Shown: positions 1 to 41,829 of the stretch, in pieces
Position numbering within the stretch: the first letter of the stretch is position 1
Layout: each line of letters begins with the position of its first letter
Assembly (NCBI GenBank): GCA_949296375.1
Contig: CASFQX010000025.1
Span: 1 to 41,829 of the forward strand
Source of the DNA: an uncultured Olsenella sp.
GTDB lineage: Bacteria; Actinomycetota; Coriobacteriia; Coriobacteriales; Atopobiaceae
Direction of reading: 5' to 3'
DNA length: 41,829 bases
Made by a program: the position numbers and the translations under genes
The notes under the pieces: generated by a model
What the model was told of the DNA's origin: nothing
The model's input: the letters and a program-made list of their open reading frames with translations, nothing else
Databases searched by the model: none

Positions 1-195
1 ACCGTCCAGGTGAAGGTCATGGAGATCGACCTCGACCGTCGTCGCATCTCCCTCTCCATGAAGGCCGCCGCCGAGACCCTCGGTACCGAGGTCGAGGTCA
101 AGCCGCTCCCCGAGAGCGAGCAGGCCGCCGTCGAGGCCGAGAACGAGGCTGAGCCCGAGGTTGAGGCCGAGGTCGCGGAGACCGTCGAGGAGTAG
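1..195 (+). CDS. rpsA: 30S ribosomal protein S1, C-terminal end (partial)
   Basis: Only the last 64 codons are in the window; the reading frame is open from base 1 and the start lies upstream. S1 binds mRNA on the 30S subunit and helps translation initiation. The visible part starts with the final strands of an S1 (OB-fold) repeat, recognisable by VMEIDLDRRRISLSMK, the usual ending of bacterial S1 domains. It then runs into a low-complexity acidic tail of alternating Glu, Ala and Val ending in VEE, which is common in actinobacterial S1. A hairpin terminator follows 24 bases after the stop. The call rests on the last repeat and tail only, so another S1-domain protein is possible but less likely. 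Confidence 0.85.
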   Translation, partial: TVQVKVMEIDLDRRRISLSMKAAAETLGTEVEVKPLPESEQAAVEAENEAEPEVEAEVAETVEE

Positions 196-219
196 CGCTT
201 CTCGTCACGCGAACTGAGA

Positions 220-251
220 GCGGGGTCGCCCAACGGCGGCCCCGCTTTTTC
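220..251 (+). terminator. Rho-independent terminator after rpsA
   Basis: GCGGGGTCGCC at 220-230 pairs with GGCGGCCCCGC at 235-245 (11 pairs, one of them G-U) around the loop CAAC. A run of T follows at 246-250. It separates rpsA from the next gene. Confidence 0.85.
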
Positions 252-411
252 CATGTGGCGTTGGTCACAGCCACTAATTCCAATCCGGCAGGTCGCGTAT
301 CCGTGTCGTCGGTAAATTCCGGCGGTTTTTAAGGAACGTCGATAAGAACGCTCGTCTCGGCCGCCCAATAGGGTATGAGTGAAACGTCAAACCTGAGAGA
401 AAGGCATCCCC

Positions 412-822
412 ATGGCAAAGGGTGACTGGCAGAGGAAGCTCGTCGACTGGCTTCAAGGGCGACAGGGTCCGGACGACCTCGCGGTCTTCTCGGTAAACCT
501 CGCCATCGTAATCGTGCTCGTCAACCTCTTCCTCCATGTGAGCTGGCTTGGAATCGTGGCGCTGCTGCTCGTGGCGTACTCGTTGTTCCGCATCCAGTCA
601 AAGAACCTTGGCGCCCGCGCCCGTGAGAACGAGACGTTTCTCAAGCTGCTCGGTCCCGCGCGTCCCTGGGTCCAAAACCCCAGCGCCGCCTGGGGCGAAC
701 TGCGCGCCTACAAGCATGTGCGCTGCACCTCCTGCAAGCAGAAGGTCCGCGTTCCCCGTGGCAAGGGCAAGCTTCGCGTGACCTGCCCCAAGTGCCGTAC
801 CAAGTTTGAGGTCAGGTCCTAG
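412..822 (+). CDS. Small membrane protein with C-terminal zinc ribbon (unknown function)
   Basis: A 136-residue protein that I do not recognise as a named family. After a charged N-terminus, two closely spaced hydrophobic segments (about residues 24-42 and 44-62) look like a transmembrane hairpin. A basic linker follows, and the C-terminus carries two CxxC pairs, C105/C108 and C125/C128, in the arrangement CTSC...CPKC. This is typical of a short zinc ribbon like those that touch nucleic acid or a protein partner. The ATG at 412 is preceded by a modest purine-rich SD site (GAGAGAAAGG, 395-404). The gene stands alone between the rpsA terminator and the inverted repeat of the ABC transporter leader. 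Topology and zinc binding are inferred from sequence pattern; no function can be assigned. Confidence 0.8.
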   Translation: MAKGDWQRKLVDWLQGRQGPDDLAVFSVNLAIVIVLVNLFLHVSWLGIVALLLVAYSLFRIQSKNLGARARENETFLKLLGPARPWVQNPSAAWGELRAYKHVRCTSCKQKVRVPRGKGKLRVTCPKCRTKFEVRS

Positions 823-845
823 CGCCGCTCACAGAGTTATTCTTC

Positions 846-906
846 GATGAGAACCTCCCCGTGCTATCGTTGTTCTATCTGAGCAACGTGCAGGGAGGTT
901 CTCATC
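846..906 (+). promoter_or_regulatory. 14-bp inverted repeat masking the SD site of the ABC transporter operon
   Basis: GATGAGAACCTCCC at 846-859 is the exact reverse complement of GGGAGGTTCTCATC at 893-906. The right arm holds the SD site (GGGAGG, 893-898) and stops one base before the ATG at 907. If the transcript includes the left arm, the SD would be paired in a 14-bp stem with a 33-nt loop; within that loop CGTTG and CAACG could form a second small stem. The layout fits translational control such as a riboswitch or thermosensor. It could instead be a DNA operator if transcription starts inside the loop. No known riboswitch class is recognisable. Confidence 0.6.
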
Positions 907-1947
907 ATGATCAGCAGAAGGTCTTTCCTTAAGATAGCCGGTGCCGGAGCGTCTGCGCTCGCACTCGCCGCCTGCTCCGGTTCGCCCGCCGAGACTCCGG
1001 CAGCCGACCAGGACTCCGAGCAGGAGCAGCCCACCGCCGACCCGGTGGTCGTGCGCACGACCGCCCTCAAGGGCCCCACTGCCATGGGTCTCGTGAAGTT
1101 CATGAGCGACGCCGAGGCCGGAAGCCTCGAGGACAACGACTACGAGTTTCAGATCGTTGCCTCACCCGATGAGGTGACCCCGCTCATTGCCAAGGGTGAG
1201 GTGGACATCGCCGCCGTCCCGGCAAACCTGGCATCGGTCCTCTACAACAAGACCGAGAAGGGCGTGCGCGTCATCGCCATCAACACGCTCGGCGTGCTCT
1301 ACATCTGCGAGCTCGGTGACTCCATCAAGAGCGCGGCAGACCTCAAGGGCAAGACAATCTACGCCTCCGGCAAGGGCTCCACGCCCGAGTACGGCCTCCA
1401 GTACGTCCTGGAGAAGAACGGGCTCACCGTGGGCGAGGACGTGCAGATCGAGTGGAAGAGCGAGCACGCCGAATGCGTCTGGGCGCTCGCGACCGCATCG
1501 GGCGAGGCCGTTGCCATGCTTCCGCAGCCCTTCGTGACCACCGCCCAGACCCAGAACGACAGGATCCGCGTGGCGCTCGACCTCACGGAGGAGTGGGACA
1601 AGGTTCAGACCGGGGACGAGAAGAGCTCCATGATCACGGGCGTCGCCATCGTGCGCTCCGAGTTCGCCGACGAGAACCCCGCCGCCGTCGACGCCTTCCT
1701 CGGCCACTACGTCGAGTCCGTGGACTACGTGAACGATGACGTGGAGGCTGCCGCGCAGCTCGTGGGCGACTATGACATCGTCCCCGCCAAGGTGGCGCAG
1801 AAGGCCATCCCCGAGTGCAACATCGTCTGCGTGACCGGCGCGGACATGAAGGAGCGCCTCTCCGGCTACCTGGCGGTTCTCGCTGACCAGAACCCGCAGG
1901 CCGTGGGAGGCGCCGTTCCCGGGGACGACTTCTACTACGGCGCATAG
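907..1947 (+). CDS. ABC transporter substrate-binding lipoprotein (SsuA/ThiY/NMT1-like)
   Basis: A 346-residue periplasmic-type binding protein. The N-terminus has a twin-arginine signal (R4-R5 in SRRSFLK), a hydrophobic stretch and a lipobox LAAC with the lipidated cysteine at C23, so it is probably exported by Tat and anchored in the membrane. The mature part resembles the SsuA/TauA/ThiY (NMT1-like) fold, with the recognisable blocks GEVDIAAVPANLASVLYNK and DLKGKTIYASGKGSTPEYG. These proteins bind small organic or inorganic ligands, for example sulfonates, nitrate or pyrimidine precursors; the ligand cannot be read from the sequence. The ATG at 907 has the SD GGGAGG eight bases upstream, inside an inverted repeat. 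Permease and ATPase genes follow at once, completing the importer. Confidence 0.88.
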   Translation: MISRRSFLKIAGAGASALALAACSGSPAETPAADQDSEQEQPTADPVVVRTTALKGPTAMGLVKFMSDAEAGSLEDNDYEFQIVASPDEVTPLIAKGEVDIAAVPANLASVLYNKTEKGVRVIAINTLGVLYICELGDSIKSAADLKGKTIYASGKGSTPEYGLQYVLEKNGLTVGEDVQIEWKSEHAECVWALATASGEAVAMLPQPFVTTAQTQNDRIRVALDLTEEWDKVQTGDEKSSMITGVAIVRSEFADENPAAVDAFLGHYVESVDYVNDDVEAAAQLVGDYDIVPAKVAQKAIPECNIVCVTGADMKERLSGYLAVLADQNPQAVGGAVPGDDFYYGA

Positions 1948-1949
1948 GC

Positions 1950-2741
1950 TTGGCCGCCTCTCGCGACAGGGGTGCCGAGAAGGACGGGCGGCTCCGGACG
2001 TGGGCCGTCCGTCTCATCTGCGTGCTGTTCTGGCTCGTCGTCTGGGAGCTTGCCGCGCGGGCCATCGATGCCCGCATCATCCTCGTGGGTCCGCTCGAGG
2101 TGCTGGCGCGCCTCTACGAGCTCGCCGCGACGGGGGATTTCTGGGCGTCGATTGCCCTCTCGCTCGGGCGGGTCGCCATTGGTTACGTTGCCGCCGTCAT
2201 CCTCGGGGTGGTTCTCGCCGCCCTCGCCTCGCGACTCTCGCTGGTGCGCGAGCTTCTCGCCCCGCTCATGGGCGCCCTCAAGGCAACGCCGGTCGCGTCT
2301 TTTGTGATCCTCGTGCTGCTGTGGGTCTCCTCGCGTCACCTCTCAATCGTGATTGCCCTGATCATGGCGCTGCCGATCGTCTACACCAACGTGCTCGAGG
2401 GCATCCGCCAGACCGACGCCGGGCTCCTCGAGATGTGCGACGTCTTTGACGTGCGCGGCTGGGATCGTGTGCGCCTGGTCTACGCGTCCGAGGTGCTCCC
2501 GTACTTCCGCGCGGCCGTGACGCTCGCGCTCGGGCTCTCCTGGAAGGCGGGCATCGCGGCGGAGGTGATTGGCCTTCCGGACCTCACGATCGGCGAGCAC
2601 CTCTACGATGCCAAGGTCTACCTGGACACCCCGGACCTCTTTGCCTGGACGCTCGCCGTCATCGTGGTTTCCGTGGCGCTCGAGGCGCTCGTCACGCGCG
2701 TCATGGGATGGGCCATGGGCAGATGGGAGGCGAGGCCGTGA
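1950..2741 (+). CDS. ABC transporter permease (SsuC/TauC-like)
   Basis: A 263-residue inner-membrane subunit that would form the channel for the binding protein encoded upstream. It has about six hydrophobic segments and the cytoplasmic coupling loop of binding-protein-dependent permeases, seen around EGIRQTDAGLLEMCDVFDV and followed by LGLSWKAGIAAEVIGLP. The start is a TTG two bases after the previous stop; no strong SD precedes it, so translation is probably coupled to the upstream gene. No later in-frame start would keep the first membrane segment intact. The stop overlaps the GTG start of the ATPase gene by four bases. Family membership is clear, but the transported compound is not. Confidence 0.87.
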   Translation: MAASRDRGAEKDGRLRTWAVRLICVLFWLVVWELAARAIDARIILVGPLEVLARLYELAATGDFWASIALSLGRVAIGYVAAVILGVVLAALASRLSLVRELLAPLMGALKATPVASFVILVLLWVSSRHLSIVIALIMALPIVYTNVLEGIRQTDAGLLEMCDVFDVRGWDRVRLVYASEVLPYFRAAVTLALGLSWKAGIAAEVIGLPDLTIGEHLYDAKVYLDTPDLFAWTLAVIVVSVALEALVTRVMGWAMGRWEARP

Positions 2742-3385
2742 GCGCAGGATCTCATCAGGGCGCCGGCTACCTCACGCTCGCCCTTCAAGACGTTTGCATG
2801 GACTACGGCGAGCTGCACGTCCTCGAGGGCGTGACCGCATGCTTTGAGCCTCTGCGCGCACACGTGGTTATGGGGCCGTCCGGCGCTGGCAAGACCACCC
2901 TGCTGCGGCTGCTCGCGGGGCTCGAGCGTCCCGAGGCGGGCGAGGTTCTGCGCGGCTCTGACGTGCGGCTGGGCATGACGTTTCAGGAGGACCGCCTCTG
3001 CGAGAACCTCACTGCGACGGCGAACATCCGCCTCCCGCGCCCGCGCCTCTCCGGCGAGGCGCTCGAGCGCTTTCTCGCCTGCGAGAGGGAGGCGATGGCA
3101 GCCTGCGACCTGCCTGTCGACGCGCGTCCCGTTCGCGAGCTCTCGGGGGGCCAGCGCCGTCGTGTGGCGATACTTCGTTGCGTGCTGGCCGAGGCCAACA
3201 CGCTCCTCTTTGACGAGCCGCTCAAGGGCATGGACGAGAAGACCGTGGAGGCCGTCATGGCCTTCGTGGCGCCGCTCGTTGCCGAGAGAACCGTCCTGTG
3301 GACCACCCACGATGAGCGCGACCTGCGCTTCTTTGAGAACCCCGTGCTCTGGCGCGTCGAGGGTGGGCGTCTTTCTGTCTGCTAG
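2738..3385 (+). CDS. ABC transporter ATP-binding protein
   Basis: The 215-residue ATPase of the importer. The Walker A motif GPSGAGKTT lies at residues 46-54, the signature LSGGQ precedes RRRVAILR, and Walker B is in NTLLFDEPLKGMD, followed by the switch histidine in TTHDERD. The reading frame is open upstream to an ATG at 2708, but I chose GTG 2738. It overlaps the permease stop (GTGA) and has a perfect SD, GGGAGG at 2725-2730, seven bases before it. At 215 residues it is slightly short for an SsuB/TauB-type ATPase, mainly because the C-terminal extension is missing. It belongs to one operon with the two preceding genes; the substrate is unknown. Confidence 0.88.
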   Translation: MSAGSHQGAGYLTLALQDVCMDYGELHVLEGVTACFEPLRAHVVMGPSGAGKTTLLRLLAGLERPEAGEVLRGSDVRLGMTFQEDRLCENLTATANIRLPRPRLSGEALERFLACEREAMAACDLPVDARPVRELSGGQRRRVAILRCVLAEANTLLFDEPLKGMDEKTVEAVMAFVAPLVAERTVLWTTHDERDLRFFENPVLWRVEGGRLSVC

Positions 3386-3819
3386 TCCTCCGGGCGCGTC
3401 CCGCGTCTGGGGATTCGCTCTTCTCGGCAGATTGTCCGATTCGTCGTCCGAGAATCCGTTCTTCTCGGCAAAGCGCTCGATTCGTTGTCCGAGAATCCGT
3501 TCTTCTCGGCGCTCCGACGTGAACGCCGGTCGTCCAGGGCGCTATGGAGGTGACGTTTTCCCAGTTGGCACTGACGGGCGCGTCGCCCTTCTCGTTCCAG
3601 TACGCTGAAAACGGGGCTTTCGACTGGCCGTTCTGCCGAGAAGTGACATTTCTGAGACGTCAACCTGCCTTCATTGCCGAGATGCCCAAGTAATTAGGCG
3701 CACCGACATACCTTCATCCGTGAGTTTTGCGAAGCAAACTGGTTGAGCGGGGAGTGAGGGCCGGCACGCTGACGTCGCATGTGCGAAGATGTCATATGAG
3801 ATTCGAAGGAGGGTGTCTC
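3386..3819. other. Intergenic region with 41-bp-spaced repeats, before coaE
   Basis: These 434 bases between the ABC operon and coaE contain no credible gene. From about 3412 to 3700 they hold a degenerate array with 41-bp spacing, listed separately. The remaining part, 3700-3819, contains only the coaE SD site and no clear promoter. No U-tract terminator for the ABC operon is visible. Confidence 0.7.
3420..3700. repeat. Repeat array 1: 41-bp period, forward then inverted units
   Basis: TTCTCGGC occurs at 3421, 3462 and 3503, exactly 41 bp apart. The 33-bp stretches 3437-3469 and 3478-3510 differ at one base only. Further on the motif is seen in the opposite orientation, GCCGAGAA at 3635 and GCCGAGAT at 3676, again 41 bp apart. 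Flanking bases of the inverted units partly match the forward unit in the same phase. The units are more decayed than in the other two arrays of this window. There is no cas gene and too little variable sequence for a CRISPR. Confidence 0.7.
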
Positions 3820-4425
3820 TTGTACACGGTGTTTCTCGCAGGGGGGACGGCGTCGGGGAAGTCGACGGTTGCTCGTGAGCTCGAGCGGCTCGGTGCATGG
3901 CGGATCGACCTCGACGAGGTCTCGCGCACGGTGCTTGCCCCCGGAGAGCCGTGCCTCGACGAGGTGTGCGCCGCCTTTGGCGACGACCTCGTGGATCCGG
4001 AGTCCGGCGAGCTCGACCGCGCGCTTCTCGCCAGGCGGGCGTTTTCGGACGAAGCTTCGACGGCCCTGCTCGAGAGGATCGAGCTTCCCCACATCAGGGA
4101 CATGCTCGTCCGCATGCTCACGTCGGGGATCTGCGGCCAGACGGAGCCTGTTGTCTGCGTGGTGGAGGTTCCGCTGCTCGATCGCATGGAGTCCATGCTC
4201 GACCTCGCCGACGAGGTCGTCGTGGTGACCTGCCCGCCCGAGGTGCGCCGCGTGCGAGCCGTGGGCAGGGGCATGGACGCCGCGGACTTCGATCGCCGCG
4301 TGGCGGGCCAGCCTTCTGATGACTATCTGCGCTCCCATGCCGATGCGGTCATAGAGAACCTTGGTGACGAGAAGGACCTCCTCTCGGCGGTCCACGATTG
4401 GTGGGATTCCCATGGCTGGTCGTAG
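3820..4425 (+). CDS. coaE: Dephospho-CoA kinase
   Basis: CoaE phosphorylates the 3'-hydroxyl of dephospho-CoA, the last step of coenzyme A synthesis. The protein opens with a P-loop, GGTASGKST with K14, followed by the CoaE-typical WRIDLDEVSRTVL substrate region and the later VVEVPLLDRM, which contains the conserved 'PLL' segment. At 201 residues it has the usual family length. The frame is open further upstream, but TTG 3820 is the best start: AAGGAGGG at 3806-3813 lies six bases before it, and any earlier start would translate that SD site. An ATG at 3796 is the alternative. Its 3' end overlaps the transglycosylase gene by 14 bases. The order rpsA-coaE-uvrB is common in actinobacteria; here extra genes separate them. 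Confidence 0.92.
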   Translation: MYTVFLAGGTASGKSTVARELERLGAWRIDLDEVSRTVLAPGEPCLDEVCAAFGDDLVDPESGELDRALLARRAFSDEASTALLERIELPHIRDMLVRMLTSGICGQTEPVVCVVEVPLLDRMESMLDLADEVVVVTCPPEVRRVRAVGRGMDAADFDRRVAGQPSDDYLRSHADAVIENLGDEKDLLSAVHDWWDSHGWS

Positions 4426-5050
4426 GGGTTCCGCACACGCGCACATGCGCCAGCCCGTCCCTCGTCGCGGAGAGCGGCTGCTTCGCTGGTACCGTGTGGT
4501 GCCGGCGGTCCTTCTCGTCCTCACGCTCGCCGTGGTCGTGGTGGTTGGGTCCAATCCCACGAGCCTCGGGCGCTACCTCGTCTACCCCGTCCACCACGAG
4601 GAAGCGATCGAGGCCGCGAGCGAGCGACACTACGTGGATCCCCTGCTCGTGTGTGCGATCATCAAGTGCGAGTCCGACTGGGACGAGAACGCGCGGTCCG
4701 CCGCGGGGGCCATCGGCCTCATGCAGGTCATGCCCCTTACCGCCGAGACCATGGCGGCCCTGGGATACGTTGACGCGGACGTCTGGGATCCGGACGCCCT
4801 GACGGATCCCGAGGTCAACATTGAGTACGGCTGCGCCTATCTCGGGTACCTGCAGAGCCACCTCTCGAGCCTCGACGAGGTGATTGCGGCCTACAATGCC
4901 GGCATCGGAGCCGTGCAGGGATGGATCGCCGAGGGCGGAACGATTCCGGACGACGTGGAGTTTGCGGAGACGCGCGTCTACCTCGACCGAGTGCGGAACG
5001 CCTACGAGGGCTACCAGGGGTCATATCCAGACGGAATCGGGGAACTTTAG
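4412..5050 (+). CDS. Membrane-anchored lytic transglycosylase (SLT domain)
   Basis: A 212-residue protein with a basic N-terminus, one transmembrane or signal-anchor segment (VVPAVLLVLTLAVVVVVG, about residues 31-48) and a soluble lytic transglycosylase domain outside the cell. Family hallmarks are all visible: the catalytic glutamate in IIKCESDWDENA, GAIGLMQVMP, the later NIEYGCAYL and AAYNAGIGAV. Enzymes of this type cleave the MurNAc-GlcNAc bond with formation of 1,6-anhydro ends. I chose ATG 4412, with GGTGGG (4400-4405) upstream; it overlaps coaE by 14 bases, so the two are probably translated from one mRNA. The frame is open to 4361, but that start lacks an SD. Length is normal for single-domain MltE/SLT-like enzymes. 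Confidence 0.9.
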   Translation: MAGRRGSAHAHMRQPVPRRGERLLRWYRVVPAVLLVLTLAVVVVVGSNPTSLGRYLVYPVHHEEAIEAASERHYVDPLLVCAIIKCESDWDENARSAAGAIGLMQVMPLTAETMAALGYVDADVWDPDALTDPEVNIEYGCAYLGYLQSHLSSLDEVIAAYNAGIGAVQGWIAEGGTIPDDVEFAETRVYLDRVRNAYEGYQGSYPDGIGEL

Positions 5051-5067
5051 CCCCTGAGATCTTCGTA

Positions 5068-5081
5068 CGAACACTTGTTTG
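5068..5081. promoter_or_regulatory. Probable LexA (SOS) box upstream of uvrB
   Basis: CGAACACTTGTTTG matches the Gram-positive/actinobacterial LexA operator pattern CGAAC-N4-GTTYG at every fixed position. It lies 52 bases before the uvrB start and overlaps the candidate -35 element at 5075-5080. LexA bound here would block RNA polymerase, as expected for a damage-inducible excision-repair gene. LexA itself is not in the window. Confidence 0.7.
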
Positions 5082-5104
5082 TGTCCGGTGGGCTGAGGTA
5101 CACT
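5075..5104 (+). promoter_or_regulatory. Candidate uvrB promoter
   Basis: TTGTTT (5075-5080) and TACACT (5099-5104) are separated by 18 bases, a plausible -35/-10 pair. The -10 lies 29 bases before the uvrB ATG. The -35 element is weak but sits inside the LexA box, which is consistent with repression. Confidence 0.5.
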
Positions 5105-5132
5105 GGAGGCATCGAGTGAGAGGGGGCCTGCG

Positions 5133-7361
5133 ATGGGGGAGAAAGACGGGCGCACGCCCGAGCGCGTGGGTGGTGAGCTGGTGCGCTTTGGCCGCGAGAG
5201 AGCGGGCGAGCCGCTCACCGTGGTCTCTCCCTATGAGCCGGCAGGAGATCAGCCTCAGGCTATAGAAAAGCTCGCGGACGGCGTGGAGCGGGGACTCCGC
5301 TACCAGACGCTCATGGGCGTCACCGGCTCGGGCAAGACCTACACGATGGCCAAGACCATCGAGCGCCTCAACCGCCCCACGCTCATCATGGAGCCCAACA
5401 AGACGCTCGCCGCACAGGTGGCGAGTGAGATGCGTGAGCTCTTCCCAAACAACGCCGTGGTCTACTTCGTCTCCTACTATGACTACTACCAGCCCGAGGC
5501 CTACGTCCCGCAGACCGATACGTACATCGAGAAGGACGCTTCGATCAACGAGGAGGTGGAGAAGCTCCGCCACCAGGCAACCTCGAGCCTGCTCTCTCGG
5601 CGAGACGTCATTGTGGTTGCGTCCGTGAGCTGCATCTACGGCATCGGCAGCCCGCAGGACTACGCCGGGCTCGCGCCCAACGTGAGCAAGGACGAGCCGC
5701 TCGAGCGTGACGACCTCATACGCGCCCTCATCGACATCCAGTACGACCGCAACGACTACGACCTCTCTCGCGGCACCTTCCGCGTGCGCGGTGACACCGT
5801 GGACGTCTACCCGCCCTACGCGGAGAACCCGCTGCGCATATCCTTCTTTGGTGACGAGGTGGAGCTCATCGCCGAGGTGGACAACGTCACCGGAGAGATC
5901 GTGCGCGAGTTTGACGCCATCCCCATCTGGCCGGCGTCTCACTACGTGACCGAGCGCCCCAAGGTGACGCACGCCCTCGAGACGATCAACGAGGAGCTGG
6001 AGGCGCGCGTGGCAGAGCTCAAGGCCAACGACATGCTGCTCGAGGCACAGCGTCTCGCCCAGCGCACGAGCTACGACCTCGAGATGCTCGAGACGATGGG
6101 CTACTGCAACGGTATCGAGAACTACTCTCGCCACCTCGACGGCCGCAGGGCAGGAGAGCCGCCCTACACGCTCATCGACTACTTCCCGAGCGACATGGTC
6201 TGCATCATCGACGAGTCTCACGTCACGGTGCCGCAGATCCGCGGCATGTACGAGGGCGACCGCTCGCGCAAGGTGACGCTCGTGGACCACGGCTTCCGCC
6301 TGCCCTCCGCGCTCGACAACCGCCCCTTGCGCTTCGACGAGTTCGAGGCGCGCGTGCCGCAGTTCATCTACGTGTCCGCCACGCCCGGAGACTACGAGGA
6401 GTCGGTCACCCAGCAGCAGGTGGAGCAGATCATCCGCCCCACCGGGCTTCTCGACCCCAAGGTGGACGTCCGCCCGGTCAACGGGCAGATCGACGACCTC
6501 ATCGGCGAGATCAAGGAGCGCGTGGCCAAGAAGGAACGCGTGCTCGTGACCACGCTCACCAAGCGAATGGCCGAGGACCTCACCGACCACCTGCTCGACG
6601 AGGGGGTGCGCGTGAACTACATGCACTCCGACACCGCCACGCTCGACCGCGTGGACATCATCCGAGACCTTCGCGTGGGAAAGATCGACGTGCTGGTGGG
6701 CATCAACCTTCTGCGCGAGGGTCTGGACATCCCCGAGGTCTCGCTCGTGGCGATTCTGGACGCGGACAAGGAGGGGTTCCTGCGCAACCGGCGCTCGCTG
6801 ATCCAGACGATGGGTCGCGCGGCGAGAAACGCCCAGGGCGAGGTAATCATGTACGCGGATACGATCACCGACTCCATGCGCGCGGCGATAGGGGAGACCA
6901 ATCGCAGACGCGCTCTGCAGGAGGCCTTCAACGAGGAGCATGACATCGTGCCTCGTACGGTGAAGAAGTCCATCACGGACGTCTCGTCGTTCATCTCCGA
7001 GGCCGAGGCCACGCTCGAGGGTAAGACGCGCGATCGCCACGGTACGGGTAGCCATGGCGCGTTCGAGACGCTCTCGGCGCATGAGGAGAGCGAGGCGACG
7101 GCGCGCTCGGTTGCCGATGAGCTTGCGACTCTCTCCAAGGAGGAGCTCGCGGACGTGCTCGACGCGCTCGAGGAGGAGATGGCCGCGGCATCCGAGGCCA
7201 TGGACTTCGAGACGGCGGCGCGCCTTCGCGACCAGATCGTCGAGATCCGCACGAGGATCGAGGGCGGCAGTGCTGATGAGGTGATCGAGCGCCTCAAGGC
7301 GGGCGCACGAAAGGGAAGTGCTCATGCCACGCGTCGCCGCTACCGTCCGCGTAGGAAGTAG
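5133..7361 (+). CDS. uvrB: Excinuclease ABC subunit B
   Basis: UvrB is the damage-verifying helicase-like subunit of nucleotide excision repair; it takes DNA from UvrA and recruits UvrC. The 742-residue protein shows all expected parts: Walker A GVTGSGKT with K68, the beta-hairpin region rich in Tyr ([20 protein letters not shown]), the DEAD-like IIDESH motif, helicase motif VI in QTMGRAARN, and a C-terminal UVR motif ([20 protein letters not shown]) that contacts UvrC. It has a hydrophilic extension of about 30 residues before the first conserved block and a basic tail RRRYRPRRK. The ATG at 5133 has a GAGAGGGGG SD. A DUF2974 gene follows five bases later, so the two are probably co-transcribed. 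The leader holds a LexA box. Confidence 0.97.
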
Positions 7362-7366
7362 GAGCC

Positions 7367-8563
7367 ATGGGACTCGCCAACGACCGGGACGAGAAGAACC
7401 TCTTCGGGTACCTTGCGCGTGAGTTCGAGACCCTCGACGCCCGGCCGCTCGGAGAGGTGGACAGCCTCGTTCTGTCCTGCCTCTCGTATTTCCGCTGGCC
7501 GGGAGAGGGGGTCCGCGGATCCGAGGGGCTGCCGGTGCGCGAGCTCTTTCGCGCGGAGTGCTTTGACGACATGTCTCAGGGGCTTTGGGACTCCGAGGGA
7601 CTCGTTCACCTGCTCGCGTCCGTCTCGGCGAGTCCGCGCTTTCGCGACGTGCGCGTCTGCGCATACGTCGACGACTTCGACGAGGCAGCCGAGAAGCAGT
7701 TCTCGGCCTGCACGCTGCGGCTCCCCTGTGGGGGAGCCTACGTCTCCTTCCGCGGCACCGACAACACGGTCGTGGGTTGGAAGGAGGACTTCAACATGGC
7801 GTTCGAGACGGGCGTGCCCTCCCAGTTTGCAGCAGTCTCCTACCTCGAGCGCGTGGCGCCCCTGATCGAGGGACCGATCTATCTGGGCGGGCACTCGAAG
7901 GGTGGCAACCTTGCCGTCTGTGCCACTGTGCGCTGCTCCCAGTCCGTTGCCGAGAGAATCGTCAGGTGCTTCTCGCACGACGGCCCCGGGTTCAGCGAGG
8001 AGGCGCTGGCGGACGAGCTGTGGAGGCAGCGTTCTGGGCTTGTGTCCAAGACCGTGCCGCGCTCGTCGGTCATCGGCATGCTCTTTGAGCGCCAGGAGGA
8101 CTACGCCGTCGTGGACTCTTCCACGGTCGGCCTCACCCAGCACGACCCCTTCTCCTGGGTCGTAGAGGGGGAGGACTTTTCATACGAGAAGCGCATCGGA
8201 CGGGGCGCGGGCTTTGTGGACAAGACGCTCAACGAGTGGATCGCGAGCATGACGCGCCCGGAGCGCGAGGGGTTTGTGGATGCGCTCTTCTCGGTCATCA
8301 ACGCGGGTGGAAGGGATACCTTCGGCGAGCTCAGGGAGGGGTGGCAGGAGACGGCGCCCGCGATGCTCAGGGCCCTCGCCGCGTTGGAGCCCGAGCGGAG
8401 GGCTCAGATCACGCGAGCCCTGGGTCTTCTCGTCAGAACCGTCATGCCCGAAATGAGCCTGCCCAAGATGCCCGAGTTCGAGCTCCCACAGATTCCGGAC
8501 CTCGCCGAGCTGCTGCCGGGAAAGAATGGCTTGGCGACGGACGAGGATAGCGCGGAGGGTTGA
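7367..8563 (+). CDS. DUF2974 (Mbeg1-like) alpha/beta-hydrolase-fold protein
   Basis: A 398-residue protein of the DUF2974/Mbeg1-like family, which is common in Firmicutes and Coriobacteriia and has no settled function. The lipase-like nucleophile elbow GGHSKGG places the presumed catalytic serine at residue 177. Other hydrolase-like elements are SHDGPGFSEE (possible acid) and LTQHDPFSW (possible histidine). A lipase or esterase activity on a cellular substrate is therefore an inference from the fold. The N-terminal DSLVLSCLSYFRWPG block is typical of the family. The C-terminus is rich in Pro, Met and Glu and looks unstructured. The gene starts five bases after uvrB and is presumably part of its transcript; whether that ties it to the SOS response is open. 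Confidence 0.85.
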   Translation: MGLANDRDEKNLFGYLAREFETLDARPLGEVDSLVLSCLSYFRWPGEGVRGSEGLPVRELFRAECFDDMSQGLWDSEGLVHLLASVSASPRFRDVRVCAYVDDFDEAAEKQFSACTLRLPCGGAYVSFRGTDNTVVGWKEDFNMAFETGVPSQFAAVSYLERVAPLIEGPIYLGGHSKGGNLAVCATVRCSQSVAERIVRCFSHDGPGFSEEALADELWRQRSGLVSKTVPRSSVIGMLFERQEDYAVVDSSTVGLTQHDPFSWVVEGEDFSYEKRIGRGAGFVDKTLNEWIASMTRPEREGFVDALFSVINAGGRDTFGELREGWQETAPAMLRALAALEPERRAQITRALGLLVRTVMPEMSLPKMPEFELPQIPDLAELLPGKNGLATDEDSAEG

Positions 8564-8574
8564 GGCGACATCAA

Positions 8575-8612
8575 AGAGCGCCGCGTCATACGCCCTGACG
8601 CTCTCTGATCGC
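8575..8612. other. Small hairpin between convergent genes
   Basis: Between the convergent stops at 8563 and 8631, GCGTCA and TGACGC can pair around a seven-base loop. No T run follows on either strand, so it is at best a weak bidirectional terminator. Confidence 0.3.
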
Positions 8613-8628
8613 GACTTCCTTCTCGCGG

Positions 8629-10257
8629 CTATCGCCGCGCGTAAGCTGCCACGATCTTCTCGGCGGCGAGGATGCCGTCGGTTGCGGCGCTCATGATGCC
8701 GCCCGCGTAGCCGGCACCCTCTCCCACGGGCCACAGGCCGTGTGCGGAGAGGCTCTGGCCGTCGTCGCCGCGCGTCACGCGGACCGGGGAGCTCGAGCGG
8801 GTCTCCACGCCGGTGAGCACCGCGTCGGAAACGTCAAAGCCACGGAGCCTGCGGCCAAGCAGGGGAATCGCCTCGCGCAGCGTCTCGGCAACGTACGGCG
8901 GCAGGCAGGGTGCAACGTCTCCCCAGCTCACGCCGCGCGGGTAGGTGGGGGTCACGCGGCCGCCTGCCGTACTTGGCACGCCCTGGAGAAAGTCTCCGAC
9001 GAGCTGGGCGGGCGCCACGTAGGCGCCGCCACCCGTCGCAAAGGCCGCGCGCTCGCAGGCACGTTGGAGCTCCACGCCGGCGAGCACGTCGTCCCCGGGC
9101 AGGTCTTCGGGAAAGACGTTAGCAAGAAGCCCTGAGTTGGCGTTTGCTCCCGCACGGTCCGAGAGGCTCATGCCGTTGGTGCAGACGCCGCCCGGCTCGC
9201 TCGCGGCGGAGACCACGTAGCCGCCGGGGCACATGCAGAACGAGAAGGCGCTGCGGCCCGACGGGAGGTGGCAGGAGAGGCTGTAGGGAGCTGCCCCGAG
9301 GGCGGGATGGCCCGCGGCGGCGGCGTAGAGCGCGCGGTCGATGTCCGTCTGGAGGTGCTCGATGCGCACGCCCATCGCGAAGGTCTTGCGCTCCATGGTC
9401 ACGTCGCGCTCGCGGAGCAGCGCAAAGACGTCACGCGCCGAGTGACCGCAGGCGAGAATCACGCAGTCCGTTCCGAAGCGCTCCTCGCGCTCCGTGCCGT
9501 CGTCGCCCGTGGACACGAGCGTGACGCCCCGGACGGCTCCGCTCACAATGTCGAGGTCGCTCATGCGGCAGCGTGTGCGAACCTCGCCGCCCGCCTCCTC
9601 GATCTCGCGCACGACCTGGGTGACCACGCGGGGGAGCACGTCGCTGCCGATGTGGGGCTTGGCGTCCCAGAGGATCTGGGGCTGCGCCCCCGCTGCGACG
9701 AAGGTCTCGAGGATGAGGCGGTGTGCAGGGCTCTTGGTGCCGGTCTGGAGCTTGCCGTCAGAGAAGGTGCCCGCCCCGCCAACGCCAAACTGGATGTTGC
9801 TCTCTACGTCGAGCTCGCCGGTCTCGTTATGGCGGCGCACGGTCTCCGCGCGCCGTGCGGCGTCCTCGCCGCGCTCGACGAGCAGCGGCTCCAGGCCGGC
9901 GCGGGCGAGCGAGAGCGCACAGAAGAGCCCGGCGCAACCTGCTCCCACGACGACGGGCCTGCTCCCGGCACGTGTAACGGGGACAGGGAAGGTGAAGGGC
10001 TTCTCATCCACGAGCTTGACGCCCTTGTCGGCACGCACGCGGACGCCGGGGGCGAGCTCGGCGCGCAGCGTGAACGTGATCTGGACGTTTCCGCGCTTGC
10101 GGGCGTCGATGGAACGACGTCGGCGCTCAACGCGCAGAAGGTCTCTTTCGCCGACGTGCAGCTTGCGCGCAAGTGCACGGCGGCATTCCGCCAGCTCGCG
10201 CTCATCGCTGCCGTCGAGGGCCTTGAGGGGGATGCGAATGCCGGAGACCTCGATCAT
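8629..10257 (-). CDS. FAD-dependent oxidoreductase, COG2509 type
   Basis: A 542-residue flavoprotein of the uncharacterised FAD-dependent dehydrogenase group (COG2509). An N-terminal domain of about 95 residues (starting MIEVSGIRIPLK) precedes the Rossmann dinucleotide-binding motif GAGCAG at residues 105-110. A conserved block, ESNIQFGVGGAGTFSDGKL, is characteristic of this family, and the C-terminal GLWPVGEGAGYAGGIMSAA closes the FAD-binding fold. The substrate is unknown. The ATG at 10257 is the only sensible start because the N-terminal domain begins there. The gene is downstream of a BaiN-like flavoprotein and Mrp on the same strand; an 85-base gap with a strong inverted repeat separates it from the former. 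The protein appears complete. Confidence 0.88.
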   Translation of the reverse strand: MIEVSGIRIPLKALDGSDERELAECRRALARKLHVGERDLLRVERRRRSIDARKRGNVQITFTLRAELAPGVRVRADKGVKLVDEKPFTFPVPVTRAGSRPVVVGAGCAGLFCALSLARAGLEPLLVERGEDAARRAETVRRHNETGELDVESNIQFGVGGAGTFSDGKLQTGTKSPAHRLILETFVAAGAQPQILWDAKPHIGSDVLPRVVTQVVREIEEAGGEVRTRCRMSDLDIVSGAVRGVTLVSTGDDGTEREERFGTDCVILACGHSARDVFALLRERDVTMERKTFAMGVRIEHLQTDIDRALYAAAAGHPALGAAPYSLSCHLPSGRSAFSFCMCPGGYVVSAASEPGGVCTNGMSLSDRAGANANSGLLANVFPEDLPGDDVLAGVELQRACERAAFATGGGAYVAPAQLVGDFLQGVPSTAGGRVTPTYPRGVSWGDVAPCLPPYVAETLREAIPLLGRRLRGFDVSDAVLTGVETRSSSPVRVTRGDDGQSLSAHGLWPVGEGAGYAGGIMSAATDGILAAEKIVAAYARR

Positions 10258-10278
10258 GGGATTCCTATCTTCCTCGAG

Positions 10279-10334
10279 TGTGCACAGACGTCATTTTGCA
10301 CCTTGGAATGAGGCATAAACGCCGTCTGTGCACA
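10279..10334. repeat. 12-bp inverted repeat between two flavoprotein genes
   Basis: TGTGCACAGACG at 10279-10290 and CGTCTGTGCACA at 10323-10334 are exact reverse complements separated by 32 bases. Each arm contains the palindrome TGTGCACA. It fills most of the 85-base gap between the two minus-strand genes and could fold into a hairpin in RNA. There is no T run, so it is not a standard terminator. Confidence 0.7.
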
Positions 10335-10342
10335 GTCTGTGG

Positions 10343-11518
10343 TTATAGCGCTGCCGCCCGTCCCGCCACGAGCCCGCTCTTCCATGCCCAGGCGAGGTTG
10401 AAGCCGCCACAGGCACCGTCCACGTCGAGCGCCTCGCCGCAGGCGAAGAGCCCGGGCAGCTCGTGCGCCTCCAGCGTGGCGGGATCGAACTGGCAGGCGA
10501 GCAGGCCGCCGCGCGTCACTTGAGCGCGCTGGGGCTCAGCTGGTCCGGAGACAACAAAACGAAGGTCACGCGCGGTATCGAGAGACCCTTCCAGCTCACT
10601 GGCGATCACGGGGTCAAGAAATCCGGCGCATCCTCCGGCCCGTTCGACGAGCTGCGCGGCACGCGCCTCGTCGAGTCCGCAGGTGAGGTCGAGCGCGATG
10701 ACGTCGCCTGGGCGAGCATGTCGAGAGAGGTCGAAGATCGCGATGCCCGAGAGGCCGTAGCCGCGGAAGAGCACCTCTCCCGTCTCGCGGGCGACTTCGG
10801 CGCCGTCTCTCAGAAGCCGCGCCGCCACATGCGAGCGGCGGCCGTCGAGCGCGTCGAGCGAAACGCCCCTCGGCGCCTCGCAGGCAAGCGAACAGAGCAC
10901 CGGCTCAAACGGGGCGCAGGTCAGACCCGTCGTGCGCAGCAGCTCCTCGCCGCCGCCCACCGAGAGCACCGCGGAGCACGCGGCGAGGCGACACGAGCTC
11001 GCACCCTCGTACGAGACACGCCAGCCGTTGCTGTCACGCTCGATGCCCGTGACCTCGCGCGCCGCAGCGAGCGCGACACCCGCCCTTAGGGCGCGCCCGA
11101 GAAGCACCTCGCGCACCGATGCCGCCTGACGAGAGAGGGGGTAGAGTCGACCGCCCTCCTCCTCGACCCAGGCGAGGCCGCATTCCTCGAAGAACGTGAG
11201 CACGTCCTCGCCAAAGTTCGTACCGCAGACGGCCTCGACGAACGCTGGGTCGTTGTAGCGCCCCCATGCGAGCCGCGAGTTGGAGAAGTTGCAGCGCCCG
11301 TTGCCCGTGGCAAGAATCGTCCGCCCGCACTCGGGAGCCCGCTCGAGTACCACCACGGACGCCCCGGTCTCGGCCGCGGCGATCGCGGCGGCAAGGCCCG
11401 CGGCGCCGCCGCCGAGGACTGCCACATCGCAGCGCTCGGGCACGCGCACAGCCGCCGCGGCGGCAAGGGCCGCCTCGCGTGCCTGCGACCTCGAGACTCT
11501 TCTCTGCCCGCGTGCCAA
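10343..11518 (-). CDS. HI0933/YhiN (BaiN)-like flavoprotein
   Basis: A 391-residue member of the HI0933/YhiN family, FAD-binding aminoacetone- or bile-acid-reductase-like proteins usually annotated 'NAD(P)/FAD-dependent oxidoreductase'. The FAD motif GGGAAG is at residues 36-41. The family hallmark ATGNGRCNFSN follows, then EEEGGRLYPLSRQAASV, and the C-terminal ACGEALDVDGACGGFNLAWA. The frame is open to 11617, inside mrp, but TTG 11518 is preferred: it lies one base after the mrp stop and AGGA is nine bases upstream. Even so, about 30 Ala/Arg-rich residues precede the usual start of the fold. Many relatives have unknown substrates; the bile-acid role known for gut BaiN cannot be assumed. Probably co-transcribed with mrp. 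Confidence 0.87.
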   Translation of the reverse strand: MARGQRRVSRSQAREAALAAAAAVRVPERCDVAVLGGGAAGLAAAIAAAETGASVVVLERAPECGRTILATGNGRCNFSNSRLAWGRYNDPAFVEAVCGTNFGEDVLTFFEECGLAWVEEEGGRLYPLSRQAASVREVLLGRALRAGVALAAAREVTGIERDSNGWRVSYEGASSCRLAACSAVLSVGGGEELLRTTGLTCAPFEPVLCSLACEAPRGVSLDALDGRRSHVAARLLRDGAEVARETGEVLFRGYGLSGIAIFDLSRHARPGDVIALDLTCGLDEARAAQLVERAGGCAGFLDPVIASELEGSLDTARDLRFVVSGPAEPQRAQVTRGGLLACQFDPATLEAHELPGLFACGEALDVDGACGGFNLAWAWKSGLVAGRAAAL

Positions 11519-11519
11519 G

Positions 11520-12395
11520 CTACGCGTCCTGACCGCGCAGCGCGTCCATGAACTCCGCCGTGCGCACGACTGCCTCCACGGCATCGGGCAGGAGCCCCTC
11601 GGGGAGCTTGCCCTCAAAGGTGCCCTCGTCGCATGCGGCTGCCAGCGCGGCGTCCATCGGGAGCTGCCCCAGTGCCTCCACGTCGAAGGCCTTGGCGGTC
11701 TCCTCCAGTCGGCTTGGACCGTAGGGGTAGATCTTCTCGTCGCAGTGCGGGCACGTCACGTAGGCCATGTTCTCCACGAGGCCGAGCACCGGCACGTTCA
11801 TCATGTTCGCCATGTTCACGGCCTTGCCGACGACCATCTGGACCAGGTCCTGCGGCGAGCTCACGATCACAACGCCGTCAACCGGCAGGGACTGGAACAC
11901 GGTGAGCGCCACGTCGCTCGTTCCCGGGGGCATGTCAACAAGCAGGTAGTCCAGCTCGCCCCAGGCACAGTCCTCCCAGAACTGCTTGATCGCGCCGGCG
12001 ATGACCGGGCCGCGCCAGAGCACCGGGTCGGTCTCCTTCTCGAGCACGAGGTTGGCGCTCATGACCTCGATGCCGCCGCGCGTGAGCACGGGGACGATAA
12101 GTTCGTCCACGCCGCGGGCACGCGCGTCGGCGAGGCCCATCATGCGCGGTATCGAGGGGCCGGTGATGTCGGCGTCGAGGATGCCCACGCGGGCGCCGCG
12201 CCGCGCCAGCTCAACGGCAAGGATGCCGCACACGAGCGACTTGCCCACGCCGCCCTTGCCGGACATCACGCCGATCACGTGGTGGATGTTGGAGTAGTCG
12301 TTCTGCGCAAAGCCCGTGGGCTCCTGAGGCTGCCTCTGACCGTGCAGCACCTCGTCGACCTCCTGGCGGAGCTTCTCCTGCTCGTTCTGGTCCAT
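11520..12395 (-). CDS. mrp: Mrp/NBP35-type P-loop ATPase (iron-sulfur carrier)
   Basis: A 291-residue member of the Mrp/ApbC/Nbp35 family, which binds and transfers 4Fe-4S clusters. The deviant Walker A motif GKGGVGKS (residues 46-53) follows MS; the ligand-binding ADITGPS and LVDMPPGTSD blocks are standard. The cluster-binding CxxC pair is present in VTCPHCDEK. The N-terminal MIP18-like domain found in some Mrp proteins is absent; instead there is a Gln/Glu-rich N-terminus of about 35 residues. The ATG at 12395 has a good SD (AGAGGA). A -10-like TAGAAT is found 50 bases upstream. It heads a minus-strand unit with two flavoproteins, so a role in maturing redox enzymes is plausible but inferred. 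Confidence 0.92.
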   Translation of the reverse strand: MDQNEQEKLRQEVDEVLHGQRQPQEPTGFAQNDYSNIHHVIGVMSGKGGVGKSLVCGILAVELARRGARVGILDADITGPSIPRMMGLADARARGVDELIVPVLTRGGIEVMSANLVLEKETDPVLWRGPVIAGAIKQFWEDCAWGELDYLLVDMPPGTSDVALTVFQSLPVDGVVIVSSPQDLVQMVVGKAVNMANMMNVPVLGLVENMAYVTCPHCDEKIYPYGPSRLEETAKAFDVEALGQLPMDAALAAACDEGTFEGKLPEGLLPDAVEAVVRTAEFMDALRGQDA

Positions 12396-12443
12396 GATCT
12401 TCCTCTCGACGCGCCCTTGGGGCGGAGTTTGGCAACAGTGTTG

Positions 12444-12449
12444 ATTCTA
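12444..12449 (-). promoter_or_regulatory. Candidate -10 element for mrp
   Basis: On the minus strand TAGAAT lies about 50 bases upstream of the mrp start, in the gap shared with the divergent MBL-fold gene. No good -35 element is visible. A small palindrome, CAACAGTGTTG (12433-12443), is next to it. Confidence 0.35.
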
Positions 12450-12515
12450 CCCCGAGCGACACGCAGATAGTTCATACTGGCGAGAAGAACGGTGGTGCTC
12501 GGAAGGGGGTCTCAC

Positions 12516-13589
12516 ATGGACGAAGCGTCGAGGGGTGCGGACTGGGGCCAGAGCTGCGGCGACAACTGCTTCACGCTCGACGGTGACGGCTTCACCTGCA
12601 GCAGGGTGCTCGACGAGCCGGAGGTCTGGCGGGTCGAGCTGCTCATGCACGACACCTTCCTTCCGTCCGTAAACGCCTTCGTGGTGCGCGACGGCGGCGA
12701 GACGCTCGTCGTGGATGCCGGGACCTCGGATGACTTCAACGACACGCGCCTCATGCGGGCGCTGCTCGGCCTGGGCGTGGACCCCGAGCGCACCACGCTC
12801 TTCTGCACGCATGCCCACATGGACCACGCCGGCCTGGCGCGTGAGCTCTCCGAGGCGGGCGCCCGCGTGGTCATTTCCGAGGGGGTTCTCGGAGACATGC
12901 GCCTTCTTGCCGTGCCCGCTTGGCGTGACGAGATGGTTGCCCGCATGCGCGCGGAGGGCGTGGGCGAGGCGGAGTCCGTCGAGCTCGCGGACGTGATCTG
13001 GGACCATGCCGTCAACTTCGAGGCCGAGAAGATCGCGTTTGCGACAGTCTCATCCGGAGATGTGCTGCGCTGCGGGCGCTGGGAGCTCGGGGTCGTGCCC
13101 ACGCCGGGCCACACGCCGGGGCACTGCGCCCTTTGGGAACCGCACAGCCGCACGGCGTTTCTCGGCGACGCGGTGCTCTTCCTGTGCTCCACGTGCATCG
13201 GCTTCTGGCGCGAGGGCGAAGACCCCATCGGCAAGCAGATCGCCACATTGAGCAACCTTGCCGAGATGGGCGTCGAGCATGCGTTTATGGGGCACGGCCT
13301 GCAGGAGGGGGGCGTGTCCGAGCGCTGCAGCGCCAACATCGCACATCACGAGCGTCGTAGCGCCCGAGCCCTGGCGGCGATCCGCGAGACGCCCGGTAGC
13401 ACGGGCTACGAGCTCGTTCCGGCGATGGGGTGGCATGCGCCTTTCGACCGCTGGGCGGAGACGCCCGCGCTCACACGCTGGTTCCTCGTCTCCGAGAGCA
13501 TCGCGCACCTCGATCACCTCGTGGCGACGGGCGCCGTCCGCCGCGAGCCCGACGCCGCCGGCGTGCATCGCTACTTCGCTGCGGAGTAG
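12516..13589 (+). CDS. Metallo-beta-lactamase-fold hydrolase
   Basis: A 357-residue MBL-fold protein. The metal-binding motif HxHxDH is present as THAHMDHAG (H99, H101, D103, H104), and a second set of ligands is likely in [12 protein letters not shown] and FLGDAVLF. The C-terminal third, with [15 protein letters not shown], forms a helical extension like the one in the hydroxyacylglutathione-hydrolase-like 'MBL fold metallo-hydrolase' group. The substrate is unknown; thioesters, lactones and phosphodiesters are all possible. I chose ATG 12516 because GGAAGGGGG ends five bases upstream; the frame is open to 12492. It is divergent from mrp and followed by two large hairpins rather than by a gene, so it is probably monocistronic. 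Confidence 0.87.
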
Positions 13590-13598
13590 GCCTTCTGG

Positions 13599-13664
13599 GG
13601 GCCTTCCGGTGTTCCTTCAGGAAGTGCGCTGCGCGAAACTTCCTTCCGGAACACCGGAAGGCCC
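13599..13664 (+). repeat. 66-nt hairpin element, copy 1
   Basis: A 17-bp outer stem (13599-13615 with 13648-13664, perfect), a 3x3 internal loop, a 7-bp inner stem AGGAAGT/ACTTCCT and a 12-nt loop GCGCTGCGCGAA (13626-13637). It starts ten bases after the MBL gene stop and lacks a T run. The same architecture with different stem bases recurs at 13769-13834 in the opposite orientation. Confidence 0.85.
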
Positions 13665-13768
13665 AGGCAATTCCTCCTCCGCAGCGAGCGGCGACGACGG
13701 GGACGCTGGGCTCTCGGCGCCCGGCGCGCCACCTCGATGTCGCGGTTTACCTATAGGTTGGGGTTCGA

Positions 13769-13834
13769 TGGGCTGGGGGCATTCCGTAGGGAGGTTTCGC
13801 GCAGCGCACCTCCCGGAGGAATGCCCCCAGCCCA
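13769..13834 (-). repeat. 66-nt hairpin element, copy 2 (inverted)
   Basis: A 17-bp outer stem (13769-13785 with 13818-13834), a 3x3 internal loop, a 7-bp inner stem GGGAGGT/ACCTCCC and a 12-nt loop TTCGCGCAGCGC (13796-13807). The loop is the exact reverse complement of the copy 1 loop, so the element lies in the opposite orientation. Stem sequences differ from copy 1 but keep full pairing. It ends eight bases before the candidate uvrA -10 element and fills the -35 region. Confidence 0.85.
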
Positions 13835-13842
13835 CCACGGGC

Positions 13843-13848
13843 TACAAT
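13843..13848 (+). promoter_or_regulatory. Candidate uvrA -10 element
   Basis: TACAAT lies 40 bases before the uvrA ATG. The -35 position falls within the 66-nt hairpin copy 2 and does not look like TTGACA. No LexA box like the one before uvrB is seen here. Confidence 0.4.
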
Positions 13849-13887
13849 TACAAGGTTGGTCCGGACAGCACTTCCGAGGAGGGTCCC

Positions 13888-16773
<2,886 letters not shown>

Positions 16774-16779
16774 GATACC

Positions 16780-17277
16780 GTGGCGCGAAAGGACAAGTTC
16801 CAGAAGACCAACGCCATGCGCGAGCTCGAGGCCGCTGGCGTGCCCTTCTCGTACGAGACCTACGAGGTGGACGAGACAGACACGTCGAGCGAGCTCGGCC
16901 TGCACATCGCCCGGATGCTCGGGGAGGATCCCGCCTCGAGCTTCAAGACGCTCGTCTGTGTGACGCCGGCGGGGGAGCACGTGGTCTGCTGCATCCCCGT
17001 GGCGGACGAGCTCGACCTCAAGAAGGCGGCTGCGGCGGCGGGCGAGAAGAGCCTCTCGCTGATGCACGTGCGCGATCTCGAGCCCACCACCGGCTACGTG
17101 CGCGGCGGCTGCTCGCCCATCGGCATGAAGAAGCGCTTCCTCACGCTGGTCGACGAGACGGCGCAGCTCTTCGACGAGATTCACGTCTCGGGTGGTCGGC
17201 GCGGGCTCAGCCTCGTGCTCGCTCCCGACGATCTCGTGAGCTTCTGCGACGCCACTCTCGCCGACATCGTTCGATGA
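16780..17277 (+). CDS. ybaK: Cys-tRNA(Pro)/Cys-tRNA(Cys) deacylase (YbaK/EbsC family)
   Basis: A 165-residue trans-editing enzyme that hydrolyses Cys mischarged on tRNA(Pro). Family landmarks are TNAMRELEAAGVPFSYETYEVDE cut into its parts (the TNA start and the Y-E segment), SSFKTLVCVT with the catalytic lysine, the central DLKKAAAAAGEKSL, and TGYVRGGCSPIG with the conserved glycines. The GTG at 16780 has GGTAGGA directly upstream and lies six bases after the uvrA stop, so it is probably co-transcribed with uvrA. Length matches the family. Functional assignment among YbaK, ProX and related editing domains is by overall pattern, but the C-terminal RGGCSPIG makes YbaK the best choice. Confidence 0.9.
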   Translation: MARKDKFQKTNAMRELEAAGVPFSYETYEVDETDTSSELGLHIARMLGEDPASSFKTLVCVTPAGEHVVCCIPVADELDLKKAAAAAGEKSLSLMHVRDLEPTTGYVRGGCSPIGMKKRFLTLVDETAQLFDEIHVSGGRRGLSLVLAPDDLVSFCDATLADIVR

Positions 17278-17373
17278 GGGGCATCGCGCACAGGATGACC
17301 AACGTCCGACGGGGTGGGGCATGGGGCGACCTTGTGGAGTCTGGTAGGTCTTCTCGTCCGCACGCGCCCGTGC

Positions 17374-17395
17374 CCACGCGTGGTGGCACTATAAG
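17374..17395 (+). promoter_or_regulatory. Candidate murJ promoter with palindrome
   Basis: TATAAG at 17390-17395 is a possible -10 element 38 bases before murJ. The palindrome CCACGCGTGG (17374-17383) lies just upstream, where a -35 contact would be expected, and could bind a regulator. No -35 hexamer is recognisable. Confidence 0.35.
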
Positions 17396-17432
17396 AAGCT
17401 GGGATTATTCGTGCATGGAAGGGTAGTCTGAG

Positions 17433-19163
17433 TTGAGTCGTGATTCTGCTGGCAAGCCAAGGCACATGAGGGGCGCCGCTCCCATCTCCTCTGACGCCGA
17501 GAAGAACGTGGCAGTCTCGACGGACATCGAGAGGAACGACCGGGATGGCCAGGTCACGTCCGAGTCGTCCAGCGCCGAGGAGGCGAGCACGCAGGAGCAG
17601 GTCGGCAGGAGCGCCGCGCTCATGAGCGTGCTTGTTGTGGTGAGCCGCCTCACGGGCTTCCTCCGTACCTGGGGACAGGCATACGCCATTGGCGTCACCG
17701 TGATGGCGAGCTGCTACTCGGTTGCCAACAACCTGCCCAACCAGCTCTACGAGCTCGTTGCCGCCGGCATGCTCACCACGGCTTTCCTACCCGTCTACAT
17801 GACGGTCAAGAAGCGGGCTGGCACCGAGGGCGCGAGTGCCTACACGTCCAACCTCGTCTCGATCGTGCTGGTCTTCATGGGCGCGGTGGCCGTCCTCGGG
17901 TTTGTCTTCGCCGCCCAGATGGTCTACACCCAGTCCTTCACCGCCAGCGCCGACTTCGACTTTGACCTCACGGTCTACTTCTTCCGATTCTTTGTCATCG
18001 AGGTCGTGCTCTATGCGCTCTCCTCGATCTTCTCCGGTGTGCTCAACGCCGAGCGAGACTACTTCTGGGGACAGGCTGCCCCGATCTTCAACAACTTCGT
18101 GACCACTGCGTCTTTTCTCGCCTACGCCGCGCTCGCCGACGTCAACCCCCAGCTGGCCCTGCTCATCCTCGCCCTGGGCAACCCCCTCGGCGTTGCGGTC
18201 CAGGTCATCATGCAGCTGCCCCCGATGCTTCGCCACGGCATCCGCCTGCGCTTCCACATCGACCTCCACGACCCGCTCCTGAAGGAGACCCTCAAGATCG
18301 GCGTTCCATCCGTGGTCGTTGTGGTGGCGTCGTTCGTGACCACGTCGGTCCAGTCGACCTCCGCCCTCTCGGTCGAGGCGACGGGCGTCTCCATCACCTA
18401 CTACTCGCGCCTGTGGTACACCCTCCCGTACTCGATCCTCACCGTCCCCATCACGACCGCCATGTTCACGGAGCTCTCGGACTATTGGGCAAAGGGGGAT
18501 CGTGACTCCTTCGCGCGCGGAATCGTGTCTGGTTCCGGGCAGATCCTGTTTTTCTCGGTACCCTTCATGCTCTACCTCATCGTGTTCTCGATGCCGCTCA
18601 TCTCCATCCTCGCGGCGGGAAGCTTCTCGGATGAGGCGCTTTCGATGACGGCCTCCTACCTCTCTGTCTACGCCCTGTCGCTGCCCACCTATGCGGTGTA
18701 CATGTACCTGCAGAAGGTCGCGTCGGCGATGCGGCGCATGATGCTGTGTGCCGCGGCAAACGCCATCGCGGCCGTCGTCCAGGTCGTGACGCTGTTCGTC
18801 TTCACGCCCGTCTTTGGGCTCAACTTCGTTGCGTTCTCGTCGCTTCTGTTCTTCGTCACCCTCTGTGTGGTCATGTTCATGAGCCTGCACCGCGCGCTCG
18901 GGCACATCGGTCTTGGTGGCGTGTTCGCCTCGGCCCTGCGCTCCGCGCTCCTCGGCCTGGCCGGCGCCCTCGTGGGCGCGCTCATACTCCAGGGGCTCAA
19001 CTCCTTTGCGGGCAACTCCGCGGGGTCGCTGCTCCGCTCGGCGGTCTATTGCGTTGTCGCGGGCGTGCCCGCGCTGGTGGTGACTTACGGCGGCGGCCTG
19101 CTGCTCCATGTCCCCGAGGCAAAGATGATCGGGCGCCTCGCGGGCAGGATCCTTCACCGGTGA
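17433..19163 (+). CDS. murJ: Lipid II flippase MurJ (MviN)
   Basis: MurJ moves the peptidoglycan precursor lipid II across the cytoplasmic membrane. The 576-residue protein has a hydrophilic, Ser/Glu-rich N-terminal extension of about 65 residues, then about 14 hydrophobic segments. The MOP-superfamily start is clear in SRLTGFLRTWGQAYAIG, followed by NNLPNQLYELVAAGMLTTAF with the charged and polar residues of the central cavity. The TTG at 17433 is chosen because GGAAGGG (17417-17423) precedes it; an ATG at 17466 is an alternative that would shorten the extension by 11 residues. The gene is followed by a hairpin repeat and a convergent gene. It is probably transcribed alone. Confidence 0.93.
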   Translation: MSRDSAGKPRHMRGAAPISSDAEKNVAVSTDIERNDRDGQVTSESSSAEEASTQEQVGRSAALMSVLVVVSRLTGFLRTWGQAYAIGVTVMASCYSVANNLPNQLYELVAAGMLTTAFLPVYMTVKKRAGTEGASAYTSNLVSIVLVFMGAVAVLGFVFAAQMVYTQSFTASADFDFDLTVYFFRFFVIEVVLYALSSIFSGVLNAERDYFWGQAAPIFNNFVTTASFLAYAALADVNPQLALLILALGNPLGVAVQVIMQLPPMLRHGIRLRFHIDLHDPLLKETLKIGVPSVVVVVASFVTTSVQSTSALSVEATGVSITYYSRLWYTLPYSILTVPITTAMFTELSDYWAKGDRDSFARGIVSGSGQILFFSVPFMLYLIVFSMPLISILAAGSFSDEALSMTASYLSVYALSLPTYAVYMYLQKVASAMRRMMLCAAANAIAAVVQVVTLFVFTPVFGLNFVAFSSLLFFVTLCVVMFMSLHRALGHIGLGGVFASALRSALLGLAGALVGALILQGLNSFAGNSAGSLLRSAVYCVVAGVPALVVTYGGGLLLHVPEAKMIGRLAGRILHR

Positions 19164-19167
19164 CGCC

Positions 19168-19203
19168 CGCGGCGGGCGGCGAGTCGCTGCCGCCTGCTGC
19201 TCG
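19168..19203. repeat. 36-bp hairpin direct repeat, copy 1
   Basis: GCGGGCGGC (19172-19180) pairs with GCCGCCTGC (19189-19197) around the loop GAGTCGCT. The 36 bases match 19771-19806 in the same orientation with two mismatches. It lies between the ends of the convergent murJ and DUF2442 genes and may act as a terminator without T run. Confidence 0.75.
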
Positions 19204-19216
19204 GCACGGTTGGACG

Positions 19217-19480
19217 CTAGGCCACAGGGACGCTCAGCTCGTACAGCTCGTGGGGCGCGATGTCCTGGCCGTGGGGCCACGTGACGCCAGACCCATCTCC
19301 GGTGACGCGTACCTGTCTGAAGTAGGAGGCCTCGGCGAGCTCTCCGTACCAGGGCCCGTTCGCATAGGGTGACACGTCGAACTCCCGATCAGGCTCGCCC
19401 TCAAAGCTGAGAAGCAGACGGCATGCGTCTTGGGGCGTGACGGAGACCAAACGAGGCTGCGGCATTACCATCACCTTCAT
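19217..19480 (-). CDS. DUF2442 domain protein
   Basis: A small protein of 87 residues, matching the DUF2442 pattern: an N-terminal beta-strand segment PRLVSVTPQDACRLLLSFEG, then REFDVSPY and a C-terminal VTWPHGQDIAPHELYE, the family's most typical part. Function unknown. DUF2442 genes are often found next to DUF4160 genes, as here. The start is uncertain: ATG 19480 lies one base after the DUF4160 stop, while ATG 19465 has a better-spaced AAGGTG and gives the common MPQPRLVSV beginning. Either way translation is coupled to the DUF4160 gene. The pair is bracketed by copies of a 36-bp hairpin repeat. A toxin-antitoxin-like or accessory role is speculation. Confidence 0.82.
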   Translation of the reverse strand: MKVMVMPQPRLVSVTPQDACRLLLSFEGEPDREFDVSPYANGPWYGELAEASYFRQVRVTGDGSGVTWPHGQDIAPHELYELSVPVA

Positions 19481-19481
19481 C

Positions 19482-19748
19482 CTACTCAAGAGGGTCGATG
19501 CGAAAGCACTGCTCGCCCCTGCCGAGAAACGACCAGTTTGCCTCGAGTTCTTCTCGGTGGATTTCGATCCAGGCAAGAAGCAGCCTCATTTTATTACGGG
19601 GAATCGATCCCTCAAGCACCGTTCCGTCAAGCGACACTGCCACCTCTTGACCGGAGTACTCGGCGTGGACGTGGGGCAGGTTGTGGCGACCTCCAATCTC
19701 ACGGTACATGCGGACGATGATTCCGAAGAACATGCTCAGGACAGGCAT
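19482..19748 (-). CDS. DUF4160 domain protein
   Basis: An 88-residue protein with the DUF4160 hallmarks: the N-terminal MPVLSMFFGIIVRMY, then the His-rich segment GGRHNLPHVHAEYSGQEV and a C-terminal LLLAWIEIHREELEANW. The PHxHA motif is characteristic. The molecular function is not known. The ATG at 19748 has a strong SD (AAGGAG, six bases away), and the stop lies one base before the DUF2442 start. Upstream, across a hairpin repeat, is a gene of unrelated type on the same strand. The small size, two-gene layout and flanking repeats resemble a mobile or selfish cassette, but no toxin motif is visible. Confidence 0.87.
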   Translation of the reverse strand: MPVLSMFFGIIVRMYREIGGRHNLPHVHAEYSGQEVAVSLDGTVLEGSIPRNKMRLLLAWIEIHREELEANWSFLGRGEQCFRIDPLE

Positions 19749-19770
19749 TCCCCTCTCCTTGCGGGTAGCT

Positions 19771-19806
19771 CGCGGCGGGCGGCGAGTCGCTGCCGCCCGC
19801 CGCTCG
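19771..19806. repeat. 36-bp hairpin direct repeat, copy 2
   Basis: GCGGGCGGC (19775-19783) pairs perfectly with GCCGCCCGC (19792-19800) around GAGTCGCT. It repeats copy 1 at 19168-19203 in the same orientation, 603 bases apart, with the DUF4160/DUF2442 pair in between. It ends two bases before the stop codon of the 156-residue gene. Confidence 0.75.
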
Positions 19807-19808
19807 CG

Positions 19809-20279
19809 CTAGTTGTGGACCACGAGCTCCTCCACGTGGCCGATGAAGATCCTCACCCCGCGCCCGGCACCCTCCCCAAGGAGCATGTCTCCCATGGCCG
19901 TCGGAGATGAGATTCCGCTCCAGAAGTCGGAGTCGTCCAGAGGGCCCGCGTCCTCGTCGTCCGCCGAGCCCCTCGCGCGCAGCGCCTCGAGAAGGCGCCT
20001 CTCCGCCTCGGACGCCTCGTCCTGGTCTCCCTCAGCGGTTCCGCCCTCGACGAGCGGCTCGGGCATCGAGGCGCCCTCCTCGTAGTACTTCGAGATCGTC
20101 CGGCGACGCTGCTCGATCGTCCGGTCGAGCACGAGGTTGCGTACCGCCTCGACCGCCTCGGGGTCGTCCGCCTCCTCCGGCTTGAGTGTGATGACGATCG
20201 CGTCCTCCGGCGCGCCGTCGAGGTCCTTGGTCCCTCCGCAGGTGACGATAACTTTTGCCTCTTCCCAGTGCAGCGACAT
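19809..20279 (-). CDS. Acidic hypothetical protein, 156 residues
   Basis: I do not recognise this protein. The start at ATG 20279 has a clear SD (AGAGGAGAG) and gives MSLHWEEAKVIVTCGGTKD; the frame is open to 20369 but without a ribosome site. The first 90 residues look folded, with alternating hydrophobic strands and the helix EAVEAVRNLVLDRTIEQRRR. The middle is very acidic (DEASEAERRL, ADDEDAGPLDDSD), and the C-terminus GVRIFIGHVEELVVHN ends in a predicted strand. No signal peptide, membrane segment or cysteine cluster is present. It is divergent from the his operon, so the two may share a control region. Codon use resembles its neighbours. Confidence 0.7.
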   Translation of the reverse strand: MSLHWEEAKVIVTCGGTKDLDGAPEDAIVITLKPEEADDPEAVEAVRNLVLDRTIEQRRRTISKYYEEGASMPEPLVEGGTAEGDQDEASEAERRLLEALRARGSADDEDAGPLDDSDFWSGISSPTAMGDMLLGEGAGRGVRIFIGHVEELVVHN

Positions 20280-20670
20280 CGCTCTCTCCTCTCTGGTCGA
20301 CTGTGGGGGCGCAAGCGTATCAGGGGAGGGACGGCCCCTGTCTGACCGCAGATGACGCCCAGCTGACACGGCAGCTAGAGACGGGGGTTACGGGTCATCG
20401 GTTAGATTTGTTGTCGATGGGCGGCACCCGGTCGCCCGTGAGCGCGCAGGGAGGGCAAATCCGACCCAGATTCGGGGCACGTCCCGCTCTCCTACGCCGG
20501 TCTCTTGTTTGACAGGCGCGTAAAACAATCCGCGGACGCACGGAGACCAGTGGGGTCGTCGGGTAGTCTGGTCGAGCGCCCGCCTTCAGCGGCGGCCAGC
20601 AAAGCACTTTAGTATGGTAAAGTAGTCGCCTGTAGAAGGGCATCATCAGGCGGCACCGAAAGGAACTGAC
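20280..20670. other. Divergent intergenic region before the his operon
   Basis: 391 bases without a credible gene. It contains the inverted repeat CAGGGG/CCCCTG (20321-20340), a TTGACA at 20509-20514 with no -10 at the right distance, a palindrome around a -10-like sequence (20606-20623) and a leader hairpin (20627-20652). I see no run of histidine codons and no T-box. Confidence 0.6.
20606..20652 (+). promoter_or_regulatory. Candidate his operator/promoter and leader hairpin
   Basis: ACTTTA (20606-20611) and TAAAGT (20618-20623) form a perfect 6-bp dyad with a 6-bp centre, the usual shape of a dimeric repressor site. TAGTAT or TATGGT within it could be the -10. Directly after it CGCCTG (20627-20632) and CAGGCG (20647-20652) form a leader stem ending six bases before the SD purine run. 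The regulator is unknown. Confidence 0.45.
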
Positions 20671-22338
20671 GTGATTTCTGGGACCCCAAGTGGCTTTCGT
20701 GACATCCTCCCCAAGGAGGCGCTCGCACGCGAGCGCATCTCCGACGTGGTTCGGGGGTGCTTCTCGGCCCATGGGTACCTCCCCGTGGAGACCCCGCTTC
20801 TGGAGGACCGCTCCGCCCTCGAGCGTGGCGGTCGTATCAAGGACTCGGCCTTCCAGCTCTTCGACACCGACCAGACCCTGCTGATGCTTCGCCCCGACCT
20901 CACGTTGCCCGTCGCCCGTCTCGTGGCAGGGCGCGTCGCGTCGGGAGACCTGCCGGCGCGTCTGCGCTACAGTGCCCCGGTGGTGCGCGAGGAGCCGAGC
21001 CTGCGCGGCCAGCCGCGTCAGTTCACGCAGCTCGGTGTAGAGCTTGTTGCCACGGACGGCACCGCCTCCGAGGCAGAGGTCGTGCGCCTGCTCGCCGAGA
21101 CTCTCTCCACGCTGGGCGTTCCCGCCTGGCGCATCGTCTTTGGCTCGCCCGTGCCCGTGACGGCTCTGCTCGACGCCTGCTCTCCGAGCCCCGCGTTCTC
21201 CGAGCGCGTTCGCTCGCTCATCCACGACTCAGACCTCGTCACGCTCGACGAGACGATAGCCGCAGAGAAGGACCTCGCCCCTGCCGCCGCGCGCGCCCTC
21301 TCCGAGGTCTGTCGCATGGGCGGCGGAACCGAGGTCATCGCGCGACTCGACGGGCTTCTCGCCGACGCGGGCGTGCCCGAGGCTGACCGCGGCACCGCCG
21401 AGCTCAGCGCTCTCGCCGGGGAGCTCTCCGACCTCTTCGAGGCGGGGCGCGTCTCCTTTGACTTCTCGATCATCAACTCGTTCGACTACTACACCGGCAT
21501 CATCTTCAAGGGATACGCCGAGGGCATCGCCGCGAGCCTCGCCTCGGGCGGCCGCTACGACGCGGTCCTCGCCAACCTGGGGCGCCCTGGTCTTCTCGCC
21601 TGCGGCTTTGCCCTCTCGCTCGAGCGCCTGCAGGAGGTGCTCGGCGAGCCGGGTGAGTCCGGAGTGGTGACGCCGGGGGTGCGTCTGGCGGAGCGGCCGC
21701 TTCGCGTGGCGGTGCCCAAGGGGTCGCTCTTCAAGGACACGGTGCGCGTGCTCGCGGCTGCGGGCCTGCCCACGGCCGAGCTGGAGAATCCCGGTCGCCG
21801 CCTTGTGGTGCGCGAGGGCGACGTGGAGTACGTGATCGTGCGAGCGCAGGACGCCCCGGCCTTCGTGGGCCACGGCGGCGCCGACTGCGGCTTCTGTGGC
21901 ACGGACTCGCTCGTGGAGGCGGACCTCGACCTCCTGCAGCTCGTGGACATGGGCTACGGGGCGTGCCGCTTCGTCGTGGCAGAGCCGGCGGAGCGCGCGG
22001 GCGAGGCCGAGCGCGCCTACGCCTGGCGCGGCACGGTGCGCGTCGCAACCAAGTACCCGCGCATCACGCAGCGATACTACGACTCCATAGGCCAGCAGGT
22101 GGACATCGTCACGCTGCACGGCAACATCGAGCTCGGCCCGATCGTGGGCATGACGGACCGCATCGTGGACATCACCGCCACCGGCACCACACTCGCCGAG
22201 AACGACCTCGTGATCGTCGATCAGATCATGGAGTGCTCGGCGCGCTTCTTCGCCGGGCCGGCGGCATATCGCTGCGACAAGAGGATTCGCGACCTCGCGG
22301 CTCGTCTAGCCGAGGTCAGGAAGGGGAGTGCGTCATGA
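20671..22338 (+). CDS. hisZG: HisZ-HisG fusion: ATP phosphoribosyltransferase with its regulatory subunit
   Basis: One uninterrupted reading frame of 555 residues. Residues 1 to about 325 are HisZ, a class II histidyl-tRNA-synthetase-like regulatory subunit, shown by GTPSGFRDILP, LMLRPDLTLPVARLV, REEPSLRGQPRQFTQLGVE and SFDYYTGIIFKGY. A linker with GEPGESGVVTPG leads to a short-form HisG from about residue 344: LRVAVPKGSLFKDTVRVL, the GGADCGFCGTDSLVE region, and the PRPP-binding ITATGTTLAENDLVIVD. HisG catalyses ATP + PRPP to phosphoribosyl-ATP, the first step of histidine synthesis; short HisG needs HisZ for activity and histidine feedback. The two are usually separate genes. GTG 20671 has GAAAGGA six bases upstream. 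Its stop overlaps hisD (ATGA). Confidence 0.93.
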   Translation: MISGTPSGFRDILPKEALARERISDVVRGCFSAHGYLPVETPLLEDRSALERGGRIKDSAFQLFDTDQTLLMLRPDLTLPVARLVAGRVASGDLPARLRYSAPVVREEPSLRGQPRQFTQLGVELVATDGTASEAEVVRLLAETLSTLGVPAWRIVFGSPVPVTALLDACSPSPAFSERVRSLIHDSDLVTLDETIAAEKDLAPAAARALSEVCRMGGGTEVIARLDGLLADAGVPEADRGTAELSALAGELSDLFEAGRVSFDFSIINSFDYYTGIIFKGYAEGIAASLASGGRYDAVLANLGRPGLLACGFALSLERLQEVLGEPGESGVVTPGVRLAERPLRVAVPKGSLFKDTVRVLAAAGLPTAELENPGRRLVVREGDVEYVIVRAQDAPAFVGHGGADCGFCGTDSLVEADLDLLQLVDMGYGACRFVVAEPAERAGEAERAYAWRGTVRVATKYPRITQRYYDSIGQQVDIVTLHGNIELGPIVGMTDRIVDITATGTTLAENDLVIVDQIMECSARFFAGPAAYRCDKRIRDLAARLAEVRKGSAS

Positions 22339-23738
22339 GGACGGTAACGCTCGAAGGGGGAGCCCGTCTCACGCAGGCCGCCCTCAACCGCTCGGGGGTC
22401 CTTCCCGCCGAGGTCATGGCTGCGGCCGAGAAGATCGTCGACGACGTGCGCGACCGCGGCGACGTGGCGGTGCGCGAGTACTGCCTGCGCTTTGACGGTG
22501 CCTGCCCGCGGGACTTCCGCGTGCCGGACGAGCTGGTGCGCGGGGCACTCGACCTCGTGCCACCCGAGTTCCTCGCTGCGCTCACCCAGGCGCGCGACCA
22601 GATCCGAGACTTCCACGAGCGCGAGCGCGAGCAGTCTTGGTTCGCCACCCGTGCTGACGGTACGATGCTCGGCGTGAAGGTGACGCCCGTTGCCTCCGCC
22701 GCGGTCTACGTGCCCGGCGGCCGCGCCCAGTACCCCTCCACGGTCCTCATGGACACCATCCCGGCCAAGGTCGCCGGCGTGGAGCGCGTGGTCATGGTCA
22801 CCCCGCCGCAGGCGGACGGCACGCTCTCCGCCTTCACGCTCGCCGCCGCTGCGCTCGCGGGCGTGGATGAGGTCTACGCCGTGGGCGGCGCCCAGGCGAT
22901 CGGCGCCGTGGCCTACGGCACCGAGTCCATCCCGGCGGTCGAGAAGATCGTGGGGCCGGGCAACGCCTACGTGGCCGCCGCCAAGCGCTACGTCTCCGGA
23001 GACGTGGGCATCGACATGGTGGCCGGCCCCTCCGAGGTCTGCGTTCTCGCGGACCTCACGGCGGCGCCCGAGGTGGTCGCCGCCGACCTCATGGCCCAGG
23101 CCGAGCACGACCCGATGGCGAGCTGCTACCTCGTGACCTGCGACGCCCGCATCGCCGAGCGCGTCCTGGCCGCCATAGAGCTGCTCGTCTCCCAGAGCCC
23201 GCGCGAGGAGATCACCCGTGCGAGCCTGGACGACCGCGGCGTGGTCGTGGTCTGCGACACGCTCGATGCCGCCGTCGACGCGATCAACGTGATCGCCCCC
23301 GAGCACCTGGAGCTCCACTGCGCGGACGCGCTCGGGCTCCTCGGACGCGTGCGCAACGCGGGCGCGATCTTCGTGGGCCCCTGGAGCTCCGAGCCCCTGG
23401 GCGACTACGTGGCCGGCCCCAACCACACGCTGCCCACGGGCGGCACCGCGCGCTGGGCCAACCCGCTCGGCGTCTACGATTTCCAGAAGCGCTCGAGCGT
23501 GATCTGCTACACGCCCGAGGGCCTGCTCGCGGACGCCCCCGCCACGCAGACCATCGCGCAGGCCGAGGGCCTCTGGGCCCACGCCCTCTCCGTCGGCCTG
23601 CGCCGTCGCGCCGCGGAGGGCGCCGAGGTCGACGTCAGCGACGTGGCACGCGTTGCCTGGCCGGAGGATCTGCCCGCGCCTGCCGGCGTCCCGCTGAATG
23701 TGGAAAAGGGACAGTCCCTTTTCCACATGGAGGGCTAG
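22335..23738 (+). CDS. hisD: Histidinol dehydrogenase
   Basis: HisD oxidises histidinol to histidine in two NAD-dependent steps, the end of the pathway. The 467-residue protein shows the typical AVYVPGGRAQYPSTVLM, GGAQAIGAVAYGTESIP, VGPGNAYVAAAK, the zinc/catalytic MAQAEHDPMAS, EHLELH and GPNHTLPTGGTARW blocks. ATG 22335 overlaps the hisZG stop by four bases and has AAGGGGAG upstream. It is longer than many HisD proteins because of its C-terminus: after PAPAGVPL it ends in NVEKGQSLFHMEG, which is encoded by a 31-base palindrome (23698-23728) that looks like an inserted repeat. All conserved residues lie before this tail, so activity should be kept. Confidence 0.95.
   Translation: MRTVTLEGGARLTQAALNRSGVLPAEVMAAAEKIVDDVRDRGDVAVREYCLRFDGACPRDFRVPDELVRGALDLVPPEFLAALTQARDQIRDFHEREREQSWFATRADGTMLGVKVTPVASAAVYVPGGRAQYPSTVLMDTIPAKVAGVERVVMVTPPQADGTLSAFTLAAAALAGVDEVYAVGGAQAIGAVAYGTESIPAVEKIVGPGNAYVAAAKRYVSGDVGIDMVAGPSEVCVLADLTAAPEVVAADLMAQAEHDPMASCYLVTCDARIAERVLAAIELLVSQSPREEITRASLDDRGVVVVCDTLDAAVDAINVIAPEHLELHCADALGLLGRVRNAGAIFVGPWSSEPLGDYVAGPNHTLPTGGTARWANPLGVYDFQKRSSVICYTPEGLLADAPATQTIAQAEGLWAHALSVGLRRRAAEGAEVDVSDVARVAWPEDLPAPAGVPLNVEKGQSLFHMEG
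23698..23728. repeat. Palindromic repeat forming the 3' end of hisD
   Basis: ATGTGGAAAAGGGAC (23698-23712) and GTCCCTTTTCCACAT (23714-23728) are exact reverse complements around a single A. It lies inside the hisD frame and abuts the hisC SD (GGAGGG, 23729-23734). Without a real loop it is a DNA palindrome or cruciform-type repeat more than a terminator. Confidence 0.85.
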
Positions 23739-23740
23739 CC

Positions 23741-24832
23741 ATGGGCGAGAAGAACCTGGACGTCGCGACCCTCCTGCGGCCGGCCCTGCGCGCCTTCGAG
23801 CCCTACGACCCGCGCTTCTCGCCCGTGCGCGTGAACCTCTCCGCGAACGAGAACACGCATGCGCTGCCGGAGGAGCTCGCTGAGGCCGTGTTCGAGGCCG
23901 TGCGGGCCACGCCGCTCAACCGCTACCCCGACCCCATGGCAAACGCCCTGCGCGACGCGCTGGCCGAGCGTCACGGAACGGACCGCGCCCACGTGATCGT
24001 GGGCAACGGCGGCGACGAGCTGCTCTTCAACCTGCTCTTTGCCTTCGGCGGCCCCGGGCGCGCGGTCGTGACCTGCCCGCCGGACTTTACCGAGTACGCC
24101 AACTTCGCCGCGATGTGCGAGACGCCGGTCGTCGCAGTTCCGCGCGACGCGGAGGACTTCTCCGTGGATGCCGAGGCCCTTCTCGCCGCAGCGGCAGACG
24201 CGGCCCTCGTGATCCTCACGTCACCGAACAACCCCACGGGCGGCCTCGTTGACCGTGCGCTTGTGGAGCGGCTGCTCGCCGAGACCGAGGCGCTCGTGCT
24301 CGTGGACGAGGCATACGTGGAATTTGCCGGGGAGGACGAGAGCCTCGCGCCGCTCGTCCCGGACAATCCGCGCCTCATCGTGCTGCGCACGCTCTCCAAG
24401 GCCTTCGCCCTCGCCGGTCTTCGCGTGGGCTATTTCGTGGCGGATCCCGCGATCGTGGACGCCCTCGGCGCCGTGCGACAGATATACTCGGTAGACGTTC
24501 TCGCCCAGGCGGTCGCGCTCGCCTTCGTGGAGCGCCGTTCGCTTCTCGCCCCCGTCGTCGCGGACATCGTGGCGGAGCGGGAGCGGCTTGCCGCCGGTCT
24601 TTTCGCGCTGCCCGGCGTGCGCGTGTGGCCGTCTGCCGCCAACTTCGTGCTGGCTCGCGTCCCGAATGCCCATCGCACGTGGGAGCGGCTTCGCGACGAG
24701 CACTCGATCCTGGTACGCGACTTCAGCTCCGCGCCGGGGCTCGACGACTGTCTCAGGCTCACCGTGGGAACGCGGGAGGAGAACGACGCTCTTCTCGACG
24801 CGCTCGCGGTGCTCACAAGGGAGGAATCATGA
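23741..24832 (+). CDS. hisC: Histidinol-phosphate aminotransferase
   Basis: A PLP-dependent class I/II aminotransferase that makes histidinol phosphate from imidazole acetol phosphate with glutamate as donor. The 363-residue protein has LSANENTHALP near the start, the substrate region NRYPDPMANALRDALAE, GNGGDELLFNLL, TSPNNPTGG, VDEAYVEFAG and the PLP lysine K220 in RTLSKAFALAGLRVGY. Position between hisD and hisB makes the histidine role nearly certain, although the fold alone cannot exclude other amino acids. ATG 23741 follows the hisD stop by two bases; its SD GGAGGG sits directly after the hisD palindrome. The stop overlaps the hisB start (ATGA). Confidence 0.94.
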   Translation: MGEKNLDVATLLRPALRAFEPYDPRFSPVRVNLSANENTHALPEELAEAVFEAVRATPLNRYPDPMANALRDALAERHGTDRAHVIVGNGGDELLFNLLFAFGGPGRAVVTCPPDFTEYANFAAMCETPVVAVPRDAEDFSVDAEALLAAAADAALVILTSPNNPTGGLVDRALVERLLAETEALVLVDEAYVEFAGEDESLAPLVPDNPRLIVLRTLSKAFALAGLRVGYFVADPAIVDALGAVRQIYSVDVLAQAVALAFVERRSLLAPVVADIVAERERLAAGLFALPGVRVWPSAANFVLARVPNAHRTWERLRDEHSILVRDFSSAPGLDDCLRLTVGTREENDALLDALAVLTREES

Positions 24833-25416
24833 CAAGGACCGCCAAGGTCGTCCGCGCCACTGCAGAGACGGACATCGGCCTCTCCGTCGATCTTGACGGA
24901 ACGGGTGCGGCAGACGTCGAGACGGGCGTGGGCTTCTTCGACCACATGCTCTGCTCGCTCGCGCGCCATTCGCTCGTTGACCTCACGGTGCGCGTCAAGG
25001 GCGATACCGAGGTTGACGACCACCACACCGTCGAGGACACGGGCATCGTGCTCGGCCAGGCCCTGCGCGAGGCGCTTGGAGACAAGTGCGGGATCCGTCG
25101 CTTTGGCTCCGTGATGGTGCCGCTCGACGAGGCGCTCGTCATGGCCGCCGTGGATGTCTCCGGTCGCGGCGAGCTCTACTGGGACGTGCCGATCGGCCCC
25201 TCCAAGGTGGGGACCTTCGACACCGAGCTCGCGAAGGAGTTCTTCGCGGGCCTTGCCCGTGACGCGGGCATCACGCTTCACCTGCGCCTCGTCACCGGCG
25301 AGAATGCCCACCACATCATCGAGGCCGCGTTCAAGGCGGCCGCGCGCGCCCTGCGCGAGGCAGTCGAGAGCGACCCGCGCGTCGACGGAGTGCCCTCCAC
25401 CAAGGGGTCACTCTGA
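24829..25416 (+). CDS. hisB: Imidazoleglycerol-phosphate dehydratase
   Basis: HisB dehydrates imidazole glycerol phosphate to imidazole acetol phosphate. The 195-residue protein has the two metal-binding His clusters of the family, GVGFFDHMLCSLARHS and DDHHTVEDTGIVLG in the first half, and the mirrored GENAHHIIEAAFKA in the second. It is the single-domain form: the N-terminal histidinol-phosphate phosphatase domain of the E. coli bifunctional HisB is absent. ATG 24829 overlaps the hisC stop by four bases, with AAGGGAGG upstream; the longer open frame into hisC is a shadow. The last base of its stop is the first base of the hisH start. Confidence 0.96.
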   Translation: MTRTAKVVRATAETDIGLSVDLDGTGAADVETGVGFFDHMLCSLARHSLVDLTVRVKGDTEVDDHHTVEDTGIVLGQALREALGDKCGIRRFGSVMVPLDEALVMAAVDVSGRGELYWDVPIGPSKVGTFDTELAKEFFAGLARDAGITLHLRLVTGENAHHIIEAAFKAAARALREAVESDPRVDGVPSTKGSL

Positions 25417-26066
25417 TGGCGCGCCCCATCGTCATCGTGGACTACCACAAGGGCAACCTGCGCTCCGTGGAGCGCGGCCTTGCCGAGGCGGGCGGCTCGG
25501 TGCTGGTCACGGACGACCCGGCCATCATCACAGAGTCCTCCGCCCTCGTGCTGCCGGGCGTGGGCAGCTTTGGTGACGCGATGGCCTACCTGTGCGAGAG
25601 CGGCCAGCGCGAGGCTATTCTCGCCGCACTTGGCAGGGGAGTGGCGTTCCTGGGCATCTGCCTGGGCCTCCAGCTGCTCTTCGAGCGCGGGAGCGAGACG
25701 GACGACGGCTCATGGGCCCCGGGTCTGGGCGTGATGGCGGGGTCCGCCACGCGCCTGGAGTCCTCGCGGCTCAAGGTGCCGCACGTGGGGTGGGACCAGC
25801 TTGACCTCACGCCGCTCGGTCACACGTGCCCGCTCTTCGAGGGCGTGGCCGAGGGCGCGCACGTCTATTTCACGCACTCGTACGCGCTCGCGGACGACGT
25901 GCCGGCGGAGCTCGTGACCGCGCGGACCCACTACGCGCGCAGCTTTGCCTCGGCCGCCTGGGACGGCGCCAATACCTACGGCGTGCAGTTCCATCCCGAG
26001 AAGAGCTCTGGGGTGGGTCTCCAGATCCTGCGCAACTTCGTGCGTCTGGCGGTGGGTGCCGCATGA
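25416..26066 (+). CDS. hisH: Imidazole glycerol phosphate synthase, glutaminase subunit
   Basis: HisH is the class I glutamine amidotransferase that supplies ammonia to HisF. The 216-residue protein begins PIVIVDYHKGNLRSVERG, carries the nucleophile C82 in FLGICLGLQLLFE and the catalytic pair H193/E195 in VQFHPEKSSG. The family's VPHVGWDQL is also present. The start overlaps the hisB stop by one base (TGATG) and its stop overlaps the hisA start (ATGA), so production is tightly coupled to its neighbours. hisF, its partner, lies two genes downstream after hisA and an aldo/keto reductase gene. Confidence 0.95.
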   Translation: MARPIVIVDYHKGNLRSVERGLAEAGGSVLVTDDPAIITESSALVLPGVGSFGDAMAYLCESGQREAILAALGRGVAFLGICLGLQLLFERGSETDDGSWAPGLGVMAGSATRLESSRLKVPHVGWDQLDLTPLGHTCPLFEGVAEGAHVYFTHSYALADDVPAELVTARTHYARSFASAAWDGANTYGVQFHPEKSSGVGLQILRNFVRLAVGAA

Positions 26067-26800
26067 TCCTGTTCCCGGCAATCGACCTGGTTGGCGGCCG
26101 TGTGGTGCGCCTCGCGAACGGTGAGCGCTCCCGCATGGACGTCTACTCCGACGACCCGGCGGCGGTGGCAGAGTCCTTCCGCGACGCCGGGGCACGCTGG
26201 GTCCACGTGGTCGACCTCTCTGCCACGCTCGAGGAGGACGAGGCCGCCCGCGCGGCAAACGACGCCGCGATCCGCGCCATCTGCGCCGTGGACGGCATCT
26301 CTGTGGACGCCGGGGGCGGCGTGCGCTCGATGGCGGCGGTGGAGCGCCTGGCGAGCCTGGGTGTGCGGCGCATCGCGATCGGCACGGCGCTCGTGCGCGA
26401 CCCCGCCTTCGCGGAGGCCGCGGCGCGTGAGTTCGGCGAGCTCGTCGTGGCCGACGTGGCAGCGCGCGGCGGGGAGGTGCGCGTGAACGGCTGGCGCGAG
26501 GGCGCGTCGCTCTCGGCCGACGAGCTCGTTGCCCGCCTCGCCGAGCTGGGCTATCGCCACCTGGTCTTCACCGACGTGGCCCGCGACGGCATGCGATGCG
26601 GCATCGACGCCGAGGCCTACCGTCATGTGGCCGAGGTCGCGGGCTTTCCGGTGGTCGCCTCGGGCGGCATCGCGAGCCTTGACGACCTGCGGGCGCTTAC
26701 GGCGCTCGGCCCGGACGTCATCGAGGGCGCCATCACCGGACGTGCTCTCTACGAGGGGTCCTTCTCGCTCGAGGACGCGCTTGCCGCGTGCGCGCGCTAG
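26063..26800 (+). CDS. hisA: ProFAR isomerase (HisA)
   Basis: HisA is a TIM-barrel isomerase that opens the ribose ring of ProFAR to give PRFAR, the HisF/HisH substrate. The 245-residue protein has the two phosphate-binding halves typical of HisA/HisF: FPAIDLVGGRVVRLANGE at the start, ISVDAGGGVRSMAAVERL in the middle, and FTDVARDGMRCGIDAE and VVASGGIASLDDLRAL in the second half. The first catalytic aspartate is in AIDLVGG and the second in FTDVARDGM. ATG 26063 overlaps hisH by four bases. In many actinobacteria the homologue is the dual enzyme PriA; whether it also serves tryptophan synthesis cannot be decided here. Confidence 0.94.
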   Translation: MILFPAIDLVGGRVVRLANGERSRMDVYSDDPAAVAESFRDAGARWVHVVDLSATLEEDEAARAANDAAIRAICAVDGISVDAGGGVRSMAAVERLASLGVRRIAIGTALVRDPAFAEAAAREFGELVVADVAARGGEVRVNGWREGASLSADELVARLAELGYRHLVFTDVARDGMRCGIDAEAYRHVAEVAGFPVVASGGIASLDDLRALTALGPDVIEGAITGRALYEGSFSLEDALAACAR

Positions 26801-26802
26801 CC

Positions 26803-27987
26803 ATGCAGTACCGCGTGAATCCCAGAAACGGGGACAAGATCTCCGCGCTCGGGCTCGGATGCATGCGCTTTCCCGGCACGCTCGGCCGTCCCGACCCACG
26901 AGCCGCGCGCCAGATCATCGCACGGGCAGTCGAACGGGGCGTCAACTACCTTGACACCGCCTACCTCTACCCGGGCAACGAGGCCTGCGTGGGCGCCGCC
27001 CTCGAGGAGCTGGGCGTGCGCGACCGTGTGCTCATAGCAACCAAGCTCCCGCACGGCTCCGTCCGCGAGGCCGCCGACCTCGATCGCATCTTCGACGAGC
27101 AGCTTCGCCGCCTGCGCACGGACCGCATCGACTACTACCTCATCCATAACGTCACGAGCCCCGCCCAGTGGGAGCGCCTGCGCGAGATGGGAATCGAGGA
27201 TTGGATCGTGCTCCAGCGCGCGGCGGGCCGCATCCGGCAGATCGGCTTCTCCTACCACGGCAGCGAGGGCGATTTCCCCGTTCTTCTCGACGCGTATGAC
27301 TGGGACTTCTGCCAGATCCAGTTCAACTATGTCGGCGAGAAGTACCAGGCGGGCACTGCGGGCCTTCGCGCCGCGGCCGAGCGCGGCCTCGCCGTGTTTG
27401 TGATGGAGCCGCTGCTGGGTGGGCGCCTTGCCGACAAGCTGCCCGAGCGTGCCCGCCGGATTCTCGACGCCGCCGCTGAGCCCGGGCTCTCGACGCCCGC
27501 CGCCTGGGGCCTCTCCTGGGTCTGGGACCATCCCGAGGTCACGATGCTGCTCTCCGGCATGGCCTCGCCCGGGCAGGTGGACGAGAACGCTGCCATTGCC
27601 GAGCGCGCGCTGCCCGGCTCGCTCACGCCCGAGCAGCACGAGGTCATCGCCCGTGTGGTGGCCGAGTTCAACCGCGCCAACCGTGTGAGGTGCACCGGGT
27701 GCAACTACTGCATGCCGTGCCCGCAGGGAATCAACATCCCCGGGTGCTTCTCGGCCTACAACGCGAGCTACGCGCATGGCTGGTTCACCGGCCTCTCCCA
27801 GTACTTCACCGCGAGTGCGGTACGCACGAGCGCACCCAGGCTCGTGAGCAACTGCGTGCGCTGCGGGGCATGTGTGCGAAAGTGCCCCCAGCACATAGAC
27901 ATCCCCGCGCGCCTGGCGGACGTTGGCCGCCGCTTTCAGCCGGGGCCTGTGGGCTGGGCCCTCAGGGCCTGGTCCCGCCGCCGCTGA
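26803..27987 (+). CDS. Aldo/keto reductase with C-terminal 4Fe-4S ferredoxin domain
   Basis: A 394-residue protein: an aldo/keto reductase barrel (residues about 1-280) fused to a ferredoxin-like tail with two 4Fe-4S motifs. The reductase part has GLGCMRFPG, the presumed tetrad regions NYLDTAYLYPGNE, IATKLPHG and YYLIHN, and QIGFSYHGS. The tail contains CTGCNYCMPCPQGINIP and later CVRCGACVRKCPQHIDIP. Such fusions are common in anaerobes and lack a defined substrate. ATG 26803 lies two bases after the hisA stop, and a possible earlier GTG at 26788 was not used. It sits between hisA and hisF, which is unusual. No role in histidine synthesis is known for the family. Confidence 0.9.
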   Translation: MQYRVNPRNGDKISALGLGCMRFPGTLGRPDPRAARQIIARAVERGVNYLDTAYLYPGNEACVGAALEELGVRDRVLIATKLPHGSVREAADLDRIFDEQLRRLRTDRIDYYLIHNVTSPAQWERLREMGIEDWIVLQRAAGRIRQIGFSYHGSEGDFPVLLDAYDWDFCQIQFNYVGEKYQAGTAGLRAAAERGLAVFVMEPLLGGRLADKLPERARRILDAAAEPGLSTPAAWGLSWVWDHPEVTMLLSGMASPGQVDENAAIAERALPGSLTPEQHEVIARVVAEFNRANRVRCTGCNYCMPCPQGINIPGCFSAYNASYAHGWFTGLSQYFTASAVRTSAPRLVSNCVRCGACVRKCPQHIDIPARLADVGRRFQPGPVGWALRAWSRRR

Positions 27988-28017
27988 CCCCATGTAACAT
28001 CCTCGGGGCGAGAGGCG

Positions 28018-28046
28018 CGCGGCGGGCGGTACTCGCTGCGGCGCAC
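28018..28046. repeat. Degenerate copy of the GC-rich hairpin repeat
   Basis: CGCGGCGGGCGG followed by TCGCTGC resembles the repeat at 19168-19203 and 19771-19806, but the right arm of the hairpin is changed. It lies between the aldo/keto reductase and hisF. A TATGAT at 28049-28054 right after it could be a -10 for hisF. Confidence 0.45.
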
Positions 28047-28102
28047 GGTATGATTGACGCGACAGAGGTCGATGGGGCAGGCCGCCGGACTGGAGGGAAG
28101 TC

Positions 28103-28870
28103 GTGCTGACCAAGAGAGTCATCCCGTGTCTTGACGTGAAGGACGGTCGCGTGGTGAAGGGCGTCAACTTTGTGGACCTGCGCGACGCGGGCGACCCCGT
28201 GGAGCTGGCGCGAAAATACGACCACGAGGGCGCCGACGAGGTCGTCTTCCTGGACATCACCGCTACCTCCGATGACCGTGCCACCACCATTGACCTGGCC
28301 AGTCGCGCCGCCGCCGAGCTGCGTATACCCTACACGGTAGGAGGTGGCTTCCGAGACGTGGCCGGCTGCCGCACGATGATCGCGGCGGGCGCCGACAAGG
28401 TCTCGCTCAACTCCGCTGCCGTGCGCGACCCGAGTCTCATCACCGCCGCGGCAACGGCATTTGGATCGCAGGCGGTCATCTGCGCGATCGACGCCAAGCG
28501 CGTGGGCCGCGAGGACCGCTGGGAGGTCTATCTCGCGGGAGGCCGCCAGGCAACGGGCATCGACGCGGTTGCCTGGGCAGAGGAGGCGGCCCGCCGCGGC
28601 GCCGGGGAGATCCTGCTCACGAGCATGGACCGCGATGGCACCAAGGACGGCTTTGACCTCGCGCTCACCCGTGCCGTGGCACGTGCCGTGCCGATTCCCG
28701 TGATTGCCTCGGGCGGCGTGGGCACGCTCGAGCACTTCGCGGAGGGCATCCTCGAGGGCGAGGCGGACGCAGTGCTCGCGGCGAGCGTCTTCCACTTCGG
28801 GACCTTCACGATCAGGCAGGTCAAGGAGTACATGGCGAGCCAGGGCATCCCGGTGCGTCTGGACTTCTGA
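28103..28870 (+). CDS. hisF: Imidazole glycerol phosphate synthase, cyclase subunit
   Basis: HisF is the TIM-barrel cyclase that turns PRFAR and ammonia (from HisH) into imidazole glycerol phosphate and AICAR. The 255-residue protein has the near-invariant start [22 protein letters not shown] cut as [10 protein letters not shown] and GRVVKGVNF, then [39 protein letters not shown] and the second-half [14 protein letters not shown]. The catalytic aspartates lie in CLDVKDG and SMDRDGT. GTG 28103 has GGAGGGAAG upstream. Unlike the genes before it, it is separated from its neighbour by 115 bases that hold a degenerate hairpin repeat and a possible -10 (TATGAT, 28049-28054), so an internal promoter is possible. 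Confidence 0.96.
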
Positions 28871-28888
28871 GGTCCTTCTCGCCCGGCA

Positions 28889-28910
28889 GGCTTTTGCGGC
28901 CGCAAAAGTC
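28889..28910. promoter_or_regulatory. Palindrome with NotI core, site 1
   Basis: CTTTTGCGGCCGCAAAAG at 28891-28908 is a perfect 18-bp palindrome, 20 bases after the hisF stop. The same core recurs at 28954-28975 with matching right flanks. It may be an operator for hisI-hisE or a dispersed repeat. Confidence 0.6.
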
Positions 28911-28953
28911 ACGTGAGTTTTCTGCTCAACTGGGCAAACGCATAGCGAACGTT

Positions 28954-28975
28954 GACTTTTGCGGCCGCAAAAGTC
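28954..28975. promoter_or_regulatory. Palindrome with NotI core, site 2
   Basis: A perfect 22-bp palindrome with the core TTTTGCGGCCGCAAAA flanked by GAC and GTC. It lies 65 bp after site 1 (centre to centre) and 26 bases before the chosen hisI start. It is the better match of the pair. Confidence 0.6.
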
Positions 28976-29001
28976 GCATGAGTCAGGGGGAGTGGATTTC
29001 C

Positions 29002-29379
29002 GTGGAATACGCAGGCGAGAAGCTCGAGCCGCTGGCTGCCGCCGCCGCAAACGTGCGCTTCGACGAGCGCGGCCTGGTGCCCGCCGTGGTGCAGCAGGCC
29101 GGCAGCGGCGAGGTGCTCATGGTTGCGTGGATGAACGCGGAGTCGCTCTCTCTCACGCTGAGGACGGGGACCACGTGGTTCTGGAGCCGCAGCCGACAAG
29201 AGCTCTGGAACAAGGGCGCTACCAGTGGAAACATGCAGCAGGTGAGGCGTGTGCTGGTGGACTGTGACGCAGACACGCTGCTCGTGGAGGTTGACTCGCC
29301 GGGTCCGGCGTGCCACACGGGGCATCGAAGCTGCTTCTTCAGGGAGATTACGATCAGCGACGAGAAGGGCGGGGAGTAG
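29002..29379 (+). CDS. hisI: Phosphoribosyl-AMP cyclohydrolase
   Basis: HisI opens the adenine ring of phosphoribosyl-AMP, the third step of histidine synthesis. The 125-residue protein has [33 protein letters not shown], and the zinc and magnesium ligands in [10 protein letters not shown] and [12 protein letters not shown]. It is the stand-alone enzyme, separate from HisE. The start needs care: the frame is open to an ATG at 28894 and another at 28978, but both are within or beside the palindromic repeats and have no SD. GTG 29002 has GGGGGAG nine bases upstream and gives a normal length. The hisE start follows two bases after its stop. Confidence 0.92.
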
Positions 29380-29381
29380 CC

Positions 29382-29699
29382 ATGGGGGAGCGCACGGAGA
29401 ACGTTGTAGACGGAGACCTGGGCGAGACGCTCGCCGGGCTGGCCTCGGTGATTCACGGTAGGGTGGGGGCATCGCCGGAGACCTCGTATACGGCGCGCCT
29501 GCTCCAGGGCAAGGAGGACAGCCTTCTCAAGAAGCTCACCGAGGAGGCGACGGAGGTCGTCATGGCGTGCAAGGACCGTGACCACGACCACATCCGCTAC
29601 GAGGCGGCTGACCTCGTATATCACCTGCTCGTGACTCTTGAGCGCTACGGCGTGACCACCGCTGAGCTGGCAGGGGAGCTCGACGCGCGCCACCGTTGA
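29382..29699 (+). CDS. hisE: Phosphoribosyl-ATP pyrophosphatase
   Basis: HisE removes pyrophosphate from phosphoribosyl-ATP, the second step of the pathway. The 105-residue protein has the MazG-like helical motif of the family, with SYTARLLQGKEDSLLKKL, the metal-binding EEATEVVMACKD and EAADLVYHLLVTLERYG. ATG 29382 follows the hisI stop by two bases with GGCGGGGAG upstream. The longer open frame into hisI is a shadow. It ends the histidine cluster; no terminator is visible in the 101 bases before the next gene, which has its own promoter. Confidence 0.95.
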   Translation: MGERTENVVDGDLGETLAGLASVIHGRVGASPETSYTARLLQGKEDSLLKKLTEEATEVVMACKDRDHDHIRYEAADLVYHLLVTLERYGVTTAELAGELDARHR

Positions 29700-29736
29700 G
29701 CGGAATGTGAACCTTCTCTCTGAGGATTGTGGAGTG

Positions 29737-29766
29737 TTCTTAGCGACTAACGAGAGTTGCTATGAT
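29737..29766 (+). promoter_or_regulatory. Candidate promoter for the NlpC/P60 gene
   Basis: TATGAT at 29761-29766 is preceded by TGC, an extended -10 (TGnTATGAT). A weak -35-like TTCTTA (29737-29742) lies 18 bases upstream. Expected transcription start is about 28 bases before the ATG. Confidence 0.5.
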
Positions 29767-29800
29767 GGGTTGACTCTGAAATGCCACGGGAAGGTGTTAC

Positions 29801-31102
29801 ATGATTCACACTCGCGTTAGTACCCCGCGTGCGTCTTCGTCTCGTGTCGCGCGGCGCGCCGTCGCCGCGCTTGCTGCCGTCGCACTGGGGGCCTCCGTCG
29901 TCCTTGCCGGACCCGCTGCCGCCCTTGCCGCGACCTCTGACGAGATCTCGAGCCAGCTCGACACGGCTCGTGAGAAGCTCGACAGCCTCACCCACCAGCT
30001 CGAGATCGCTCAGGCTGTCGTCGATGACACCGAGATGCAGCTCTCCGACACGCAGGATAGGATTACCGAGCTCGAGGGCCAGATCGAGGAGACTGCCGAG
30101 GAACTCGGCGTTGCCCGCGACGCGCTCTCCGACCACGTCTCCGACTTCTACAAGAACGGCGGGACCCTCTCCCTCACAGAGCTCGTGCTCTCGTCGTCCT
30201 CCTTCGACGAGCTGACGTCGAACATCTACTATGCCAACAAGGTTGTTGACGCGGAGAACCAGCAGATCCAGAGCGTCAAGGACCTCCAGGGCCAGCTCGA
30301 GAGCCAGCAAGGCGAGCTTTCCCAGCAGGAGGGTCAGCTCCAGGAGCTTCTCGCCGGCCAGCAGGAGGAGGCCGACAACCTCGCCGCGGCTCAGGCCGAG
30401 GCGCAGAGCTACGTCAACGGTCTCTCCACCGAGCTTCAGGAAGCCCTCGCCGCGGAGCGCGCGGCTGCCGCAGAGGAGCAGCGCCGCCGTGCCGAGGAGG
30501 CCGCGGCCCAGCAGCGCGCGGAGGAGGAGGCCCAGCAGCAGGCTCAGCAGAACCAGCAGCAGGGCGGCTCCGAGAGCACCACCGGCGGTGACTCCACCCC
30601 GAGTGGTGGCAACGGTGGCGGCAGCACCTCTGGTGGCGGCTCAACCTCCGGCGGCGGCTCCAGCACTGGCGGCGGCTCCAGCAGCGGCGGCGGCACCGTC
30701 TCCGGCGGCTCGGGAAGCCTCTCTTCCGCCCAGCGCTCCACGATCGTGGCTGCGGCTAAGTCTCAGCTCGGCGTTGCCTACATCCTCGGCGCCTGCAACC
30801 CCGGCGTTGCCATGGACTGCTCCGGCCTCTCGAGCTACGCGTACGCTCAGGCGGGCATCTCCATCCCGCACCAGTCCGGCCGCCAGTACCGTATGGTTGT
30901 CAACGCCGGTAACCTCAAGACCAGTGCCTCCTCTCTCGTCGCTGGTGACCTCGTCTTCTACCAGAGCGGCGGTGCCATCTACCACGTTGCCGTCTACATC
31001 GGCAACAACATGGTGTGCCACGCCAACGGCTATGGTTCCGGCACGGTCATCTCCTCGATCTTCCTCGACAGCGGTTTCTGCGGCGGAGGAAGCCCGGTCT
31101 AG
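29801..31102 (+). CDS. Secreted NlpC/P60 peptidoglycan endopeptidase with PcsB-like coiled coil
   Basis: A 433-residue exported cell-wall hydrolase. Residues 1 to about 44 form a signal peptide (basic start, hydrophobic AALAAVALGASVVLAGPA, cleavage near ALAA). A long coiled coil follows (about 45-255) with heptad-like EISSQLDTAREKLDSL and later Gln/Glu/Ala-rich sequence, as in PcsB, CwlO and RipA, where it couples the enzyme to FtsEX. A Gly/Ser/Thr-rich linker of about 45 residues precedes the NlpC/P60 domain. Its catalytic cysteine C340 lies in MDCSGL and H395 in IYHVAVYIG. The enzyme should cut stem-peptide bonds during growth or division. A strong terminator follows. Confidence 0.92.
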   Translation: MIHTRVSTPRASSSRVARRAVAALAAVALGASVVLAGPAAALAATSDEISSQLDTAREKLDSLTHQLEIAQAVVDDTEMQLSDTQDRITELEGQIEETAEELGVARDALSDHVSDFYKNGGTLSLTELVLSSSSFDELTSNIYYANKVVDAENQQIQSVKDLQGQLESQQGELSQQEGQLQELLAGQQEEADNLAAAQAEAQSYVNGLSTELQEALAAERAAAAEEQRRRAEEAAAQQRAEEEAQQQAQQNQQQGGSESTTGGDSTPSGGNGGGSTSGGGSTSGGGSSTGGGSSSGGGTVSGGSGSLSSAQRSTIVAAAKSQLGVAYILGACNPGVAMDCSGLSSYAYAQAGISIPHQSGRQYRMVVNAGNLKTSASSLVAGDLVFYQSGGAIYHVAVYIGNNMVCHANGYGSGTVISSIFLDSGFCGGGSPV

Positions 31103-31126
31103 TTCAGCTCTACCAGTCTCTCAGGA

Positions 31127-31155
31127 GCGTGCCGCCCCGCGCGGCACGCTTTTTT
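31127..31155 (+). terminator. Rho-independent terminator after the NlpC/P60 gene
   Basis: GCGTGCCGC (31127-31135) and GCGGCACGC (31141-31149) form a perfect 9-bp stem around CCCGC, followed by six T residues. It ends 25 bases before the next ATG. Confidence 0.93.
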
Positions 31156-31180
31156 ACGTCAAAGCGTCGAAGGGTGTCGA

Positions 31181-32446
31181 ATGAGCCTTAACTACCTGTC
31201 CTCTGAGGCGGAGGTTCGCAAGCGTCTGGTTCCCGTCGTGCTCGGGGCAGACATTCTGGGTTACAGCTACGTCCGTTGCTTCCACGAGACCTACGGCCTG
31301 AGCTCGATCGTCCTTGCCACGGCCGACGTCAAGGCAACCTCGTCGAGCCGCTTCTGCGACTACCGCATCGTCGACGGCATCGATTCCGACGAGGTCCTTC
31401 TCGCCACGCTCACCAAGATCGGGGACGAGCTCTCCTCCCAGGGCAAGGTGGGCATGCTGGTGGGCAGCGGAGACTGGTACGCGCGCACGCTCTCGGCCCA
31501 CAAGGAGGAGCTCTCCGAGAGGTTCTTCGTCCCCTACATCGACTTCTCCCTCCTCGACGACATCACCCAGAAGGAGCGCTTCTACGCCATCTGCGAGGAG
31601 CTGGGGATTCCCTATCCCAAGACGCACCTGTTTGACTGCTCCGACCAGAGCGCGAAGATCGATGCCGGCTCCTTCCGCTATCCCGTGATCGCCAAGCCCT
31701 CCAACTCGGCGCGCTACCACTATGCGGAGTTCCCGGGCAAGAAGAAGATCTTCGAGGTCAGAACGCCCGAGGAGCTCGAGGGGATCTATCGCAACCTCCA
31801 GGAGTCGTGCTATGACCGCGAGCTCATTGTCCAGGACTTCATCCCGGGAGACGACGACGGCCTGCGCTCGATCACGATTTACGTCGACGCAAGCGGCACA
31901 CCGGTCATGACCTGCATGGGACGCGTCGTGCTTCAGGATCACGCGCCCCTCGCCATCGGAAACCCCGTCTGCATCCTCTCCGAGCGCGTCGAGAAGACCA
32001 TCGAGGAGGCCTGCCGCTTCCTCACGCACGTGGGCTACCGCGGCTTTGCCAACTTTGACGTCAAGTACGACCCGCGCGACGGAGAGTACAAGTTCTTCGA
32101 GGTCAACACCCGCCCCGGACGCAACACCTTCTACGTGGACCTCGCTGGGTCCAACTTCGTGCGCCTCATGGTCGAGGACTTTGTCCTGGGCGCCAAGATC
32201 GAGCCCCAGGACGCCACCAAGCCCTTCCTCTACACGTGCGTCCCGCGCTACGTGGTCAAGCGCACGGTCAATGACCCTGAGCTCCGCGAGCAGACCCTCA
32301 GCATGTATCGTCGCGGCCTCGCCAAGTGCCCGCTCTTCTACAAGCCCGACACGCTCTCTCACGCGTTCTGGGCTGCGGTGACCTACTATCACCAGATTAC
32401 CAAGTTCAAGCGCTACGTCTGGGACGCCGAGCCGCTCGATGTCTAG
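31181..32446 (+). CDS. ATP-grasp ligase, D-aspartate-ligase-like
   Basis: A 421-residue ATP-grasp enzyme. The N-terminal third looks like a Rossmann-type pre-ATP-grasp domain (LVPVVLGADILGYSYVRCF). The ATP-grasp core has the ATP-contacting lysine in YPVIAKPSNSARYHY, the IVQDFIPGDDDGLRS adenine-binding strand and the metal-binding FEVNTRPGRNTFYV. The overall shape and length are close to the D-aspartate ligase (Aslfm) group, which adds D-Asp to the third amino acid of the peptidoglycan stem; the NlpC/P60 hydrolase next door fits a cell-wall role. The exact substrate is an inference, and other carboxylate-amine ligases are possible. ATG 31181 comes 25 bases after the terminator; the end overlaps uvrC by eight bases. 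Confidence 0.8.
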   Translation: MSLNYLSSEAEVRKRLVPVVLGADILGYSYVRCFHETYGLSSIVLATADVKATSSSRFCDYRIVDGIDSDEVLLATLTKIGDELSSQGKVGMLVGSGDWYARTLSAHKEELSERFFVPYIDFSLLDDITQKERFYAICEELGIPYPKTHLFDCSDQSAKIDAGSFRYPVIAKPSNSARYHYAEFPGKKKIFEVRTPEELEGIYRNLQESCYDRELIVQDFIPGDDDGLRSITIYVDASGTPVMTCMGRVVLQDHAPLAIGNPVCILSERVEKTIEEACRFLTHVGYRGFANFDVKYDPRDGEYKFFEVNTRPGRNTFYVDLAGSNFVRLMVEDFVLGAKIEPQDATKPFLYTCVPRYVVKRTVNDPELREQTLSMYRRGLAKCPLFYKPDTLSHAFWAAVTYYHQITKFKRYVWDAEPLDV

Positions 32447-34382
32447 GTATCGCCCAGACATCGACCCTCAGCTGGACGACCACCTCGCCCTTCTCGCAGA
32501 GCGTGTCTCCCAGGTGCCAACCGAGCCCGGCTGCTACCTGTGGAAGGACGCCAAGGGCGAGGTCGTCTACGTCGGAAAGGCCAAGAGTCTGCGCGCCCGC
32601 ATGCGCCAGTACGTGACGCTCTCGGACGAGCGCGAGAAGATCCCGCTCATGATGCAGGTGGTGCGCGACTTCGACTACGTGGTCGTGGGCTCCGAGCACG
32701 AGGCGCTCGTGCTGGAGCGCAACCTCATTGCCCAGTACCACCCGTACTTCAACGTGGACTACAAGGACGACAAGAGCTACCCCTTCATCGCCATCACCGA
32801 GTCCGACGTCTTTCCCGCCATCAAGTACACGCGCGAGAAGCACCGCAAGGGCACGCGCTACTTTGGCCCCTACACCGACGCCCGCGCCGCGCGCGAGACG
32901 ATCGACACCCTGCGCAAGGTAATTCCCATCTGTGTGGCCACCTGCGCGGAGTGGAAGCGCGCCAAGCGCCTGCTCGAGCGCGACCCCTCGCAGGCTGCCG
33001 TGGCCAACATGATGCTTGCCGAGCGCTGTCGCCCGTGCTTTGACTACCACGTGGGGCGAGGCCCCGGCGTGTGCGCGGGCATGATCGACACCGTGGAGTA
33101 TGCGCATCACGTGCGCCAGGTGGAGGATTTTCTCAGGGGCAAGCGCTCCGCCGTGGTGGGGGAGCTCACCGATCAGATGCGCGAGGCTGCGGCCAATCTG
33201 GACTTCGAGCGGGCGGGACGCCTCAAGGCTCGCCTCGACGGCCTGGACGCACTCGACGACCGTCAGCAGGTGGTCTTCTCGTCCAACGTGAGCGCGGATC
33301 TGATCGGTGTCTATCGTGAGGAGACGATAAGCTGCGCCTGCGTCTTCGTGGTGCGCGAGGGTCGCACGGTCCGCTCGGTGGAGTTCATCCTGGACAAGGG
33401 TCTCGACGTGGGCGCCGATGAGCTGGTGGGCGGCTTTCTCAAGCGCTACTACGACGAGACGGCGGACGTTCCCGCCGAGGTGGACCTAGACGCAGACCTT
33501 CCAGACGCGGAGGTGCTCGCGGGCTGGCTCTCCGAGAAGCGCGGGCATGCCGTCCGCCTGAGGCGCCCGCAGCGCGGCGAGAAGCGCCGTCTGCTCGACA
33601 TGGCAACAGCAAACGCGCGCCACGCCCTGATGCGCTACATGGTGAAGACCGGCTATGCCGACGAGCGCACCAACCAGGCGCTGCTGCAGCTGGAGAGCGC
33701 ACTTGCGCTGGACGCGCCGCCGATGCGCATCGAGTGCTTCGACATCTCCACGCTGCACGGTCACTTCACCGTGGCGTCGATGGTGGTCTTCACCAACGGG
33801 CGGCCGGACAAGTCGCAGTACCGGCGCTTCAAGATCCAGACGCCGCTCACCGAGGCGAACGACTTCGTGTCAATGTCCGAGGTGCTGGGAAGGCGCTACG
33901 CGCCCGAGCGCATGGCCGACGAGCGCTTTGGGTCCCGCCCCGACCTTCTCGTTGTTGATGGCGGAAAGCCGCAGCTCACGGCTGCTATGGCACAGCTCGA
34001 GGAGCTGGGGCTGGACATTCCGGTCTGCGGTCTTGCCAAGTCCGACGAGGAGATCTTCGTGCCCTGGGACGAGACGCCGGTCGTGCTGCCGAGCGGCTCG
34101 CCCTCGCTCTACCTGATCAAGCAGGTGCGTGACGAGTCCCACCGCTTTGCGATCACCTTCCACCGCGAGCTGCGCGACAAGGCGATGACGCGCTCGGCGA
34201 TCGACGACGTGCCGGGCGTGGGGCCCAAGCGGCGCCGTGCGCTGATGAAGCACTTTGGCTCGATGAAGCGGCTGCGCTCCGCAAGCGAGGAGGAGATCGC
34301 CGCCACGCCGGGCGTGCCTGCCGAGGTGGCACATGCCGTGTGGCAGGCGCTTCGTGCCGCCGAGGAGCTTGCGGGGGAGTAG
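32439..34382 (+). CDS. uvrC: Excinuclease ABC subunit C
   Basis: UvrC makes both incisions in nucleotide excision repair. The 647-residue protein has the N-terminal GIY-YIG nuclease (PGCYLWKDAKGEVVYVGKA, the 3' incision site), a Cys-containing middle part CRPCFDYHVGRGPGVCAG, the UVR motif contacting UvrB (LTDQMREAAANLDFERAGRL), the RNase-H-like 5' nuclease (IECFDISTLHG, LLVVDGGKPQL, HRFAITFHR) and C-terminal helix-hairpin-helix repeats (DVPGVGPKRRRALMKHFGS). The ATG at 32439 lies inside the 3' end of the ATP-grasp gene, an 8-base overlap, so the two are on one mRNA and probably coupled. No LexA box is seen for this unit. A 41-bp repeat array begins 17 bases after the stop. Confidence 0.97.
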   Translation: MSRYRPDIDPQLDDHLALLAERVSQVPTEPGCYLWKDAKGEVVYVGKAKSLRARMRQYVTLSDEREKIPLMMQVVRDFDYVVVGSEHEALVLERNLIAQYHPYFNVDYKDDKSYPFIAITESDVFPAIKYTREKHRKGTRYFGPYTDARAARETIDTLRKVIPICVATCAEWKRAKRLLERDPSQAAVANMMLAERCRPCFDYHVGRGPGVCAGMIDTVEYAHHVRQVEDFLRGKRSAVVGELTDQMREAAANLDFERAGRLKARLDGLDALDDRQQVVFSSNVSADLIGVYREETISCACVFVVREGRTVRSVEFILDKGLDVGADELVGGFLKRYYDETADVPAEVDLDADLPDAEVLAGWLSEKRGHAVRLRRPQRGEKRRLLDMATANARHALMRYMVKTGYADERTNQALLQLESALALDAPPMRIECFDISTLHGHFTVASMVVFTNGRPDKSQYRRFKIQTPLTEANDFVSMSEVLGRRYAPERMADERFGSRPDLLVVDGGKPQLTAAMAQLEELGLDIPVCGLAKSDEEIFVPWDETPVVLPSGSPSLYLIKQVRDESHRFAITFHRELRDKAMTRSAIDDVPGVGPKRRRALMKHFGSMKRLRSASEEEIAATPGVPAEVAHAVWQALRAAEELAGE

Positions 34383-34399
34383 CGGGCGGACGCTCTTCT

Positions 34400-34606
34400 C
34401 GCTTGACGAAAGCAGGCTTGTCTCAGCTTCGGTGCGGCATCGCTTGACGGATCGAGGCTCGTCTTAGCTCTGCGTCGAAATAACTTGACGGATCGAGGCT
34501 CGTCTCAGCCCAAAGTGCGTCTAAGGCTGAGACGAGCCGTGCTTCGTCAAGCGATAAGAACCGTGGGCTGAGACGAGCCTCGATTCAACGAGCCCCCTGC
34601 TGTTGT
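34400..34606. repeat. Repeat array 2: five units, 41-bp period
   Basis: A 29-bp core begins at 34400, 34441 and 34482 (exactly 41 bp apart) with CTTGACG and GGCTCGTCTCAGC as the clearest parts. The inverted form starts at 34525 and 34566, also 41 bp apart, with GGCTGAGACGAGCC. About 12 variable bases separate the cores. Forward and inverted units can pair into long stems. The array fills the space between uvrC and the fruR control region; the CTTCTCG word lies at its left edge (34395). Confidence 0.88.
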
Positions 34607-34616
34607 GTGCAACAGT

Positions 34617-34646
34617 GTGCGTAAACTTGCGTAAAATTGCGCAGAA
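34617..34646 (+). promoter_or_regulatory. Three tandem decamers (candidate FruR operator, distal)
   Basis: GTGCGTAAAC, TTGCGTAAAA and TTGCGCAGAA follow each other without gaps, so TGCG recurs every 10 bp on one face of the helix. DeoR-family repressors often bind such directly repeated short sites. A second cluster lies at 34687-34726. Confidence 0.6.
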
Positions 34647-34686
34647 ATGACCATTTAGCAAAGAATTGCTACCACTTACCGGAACT

Positions 34687-34726
34687 GTGAGCAAAGTTGC
34701 GCAAAGTTGGAGGAATTTGCGTAAAA
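34687..34726 (+). promoter_or_regulatory. Four decamer positions (candidate FruR operator, proximal)
   Basis: GTGAGCAAAG, TTGCGCAAAG, TTGGAGGAAT and TTGCGTAAAA are contiguous and in the same 10-bp phase; the third has lost the motif except for its TTG. The cluster ends 44 bases before the fruR start, so it probably overlaps the leader or promoter. The region between the clusters contains AAGAAT (34661-34666), 18 bases after TTGCGC, as a possible promoter. Confidence 0.55.
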
Positions 34727-34770
34727 ATGAGAATCAGAGAAACACCTCGAGTAGAACGAAGGAGGCCGCC

Positions 34771-35520
34771 ATGCTCGCCGAGGAGCGTCACGCCCGCGTC
34801 GTCGAAATGGTCCGCAGGCAGGGAACCGTTACGGTGACGGAACTTGCCGAGGCCCTGGACATCTCCGAGTCCACCATTCGGCGCGACCTGGACAAGCTCG
34901 ACCAGGCACACCGTCTGGTCAAGGTTCACGGCGGCGCCACCACGCTTGAGTCCGCACACCTCACGCGCGACCTCACGCTCGAGGAGCGCCACGGCCTGCA
35001 CATGGAGGAGAAGCGTGCCATCTGCGCCTATGCCGCCACGCTCATCCGCCCGAACGACCTCGTCTACCTGGATGCCGGCTCCACCGTGGAGGAGCTCATC
35101 AATCACCTCACGGAGCACGAGGCACACTACGTGACGGACTCCGTCTCTCATGCCATGAAGCTCGCAGCACGCGGCCTTCACGTCACGGTGCTCGGCGGGG
35201 AGCTCAAGAGCGCCACGGAGTCGCTCGTGGGGCCGGACACCATCGCCGCGCTCTCGCGCTACCACTTCACCATTGGCTTCTGGGGCGTGAACGGCATCAC
35301 CCCGGAGATCGGCTTTACCTCGCCGGAGAGCAACGAGGCCCTGATCAAGCAGCTCACCATGGAGCGCACCGCGCGTCCCTACGTGCTCGCGGACGCCACC
35401 AAGTTTGACAACACGAGCCTCGTGGAGTTTGGGTCCTTTACCTCAGCAACGATCGTCACCTGCGGGGATGTCCCCGAGAAGTACAAGAGCTTCGAAAACG
35501 TTGTGGAGGTAGCCCGATGA
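34771..35520 (+). CDS. fruR: DeoR-family repressor of the fructose operon
   Basis: A 249-residue DeoR/GlpR-type regulator. The N-terminal winged helix-turn-helix is seen in RHARVVEMVRRQGTVTVTEL and DISESTIRRDLDKL, with the family's VKVHGGATTL right after it. The C-terminal sugar-phosphate sensor domain has AATLIRPNDLVYLDAGSTV, GVNGITPEIGFTSPE and a final VLADATKFD. The ligand is likely fructose 1-phosphate because fruK and fruA follow, but this is inferred from context. ATG 34771 has an ideal SD (AAGGAGG, 34759-34765); the frame extends to 34666 across the decamer repeats and was not used. Its stop overlaps fruK (ATGA). It probably represses its own operon by binding the decamer clusters upstream. 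Confidence 0.9.
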   Translation: MLAEERHARVVEMVRRQGTVTVTELAEALDISESTIRRDLDKLDQAHRLVKVHGGATTLESAHLTRDLTLEERHGLHMEEKRAICAYAATLIRPNDLVYLDAGSTVEELINHLTEHEAHYVTDSVSHAMKLAARGLHVTVLGGELKSATESLVGPDTIAALSRYHFTIGFWGVNGITPEIGFTSPESNEALIKQLTMERTARPYVLADATKFDNTSLVEFGSFTSATIVTCGDVPEKYKSFENVVEVAR

Positions 35521-36419
35521 TCTGCACCGTCACGTTCAACCCGTCGCTCGACTACATCGTCCGCGTGGACGACATGCGCCTGGGCGTCATCAACCGCACC
35601 ACCTACGAGAACGTCCTGCCCGGGGGCAAGGGCGTGAACGTCTCCATCGTGCTCGGCAACCTCGGACACGCGAGCCGCGCGCTCGGCTTTGTTGCCGGCT
35701 TCACGGGCGACGAGCTCTGCCGCCTCTGTGCCGAGGCGGGCGTGGACTGCGACTTCATCCGCGTGTCGGAGGGCATGACCCGCGTGAACGTCAAGGTCAA
35801 GAGCAACGAGGAGACCGAGCTCAACGGCCAGGGGCCCGTCATCACCGACAAGGATGTCGACGCGCTCTTCTCCAAGATCGACTCCCTCGGTGAGGGAGAC
35901 ACGCTCGTCATCTCGGGTTCCGTGCCCGCCGTGCTGCCGCACGACATGTACGAGCGCATCATGGAGCGCCTCCAGGGCCGCGGCGTCCGCATCGTGGTCG
36001 ATGCCGAGCGCGACCTGCTCACCCGCGTCCTTCCGTACCACCCCTTCCTCGTGAAGCCCAACAACCACGAGCTCGGGGACATCTTCGGCGTCACGCTGCG
36101 CATGCGCGACGAGGTCGTGCCGTACGCCAAGAGGCTCCAGGAGATGGGCGCCGCCAACGTGCTCGTCTCGATGGCGGGGGAGGGCGGCGTGCTCGTGGCC
36201 GAGACGGGCGAGGTCTTCCAGAGCCCGGCCGCCAAGGGCACAGTGGTCAACTCGGTGGGAGCGGGCGACTCCTCAGTCGCCGGCTTCCTGGCGGGCCTCA
36301 TGGAGACCGGCAGCTACGAGGCCGCCTTCCGCATGGCTCTCGCCACGGGATCTGCCAGCGCGTTCTCGGACCACCTGGCCACAAGGCCGGAGGTGGAGGC
36401 TCTTCTCGCTAGGTCGTAG
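35517..36419 (+). CDS. fruK: 1-Phosphofructokinase
   Basis: FruK phosphorylates fructose 1-phosphate, made by the FruA permease, to fructose 1,6-bisphosphate. The 300-residue protein belongs to the PfkB family: it begins ICTVTFNPSLDYIVRV, has the sugar-binding LPGGKGVNVSIVLGNLG, and ends with the PfkB signature NSVGAGDSSVAGFLAG containing the catalytic aspartate. TagK-type kinases look alike, but the context with a fructose PTS and a DeoR regulator favours FruK. ATG 35517 overlaps the fruR stop by four bases. A 227-base gap with a small hairpin (36466-36488) separates it from fruA. Confidence 0.94.
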   Translation: MICTVTFNPSLDYIVRVDDMRLGVINRTTYENVLPGGKGVNVSIVLGNLGHASRALGFVAGFTGDELCRLCAEAGVDCDFIRVSEGMTRVNVKVKSNEETELNGQGPVITDKDVDALFSKIDSLGEGDTLVISGSVPAVLPHDMYERIMERLQGRGVRIVVDAERDLLTRVLPYHPFLVKPNNHELGDIFGVTLRMRDEVVPYAKRLQEMGAANVLVSMAGEGGVLVAETGEVFQSPAAKGTVVNSVGAGDSSVAGFLAGLMETGSYEAAFRMALATGSASAFSDHLATRPEVEALLARS

Positions 36420-36465
36420 GTGTCCGCCCCGGCGCCCGGCCGTTTTGATCCGGCGCTCGGACAGT

Positions 36466-36488
36466 TTGCCGAGAAGGGCGCTCGGCAA
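36466..36488 (+). other. Hairpin in the fruK-fruA gap
   Basis: TTGCCGAG (36466-36473) and CTCGGCAA (36481-36488) form an 8-bp perfect stem with a seven-base loop. No T run follows. It may modulate readthrough or mRNA stability between fruK and fruA; the rest of the 227-base gap shows no gene. Confidence 0.45.
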
Positions 36489-36646
36489 GAACTCGCGGCG
36501 GACCTTAACGGCAGGGTTCCGGGGCTACCAACCAAGCATAGCGTTCTTCTCGCAACTCCAAGACCTCGGGGCTTGGGGTCGGGTGAGGCACATGCAAAGC
36601 ATCAGCAATGGGCGGCGGTGGCTGCCTTGGGGAGAAAGGACAGGAT

Positions 36647-38623
36647 ATGAGAATCACGGATCTGCTCAAACCTGAGTCAATCGGAATCGGGGGTGCGCCA
36701 AAGAGCAAGGACGAGGCTATCGACGAGCTCGTCGAACTCATGGCGAAGGGCGGCAACGTGCGCGACAAGGCGGGCTATGCCGCGGCCGTTCGCGAGCGCG
36801 AGGCGCAGTTCTCCACGGGCCTCGGCGACGGCATCGCCATCCCGCACGCCAAGACGGCCGCCGTCTCCGCGCCCGGCCTCGCGGCCATGACGGTGCCCGC
36901 GGGCGTGGACTACCAGTCGCTCGACGGCGAGCCGGCAACGCTGCTCTTTCTCATCGCGGCGCCGGACGGCGAGGCAAACACGCACCTCGAGGTGCTGAGC
37001 CGCCTCTCCACGCTGCTCCTGGACGCCGACTTCTGCGCGGCGCTGCGTGCGGCCAAGACGCCCGAGGAGTTCCGCGCGCTCGTTGACGCCGAGGAGGACG
37101 TCCACCTCGCCGAGGAGGAGGCCAAGGCGGCCGGCGCCGCCGCGCGTGACGCCGCGGGATACGACGTTCTTGCCATCACGGCCTGCCCCACGGGCATCGC
37201 CCACACCTACATGGCCGCCGAGGCGCTCGAGAAGCGCGCGGCGGAGCGCGGGATCAAGATCAAGGTGGAGACCCAGGGCTCCGGTGGCGCCAAGAACGTC
37301 ATCACCGCCCACGACGTGGCCGGCGCCAAGGGCGTGATCATCGCGGCCGACAAGAACATCGACCTCGCCCGCTTTGACGGCATGCCGGTCTACAGCTGCT
37401 CCGTCACGCGCGGCATCAACGAGCCCGACGCGCTTCTCGACGTCATCATGGACGGCAAGGCCGGCGTGTACCATCACGCAGGCGGCTCCTCCGAGCCCGC
37501 CTCCGCGGGTGCCGAGAAGGAGGGCATCGGCCACAAGGTCTACAAGGACCTCATGAACGGCGTCTCGCACATGCTGCCGTTCGTCATCGGCGGCGGCATC
37601 CTCACCGCCATCGCGTTCCTCATCGACCAGCCCGGCCTCGGCACCGCCGCCTACGGCTCCTCGATCCCGGCGGCCGCGCTCTTCAAGACCATCGGCAACG
37701 AGGCATTTGGCTTCATGCTGCCGATCCTCTCCGGCTACATCGCCATGTCGATCGCGGACAGGCCCGGTCTCGCGCCCGGCTTCGTGGGCGGCATCTTTGC
37801 CAAGGTGGGCTATGACTTTGCCTACCTCGGAACGCTCGACACCTCCGGCCTCGTCTCCGGCGGCTTCATCGCGGCGCTCTTCGCGGGCTTTGCGGCAGGC
37901 TACATGACGCTTGGCATCGAGCGCCTCTGCGACAGGCTCCCTGCCTCGCTCGAGGGCATCAAGCCGATGCTCATCTACCCGATCCTCGGCGTGCTCGCCA
38001 TCGGCGTGGTCATGCTCGCCCTGAACCCGCTCTTCGCGCTCATCAACACCGGCCTCAACAACTTCCTGCGCGGCCTCGGCACGAGCAACATCGTCCTTCT
38101 CGGCCTGGTCCTTGGCGGCATGATGTCCGTTGACATGGGCGGCCCCTTCAACAAGGCGGCGTACGTCTTTGGTACCGCGGCCCTTGACCCCGCGAGCGGC
38201 CTCGGTACCACCGGCCAGATCATGATGGCCTCCGTCATGGTCGGCGGCATGGTCCCGCCCCTGGCCATCGCCCTCTCTACCACCTTCTTCAAGAACCGCT
38301 GGACCAAGACGGACCGCAGCGCCGGTATCGTGAACTACATCATGGGCCTCTCCTTCATCACCGAGGGTGCGATCCCCTTTGCCGCGGCCGACCCCGGTCA
38401 CGTGCTCCCGTCCTGCATCGTTGGCGCCGCGATCGCCGGCGGCCTCTCCGCCTTCTTCGGCTGCACCAGCCCCGCCCCGCACGGCGGAGCCTGGGTGACC
38501 CCGGTCATCGGCAATGGCATCATGTGGCTGCTCGCCGCGCTGATCGGCGCCGTGGTGGCCTGCCTGATCCTCTCCCTCTGGAAGAAGCCGCTTCCTCCCG
38601 AGGAGTCCGGTCTCAGCAAGTAG
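36647..38623 (+). CDS. fruA: PTS fructose transporter, EIIABC
   Basis: A 658-residue single-chain PTS permease that imports fructose and phosphorylates it to fructose 1-phosphate. Domains run A-B-C. EIIA (about 1-150) carries the phosphorylated H67 in IAIPHAK. EIIB (about 170-270) has C180 in ITACPTGIAHTYMAAEALE. EIIC (about 300-650) is a polytopic membrane part beginning GVSHMLPFVIGGGILTAI, with MSVDMGGPFNKAAYVFG and EGAIPFAAADP typical of the fructose family. ATG 36647 has AAAGGA six bases upstream; the open frame to 36608 has no ribosome site. A perfect terminator follows. The partner kinase fruK and regulator fruR are upstream; HPr and EI must be encoded elsewhere. Confidence 0.96.
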   Translation: MRITDLLKPESIGIGGAPKSKDEAIDELVELMAKGGNVRDKAGYAAAVREREAQFSTGLGDGIAIPHAKTAAVSAPGLAAMTVPAGVDYQSLDGEPATLLFLIAAPDGEANTHLEVLSRLSTLLLDADFCAALRAAKTPEEFRALVDAEEDVHLAEEEAKAAGAAARDAAGYDVLAITACPTGIAHTYMAAEALEKRAAERGIKIKVETQGSGGAKNVITAHDVAGAKGVIIAADKNIDLARFDGMPVYSCSVTRGINEPDALLDVIMDGKAGVYHHAGGSSEPASAGAEKEGIGHKVYKDLMNGVSHMLPFVIGGGILTAIAFLIDQPGLGTAAYGSSIPAAALFKTIGNEAFGFMLPILSGYIAMSIADRPGLAPGFVGGIFAKVGYDFAYLGTLDTSGLVSGGFIAALFAGFAAGYMTLGIERLCDRLPASLEGIKPMLIYPILGVLAIGVVMLALNPLFALINTGLNNFLRGLGTSNIVLLGLVLGGMMSVDMGGPFNKAAYVFGTAALDPASGLGTTGQIMMASVMVGGMVPPLAIALSTTFFKNRWTKTDRSAGIVNYIMGLSFITEGAIPFAAADPGHVLPSCIVGAAIAGGLSAFFGCTSPAPHGGAWVTPVIGNGIMWLLAALIGAVVACLILSLWKKPLPPEESGLSK

Positions 38624-38646
38624 CTCGTCTCCCCGAGCTCTGCAGC

Positions 38647-38685
38647 GGCGCCGAGCCCTATCCTCCGGGGCTCGGCGCCCTTTTT
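38647..38685 (+). terminator. Rho-independent terminator after fruA
   Basis: GGCGCCGAGCCC (38647-38658) and GGGCTCGGCGCC (38668-38679) form a perfect 12-bp stem with a nine-base loop, followed by C and five T residues. Confidence 0.95.
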
Positions 38686-38721
38686 GTGTTTGCGCGCTGG
38701 TGGGCTTAGTAAGTGCGCTGG

Positions 38722-39363
38722 TTGGAGGGCTTCTCGCCTTTGTCGCTTAACAATGGTCGCGATTGGAGGGCGGAGCGTTCCGGGTGCTTACGGATTGCCA
38801 CGATTGGAGGGTCGGGCGGCGGGAATGCTTAGAGATTCGCGCCATCGGAGACCTGGCGGTCGTAAGAATCGAGAAGAACTCTCCAGCGGCGGCAGACCTT
38901 AAGCGCTTGCTGCCCGCGACCCTCCAACGGGTGCGTATCCTAAGCGCTTGCTGCCCGCGACCCTCCAACGGCGGCTCAGGCTAAGCGCCTACATCCATCA
39001 GCGCTCCAATAGCGACATAACCTAAGCGCTTAAGATTTCCCCACTGGGGACCGGTGCCGGCATAAACTCGGAGAGTCATGCCATTGGAGTTTTTGTTCGC
39101 CAAGCGCTTAATGATTGTCTCAATCGGAGGGCTTTGTGCGACAAGTGGTTAGCGATTTGCGCCATTGGAGGGTGGGGCGCATCTAGTGATTAAGAATTGC
39201 ACCGATCGGAAGGGTCCGCTCCAAAAATGCTTAGCGATTTGCGCCATTGGAGACCCGGCAATTGCGAGGATCGAGAAGAACCCTCCAGCGGTGGCATTCC
39301 CTAAGCGCTTGCTGCCCGCGGCCCTCCAACGGCGGTAAACCTTAAGCGTCCGCGACCCGACGA
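38722..39363. repeat. Repeat array 3: about 14 units of 41 bp in alternating blocks
   Basis: TTGGAGG-type boxes start at 38722, 38763, 38804 and 38845 (each 41 bp). The inverted box CTCCAACGG/CTCCAGCGG then recurs in units starting at 38880, 38921, 38962 and 39003 (each 41 bp). A second forward block follows at 39084, 39124, 39165, 39206 and 39247 (40 or 41 bp), and a second inverted block at 39282 and 39323. A second conserved element, GCTTAGCGATTTGCGCC or inverted TAAGCGCTTGCTGCCCGCG, occurs in most units. Both forward-to-inverted junctions contain ATCGAGAAGAAC. The array fills almost all of the 820 bases between fruA and rapZ; no gene is present. Confidence 0.9.
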
Positions 39364-39411
39364 GCTTCTCGTCGCCGCCACTCCGCCACCCCGTCCGAAC
39401 GCTCGCTCTCG

Positions 39412-39417
39412 TATACT
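39412..39417 (+). promoter_or_regulatory. Candidate rapZ -10 element
   Basis: TATACT lies 26 bases before the rapZ ATG and follows repeat array 3. The -35 region is not recognisable. Similar -10 words (TACACT) precede uvrB and gap in this window. Confidence 0.5.
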
Positions 39418-39443
39418 GGGGGACAGGCGAGAAGGGAGAGCCC

Positions 39444-40373
39444 ATGAGCGAGGAGAGCGGCCAGAAGATGCGCGTGGCGGAGGCCGCCGAGCGCGTGCCC
39501 GACGTGGTGGTGATCACGGGCATGAGCGGCTCGGGCCGTACCCAGGCCCTGCACGTCTTCGAGGACATGGGCTACTACTGCATCGATAACCTCCCGCCGC
39601 GCCTGCTGCTGCAGCTTGCGGAGCTCGTGGGCATCAACACGGGCGTGGGTCGCCACCTTGCCGTGACCTGCGACCTGCGCAGCCAGGGTCTCTTCGACGA
39701 GCTTGCCGACTCCGTCACCCAGCTCCGCGAGCATGAGATCACCTGCCGCGTGGTGTTTCTCGACACCTCGGACGAGGTCCTCATGCGCCGCTACGACGAG
39801 AACCGTCGTCGCCATCCGCTCGCCATGTCCGGCGAGTCCCTGGACAGGACCATCGCCCGCGAGCGCGCTCAGCTCGGGGTCATCCGCGACGCCGCCGACC
39901 TCGTCATAGACACGAGTCGCCTGCGCACGCGCGACCTCCGCACCCGCCTGCGCCGAGCCTTCTCCGAGCTCACCGACCAGCAGCTCATGGAGGTCTCGGT
40001 CTTCTCCTTTGGCTTCAAGCATGGCATGCCGGTCGAGGCGGACCTCATGATAGACGTCCGCTTTCTGCCCAACCCCTTCTACGACCCCGTCATGCGCACG
40101 CTCACGGGCAAGGACCAGCTCGTGTCTGACTTCGTGCTCAACAACCCCACCACCGTGAAGTTCATGGATGCGTGGCAGCGCCTGCTCGACGTTGCGATGC
40201 CGGGCTACGTTGCCGAGGGAAAGAGCCACCTCTCCATTGCCGTGGGCTGCACGGGGGGCCAGCACAGGAGCGTCGCCATCGCCGAGGCCACGGCGACCTA
40301 TCTCGAGAAGAGCGGCTACCACGTGAGCGTCTCCCACCGCGACCTGGCCCTCGCCAACGTGAGGACGAGCTAG
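39444..40373 (+). CDS. rapZ: RapZ/YvcJ nucleotide-binding protein
   Basis: RapZ is a P-loop protein that binds nucleotides and, in enterobacteria, steers small-RNA control of glucosamine-6-phosphate synthase; in Gram-positives its role is less clear. The 309-residue protein has a P-loop GMSGSGRT (residues 26-33) in which arginine replaces the usual lysine, as in other actinobacterial members. Then come GYYCIDNLPPRLL, VFLDTSDEVLMRRYDENRRR cut at RRYDENRRRHPL, SFGFKHGMPVEADLMIDVRF, and the C-terminal CTGGQHRSVAIAE. ATG 39444 has AAGGGAG upstream. whiA begins two bases after its stop; the yvcK gene that usually lies between them is missing here. Confidence 0.95.
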   Translation: MSEESGQKMRVAEAAERVPDVVVITGMSGSGRTQALHVFEDMGYYCIDNLPPRLLLQLAELVGINTGVGRHLAVTCDLRSQGLFDELADSVTQLREHEITCRVVFLDTSDEVLMRRYDENRRRHPLAMSGESLDRTIARERAQLGVIRDAADLVIDTSRLRTRDLRTRLRRAFSELTDQQLMEVSVFSFGFKHGMPVEADLMIDVRFLPNPFYDPVMRTLTGKDQLVSDFVLNNPTTVKFMDAWQRLLDVAMPGYVAEGKSHLSIAVGCTGGQHRSVAIAEATATYLEKSGYHVSVSHRDLALANVRTS

Positions 40374-40374
40374 C

Positions 40375-41349
40375 ATGTCGTTTACCGCCGAGGTGAAAGA
40401 CGAGCTCTCCCGCGTGGACGCACCTACGCGCGCCGCCGAGCTCGCGCAGCTCTCCGCGCTCGTGCGCATCTGCGGCACGCTGTCATTCCGCGGGTCGGGA
40501 CGCTACTCCATCCGCGTGGCAACCGAGACGGGCGCCGTGGCGCGCACCGTGATTAAACTCACCCACAAGCTCTTCGACCTCGAGACCTCGCTCACCGTGC
40601 GCCGTTCGGTGCTGCACAAGACGCGCAACTACCTCATCGAGATCCCGGAGCAGGAGGGGCTCGACGAGAACCTCGTGCGCCTCGGGATCCTGGTGCCCGG
40701 ACGCGGGCTCGCCTCGGGCGTGCCGGCGGGTCTCGTCTCCGCGCGCCCCGCGGCGGAGGCGTACGTGCGGGGCGCGTTCATGGCGGGTGGCTTCATCGCA
40801 GACCCGCGCGGGGACTTCCACCTCGAGATCGCGGTGACGGGGGAGGAGTACGCGAACGACCTCGTGCGGCTCGTGGCGCTTCTTGGCGCGCAGGCCCGCC
40901 TCAACCGACGCCGCGGTGCCTTTGCCGTCTACCTCAAGAGCTACGAGGACGTGAGTGCGCTGCTCAGAGCCATGGGCGCGCGCAGGATGGCGCGCTTCGT
41001 CGAGGTTGCCCGCGCCAAGAAGTCCGTGAAGAACGACGTCAACCGCAGGGTAAACGCCGAGATGGCCAACCAGGCGCGCTCGACCGGCGCCGCCGCAGAG
41101 CAGATCGAGCTCATCGAACGTGCCGAGAAGACCCTGGGCCTGGCGACTCTCCCGCCCGCCCTGCGCGAGTTCTGCCGCCTGCGGCGCGAGAACCCCGAGC
41201 TCTCGCTCGCCGCCCTCGGCGAGCTGCTCGACCCGCCGGCGTCGAAGTCCGCCATGTACCATCGCGTGCTCAGGCTCCAGGAGCTTGTCGCCGAGGCCGA
41301 CGGGCACTCGGCCCCCGGGAACAATCTCACGTCGACCGGGGAAATCTGA
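40375..41349 (+). CDS. whiA: WhiA sporulation/division regulator-like DNA-binding protein
   Basis: WhiA is a conserved Gram-positive DNA-binding protein linked to cell division and chromosome segregation; in Streptomyces it works with WhiB in sporulation. The 324-residue protein starts SFTAEVKDELSRVDAP, has the two degenerate LAGLIDADG homing-endonuclease-like parts (VRGAFMAGGFIADPRGDFHLE and NDVNRRVNAEMAN following it), and ends with a helix-turn-helix (LSLAALGELLDPPASKSAMY). ATG 40375 follows rapZ by two bases, so both share one mRNA. An inverted repeat (41343-41384) overlaps its stop. Confidence 0.95.
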   Translation: MSFTAEVKDELSRVDAPTRAAELAQLSALVRICGTLSFRGSGRYSIRVATETGAVARTVIKLTHKLFDLETSLTVRRSVLHKTRNYLIEIPEQEGLDENLVRLGILVPGRGLASGVPAGLVSARPAAEAYVRGAFMAGGFIADPRGDFHLEIAVTGEEYANDLVRLVALLGAQARLNRRRGAFAVYLKSYEDVSALLRAMGARRMARFVEVARAKKSVKNDVNRRVNAEMANQARSTGAAAEQIELIERAEKTLGLATLPPALREFCRLRRENPELSLAALGELLDPPASKSAMYHRVLRLQELVAEADGHSAPGNNLTSTGEI

Positions 41350-41384
41350 GCGCCCACGGCTTAAATCCGATCGTCGTTCAGATT
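41343..41384 (+). other. Inverted repeat at the end of whiA
   Basis: AATCTGAGCG (41343-41352) pairs with CGTTCAGATT (41375-41384), ten pairs with one G-U, around a 22-base loop; the arm contains the whiA stop. No T run follows, so its role as a terminator is uncertain. Confidence 0.45.
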
Positions 41385-41411
41385 GCGGGGTTCCGCCGCC
41401 CGCTCGTGGGG

Positions 41412-41417
41412 TACACT
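41412..41417 (+). promoter_or_regulatory. Candidate gap -10 element
   Basis: TACACT lies 79 bases before the gap ATG, giving a leader of roughly 70 nt. No good -35 is seen. The same -10 word is used before uvrB. Confidence 0.4.
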
Positions 41418-41456
41418 ATCGTGTGGTTAGGGCATCGTGCCCGTCTGCTTTGGTTC

Positions 41457-41475
41457 GCCGGGGGAGGTCCCCGGC
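41457..41475 (+). other. Leader hairpin upstream of gap
   Basis: GCCGGGG (41457-41463) and CCCCGGC (41469-41475) form a perfect 7-bp GC stem with a five-base loop, about ten bases before the gap SD (AAAGGAG, 41485-41491). It could stabilise the mRNA 5' end of this highly expressed gene. Confidence 0.5.
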
Positions 41476-41496
41476 GGCACCGTGAAAGGAGAAAGC

Positions 41497-41829
41497 ATGG
41501 CAGTAAAGGTTGCTATCAACGGCTTTGGTCGCATCGGCCGTCTGGCTTTCCGTCAGATGTTCGGTCACGAGGGCTCCGAGATCGTCGCCATCAACGACCT
41601 CACCTCCCCGGACATGCTCGCGTACCTCCTGAAGTACGACTCCACGCAGGGCAACTACGGCCGCGATCACGAGGTCACCTCCACTGAGGACGCCATCGTC
41701 GTCGACGGCAAGGAGATCAAGATCTACAAGGAGGCCAACGCCGCCGACCTGCCCTGGGGCGAGCTCGACGTCGACGTCGTCCTCGAGTGCACCGGCTTCT
41801 ACACCTCCAAGGCCAAGGCCCAGGCTCAC
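41497..41829 (+). CDS. gap: Glyceraldehyde-3-phosphate dehydrogenase, N-terminal part (partial)
   Basis: The first 111 codons of the glycolytic enzyme that oxidises glyceraldehyde 3-phosphate with NAD and phosphate; the gene runs off the right edge. The NAD-binding Rossmann start [18 protein letters not shown] is unmistakable, followed by [40 protein letters not shown] and [14 protein letters not shown]. The catalytic cysteine would be beyond the window. ATG 41497 has AAAGGAG upstream. A leader of about 70 nt with a GC hairpin precedes it. Codon use is strongly biased to C-ending codons, as expected for high expression. Confidence 0.97.

What the first reader, a model, noticed from the sequence alone, without database searches (positions are those of the whole stretch)
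13599..13834. Two 66-nt hairpins with covarying stems and a conserved 12-nt loop
Both elements have a 17-bp outer stem, a 3x3 internal loop, a 7-bp inner stem and a 12-nt loop. They lie in opposite orientation and the loops are exact reverse complements. The stems differ in sequence yet stay fully paired: outer arms contain CCTTCCGGTG in one and GGGGGC in the other, inner stems are AGGAAGT versus GGGAGGT. Keeping pairs while changing bases is the mark of selection on structure. Candidates are a structured RNA family, a protein-binding hairpin or a REP-like mobile element. The second copy overlaps the uvrA promoter region.
Basis: partly seen in the sequence, partly recalled or inferred. Interest (0 to 1): 0.7.

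Follow-up and report, generated by a model that had tools for sequence, protein, structure and literature searches.

The report
Capped gene-end hairpins in Thermophilibacter
The two hairpins belong to a previously uncatalogued family of a dozen or more hairpins per genome in the bacterial genus Thermophilibacter, sitting where transcription terminators sit just after genes, each with its own stem but all carrying the same conserved cap, which makes them a new, testable variety of bacterial gene-end signal.

Summary
Both 66-nt hairpins fold as described; the loop holds a further 3-bp stem. They are no local duplication: about 17 copies occur in this genome and copies in all 31 genomes held of the genus (Thermophilibacter, Atopobiaceae), few elsewhere in the order. 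They are not REP elements: no GTAG/CGTC tag, no copy beside the RAYT genes examined. Of 111 copies near one stop codon only, 108 lie in sense, median 24 nt after it, behind conserved genes (rplX, groEL, leuS, pnp). Orthologues without the cap carry ordinary terminators there, sometimes with the same stem. So the outer stem is a locus-specific terminator-type stem and the inner ~34 nt a conserved cap. Twenty of 22 close pairs face each other, the second copy usually just upstream of the next gene's putative promoter; at uvrA it replaces the SOS box. Stem pairs change on both sides 608 times against 26 one-sided, and the cap has flipped in place: marks of template switching, so covariation alone does not prove selection. 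The cap's T-N-C triplets read C-GNA-G on the opposite strand, hinting at DNA folding. Cap function is unproven.

The parts
13599..13664 (+). Hairpin 1 (copy in sense with the upstream gene): outer stem 13599-13615/13648-13664, internal loop 13616-13618/13645-13647, inner stem 13619-13625/13638-13644, apical loop 13626-13637
   Evidence: covariance model E = 7.9e-17 in its own genome (a model-building sequence)
13614..13649 (+). Conserved cap of hairpin 1 (core TTCC-TNC-RRGAAGT-GCGCTNCGCGRA-ACTTCYY-TNC-GGAA; approximate limits)
   Evidence: column conservation over 129 copies; sequence-only search
13769..13834 (-). Hairpin 2 (opposite orientation, just upstream of the putative uvrA -10 box)
13784..13819 (-). 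Conserved cap of hairpin 2 (approximate limits)
13843..13848 (+). Putative -10 box TACAAT of uvrA, 8 nt beyond hairpin 2
   Evidence: sequence; position conserved in the orthologues that carry the hairpin
12492..13589 (+). Upstream gene, metallo-beta-lactamase-fold protein (longest frame; start uncertain); its stop codon lies 10 nt before hairpin 1
   Evidence: PF00753, E 3.3e-21
13888..16773 (+). uvrA
   Evidence: PF17760, PF17755; orthologues at 93-100% over the N-terminus in 30 of 31 genomes of the genus

Best explanation
The hairpins are members of a genus-wide family of gene-end (terminator-position) hairpins. The outer stem is the locus's own terminator-type stem; the inner ~34 nt is a conserved cap shared by all members. 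Shown by sequence: the position (about 19-29 nt after a stop codon), the sense orientation, replacement by ordinary terminator hairpins in orthologues that lack the cap, loss of the cap from an otherwise kept stem, and in-place inversion of the cap. Inferred: the hairpins end or shape transcripts in the sense direction (termination or 3'-end protection), and the cap is kept because something reads it, most likely a trans-acting factor that binds the folded cap and makes termination or 3'-end formation less dependent on a U-run. Facing pairs (-> <-) would insulate an intergenic region: the first stops RNA polymerase leaving gene A, the second stops leftward (divergent) transcription starting at the promoter of gene B. 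The near-perfect pairing is maintained at least partly by replication template switching between the arms, not by selection alone.
For: Copies in 31 of 31 genomes of the genus. Gene context of 148 copies: a stop codon 5-40 nt upstream in sense for 108, antisense only for 3, both for 5; sense distance median 24 nt, 5-95% range 11-29. Upstream genes are orthologous across species (15 rplX, 12 leuS, 9 groEL, 8 pnp and others). In orthologues without the cap the same place holds an ordinary terminator: rplX in G022 (..CCGGGCCTTTTTT), G008, G027; leuS in G010 (..GGCCGTTTTTTT) and G006; groEL in G005 and G025 with the stem GAGCCCCCGGTC/GACCGGGGGCTC, whose outer part is shared with capped relatives G026 and G003. 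G021 rplX keeps the stem of G004/G026 but has lost the cap. G022 and G027 have cap plus T-run at groEL. Sequence-only search for the core: many hits per genome against 2 in the reversed control over the genus, and 142 of 149 cores in hand have at least 11 of 16 arm pairs. Facing pairs 20 of 22, with the second copy usually 50-140 nt upstream of a start codon and next to a -10-like box.
Against: No transcript or termination data. Capped hairpins have only a weak T-tract (T-run of 4 or more in 8 of 103, against 9 of 40 uncapped hairpins; mean T in the first 8 nt no different), so termination is not assured. If only the sense RNA fold mattered, G-U pairs should exceed A-C mismatches; they do not (26 versus 31). 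The conserved unpaired T-N-C triplets are not favourable in the sense strand but are in the opposite one. No binding factor was identified.
Confidence: 0.7

Rival explanations
1. A DNA-level element: the form selected is a folded DNA strand (cruciform, or the template-strand hairpin), read by a DNA-binding protein or acting as a topological or road-block element near transcribed genes, in the way BIME/REP elements have been proposed to act.
For: All three conserved unpaired triplets (18-20, 32-34, 47-49) are T-N-C with a free middle base, i.e. 5'-C-GNA-G-3' on the other strand. GNA loops closed by G-C pairs make exceptionally stable DNA mini-hairpins (d(GCGAAGC), Tm 78 C; PMC4686876), and the apex GCTNCGC is the complement of GCGNAGC. 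At the internal loop, 0-0.3% of random versions are more stable on the opposite strand, against 44-54% on the sense strand. G-U and A-C are equally rare. One-sided changes 26, two-sided 608.
Against: The strong orientation relative to transcription (108 to 3) is not expected of a cruciform, which has both strands folded. The GNA fit applies to an antisense RNA as well as to DNA at the internal loop. The energy tables contain no GNA triloop term, so the apical argument rests on published chemistry. No evidence of extrusion in cells.
Confidence: 0.2
2. A REP-like mobile element (non-autonomous, moved by a RAYT/Y1 transposase).
For: Dispersed palindromes downstream of genes, often in inverted pairs, as described for REPs (PMC3733652); Y1/RAYT genes present in most congeners examined; an order-level relative (G190) has about 28 near-identical MITE-like copies with the same apex.
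Against: No conserved tag at the hairpin foot; no copy beside the RAYT loci examined; own RAYT bounded by unrelated long terminal inverted repeats. In this genus the arms are locus-specific and whole hairpins are not copied between loci, except with gene duplications. Not found in viral contigs, phages or plasmids.
Confidence: 0.05
3. A mutational by-product: long palindromes kept perfect and spread over related loci by template switching and gene conversion, with no function of the cap.
For: Two-sided changes without intermediates, in-place inversion of the cap (groEL G024: arms 34/34 identical, cap 28/32 inverted versus 12/32 direct; leuS G015: cap 26/32 inverted versus 16/32 direct), chimeric arms (G010 uvrA hairpin 1, G005 glnQ), cap loss.
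Against: Template switching explains pairing, not why the same cap sequence persists at non-orthologous loci in 31 species while the arms drift, nor the 108:3 orientation bias.
Confidence: 0.05

Closest known systems
Rho-independent (intrinsic) transcription terminators
   Same: GC-rich hairpin about 20-30 nt after the stop codon, in sense; occupies the place of canonical terminators in orthologues
   Different: Long (17-bp) stem topped by a conserved ~34-nt cap shared by unrelated loci; usually no clear T-run
REP / BIME / REPIN elements with RAYT transposases
   Same: Palindromes downstream of genes, often in facing pairs, genus-restricted, with an internal mismatch loop
   Different: No GTAG/CGTC tag, not beside RAYT genes, locus-specific arms, fixed orientation relative to the gene, present at orthologous genes across species
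Terminators built from DNA uptake sequences (Neisseriaceae DUS)
   Same: A conserved sequence module incorporated into terminator hairpins (PMC3630211)
   Different: There the module is a short oligomer forming the arms and also occurs singly in great numbers; here it is a hairpin cap seen only inside hairpins, roughly 10-20 per genome
GNA-loop DNA mini-hairpins, d(GCGNAGC)
   Same: The strand opposite the sense strand carries GCGNAGC at the apex and GNA/GNA in the internal loop
   Different: Known as a chemical motif; no bacterial gene-end element built on it was found in the papers searched

Membership tests
Intrinsic transcription terminator | GC-rich stem-loop a short way 3' of a stop codon, in sense | tested here: met
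   108 of 111 copies with a stop codon on one side only; median 24 nt
Intrinsic transcription terminator | Run of T directly after the stem | tested here: inconclusive
   T-run of 4 or more in 8 of 103 capped hairpins; T enriched at +1, +4, +6, +7; clear runs in G022 and G027 groEL
Intrinsic transcription terminator | Orthologous loci use an ordinary terminator at the same place | tested here: met
   rplX G022/G008/G027, leuS G006/G010, groEL G005/G025
Intrinsic transcription terminator | Ends transcription | not testable with these tools
   needs Term-seq or in vitro transcription
REP / RAYT system | GTAG or CGTC tetranucleotide at one foot of the hairpin | tested here: not met
   no flank position above 0.5 bit over 89 distinct loci
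REP / RAYT system | Copies flanking a RAYT gene | tested here: not met
   20 RAYT-region loci, none with a copy beside the RAYT; own RAYT has other terminal repeats
REP / RAYT system | Near-identical copies dispersed in one genome | tested here: not met
   arms differ between loci in the copies examined; only gene-duplication copies share arms. Met in a distant relative, G190
Described structured RNA family (Rfam 15) | Covariance-model match at gathering score | tested here: not met
   (only sub-threshold miRNA-like chance matches)
DNA uptake sequence terminators | Conserved oligomer also occurring singly, far more often than in hairpins | tested here: not met
   0-19 core matches per genome; 142 of 149 cores in hand lie in arm-paired hairpins, the rest mostly chimeric or rearranged copies
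BIME (facing REP pairs binding gyrase/IHF) | Facing inverted pairs | tested here: met
   20 of 22 close pairs
BIME (facing REP pairs binding gyrase/IHF) | Binding by gyrase, IHF or Pol I | not testable with these tools
   needs binding assays

The most novel reading that the evidence does not exclude
The cap is selected as a folded DNA strand: a template-strand hairpin built from three C-GNA-G motifs, extruded at the ends of strongly expressed genes and upstream of some promoters, recognised by a dedicated factor, giving a strand-specific, DNA-structure-based termination and insulation system that at uvrA has taken the place of SOS control.
Probability: 0.15. Interest if true: 0.85.

Novelty: new variant of a known kind. 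Interest (0 to 1): 0.55.

Why it matters
Terminators normally share an architecture, not a sequence. A genus in which unrelated terminators carry the same conserved cap, in one orientation, implies a factor or mechanism that reads it. It also offers a clean natural data set on how perfect stems are maintained (template switching versus selection), with losses, chimeras and in-place flips of one module visible at named orthologous genes. The replacement of the uvrA SOS box by a member of the family is a directly testable change in DNA-repair regulation.

Tried and rejected
Local duplication: rejected. Rfam family: none. RAYT/REP: rejected for this genus. Phage or plasmid origin: no covariance-model hits in 22 viral contigs bearing the loop sequence, no hits in phage or plasmid records. 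Part of a longer repeat or MITE: flanks are not conserved across loci. The bare 12- to 16-nt loop as a search key is useless outside the genus: most hits are chance matches in unrelated phyla. The literature searches found no description in Olsenella or related bacteria; subscription papers were not searchable. A stem-based test of which strand is selected (G-U versus A-C) gave no difference.

Full report
Check of the observation. The two hairpins are at the stated places: 13599-13664 on the + strand and 13769-13834 on the - strand. Both fold as described; the region has z = -8.3 against shuffles and each hairpin z about -8 as DNA. The loops are identical on their own strands. The 12-nt loop contains a further 3-bp stem that also covaries in other copies.

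Extent of the family. A covariance model built from the two copies and two more found by pattern search gives 28 hits at E <= 1, about 17-20 distinct places, in the window's own genome, and hits in every one of 30 congeners. A model from 122 copies searched over 395 genomes of the order again gives hits in all 31 of the genus and 1-4 in scattered genomes of other genera and of another family, with one exception, G190; per-genome counts are capped at 13 scored candidates. A sequence-only search for the core finds many hits per genome against 2 in the reversed control over 31 genomes. Of 149 cores in hand found by sequence alone, 142 have at least 11 of 16 arm positions paired (127 at least 15); the rest are mostly chimeric or rearranged copies. 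Most of the loci in hand were brought in by the structure model, so this check is not wholly independent, but the own-genome pattern search with 3 mismatches found five places, four with full arms and one degenerate.

Anatomy. Over 129 copies of 66 nt the core (about positions 14-53) is strongly conserved, positions 10-12 are partly conserved and the outer nine pairs are variable. Flanks carry no shared sequence, so the hairpin is the whole unit; several loci have an additional, locus-specific outer stem, e.g. GAGCCTGAGC..GCTCAGGCTC at rplX.

Position. With genes called by codon usage in a script, so starts are approximate, a stop codon lies 5-40 nt from the foot in sense for 108 copies, in antisense only for 3, and on both sides for 5; the sense distance has median 24 nt and a 5-95% range of 11-29. 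These counts include orthologous copies from related species, so they are not 108 independent events. Upstream genes are conserved ones: rplX in 15 copies, leuS 12, groEL 9, pnp 8, guaB, gpm, rpsJ, truB, two ABC transporters and others (some names are assigned from the sequence by knowledge). Of 22 close pairs 20 face each other (-> <-). The second member usually lies 50-140 nt upstream of a start codon on the other side, close to a -10-like box; at uvrA it ends 8 nt before TACAAT.

Terminator identity. Collecting the orthologous 3' regions of rplX, groEL and leuS from 29-30 congeners shows ordinary terminators at the same place where the cap is missing: rplX G022 GGCCCGG..CCGGGCCTTTTTT, G008 and G027; leuS G010 ..GGCCGTTTTTTT; groEL G005 and G025 with the stem GAGCCCCCGGTC..GACCGGGGGCTC, whose outer GAGCCCCCGG is shared with the capped G026 and G003. 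G021 rplX keeps GGAGGCCCCCGGTTCATC..GATGAACCGGGGGCCTCC but lacks the cap that G004 and G026 have inside the same stem. G022 and G027 at groEL have both cap and T-run. In the capped set the T-tract is weak; whether termination still occurs there is not shown.

How the pairing is kept. In 117 distinct rows, 608 cells show changes on both sides and 26 on one side; 98.1% of cells are paired. G-U (26) and A-C (31) are equally rare, whereas an RNA hairpin held only by selection on its sense strand should pass through and tolerate G-U. The cap has flipped in place at two loci: groEL G024 (34/34 arm bases identical to G017; cap matches 28/32 inverted, 12/32 direct) and leuS G015 (26/32 inverted, 16/32 direct). 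Arm homogenisation and spacer inversion are the published signatures of template switching between inverted-repeat arms (PMC8604942), which can create and maintain hairpins and give multi-base compensatory changes in one event (PMC8794818). Covariation in this family is thus not by itself proof of selection; the persistence of one cap sequence at unrelated genes and the orientation bias are the stronger arguments for function.

Which strand. The three conserved unpaired triplets are T-N-C with a free middle base; on the other strand each reads C-GNA-G. GNA loops closed by G-C pairs give exceptionally stable DNA mini-hairpins, GCGAAGC melting at 78 C (PMC4686876). Randomising the fixed positions of the internal loop almost never improves the opposite strand's fold (0% with RNA and 0.3% with DNA parameters) but improves the sense strand's in about half the cases. 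The energy tables do not score GNA triloops, so the apical part rests on literature. This points to the template strand or a cruciform, against the orientation bias, which points to transcription. Both could hold; it is unresolved.

Alternatives. REP/RAYT: Y1 genes are present in most congeners examined, but no hairpin lies next to them; the own RAYT has 48-nt terminal inverted repeats of unrelated sequence; no tag is present at the foot (definition from PMC3733652). Rfam: nothing. Phages, plasmids, viral contigs: nothing. DNA-uptake-sequence terminators are the nearest precedent for a shared sequence inside terminators (PMC3630211) but differ in copy number and architecture.

Verdict. A real, genus-wide family; ordinary in position (gene ends), unusual in carrying a shared, oriented, flippable cap of unknown reader. 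New variant of a known kind; interest 0.55.

Noticed in passing
window 13769-13848 and uvrA-upstream loci L220-L249: Among congeners, 12-13 species have the hairpin directly upstream of the uvrA -10 box and no SOS box, while those without the hairpin mostly have a LexA-type box (GAACACRYGTTGC or near) there; G005 has neither. The hairpin appears to have replaced SOS control of uvrA.
   Followed up: partly
L082 (G000:C8) 1772-2766: The genome's own RAYT (Y1_Tnp, 264 aa) is bounded by 48-nt inverted repeats CAAAAGGGGACAGGTACAC..., with a third partial copy, unrelated to the hairpins.
   Followed up: partly
L441-L460 (G190, order-level relative, about 47% G+C): About 28 nearly identical dispersed hairpins GGGTGGCATAGYCTTTTCACGGGAACTGCGCTTCGCGAAAGTTCCC... 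with the same apex but conserved flanks: a MITE-like repeat that may share an origin with the cap.
   Followed up: partly
L028 1672-1735 (G010, uvrA hairpin 1) and L474 1480 (G005, glnQ): Chimeric hairpins whose two arms derive from different alleles or from the two members of a facing pair, so that the outer stem is broken.
   Followed up: partly
L371 (G012 leuS 3' region), cores at G012:C1:46175, 46253, 46331: Tandem array of three cap-bearing units at 78-bp spacing after leuS.
   Followed up: no
L417/L429, L419/L427 (G168, G169; another family of the order): Facing pairs of very long perfect hairpins with a related apex GTGGGCTTCGCGAAC between two genes.
   Followed up: no
window 34442-34593 and 28891-28973: Other large inverted repeats in the window: a 69-nt, 72% complementary pair with nested 21-nt perfect arms, and two copies of the palindrome CTTTTGCGGCCGCAAAAG.
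   Followed up: no

Follow-up and report, generated by a model that had tools for sequence, protein, structure and literature searches.

Helically phased, mirrored intergenic arrays in gut Coriobacteria and a matched family of nuclease-like proteins

We analysed a 41,829-nucleotide stretch of DNA (the window) from a draft assembly of 1.88 Mb in 221 contigs (87.6% complete), which relatives of its rapZ gene, retrieved by tblastn, place in the Thermophilibacter/Olsenella group of the Atopobiaceae. The array of short repeats between fruA and rapZ is one member, denoted family A, of a genome-wide class of intergenic arrays found in dozens of places. It is probably a row of asymmetric duplex recognition sites of ~25 bp, set four helical turns apart and mirrored about a centre, which a cognate AbiEi/Vsr-like protein would read by binding and might cleave. 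Together, the arrays and this matched nuclease-like protein point to an undescribed DNA-protein system; a search of the open-access literature turned up no paper describing arrays of this kind, the protein family itself or dispersed repeats that accompany Vsr-like proteins.

The upstream gene, designated fruA in the preliminary description (36608-38623, + strand, 671 aa in the ORF listing), is followed by an intrinsic terminator (38647-38690, +) made of a 12-bp perfect inverted repeat (38647-38658/38668-38679) and then CTTTTTGTG. The family A array (38703-39348) begins just past this terminator, and the promoter region of rapZ, an ORF of 309 aa likewise named in that description (39444-40373, +), comes next. 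Autocorrelation of 38700-39363 gave a top lag of 41 (0.487 identity) and a second of 82 (0.420), compared with 0.343 for the maximum over all lags in 500 Markov shuffles, which confirms the 41-bp period first described. Scanning with the family profile placed 14 units with 27-bp cores here, close to the number initially estimated, in two dyads (+4 -4, +4 -2) that preserve the reported order of forward, inverted, forward and inverted blocks. Plus units are positioned by their left and minus units by their right coordinate. The first forward block (38703-38852, +) comprises 38703-38729, 38744-38770, 38785-38811 and 38826-38852, and the first inverted block (38879-39028, -) comprises 38879-38905, 38920-38946, 38961-38987 and 39002-39028. 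The second forward block (39105-39254, +) is formed by 39105-39131, 39146-39172, 39187-39213 and 39228-39254, followed by a shorter inverted block (39281-39348, -) with units at 39281-39307 and 39322-39348. A single 40-bp step had been reported; it was not confirmed, because 10 of 10 same-strand steps are exactly 41 bp in the profile register.

Both forward-to-inverted junctions, previously noticed as alike, do share their design: the first dyad centre (38853-38878, delimited from the sequence) and the second (39255-39280, from sequence and profile scan) have the same 79-bp geometry, contain ATCGAGAAGAAC and have a CGAGAAG motif in common. The two dyads are direct copies at an offset of 402 bp (211 nt aligned at 73%). 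The conserved core of family A reads GCTTA-N10-C-NN-TYGGAGG, and the LacI-like palindrome earlier ascribed to the inverted units, AAGCGCTT, proved to be TAAGC with adjoining bases and not a conserved palindrome. Of 20 family A dyad centres, 17 contain YTTCTCG on one strand or the other, compared with 5% of random 30-mers; plain octamer enrichment isolated no boundary signal. The motif, as YTTCTCG(CC), also occurs in arrays beside several other paralogs of the protein described below, and the sampled genomes G007 and G001 are enriched in TTCTCGCC.

Some relatives carry the same repeats at the same place. Orthologous fruA-rapZ arrays in genome G011 (L125, 75% identity) and at L045 keep an identical layout, and no clean empty site was found at fruA-rapZ across other species, because these have different repeats or different neighbours there. 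Units like those of the focal array recur at many other intergenic positions of the genome, the focal array being one of dozens, and the window itself contains two further families. Family B (34400-34594; +3 -2) has the architecture of family A with a different core (CGCTTGACGAAACGGGGCTCGTCTCAGC), and family C (about 3419-3510), detected by TRF, has a 41-bp step and relatives elsewhere; judging by unit likeness, its cognate gene is likely the one at G000:C31 (L315). The family B array sits right behind the stop codon of a gene ending at 34382.

Using exact patterns on whole genomes, we counted 54 family A sites in G000, 107 in G001, 83 in G011, 4 in G030 and 0 in 27 further genomes of the genus (reversed control, 0-2). 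Family B sites numbered 70 in G000, 151 in G001 and 74 in G011, with a few in G004 and G025 and none in the remaining genomes of the genus set. The family A profile found 209 units in 599 kb, compared with 0 in 400 kb of the sister species G007; because the stretches of G000 and G001 were mostly chosen for A or B matches, their array density does not represent the genome as a whole. Other species of the genus carry family D (core CGTCCCGGAATCNNCGNNNTTC), with at least 80 sites in G026 and at least 70 in G004 (reversed control, 0), in the same architecture as A and B. Across 31 Thermophilibacter genomes, cores turn over and the architecture persists. As judged from gene calls made by a simple codon-composition rule, which also served for the random-gene control below, arrays mostly follow the stop codon or terminator of a gene and precede the promoter of its neighbour, with few between divergent genes. 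In G001:C4 (L200, 9811-10925), the inverted block of one family A array is interrupted by a gene for an IS481-family transposase, the only IS481 gene next to A arrays. We read it as an insertion, because it lies inside that block and is absent from the orthologous G000 array (L223); by the same absence, IS481 was rejected as the cause of the A arrays.

In nearly every array with two orientations, a forward block precedes an inverted block, with mirror symmetry about a dyad. Conserved positions make up bipartite sites of 25 bp (in family B, CTTGAC-N7-GGCTCGTCTCAG), separated by spacers of 13-14 nt that are near random in sequence when different loci are compared. Same-strand steps in family A were 41 bp in 151 cases, 40 in 3, 42 in 2 and 51-52 in 3, with centre distances of 79 (17 cases), 69 (2), 89 and 110 bp; in family B, the steps were 41 (40 cases) and 42 bp (22) and the centre distances 71 (17) and 72 bp (1). 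The profile fit of family B is highest next to the dyad and falls outward (39.4, 35.7, 31.6 and 28.9 bits), and outermost units are frequently half sites.

Departures from the usual spacing are multiples of ~10.3 bp. Among the sites listed for family D, same-strand steps were 31, 41, 72, 82, 103 and 123 bp, and centre distances were 48, 58, 68, 69, 89, 99, 110, 120, 130, 141, 151, 161, 182, 192, 223, 233 and 265 bp, of which the longer may conceal degenerate units missed by the strict pattern. When each distinct distance was counted once, the family D centres (48 to 265 bp) fitted a 10.32-bp period with a resultant R of 0.98, a value reached by 0 of 3,000 random sets. With families A and D pooled, 43 spacings departed from the 41-bp lattice by more than 1 bp, and 41 of these fell on whole helical turns. 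The binomial figure for this count overstates the case, because related arrays enter it as if independent, and the distinct-value test is safer. These findings support the early suggestions that all units lie on the same side of the DNA and that they form a platform for protein binding, the latter being the most likely reading.

Neutral tandem repeats would explain the period differently, with 41 bp an ancestral unit length inherited as copies spread and drift. Many neighbouring units are nearly identical, which shows local duplication to be active, and orthologous arrays retain the 41- or 42-bp step, as this account would have it. However, spacer length is kept despite near-random spacer sequence, the cores are kept as well, one step is common to different cores, and lengths change by helical turns, giving the comb of distances observed. 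We therefore consider neutral origin very unlikely.

Between orthologous arrays of different species, cores were 93.9% identical, spacers 72.4% and flanks 81%, the core columns having been picked by conservation over all units, which favours the core somewhat. Alignment gaps inside these arrays were mostly 41, 42, 82, 83 or 123. Units are therefore gained and lost whole, with cores and spacing held while spacers drift, and the cores are under purifying constraint.

The preliminary description had also allowed for a structured RNA. On paper, the forward blocks could pair with the inverted ones, to which they are complementary, as a terminator or 3' end stabiliser. However, plus/minus likeness at variable positions was not higher within an array than between arrays (0.415 versus 0.450 for family B; 0.477 versus 0.501 for family A), and no base-pair covariation was found within units, which argues for double-stranded recognition and against RNA stems or cruciforms. 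The conserved halves of family A, GCTTA and TTGGAGG, are not complementary and show no Watson-Crick covariation; a weak palindrome is present in family B (-4.5 kcal/mol when folded). Rfam gave 0 matches in the window at gathering score, weak matches inside the focal array were at chance level, and the array begins only after an intrinsic terminator. The RNA reading thus has next to no probability.

The double-stranded sites have a candidate reader. Two A arrays flank a gene for a 371-aa protein in G000:C36 (941-2053) and in G001:C7, where the protein is 86% identical, and a relative in G011:C1 has A sites on either side. Genomes of the genus each have 6 to 15 copies of this paralogous family, which also extends through much of the order, and further paralogs stand among further arrays: the one at G001:C22:68111 is flanked by B arrays (+5 -4 upstream, +3 -5 downstream), that at G004:C6:58850 has D units on both sides, and family E arrays flank paralogs on both sides in G026 and G004. 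Still other paralogs are accompanied by a unit of their own, repeated about every 31, 40, 53 or 62 bp. We aligned the 450 bp upstream of each gene to the 450 bp downstream and found that 21 of 39 distinct close paralog loci scored above the 99th percentile of random genes, compared with 7 of 715 random genes (p = 2e-24). The remaining 18 failed this test, some through contig ends or degenerate arrays, and divergent paralogs mostly failed.

In a maximum-likelihood tree, proteins with the same unit in different species are sisters. Likeness of units (picked by hand) correlated with likeness of proteins in a Mantel test (r 0.57, 0/5000), including among pairs under 70% identity (r 0.28, 10/5000). 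The family B cognate is present in G001, and a B-like one in G025; it was not found in the draft assemblies G000 (87.6% complete) and G011 (76%), which have ~70 B sites each. Most of the genomes are drafts, whose assemblies are broken by arrays. Against specificity for a cognate protein, two very similar B arrays likewise flank a Sel1-repeat, zinc-ribbon gene in G000:C93 (L227, 4587-6267). Elsewhere, in G004 (L372; C8:23500-31500), two B-like arrays lie 4.7 kb apart in a species otherwise without B sites, and no gene for a protein of the paralogous family was found in that stretch.

AlphaFold2 gave a confident model of the protein (pLDDT 89.7). Its residues 181-304 align to the catalytic domain of I-Bth0305I (Z 9.8, 2.4 Å, 94 residues) and to Vsr (Z 8.8). 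Residues 1-176 of the whole model align to AbiEi over 118 residues (Z 7.8), and when residues 1-178 were folded alone, AbiEi was again the best match (Z 7.7), with Rv2827c second (Z 5.2); all of these Z scores are moderate, and those of the N-terminal half lie under 8. Foldseek itself returned no significant match. Of 48 members, 14 give a weak match to the Pfam REase family PF18741, at best with E 0.006. Single residues are conserved: E184 in 47/48, D228 in 47/48, H255 in 46/48 and D264 in 40/48, with R267 likewise kept in 46-47/48. The first four fit the EDxHD pattern by order alone. The prediction from this model is a protein that combines an AbiEi-like domain with a nuclease domain like those of Vsr and I-Bth0305I. 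Inverted repeats of 23 bp are the binding sites of AbiEi proteins, and AbiEi itself binds them cooperatively (PMC7319586), which fits the unit size and mirror symmetry of the arrays, though the AbiEi alignment begins at AbiEi residue 67, past the DNA-reading winged helix, and the match is to the C-terminal domain. No DNA-reading helix was identified in the model.

These observations suggest how the arrays might work. Each matched protein would bind its own units, that of G000:C36:941-2053 reading family A, with one protein per four helical turns and all on one DNA face. Assembly could be cooperative and spread outward from the dyad, where the nuclease-fold domain may start the copying that spreads units and dyads, a role like that proposed for RAYTs towards REPs. 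Taking as a parallel the RAYT-REP logic of a repeat with its own protein (PMC2817692), we tentatively propose, as a possibility we hold at less than an even chance, a self-spreading element whose protein loads on phased arrays and nicks or cuts the dyad of a target array, repair from a second array then copying units and whole dyads. Each paralog would in this way create and sustain a dispersed array population of its own, and its specificity would shift along with the arrays.

The arrays' place behind terminators fits tolerance by the cell as well as use, for example in insulation or as a 3'-end roadblock. Gyrase-binding BIMEs are thought to act as transcription roadblocks or topological insulators, and the arrays might similarly be sites at which some other chromosomal protein acts in this way after terminators, the paralog being a bystander or a regulator. 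This would suit both their concentration ahead of the next promoter, rarely between divergent genes, and their retention at orthologous places across species. However, array families track single paralogs, and as families differ between species and several occur per genome, one host protein cannot read them all. A role in host architecture is therefore unlikely to be the explanation.

Dispersed intergenic repeats in both orientations also recall REP/BIME elements mobilised by a RAYT transposase, and RAYT-type genes (PF01797) are present in 40 of 60 relatives. Yet 20 RAYT loci were flanked by other palindromes, with no A or B unit in their flanks, and A units are not hairpins and lack pair covariation. 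With different repeats in its flanks, RAYT was rejected as the cognate of the A and B arrays, and mobilisation of this kind appears highly improbable. The RAYT-type genes of the genus are themselves flanked by their own palindromes of the CAAAAGGGGACAG or GACAAAGGGGTCGTAGCC type (L177-L196), and upstream of one such gene (L178) three palindrome copies recur with a period of ~40 bp.

The arrays with their matched protein nonetheless share much with RAYT-REP/BIME systems, in which a gene is flanked by repeats that are also dispersed between genes, in both orientations and near 3' ends, and in which related proteins have related repeats (PMC2817692). They differ in that the protein is AbiEi-like and Vsr-like and not a Y1 transposase, that family A units are not palindromes, that blocks are mirrored (+n -m) and not alternating, and that spacing is locked to the helical turn. 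AbiEi-family operators, including those of AbiE and Rv2827c, resemble the arrays in their ~23-bp asymmetric sites and inverted pairs, as their proteins appear to resemble the N-terminal half of the fold; antitoxin sites of this family are bound by monomers, and Rv2827c has four (PMC7319586). In contrast to the operators of one promoter, dozens of arrays are spread over the genome here, and the AbiEi winged-helix domain is not matched in the paralogous protein. To I-Bth0305I and Vsr, the likeness lies in the fold of residues 181-304 and in the conserved E, D and H with a nearby D, catalysis here being putative; whereas a homing endonuclease gene lies inside its target, the gene here is flanked by arrays of putative sites.

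The ends of Tn7- and Mu-type transposons carry multiple transposase sites and, like the arrays, present several asymmetric sites in inverted arrangement on two sides; here, however, no terminal repeats or cargo were seen, and the centre is a fixed short gap with a variable number of units on both sides. CRISPR repeats are near-identical, in one orientation and separated by unique spacers of ~25-40 bp, in contrast to diverged units, 13-14-nt spacers and mirrored blocks. The early suggestion of a new repeat class is supported to the extent that no match to a known class was found.

If the proposed system is real, gut Coriobacteria hold several families of paired repeats and proteins per genome, with spacing in whole turns up to 265 bp, and the arrays would preserve, in naturally occurring DNA that can be read directly, the layout of a phased nucleoprotein complex. 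The system would solve the RAYT-REP problem a second time with unrelated components, would suggest what a large uncharacterised protein family may do and would provide natural protein-site pairs for studying changes in DNA specificity.

Other repeats were noted in the course of the analysis. A CRISPR-like array with a 61-bp period, near the start of a contig (G001:C1, 100-1200; L207), looks quite different from the phased arrays. In G007 (L150, L158, L163 and L164), dispersed palindromic units of the ACGCGACTTCCAACGTT type are spaced 62 bp apart, near six helical turns. In Collinsella massiliensis (L080, 5930-6178), a REP-like GGGGACGGGTTC repeat forms a 41-bp tandem with a forward and then an inverted block.
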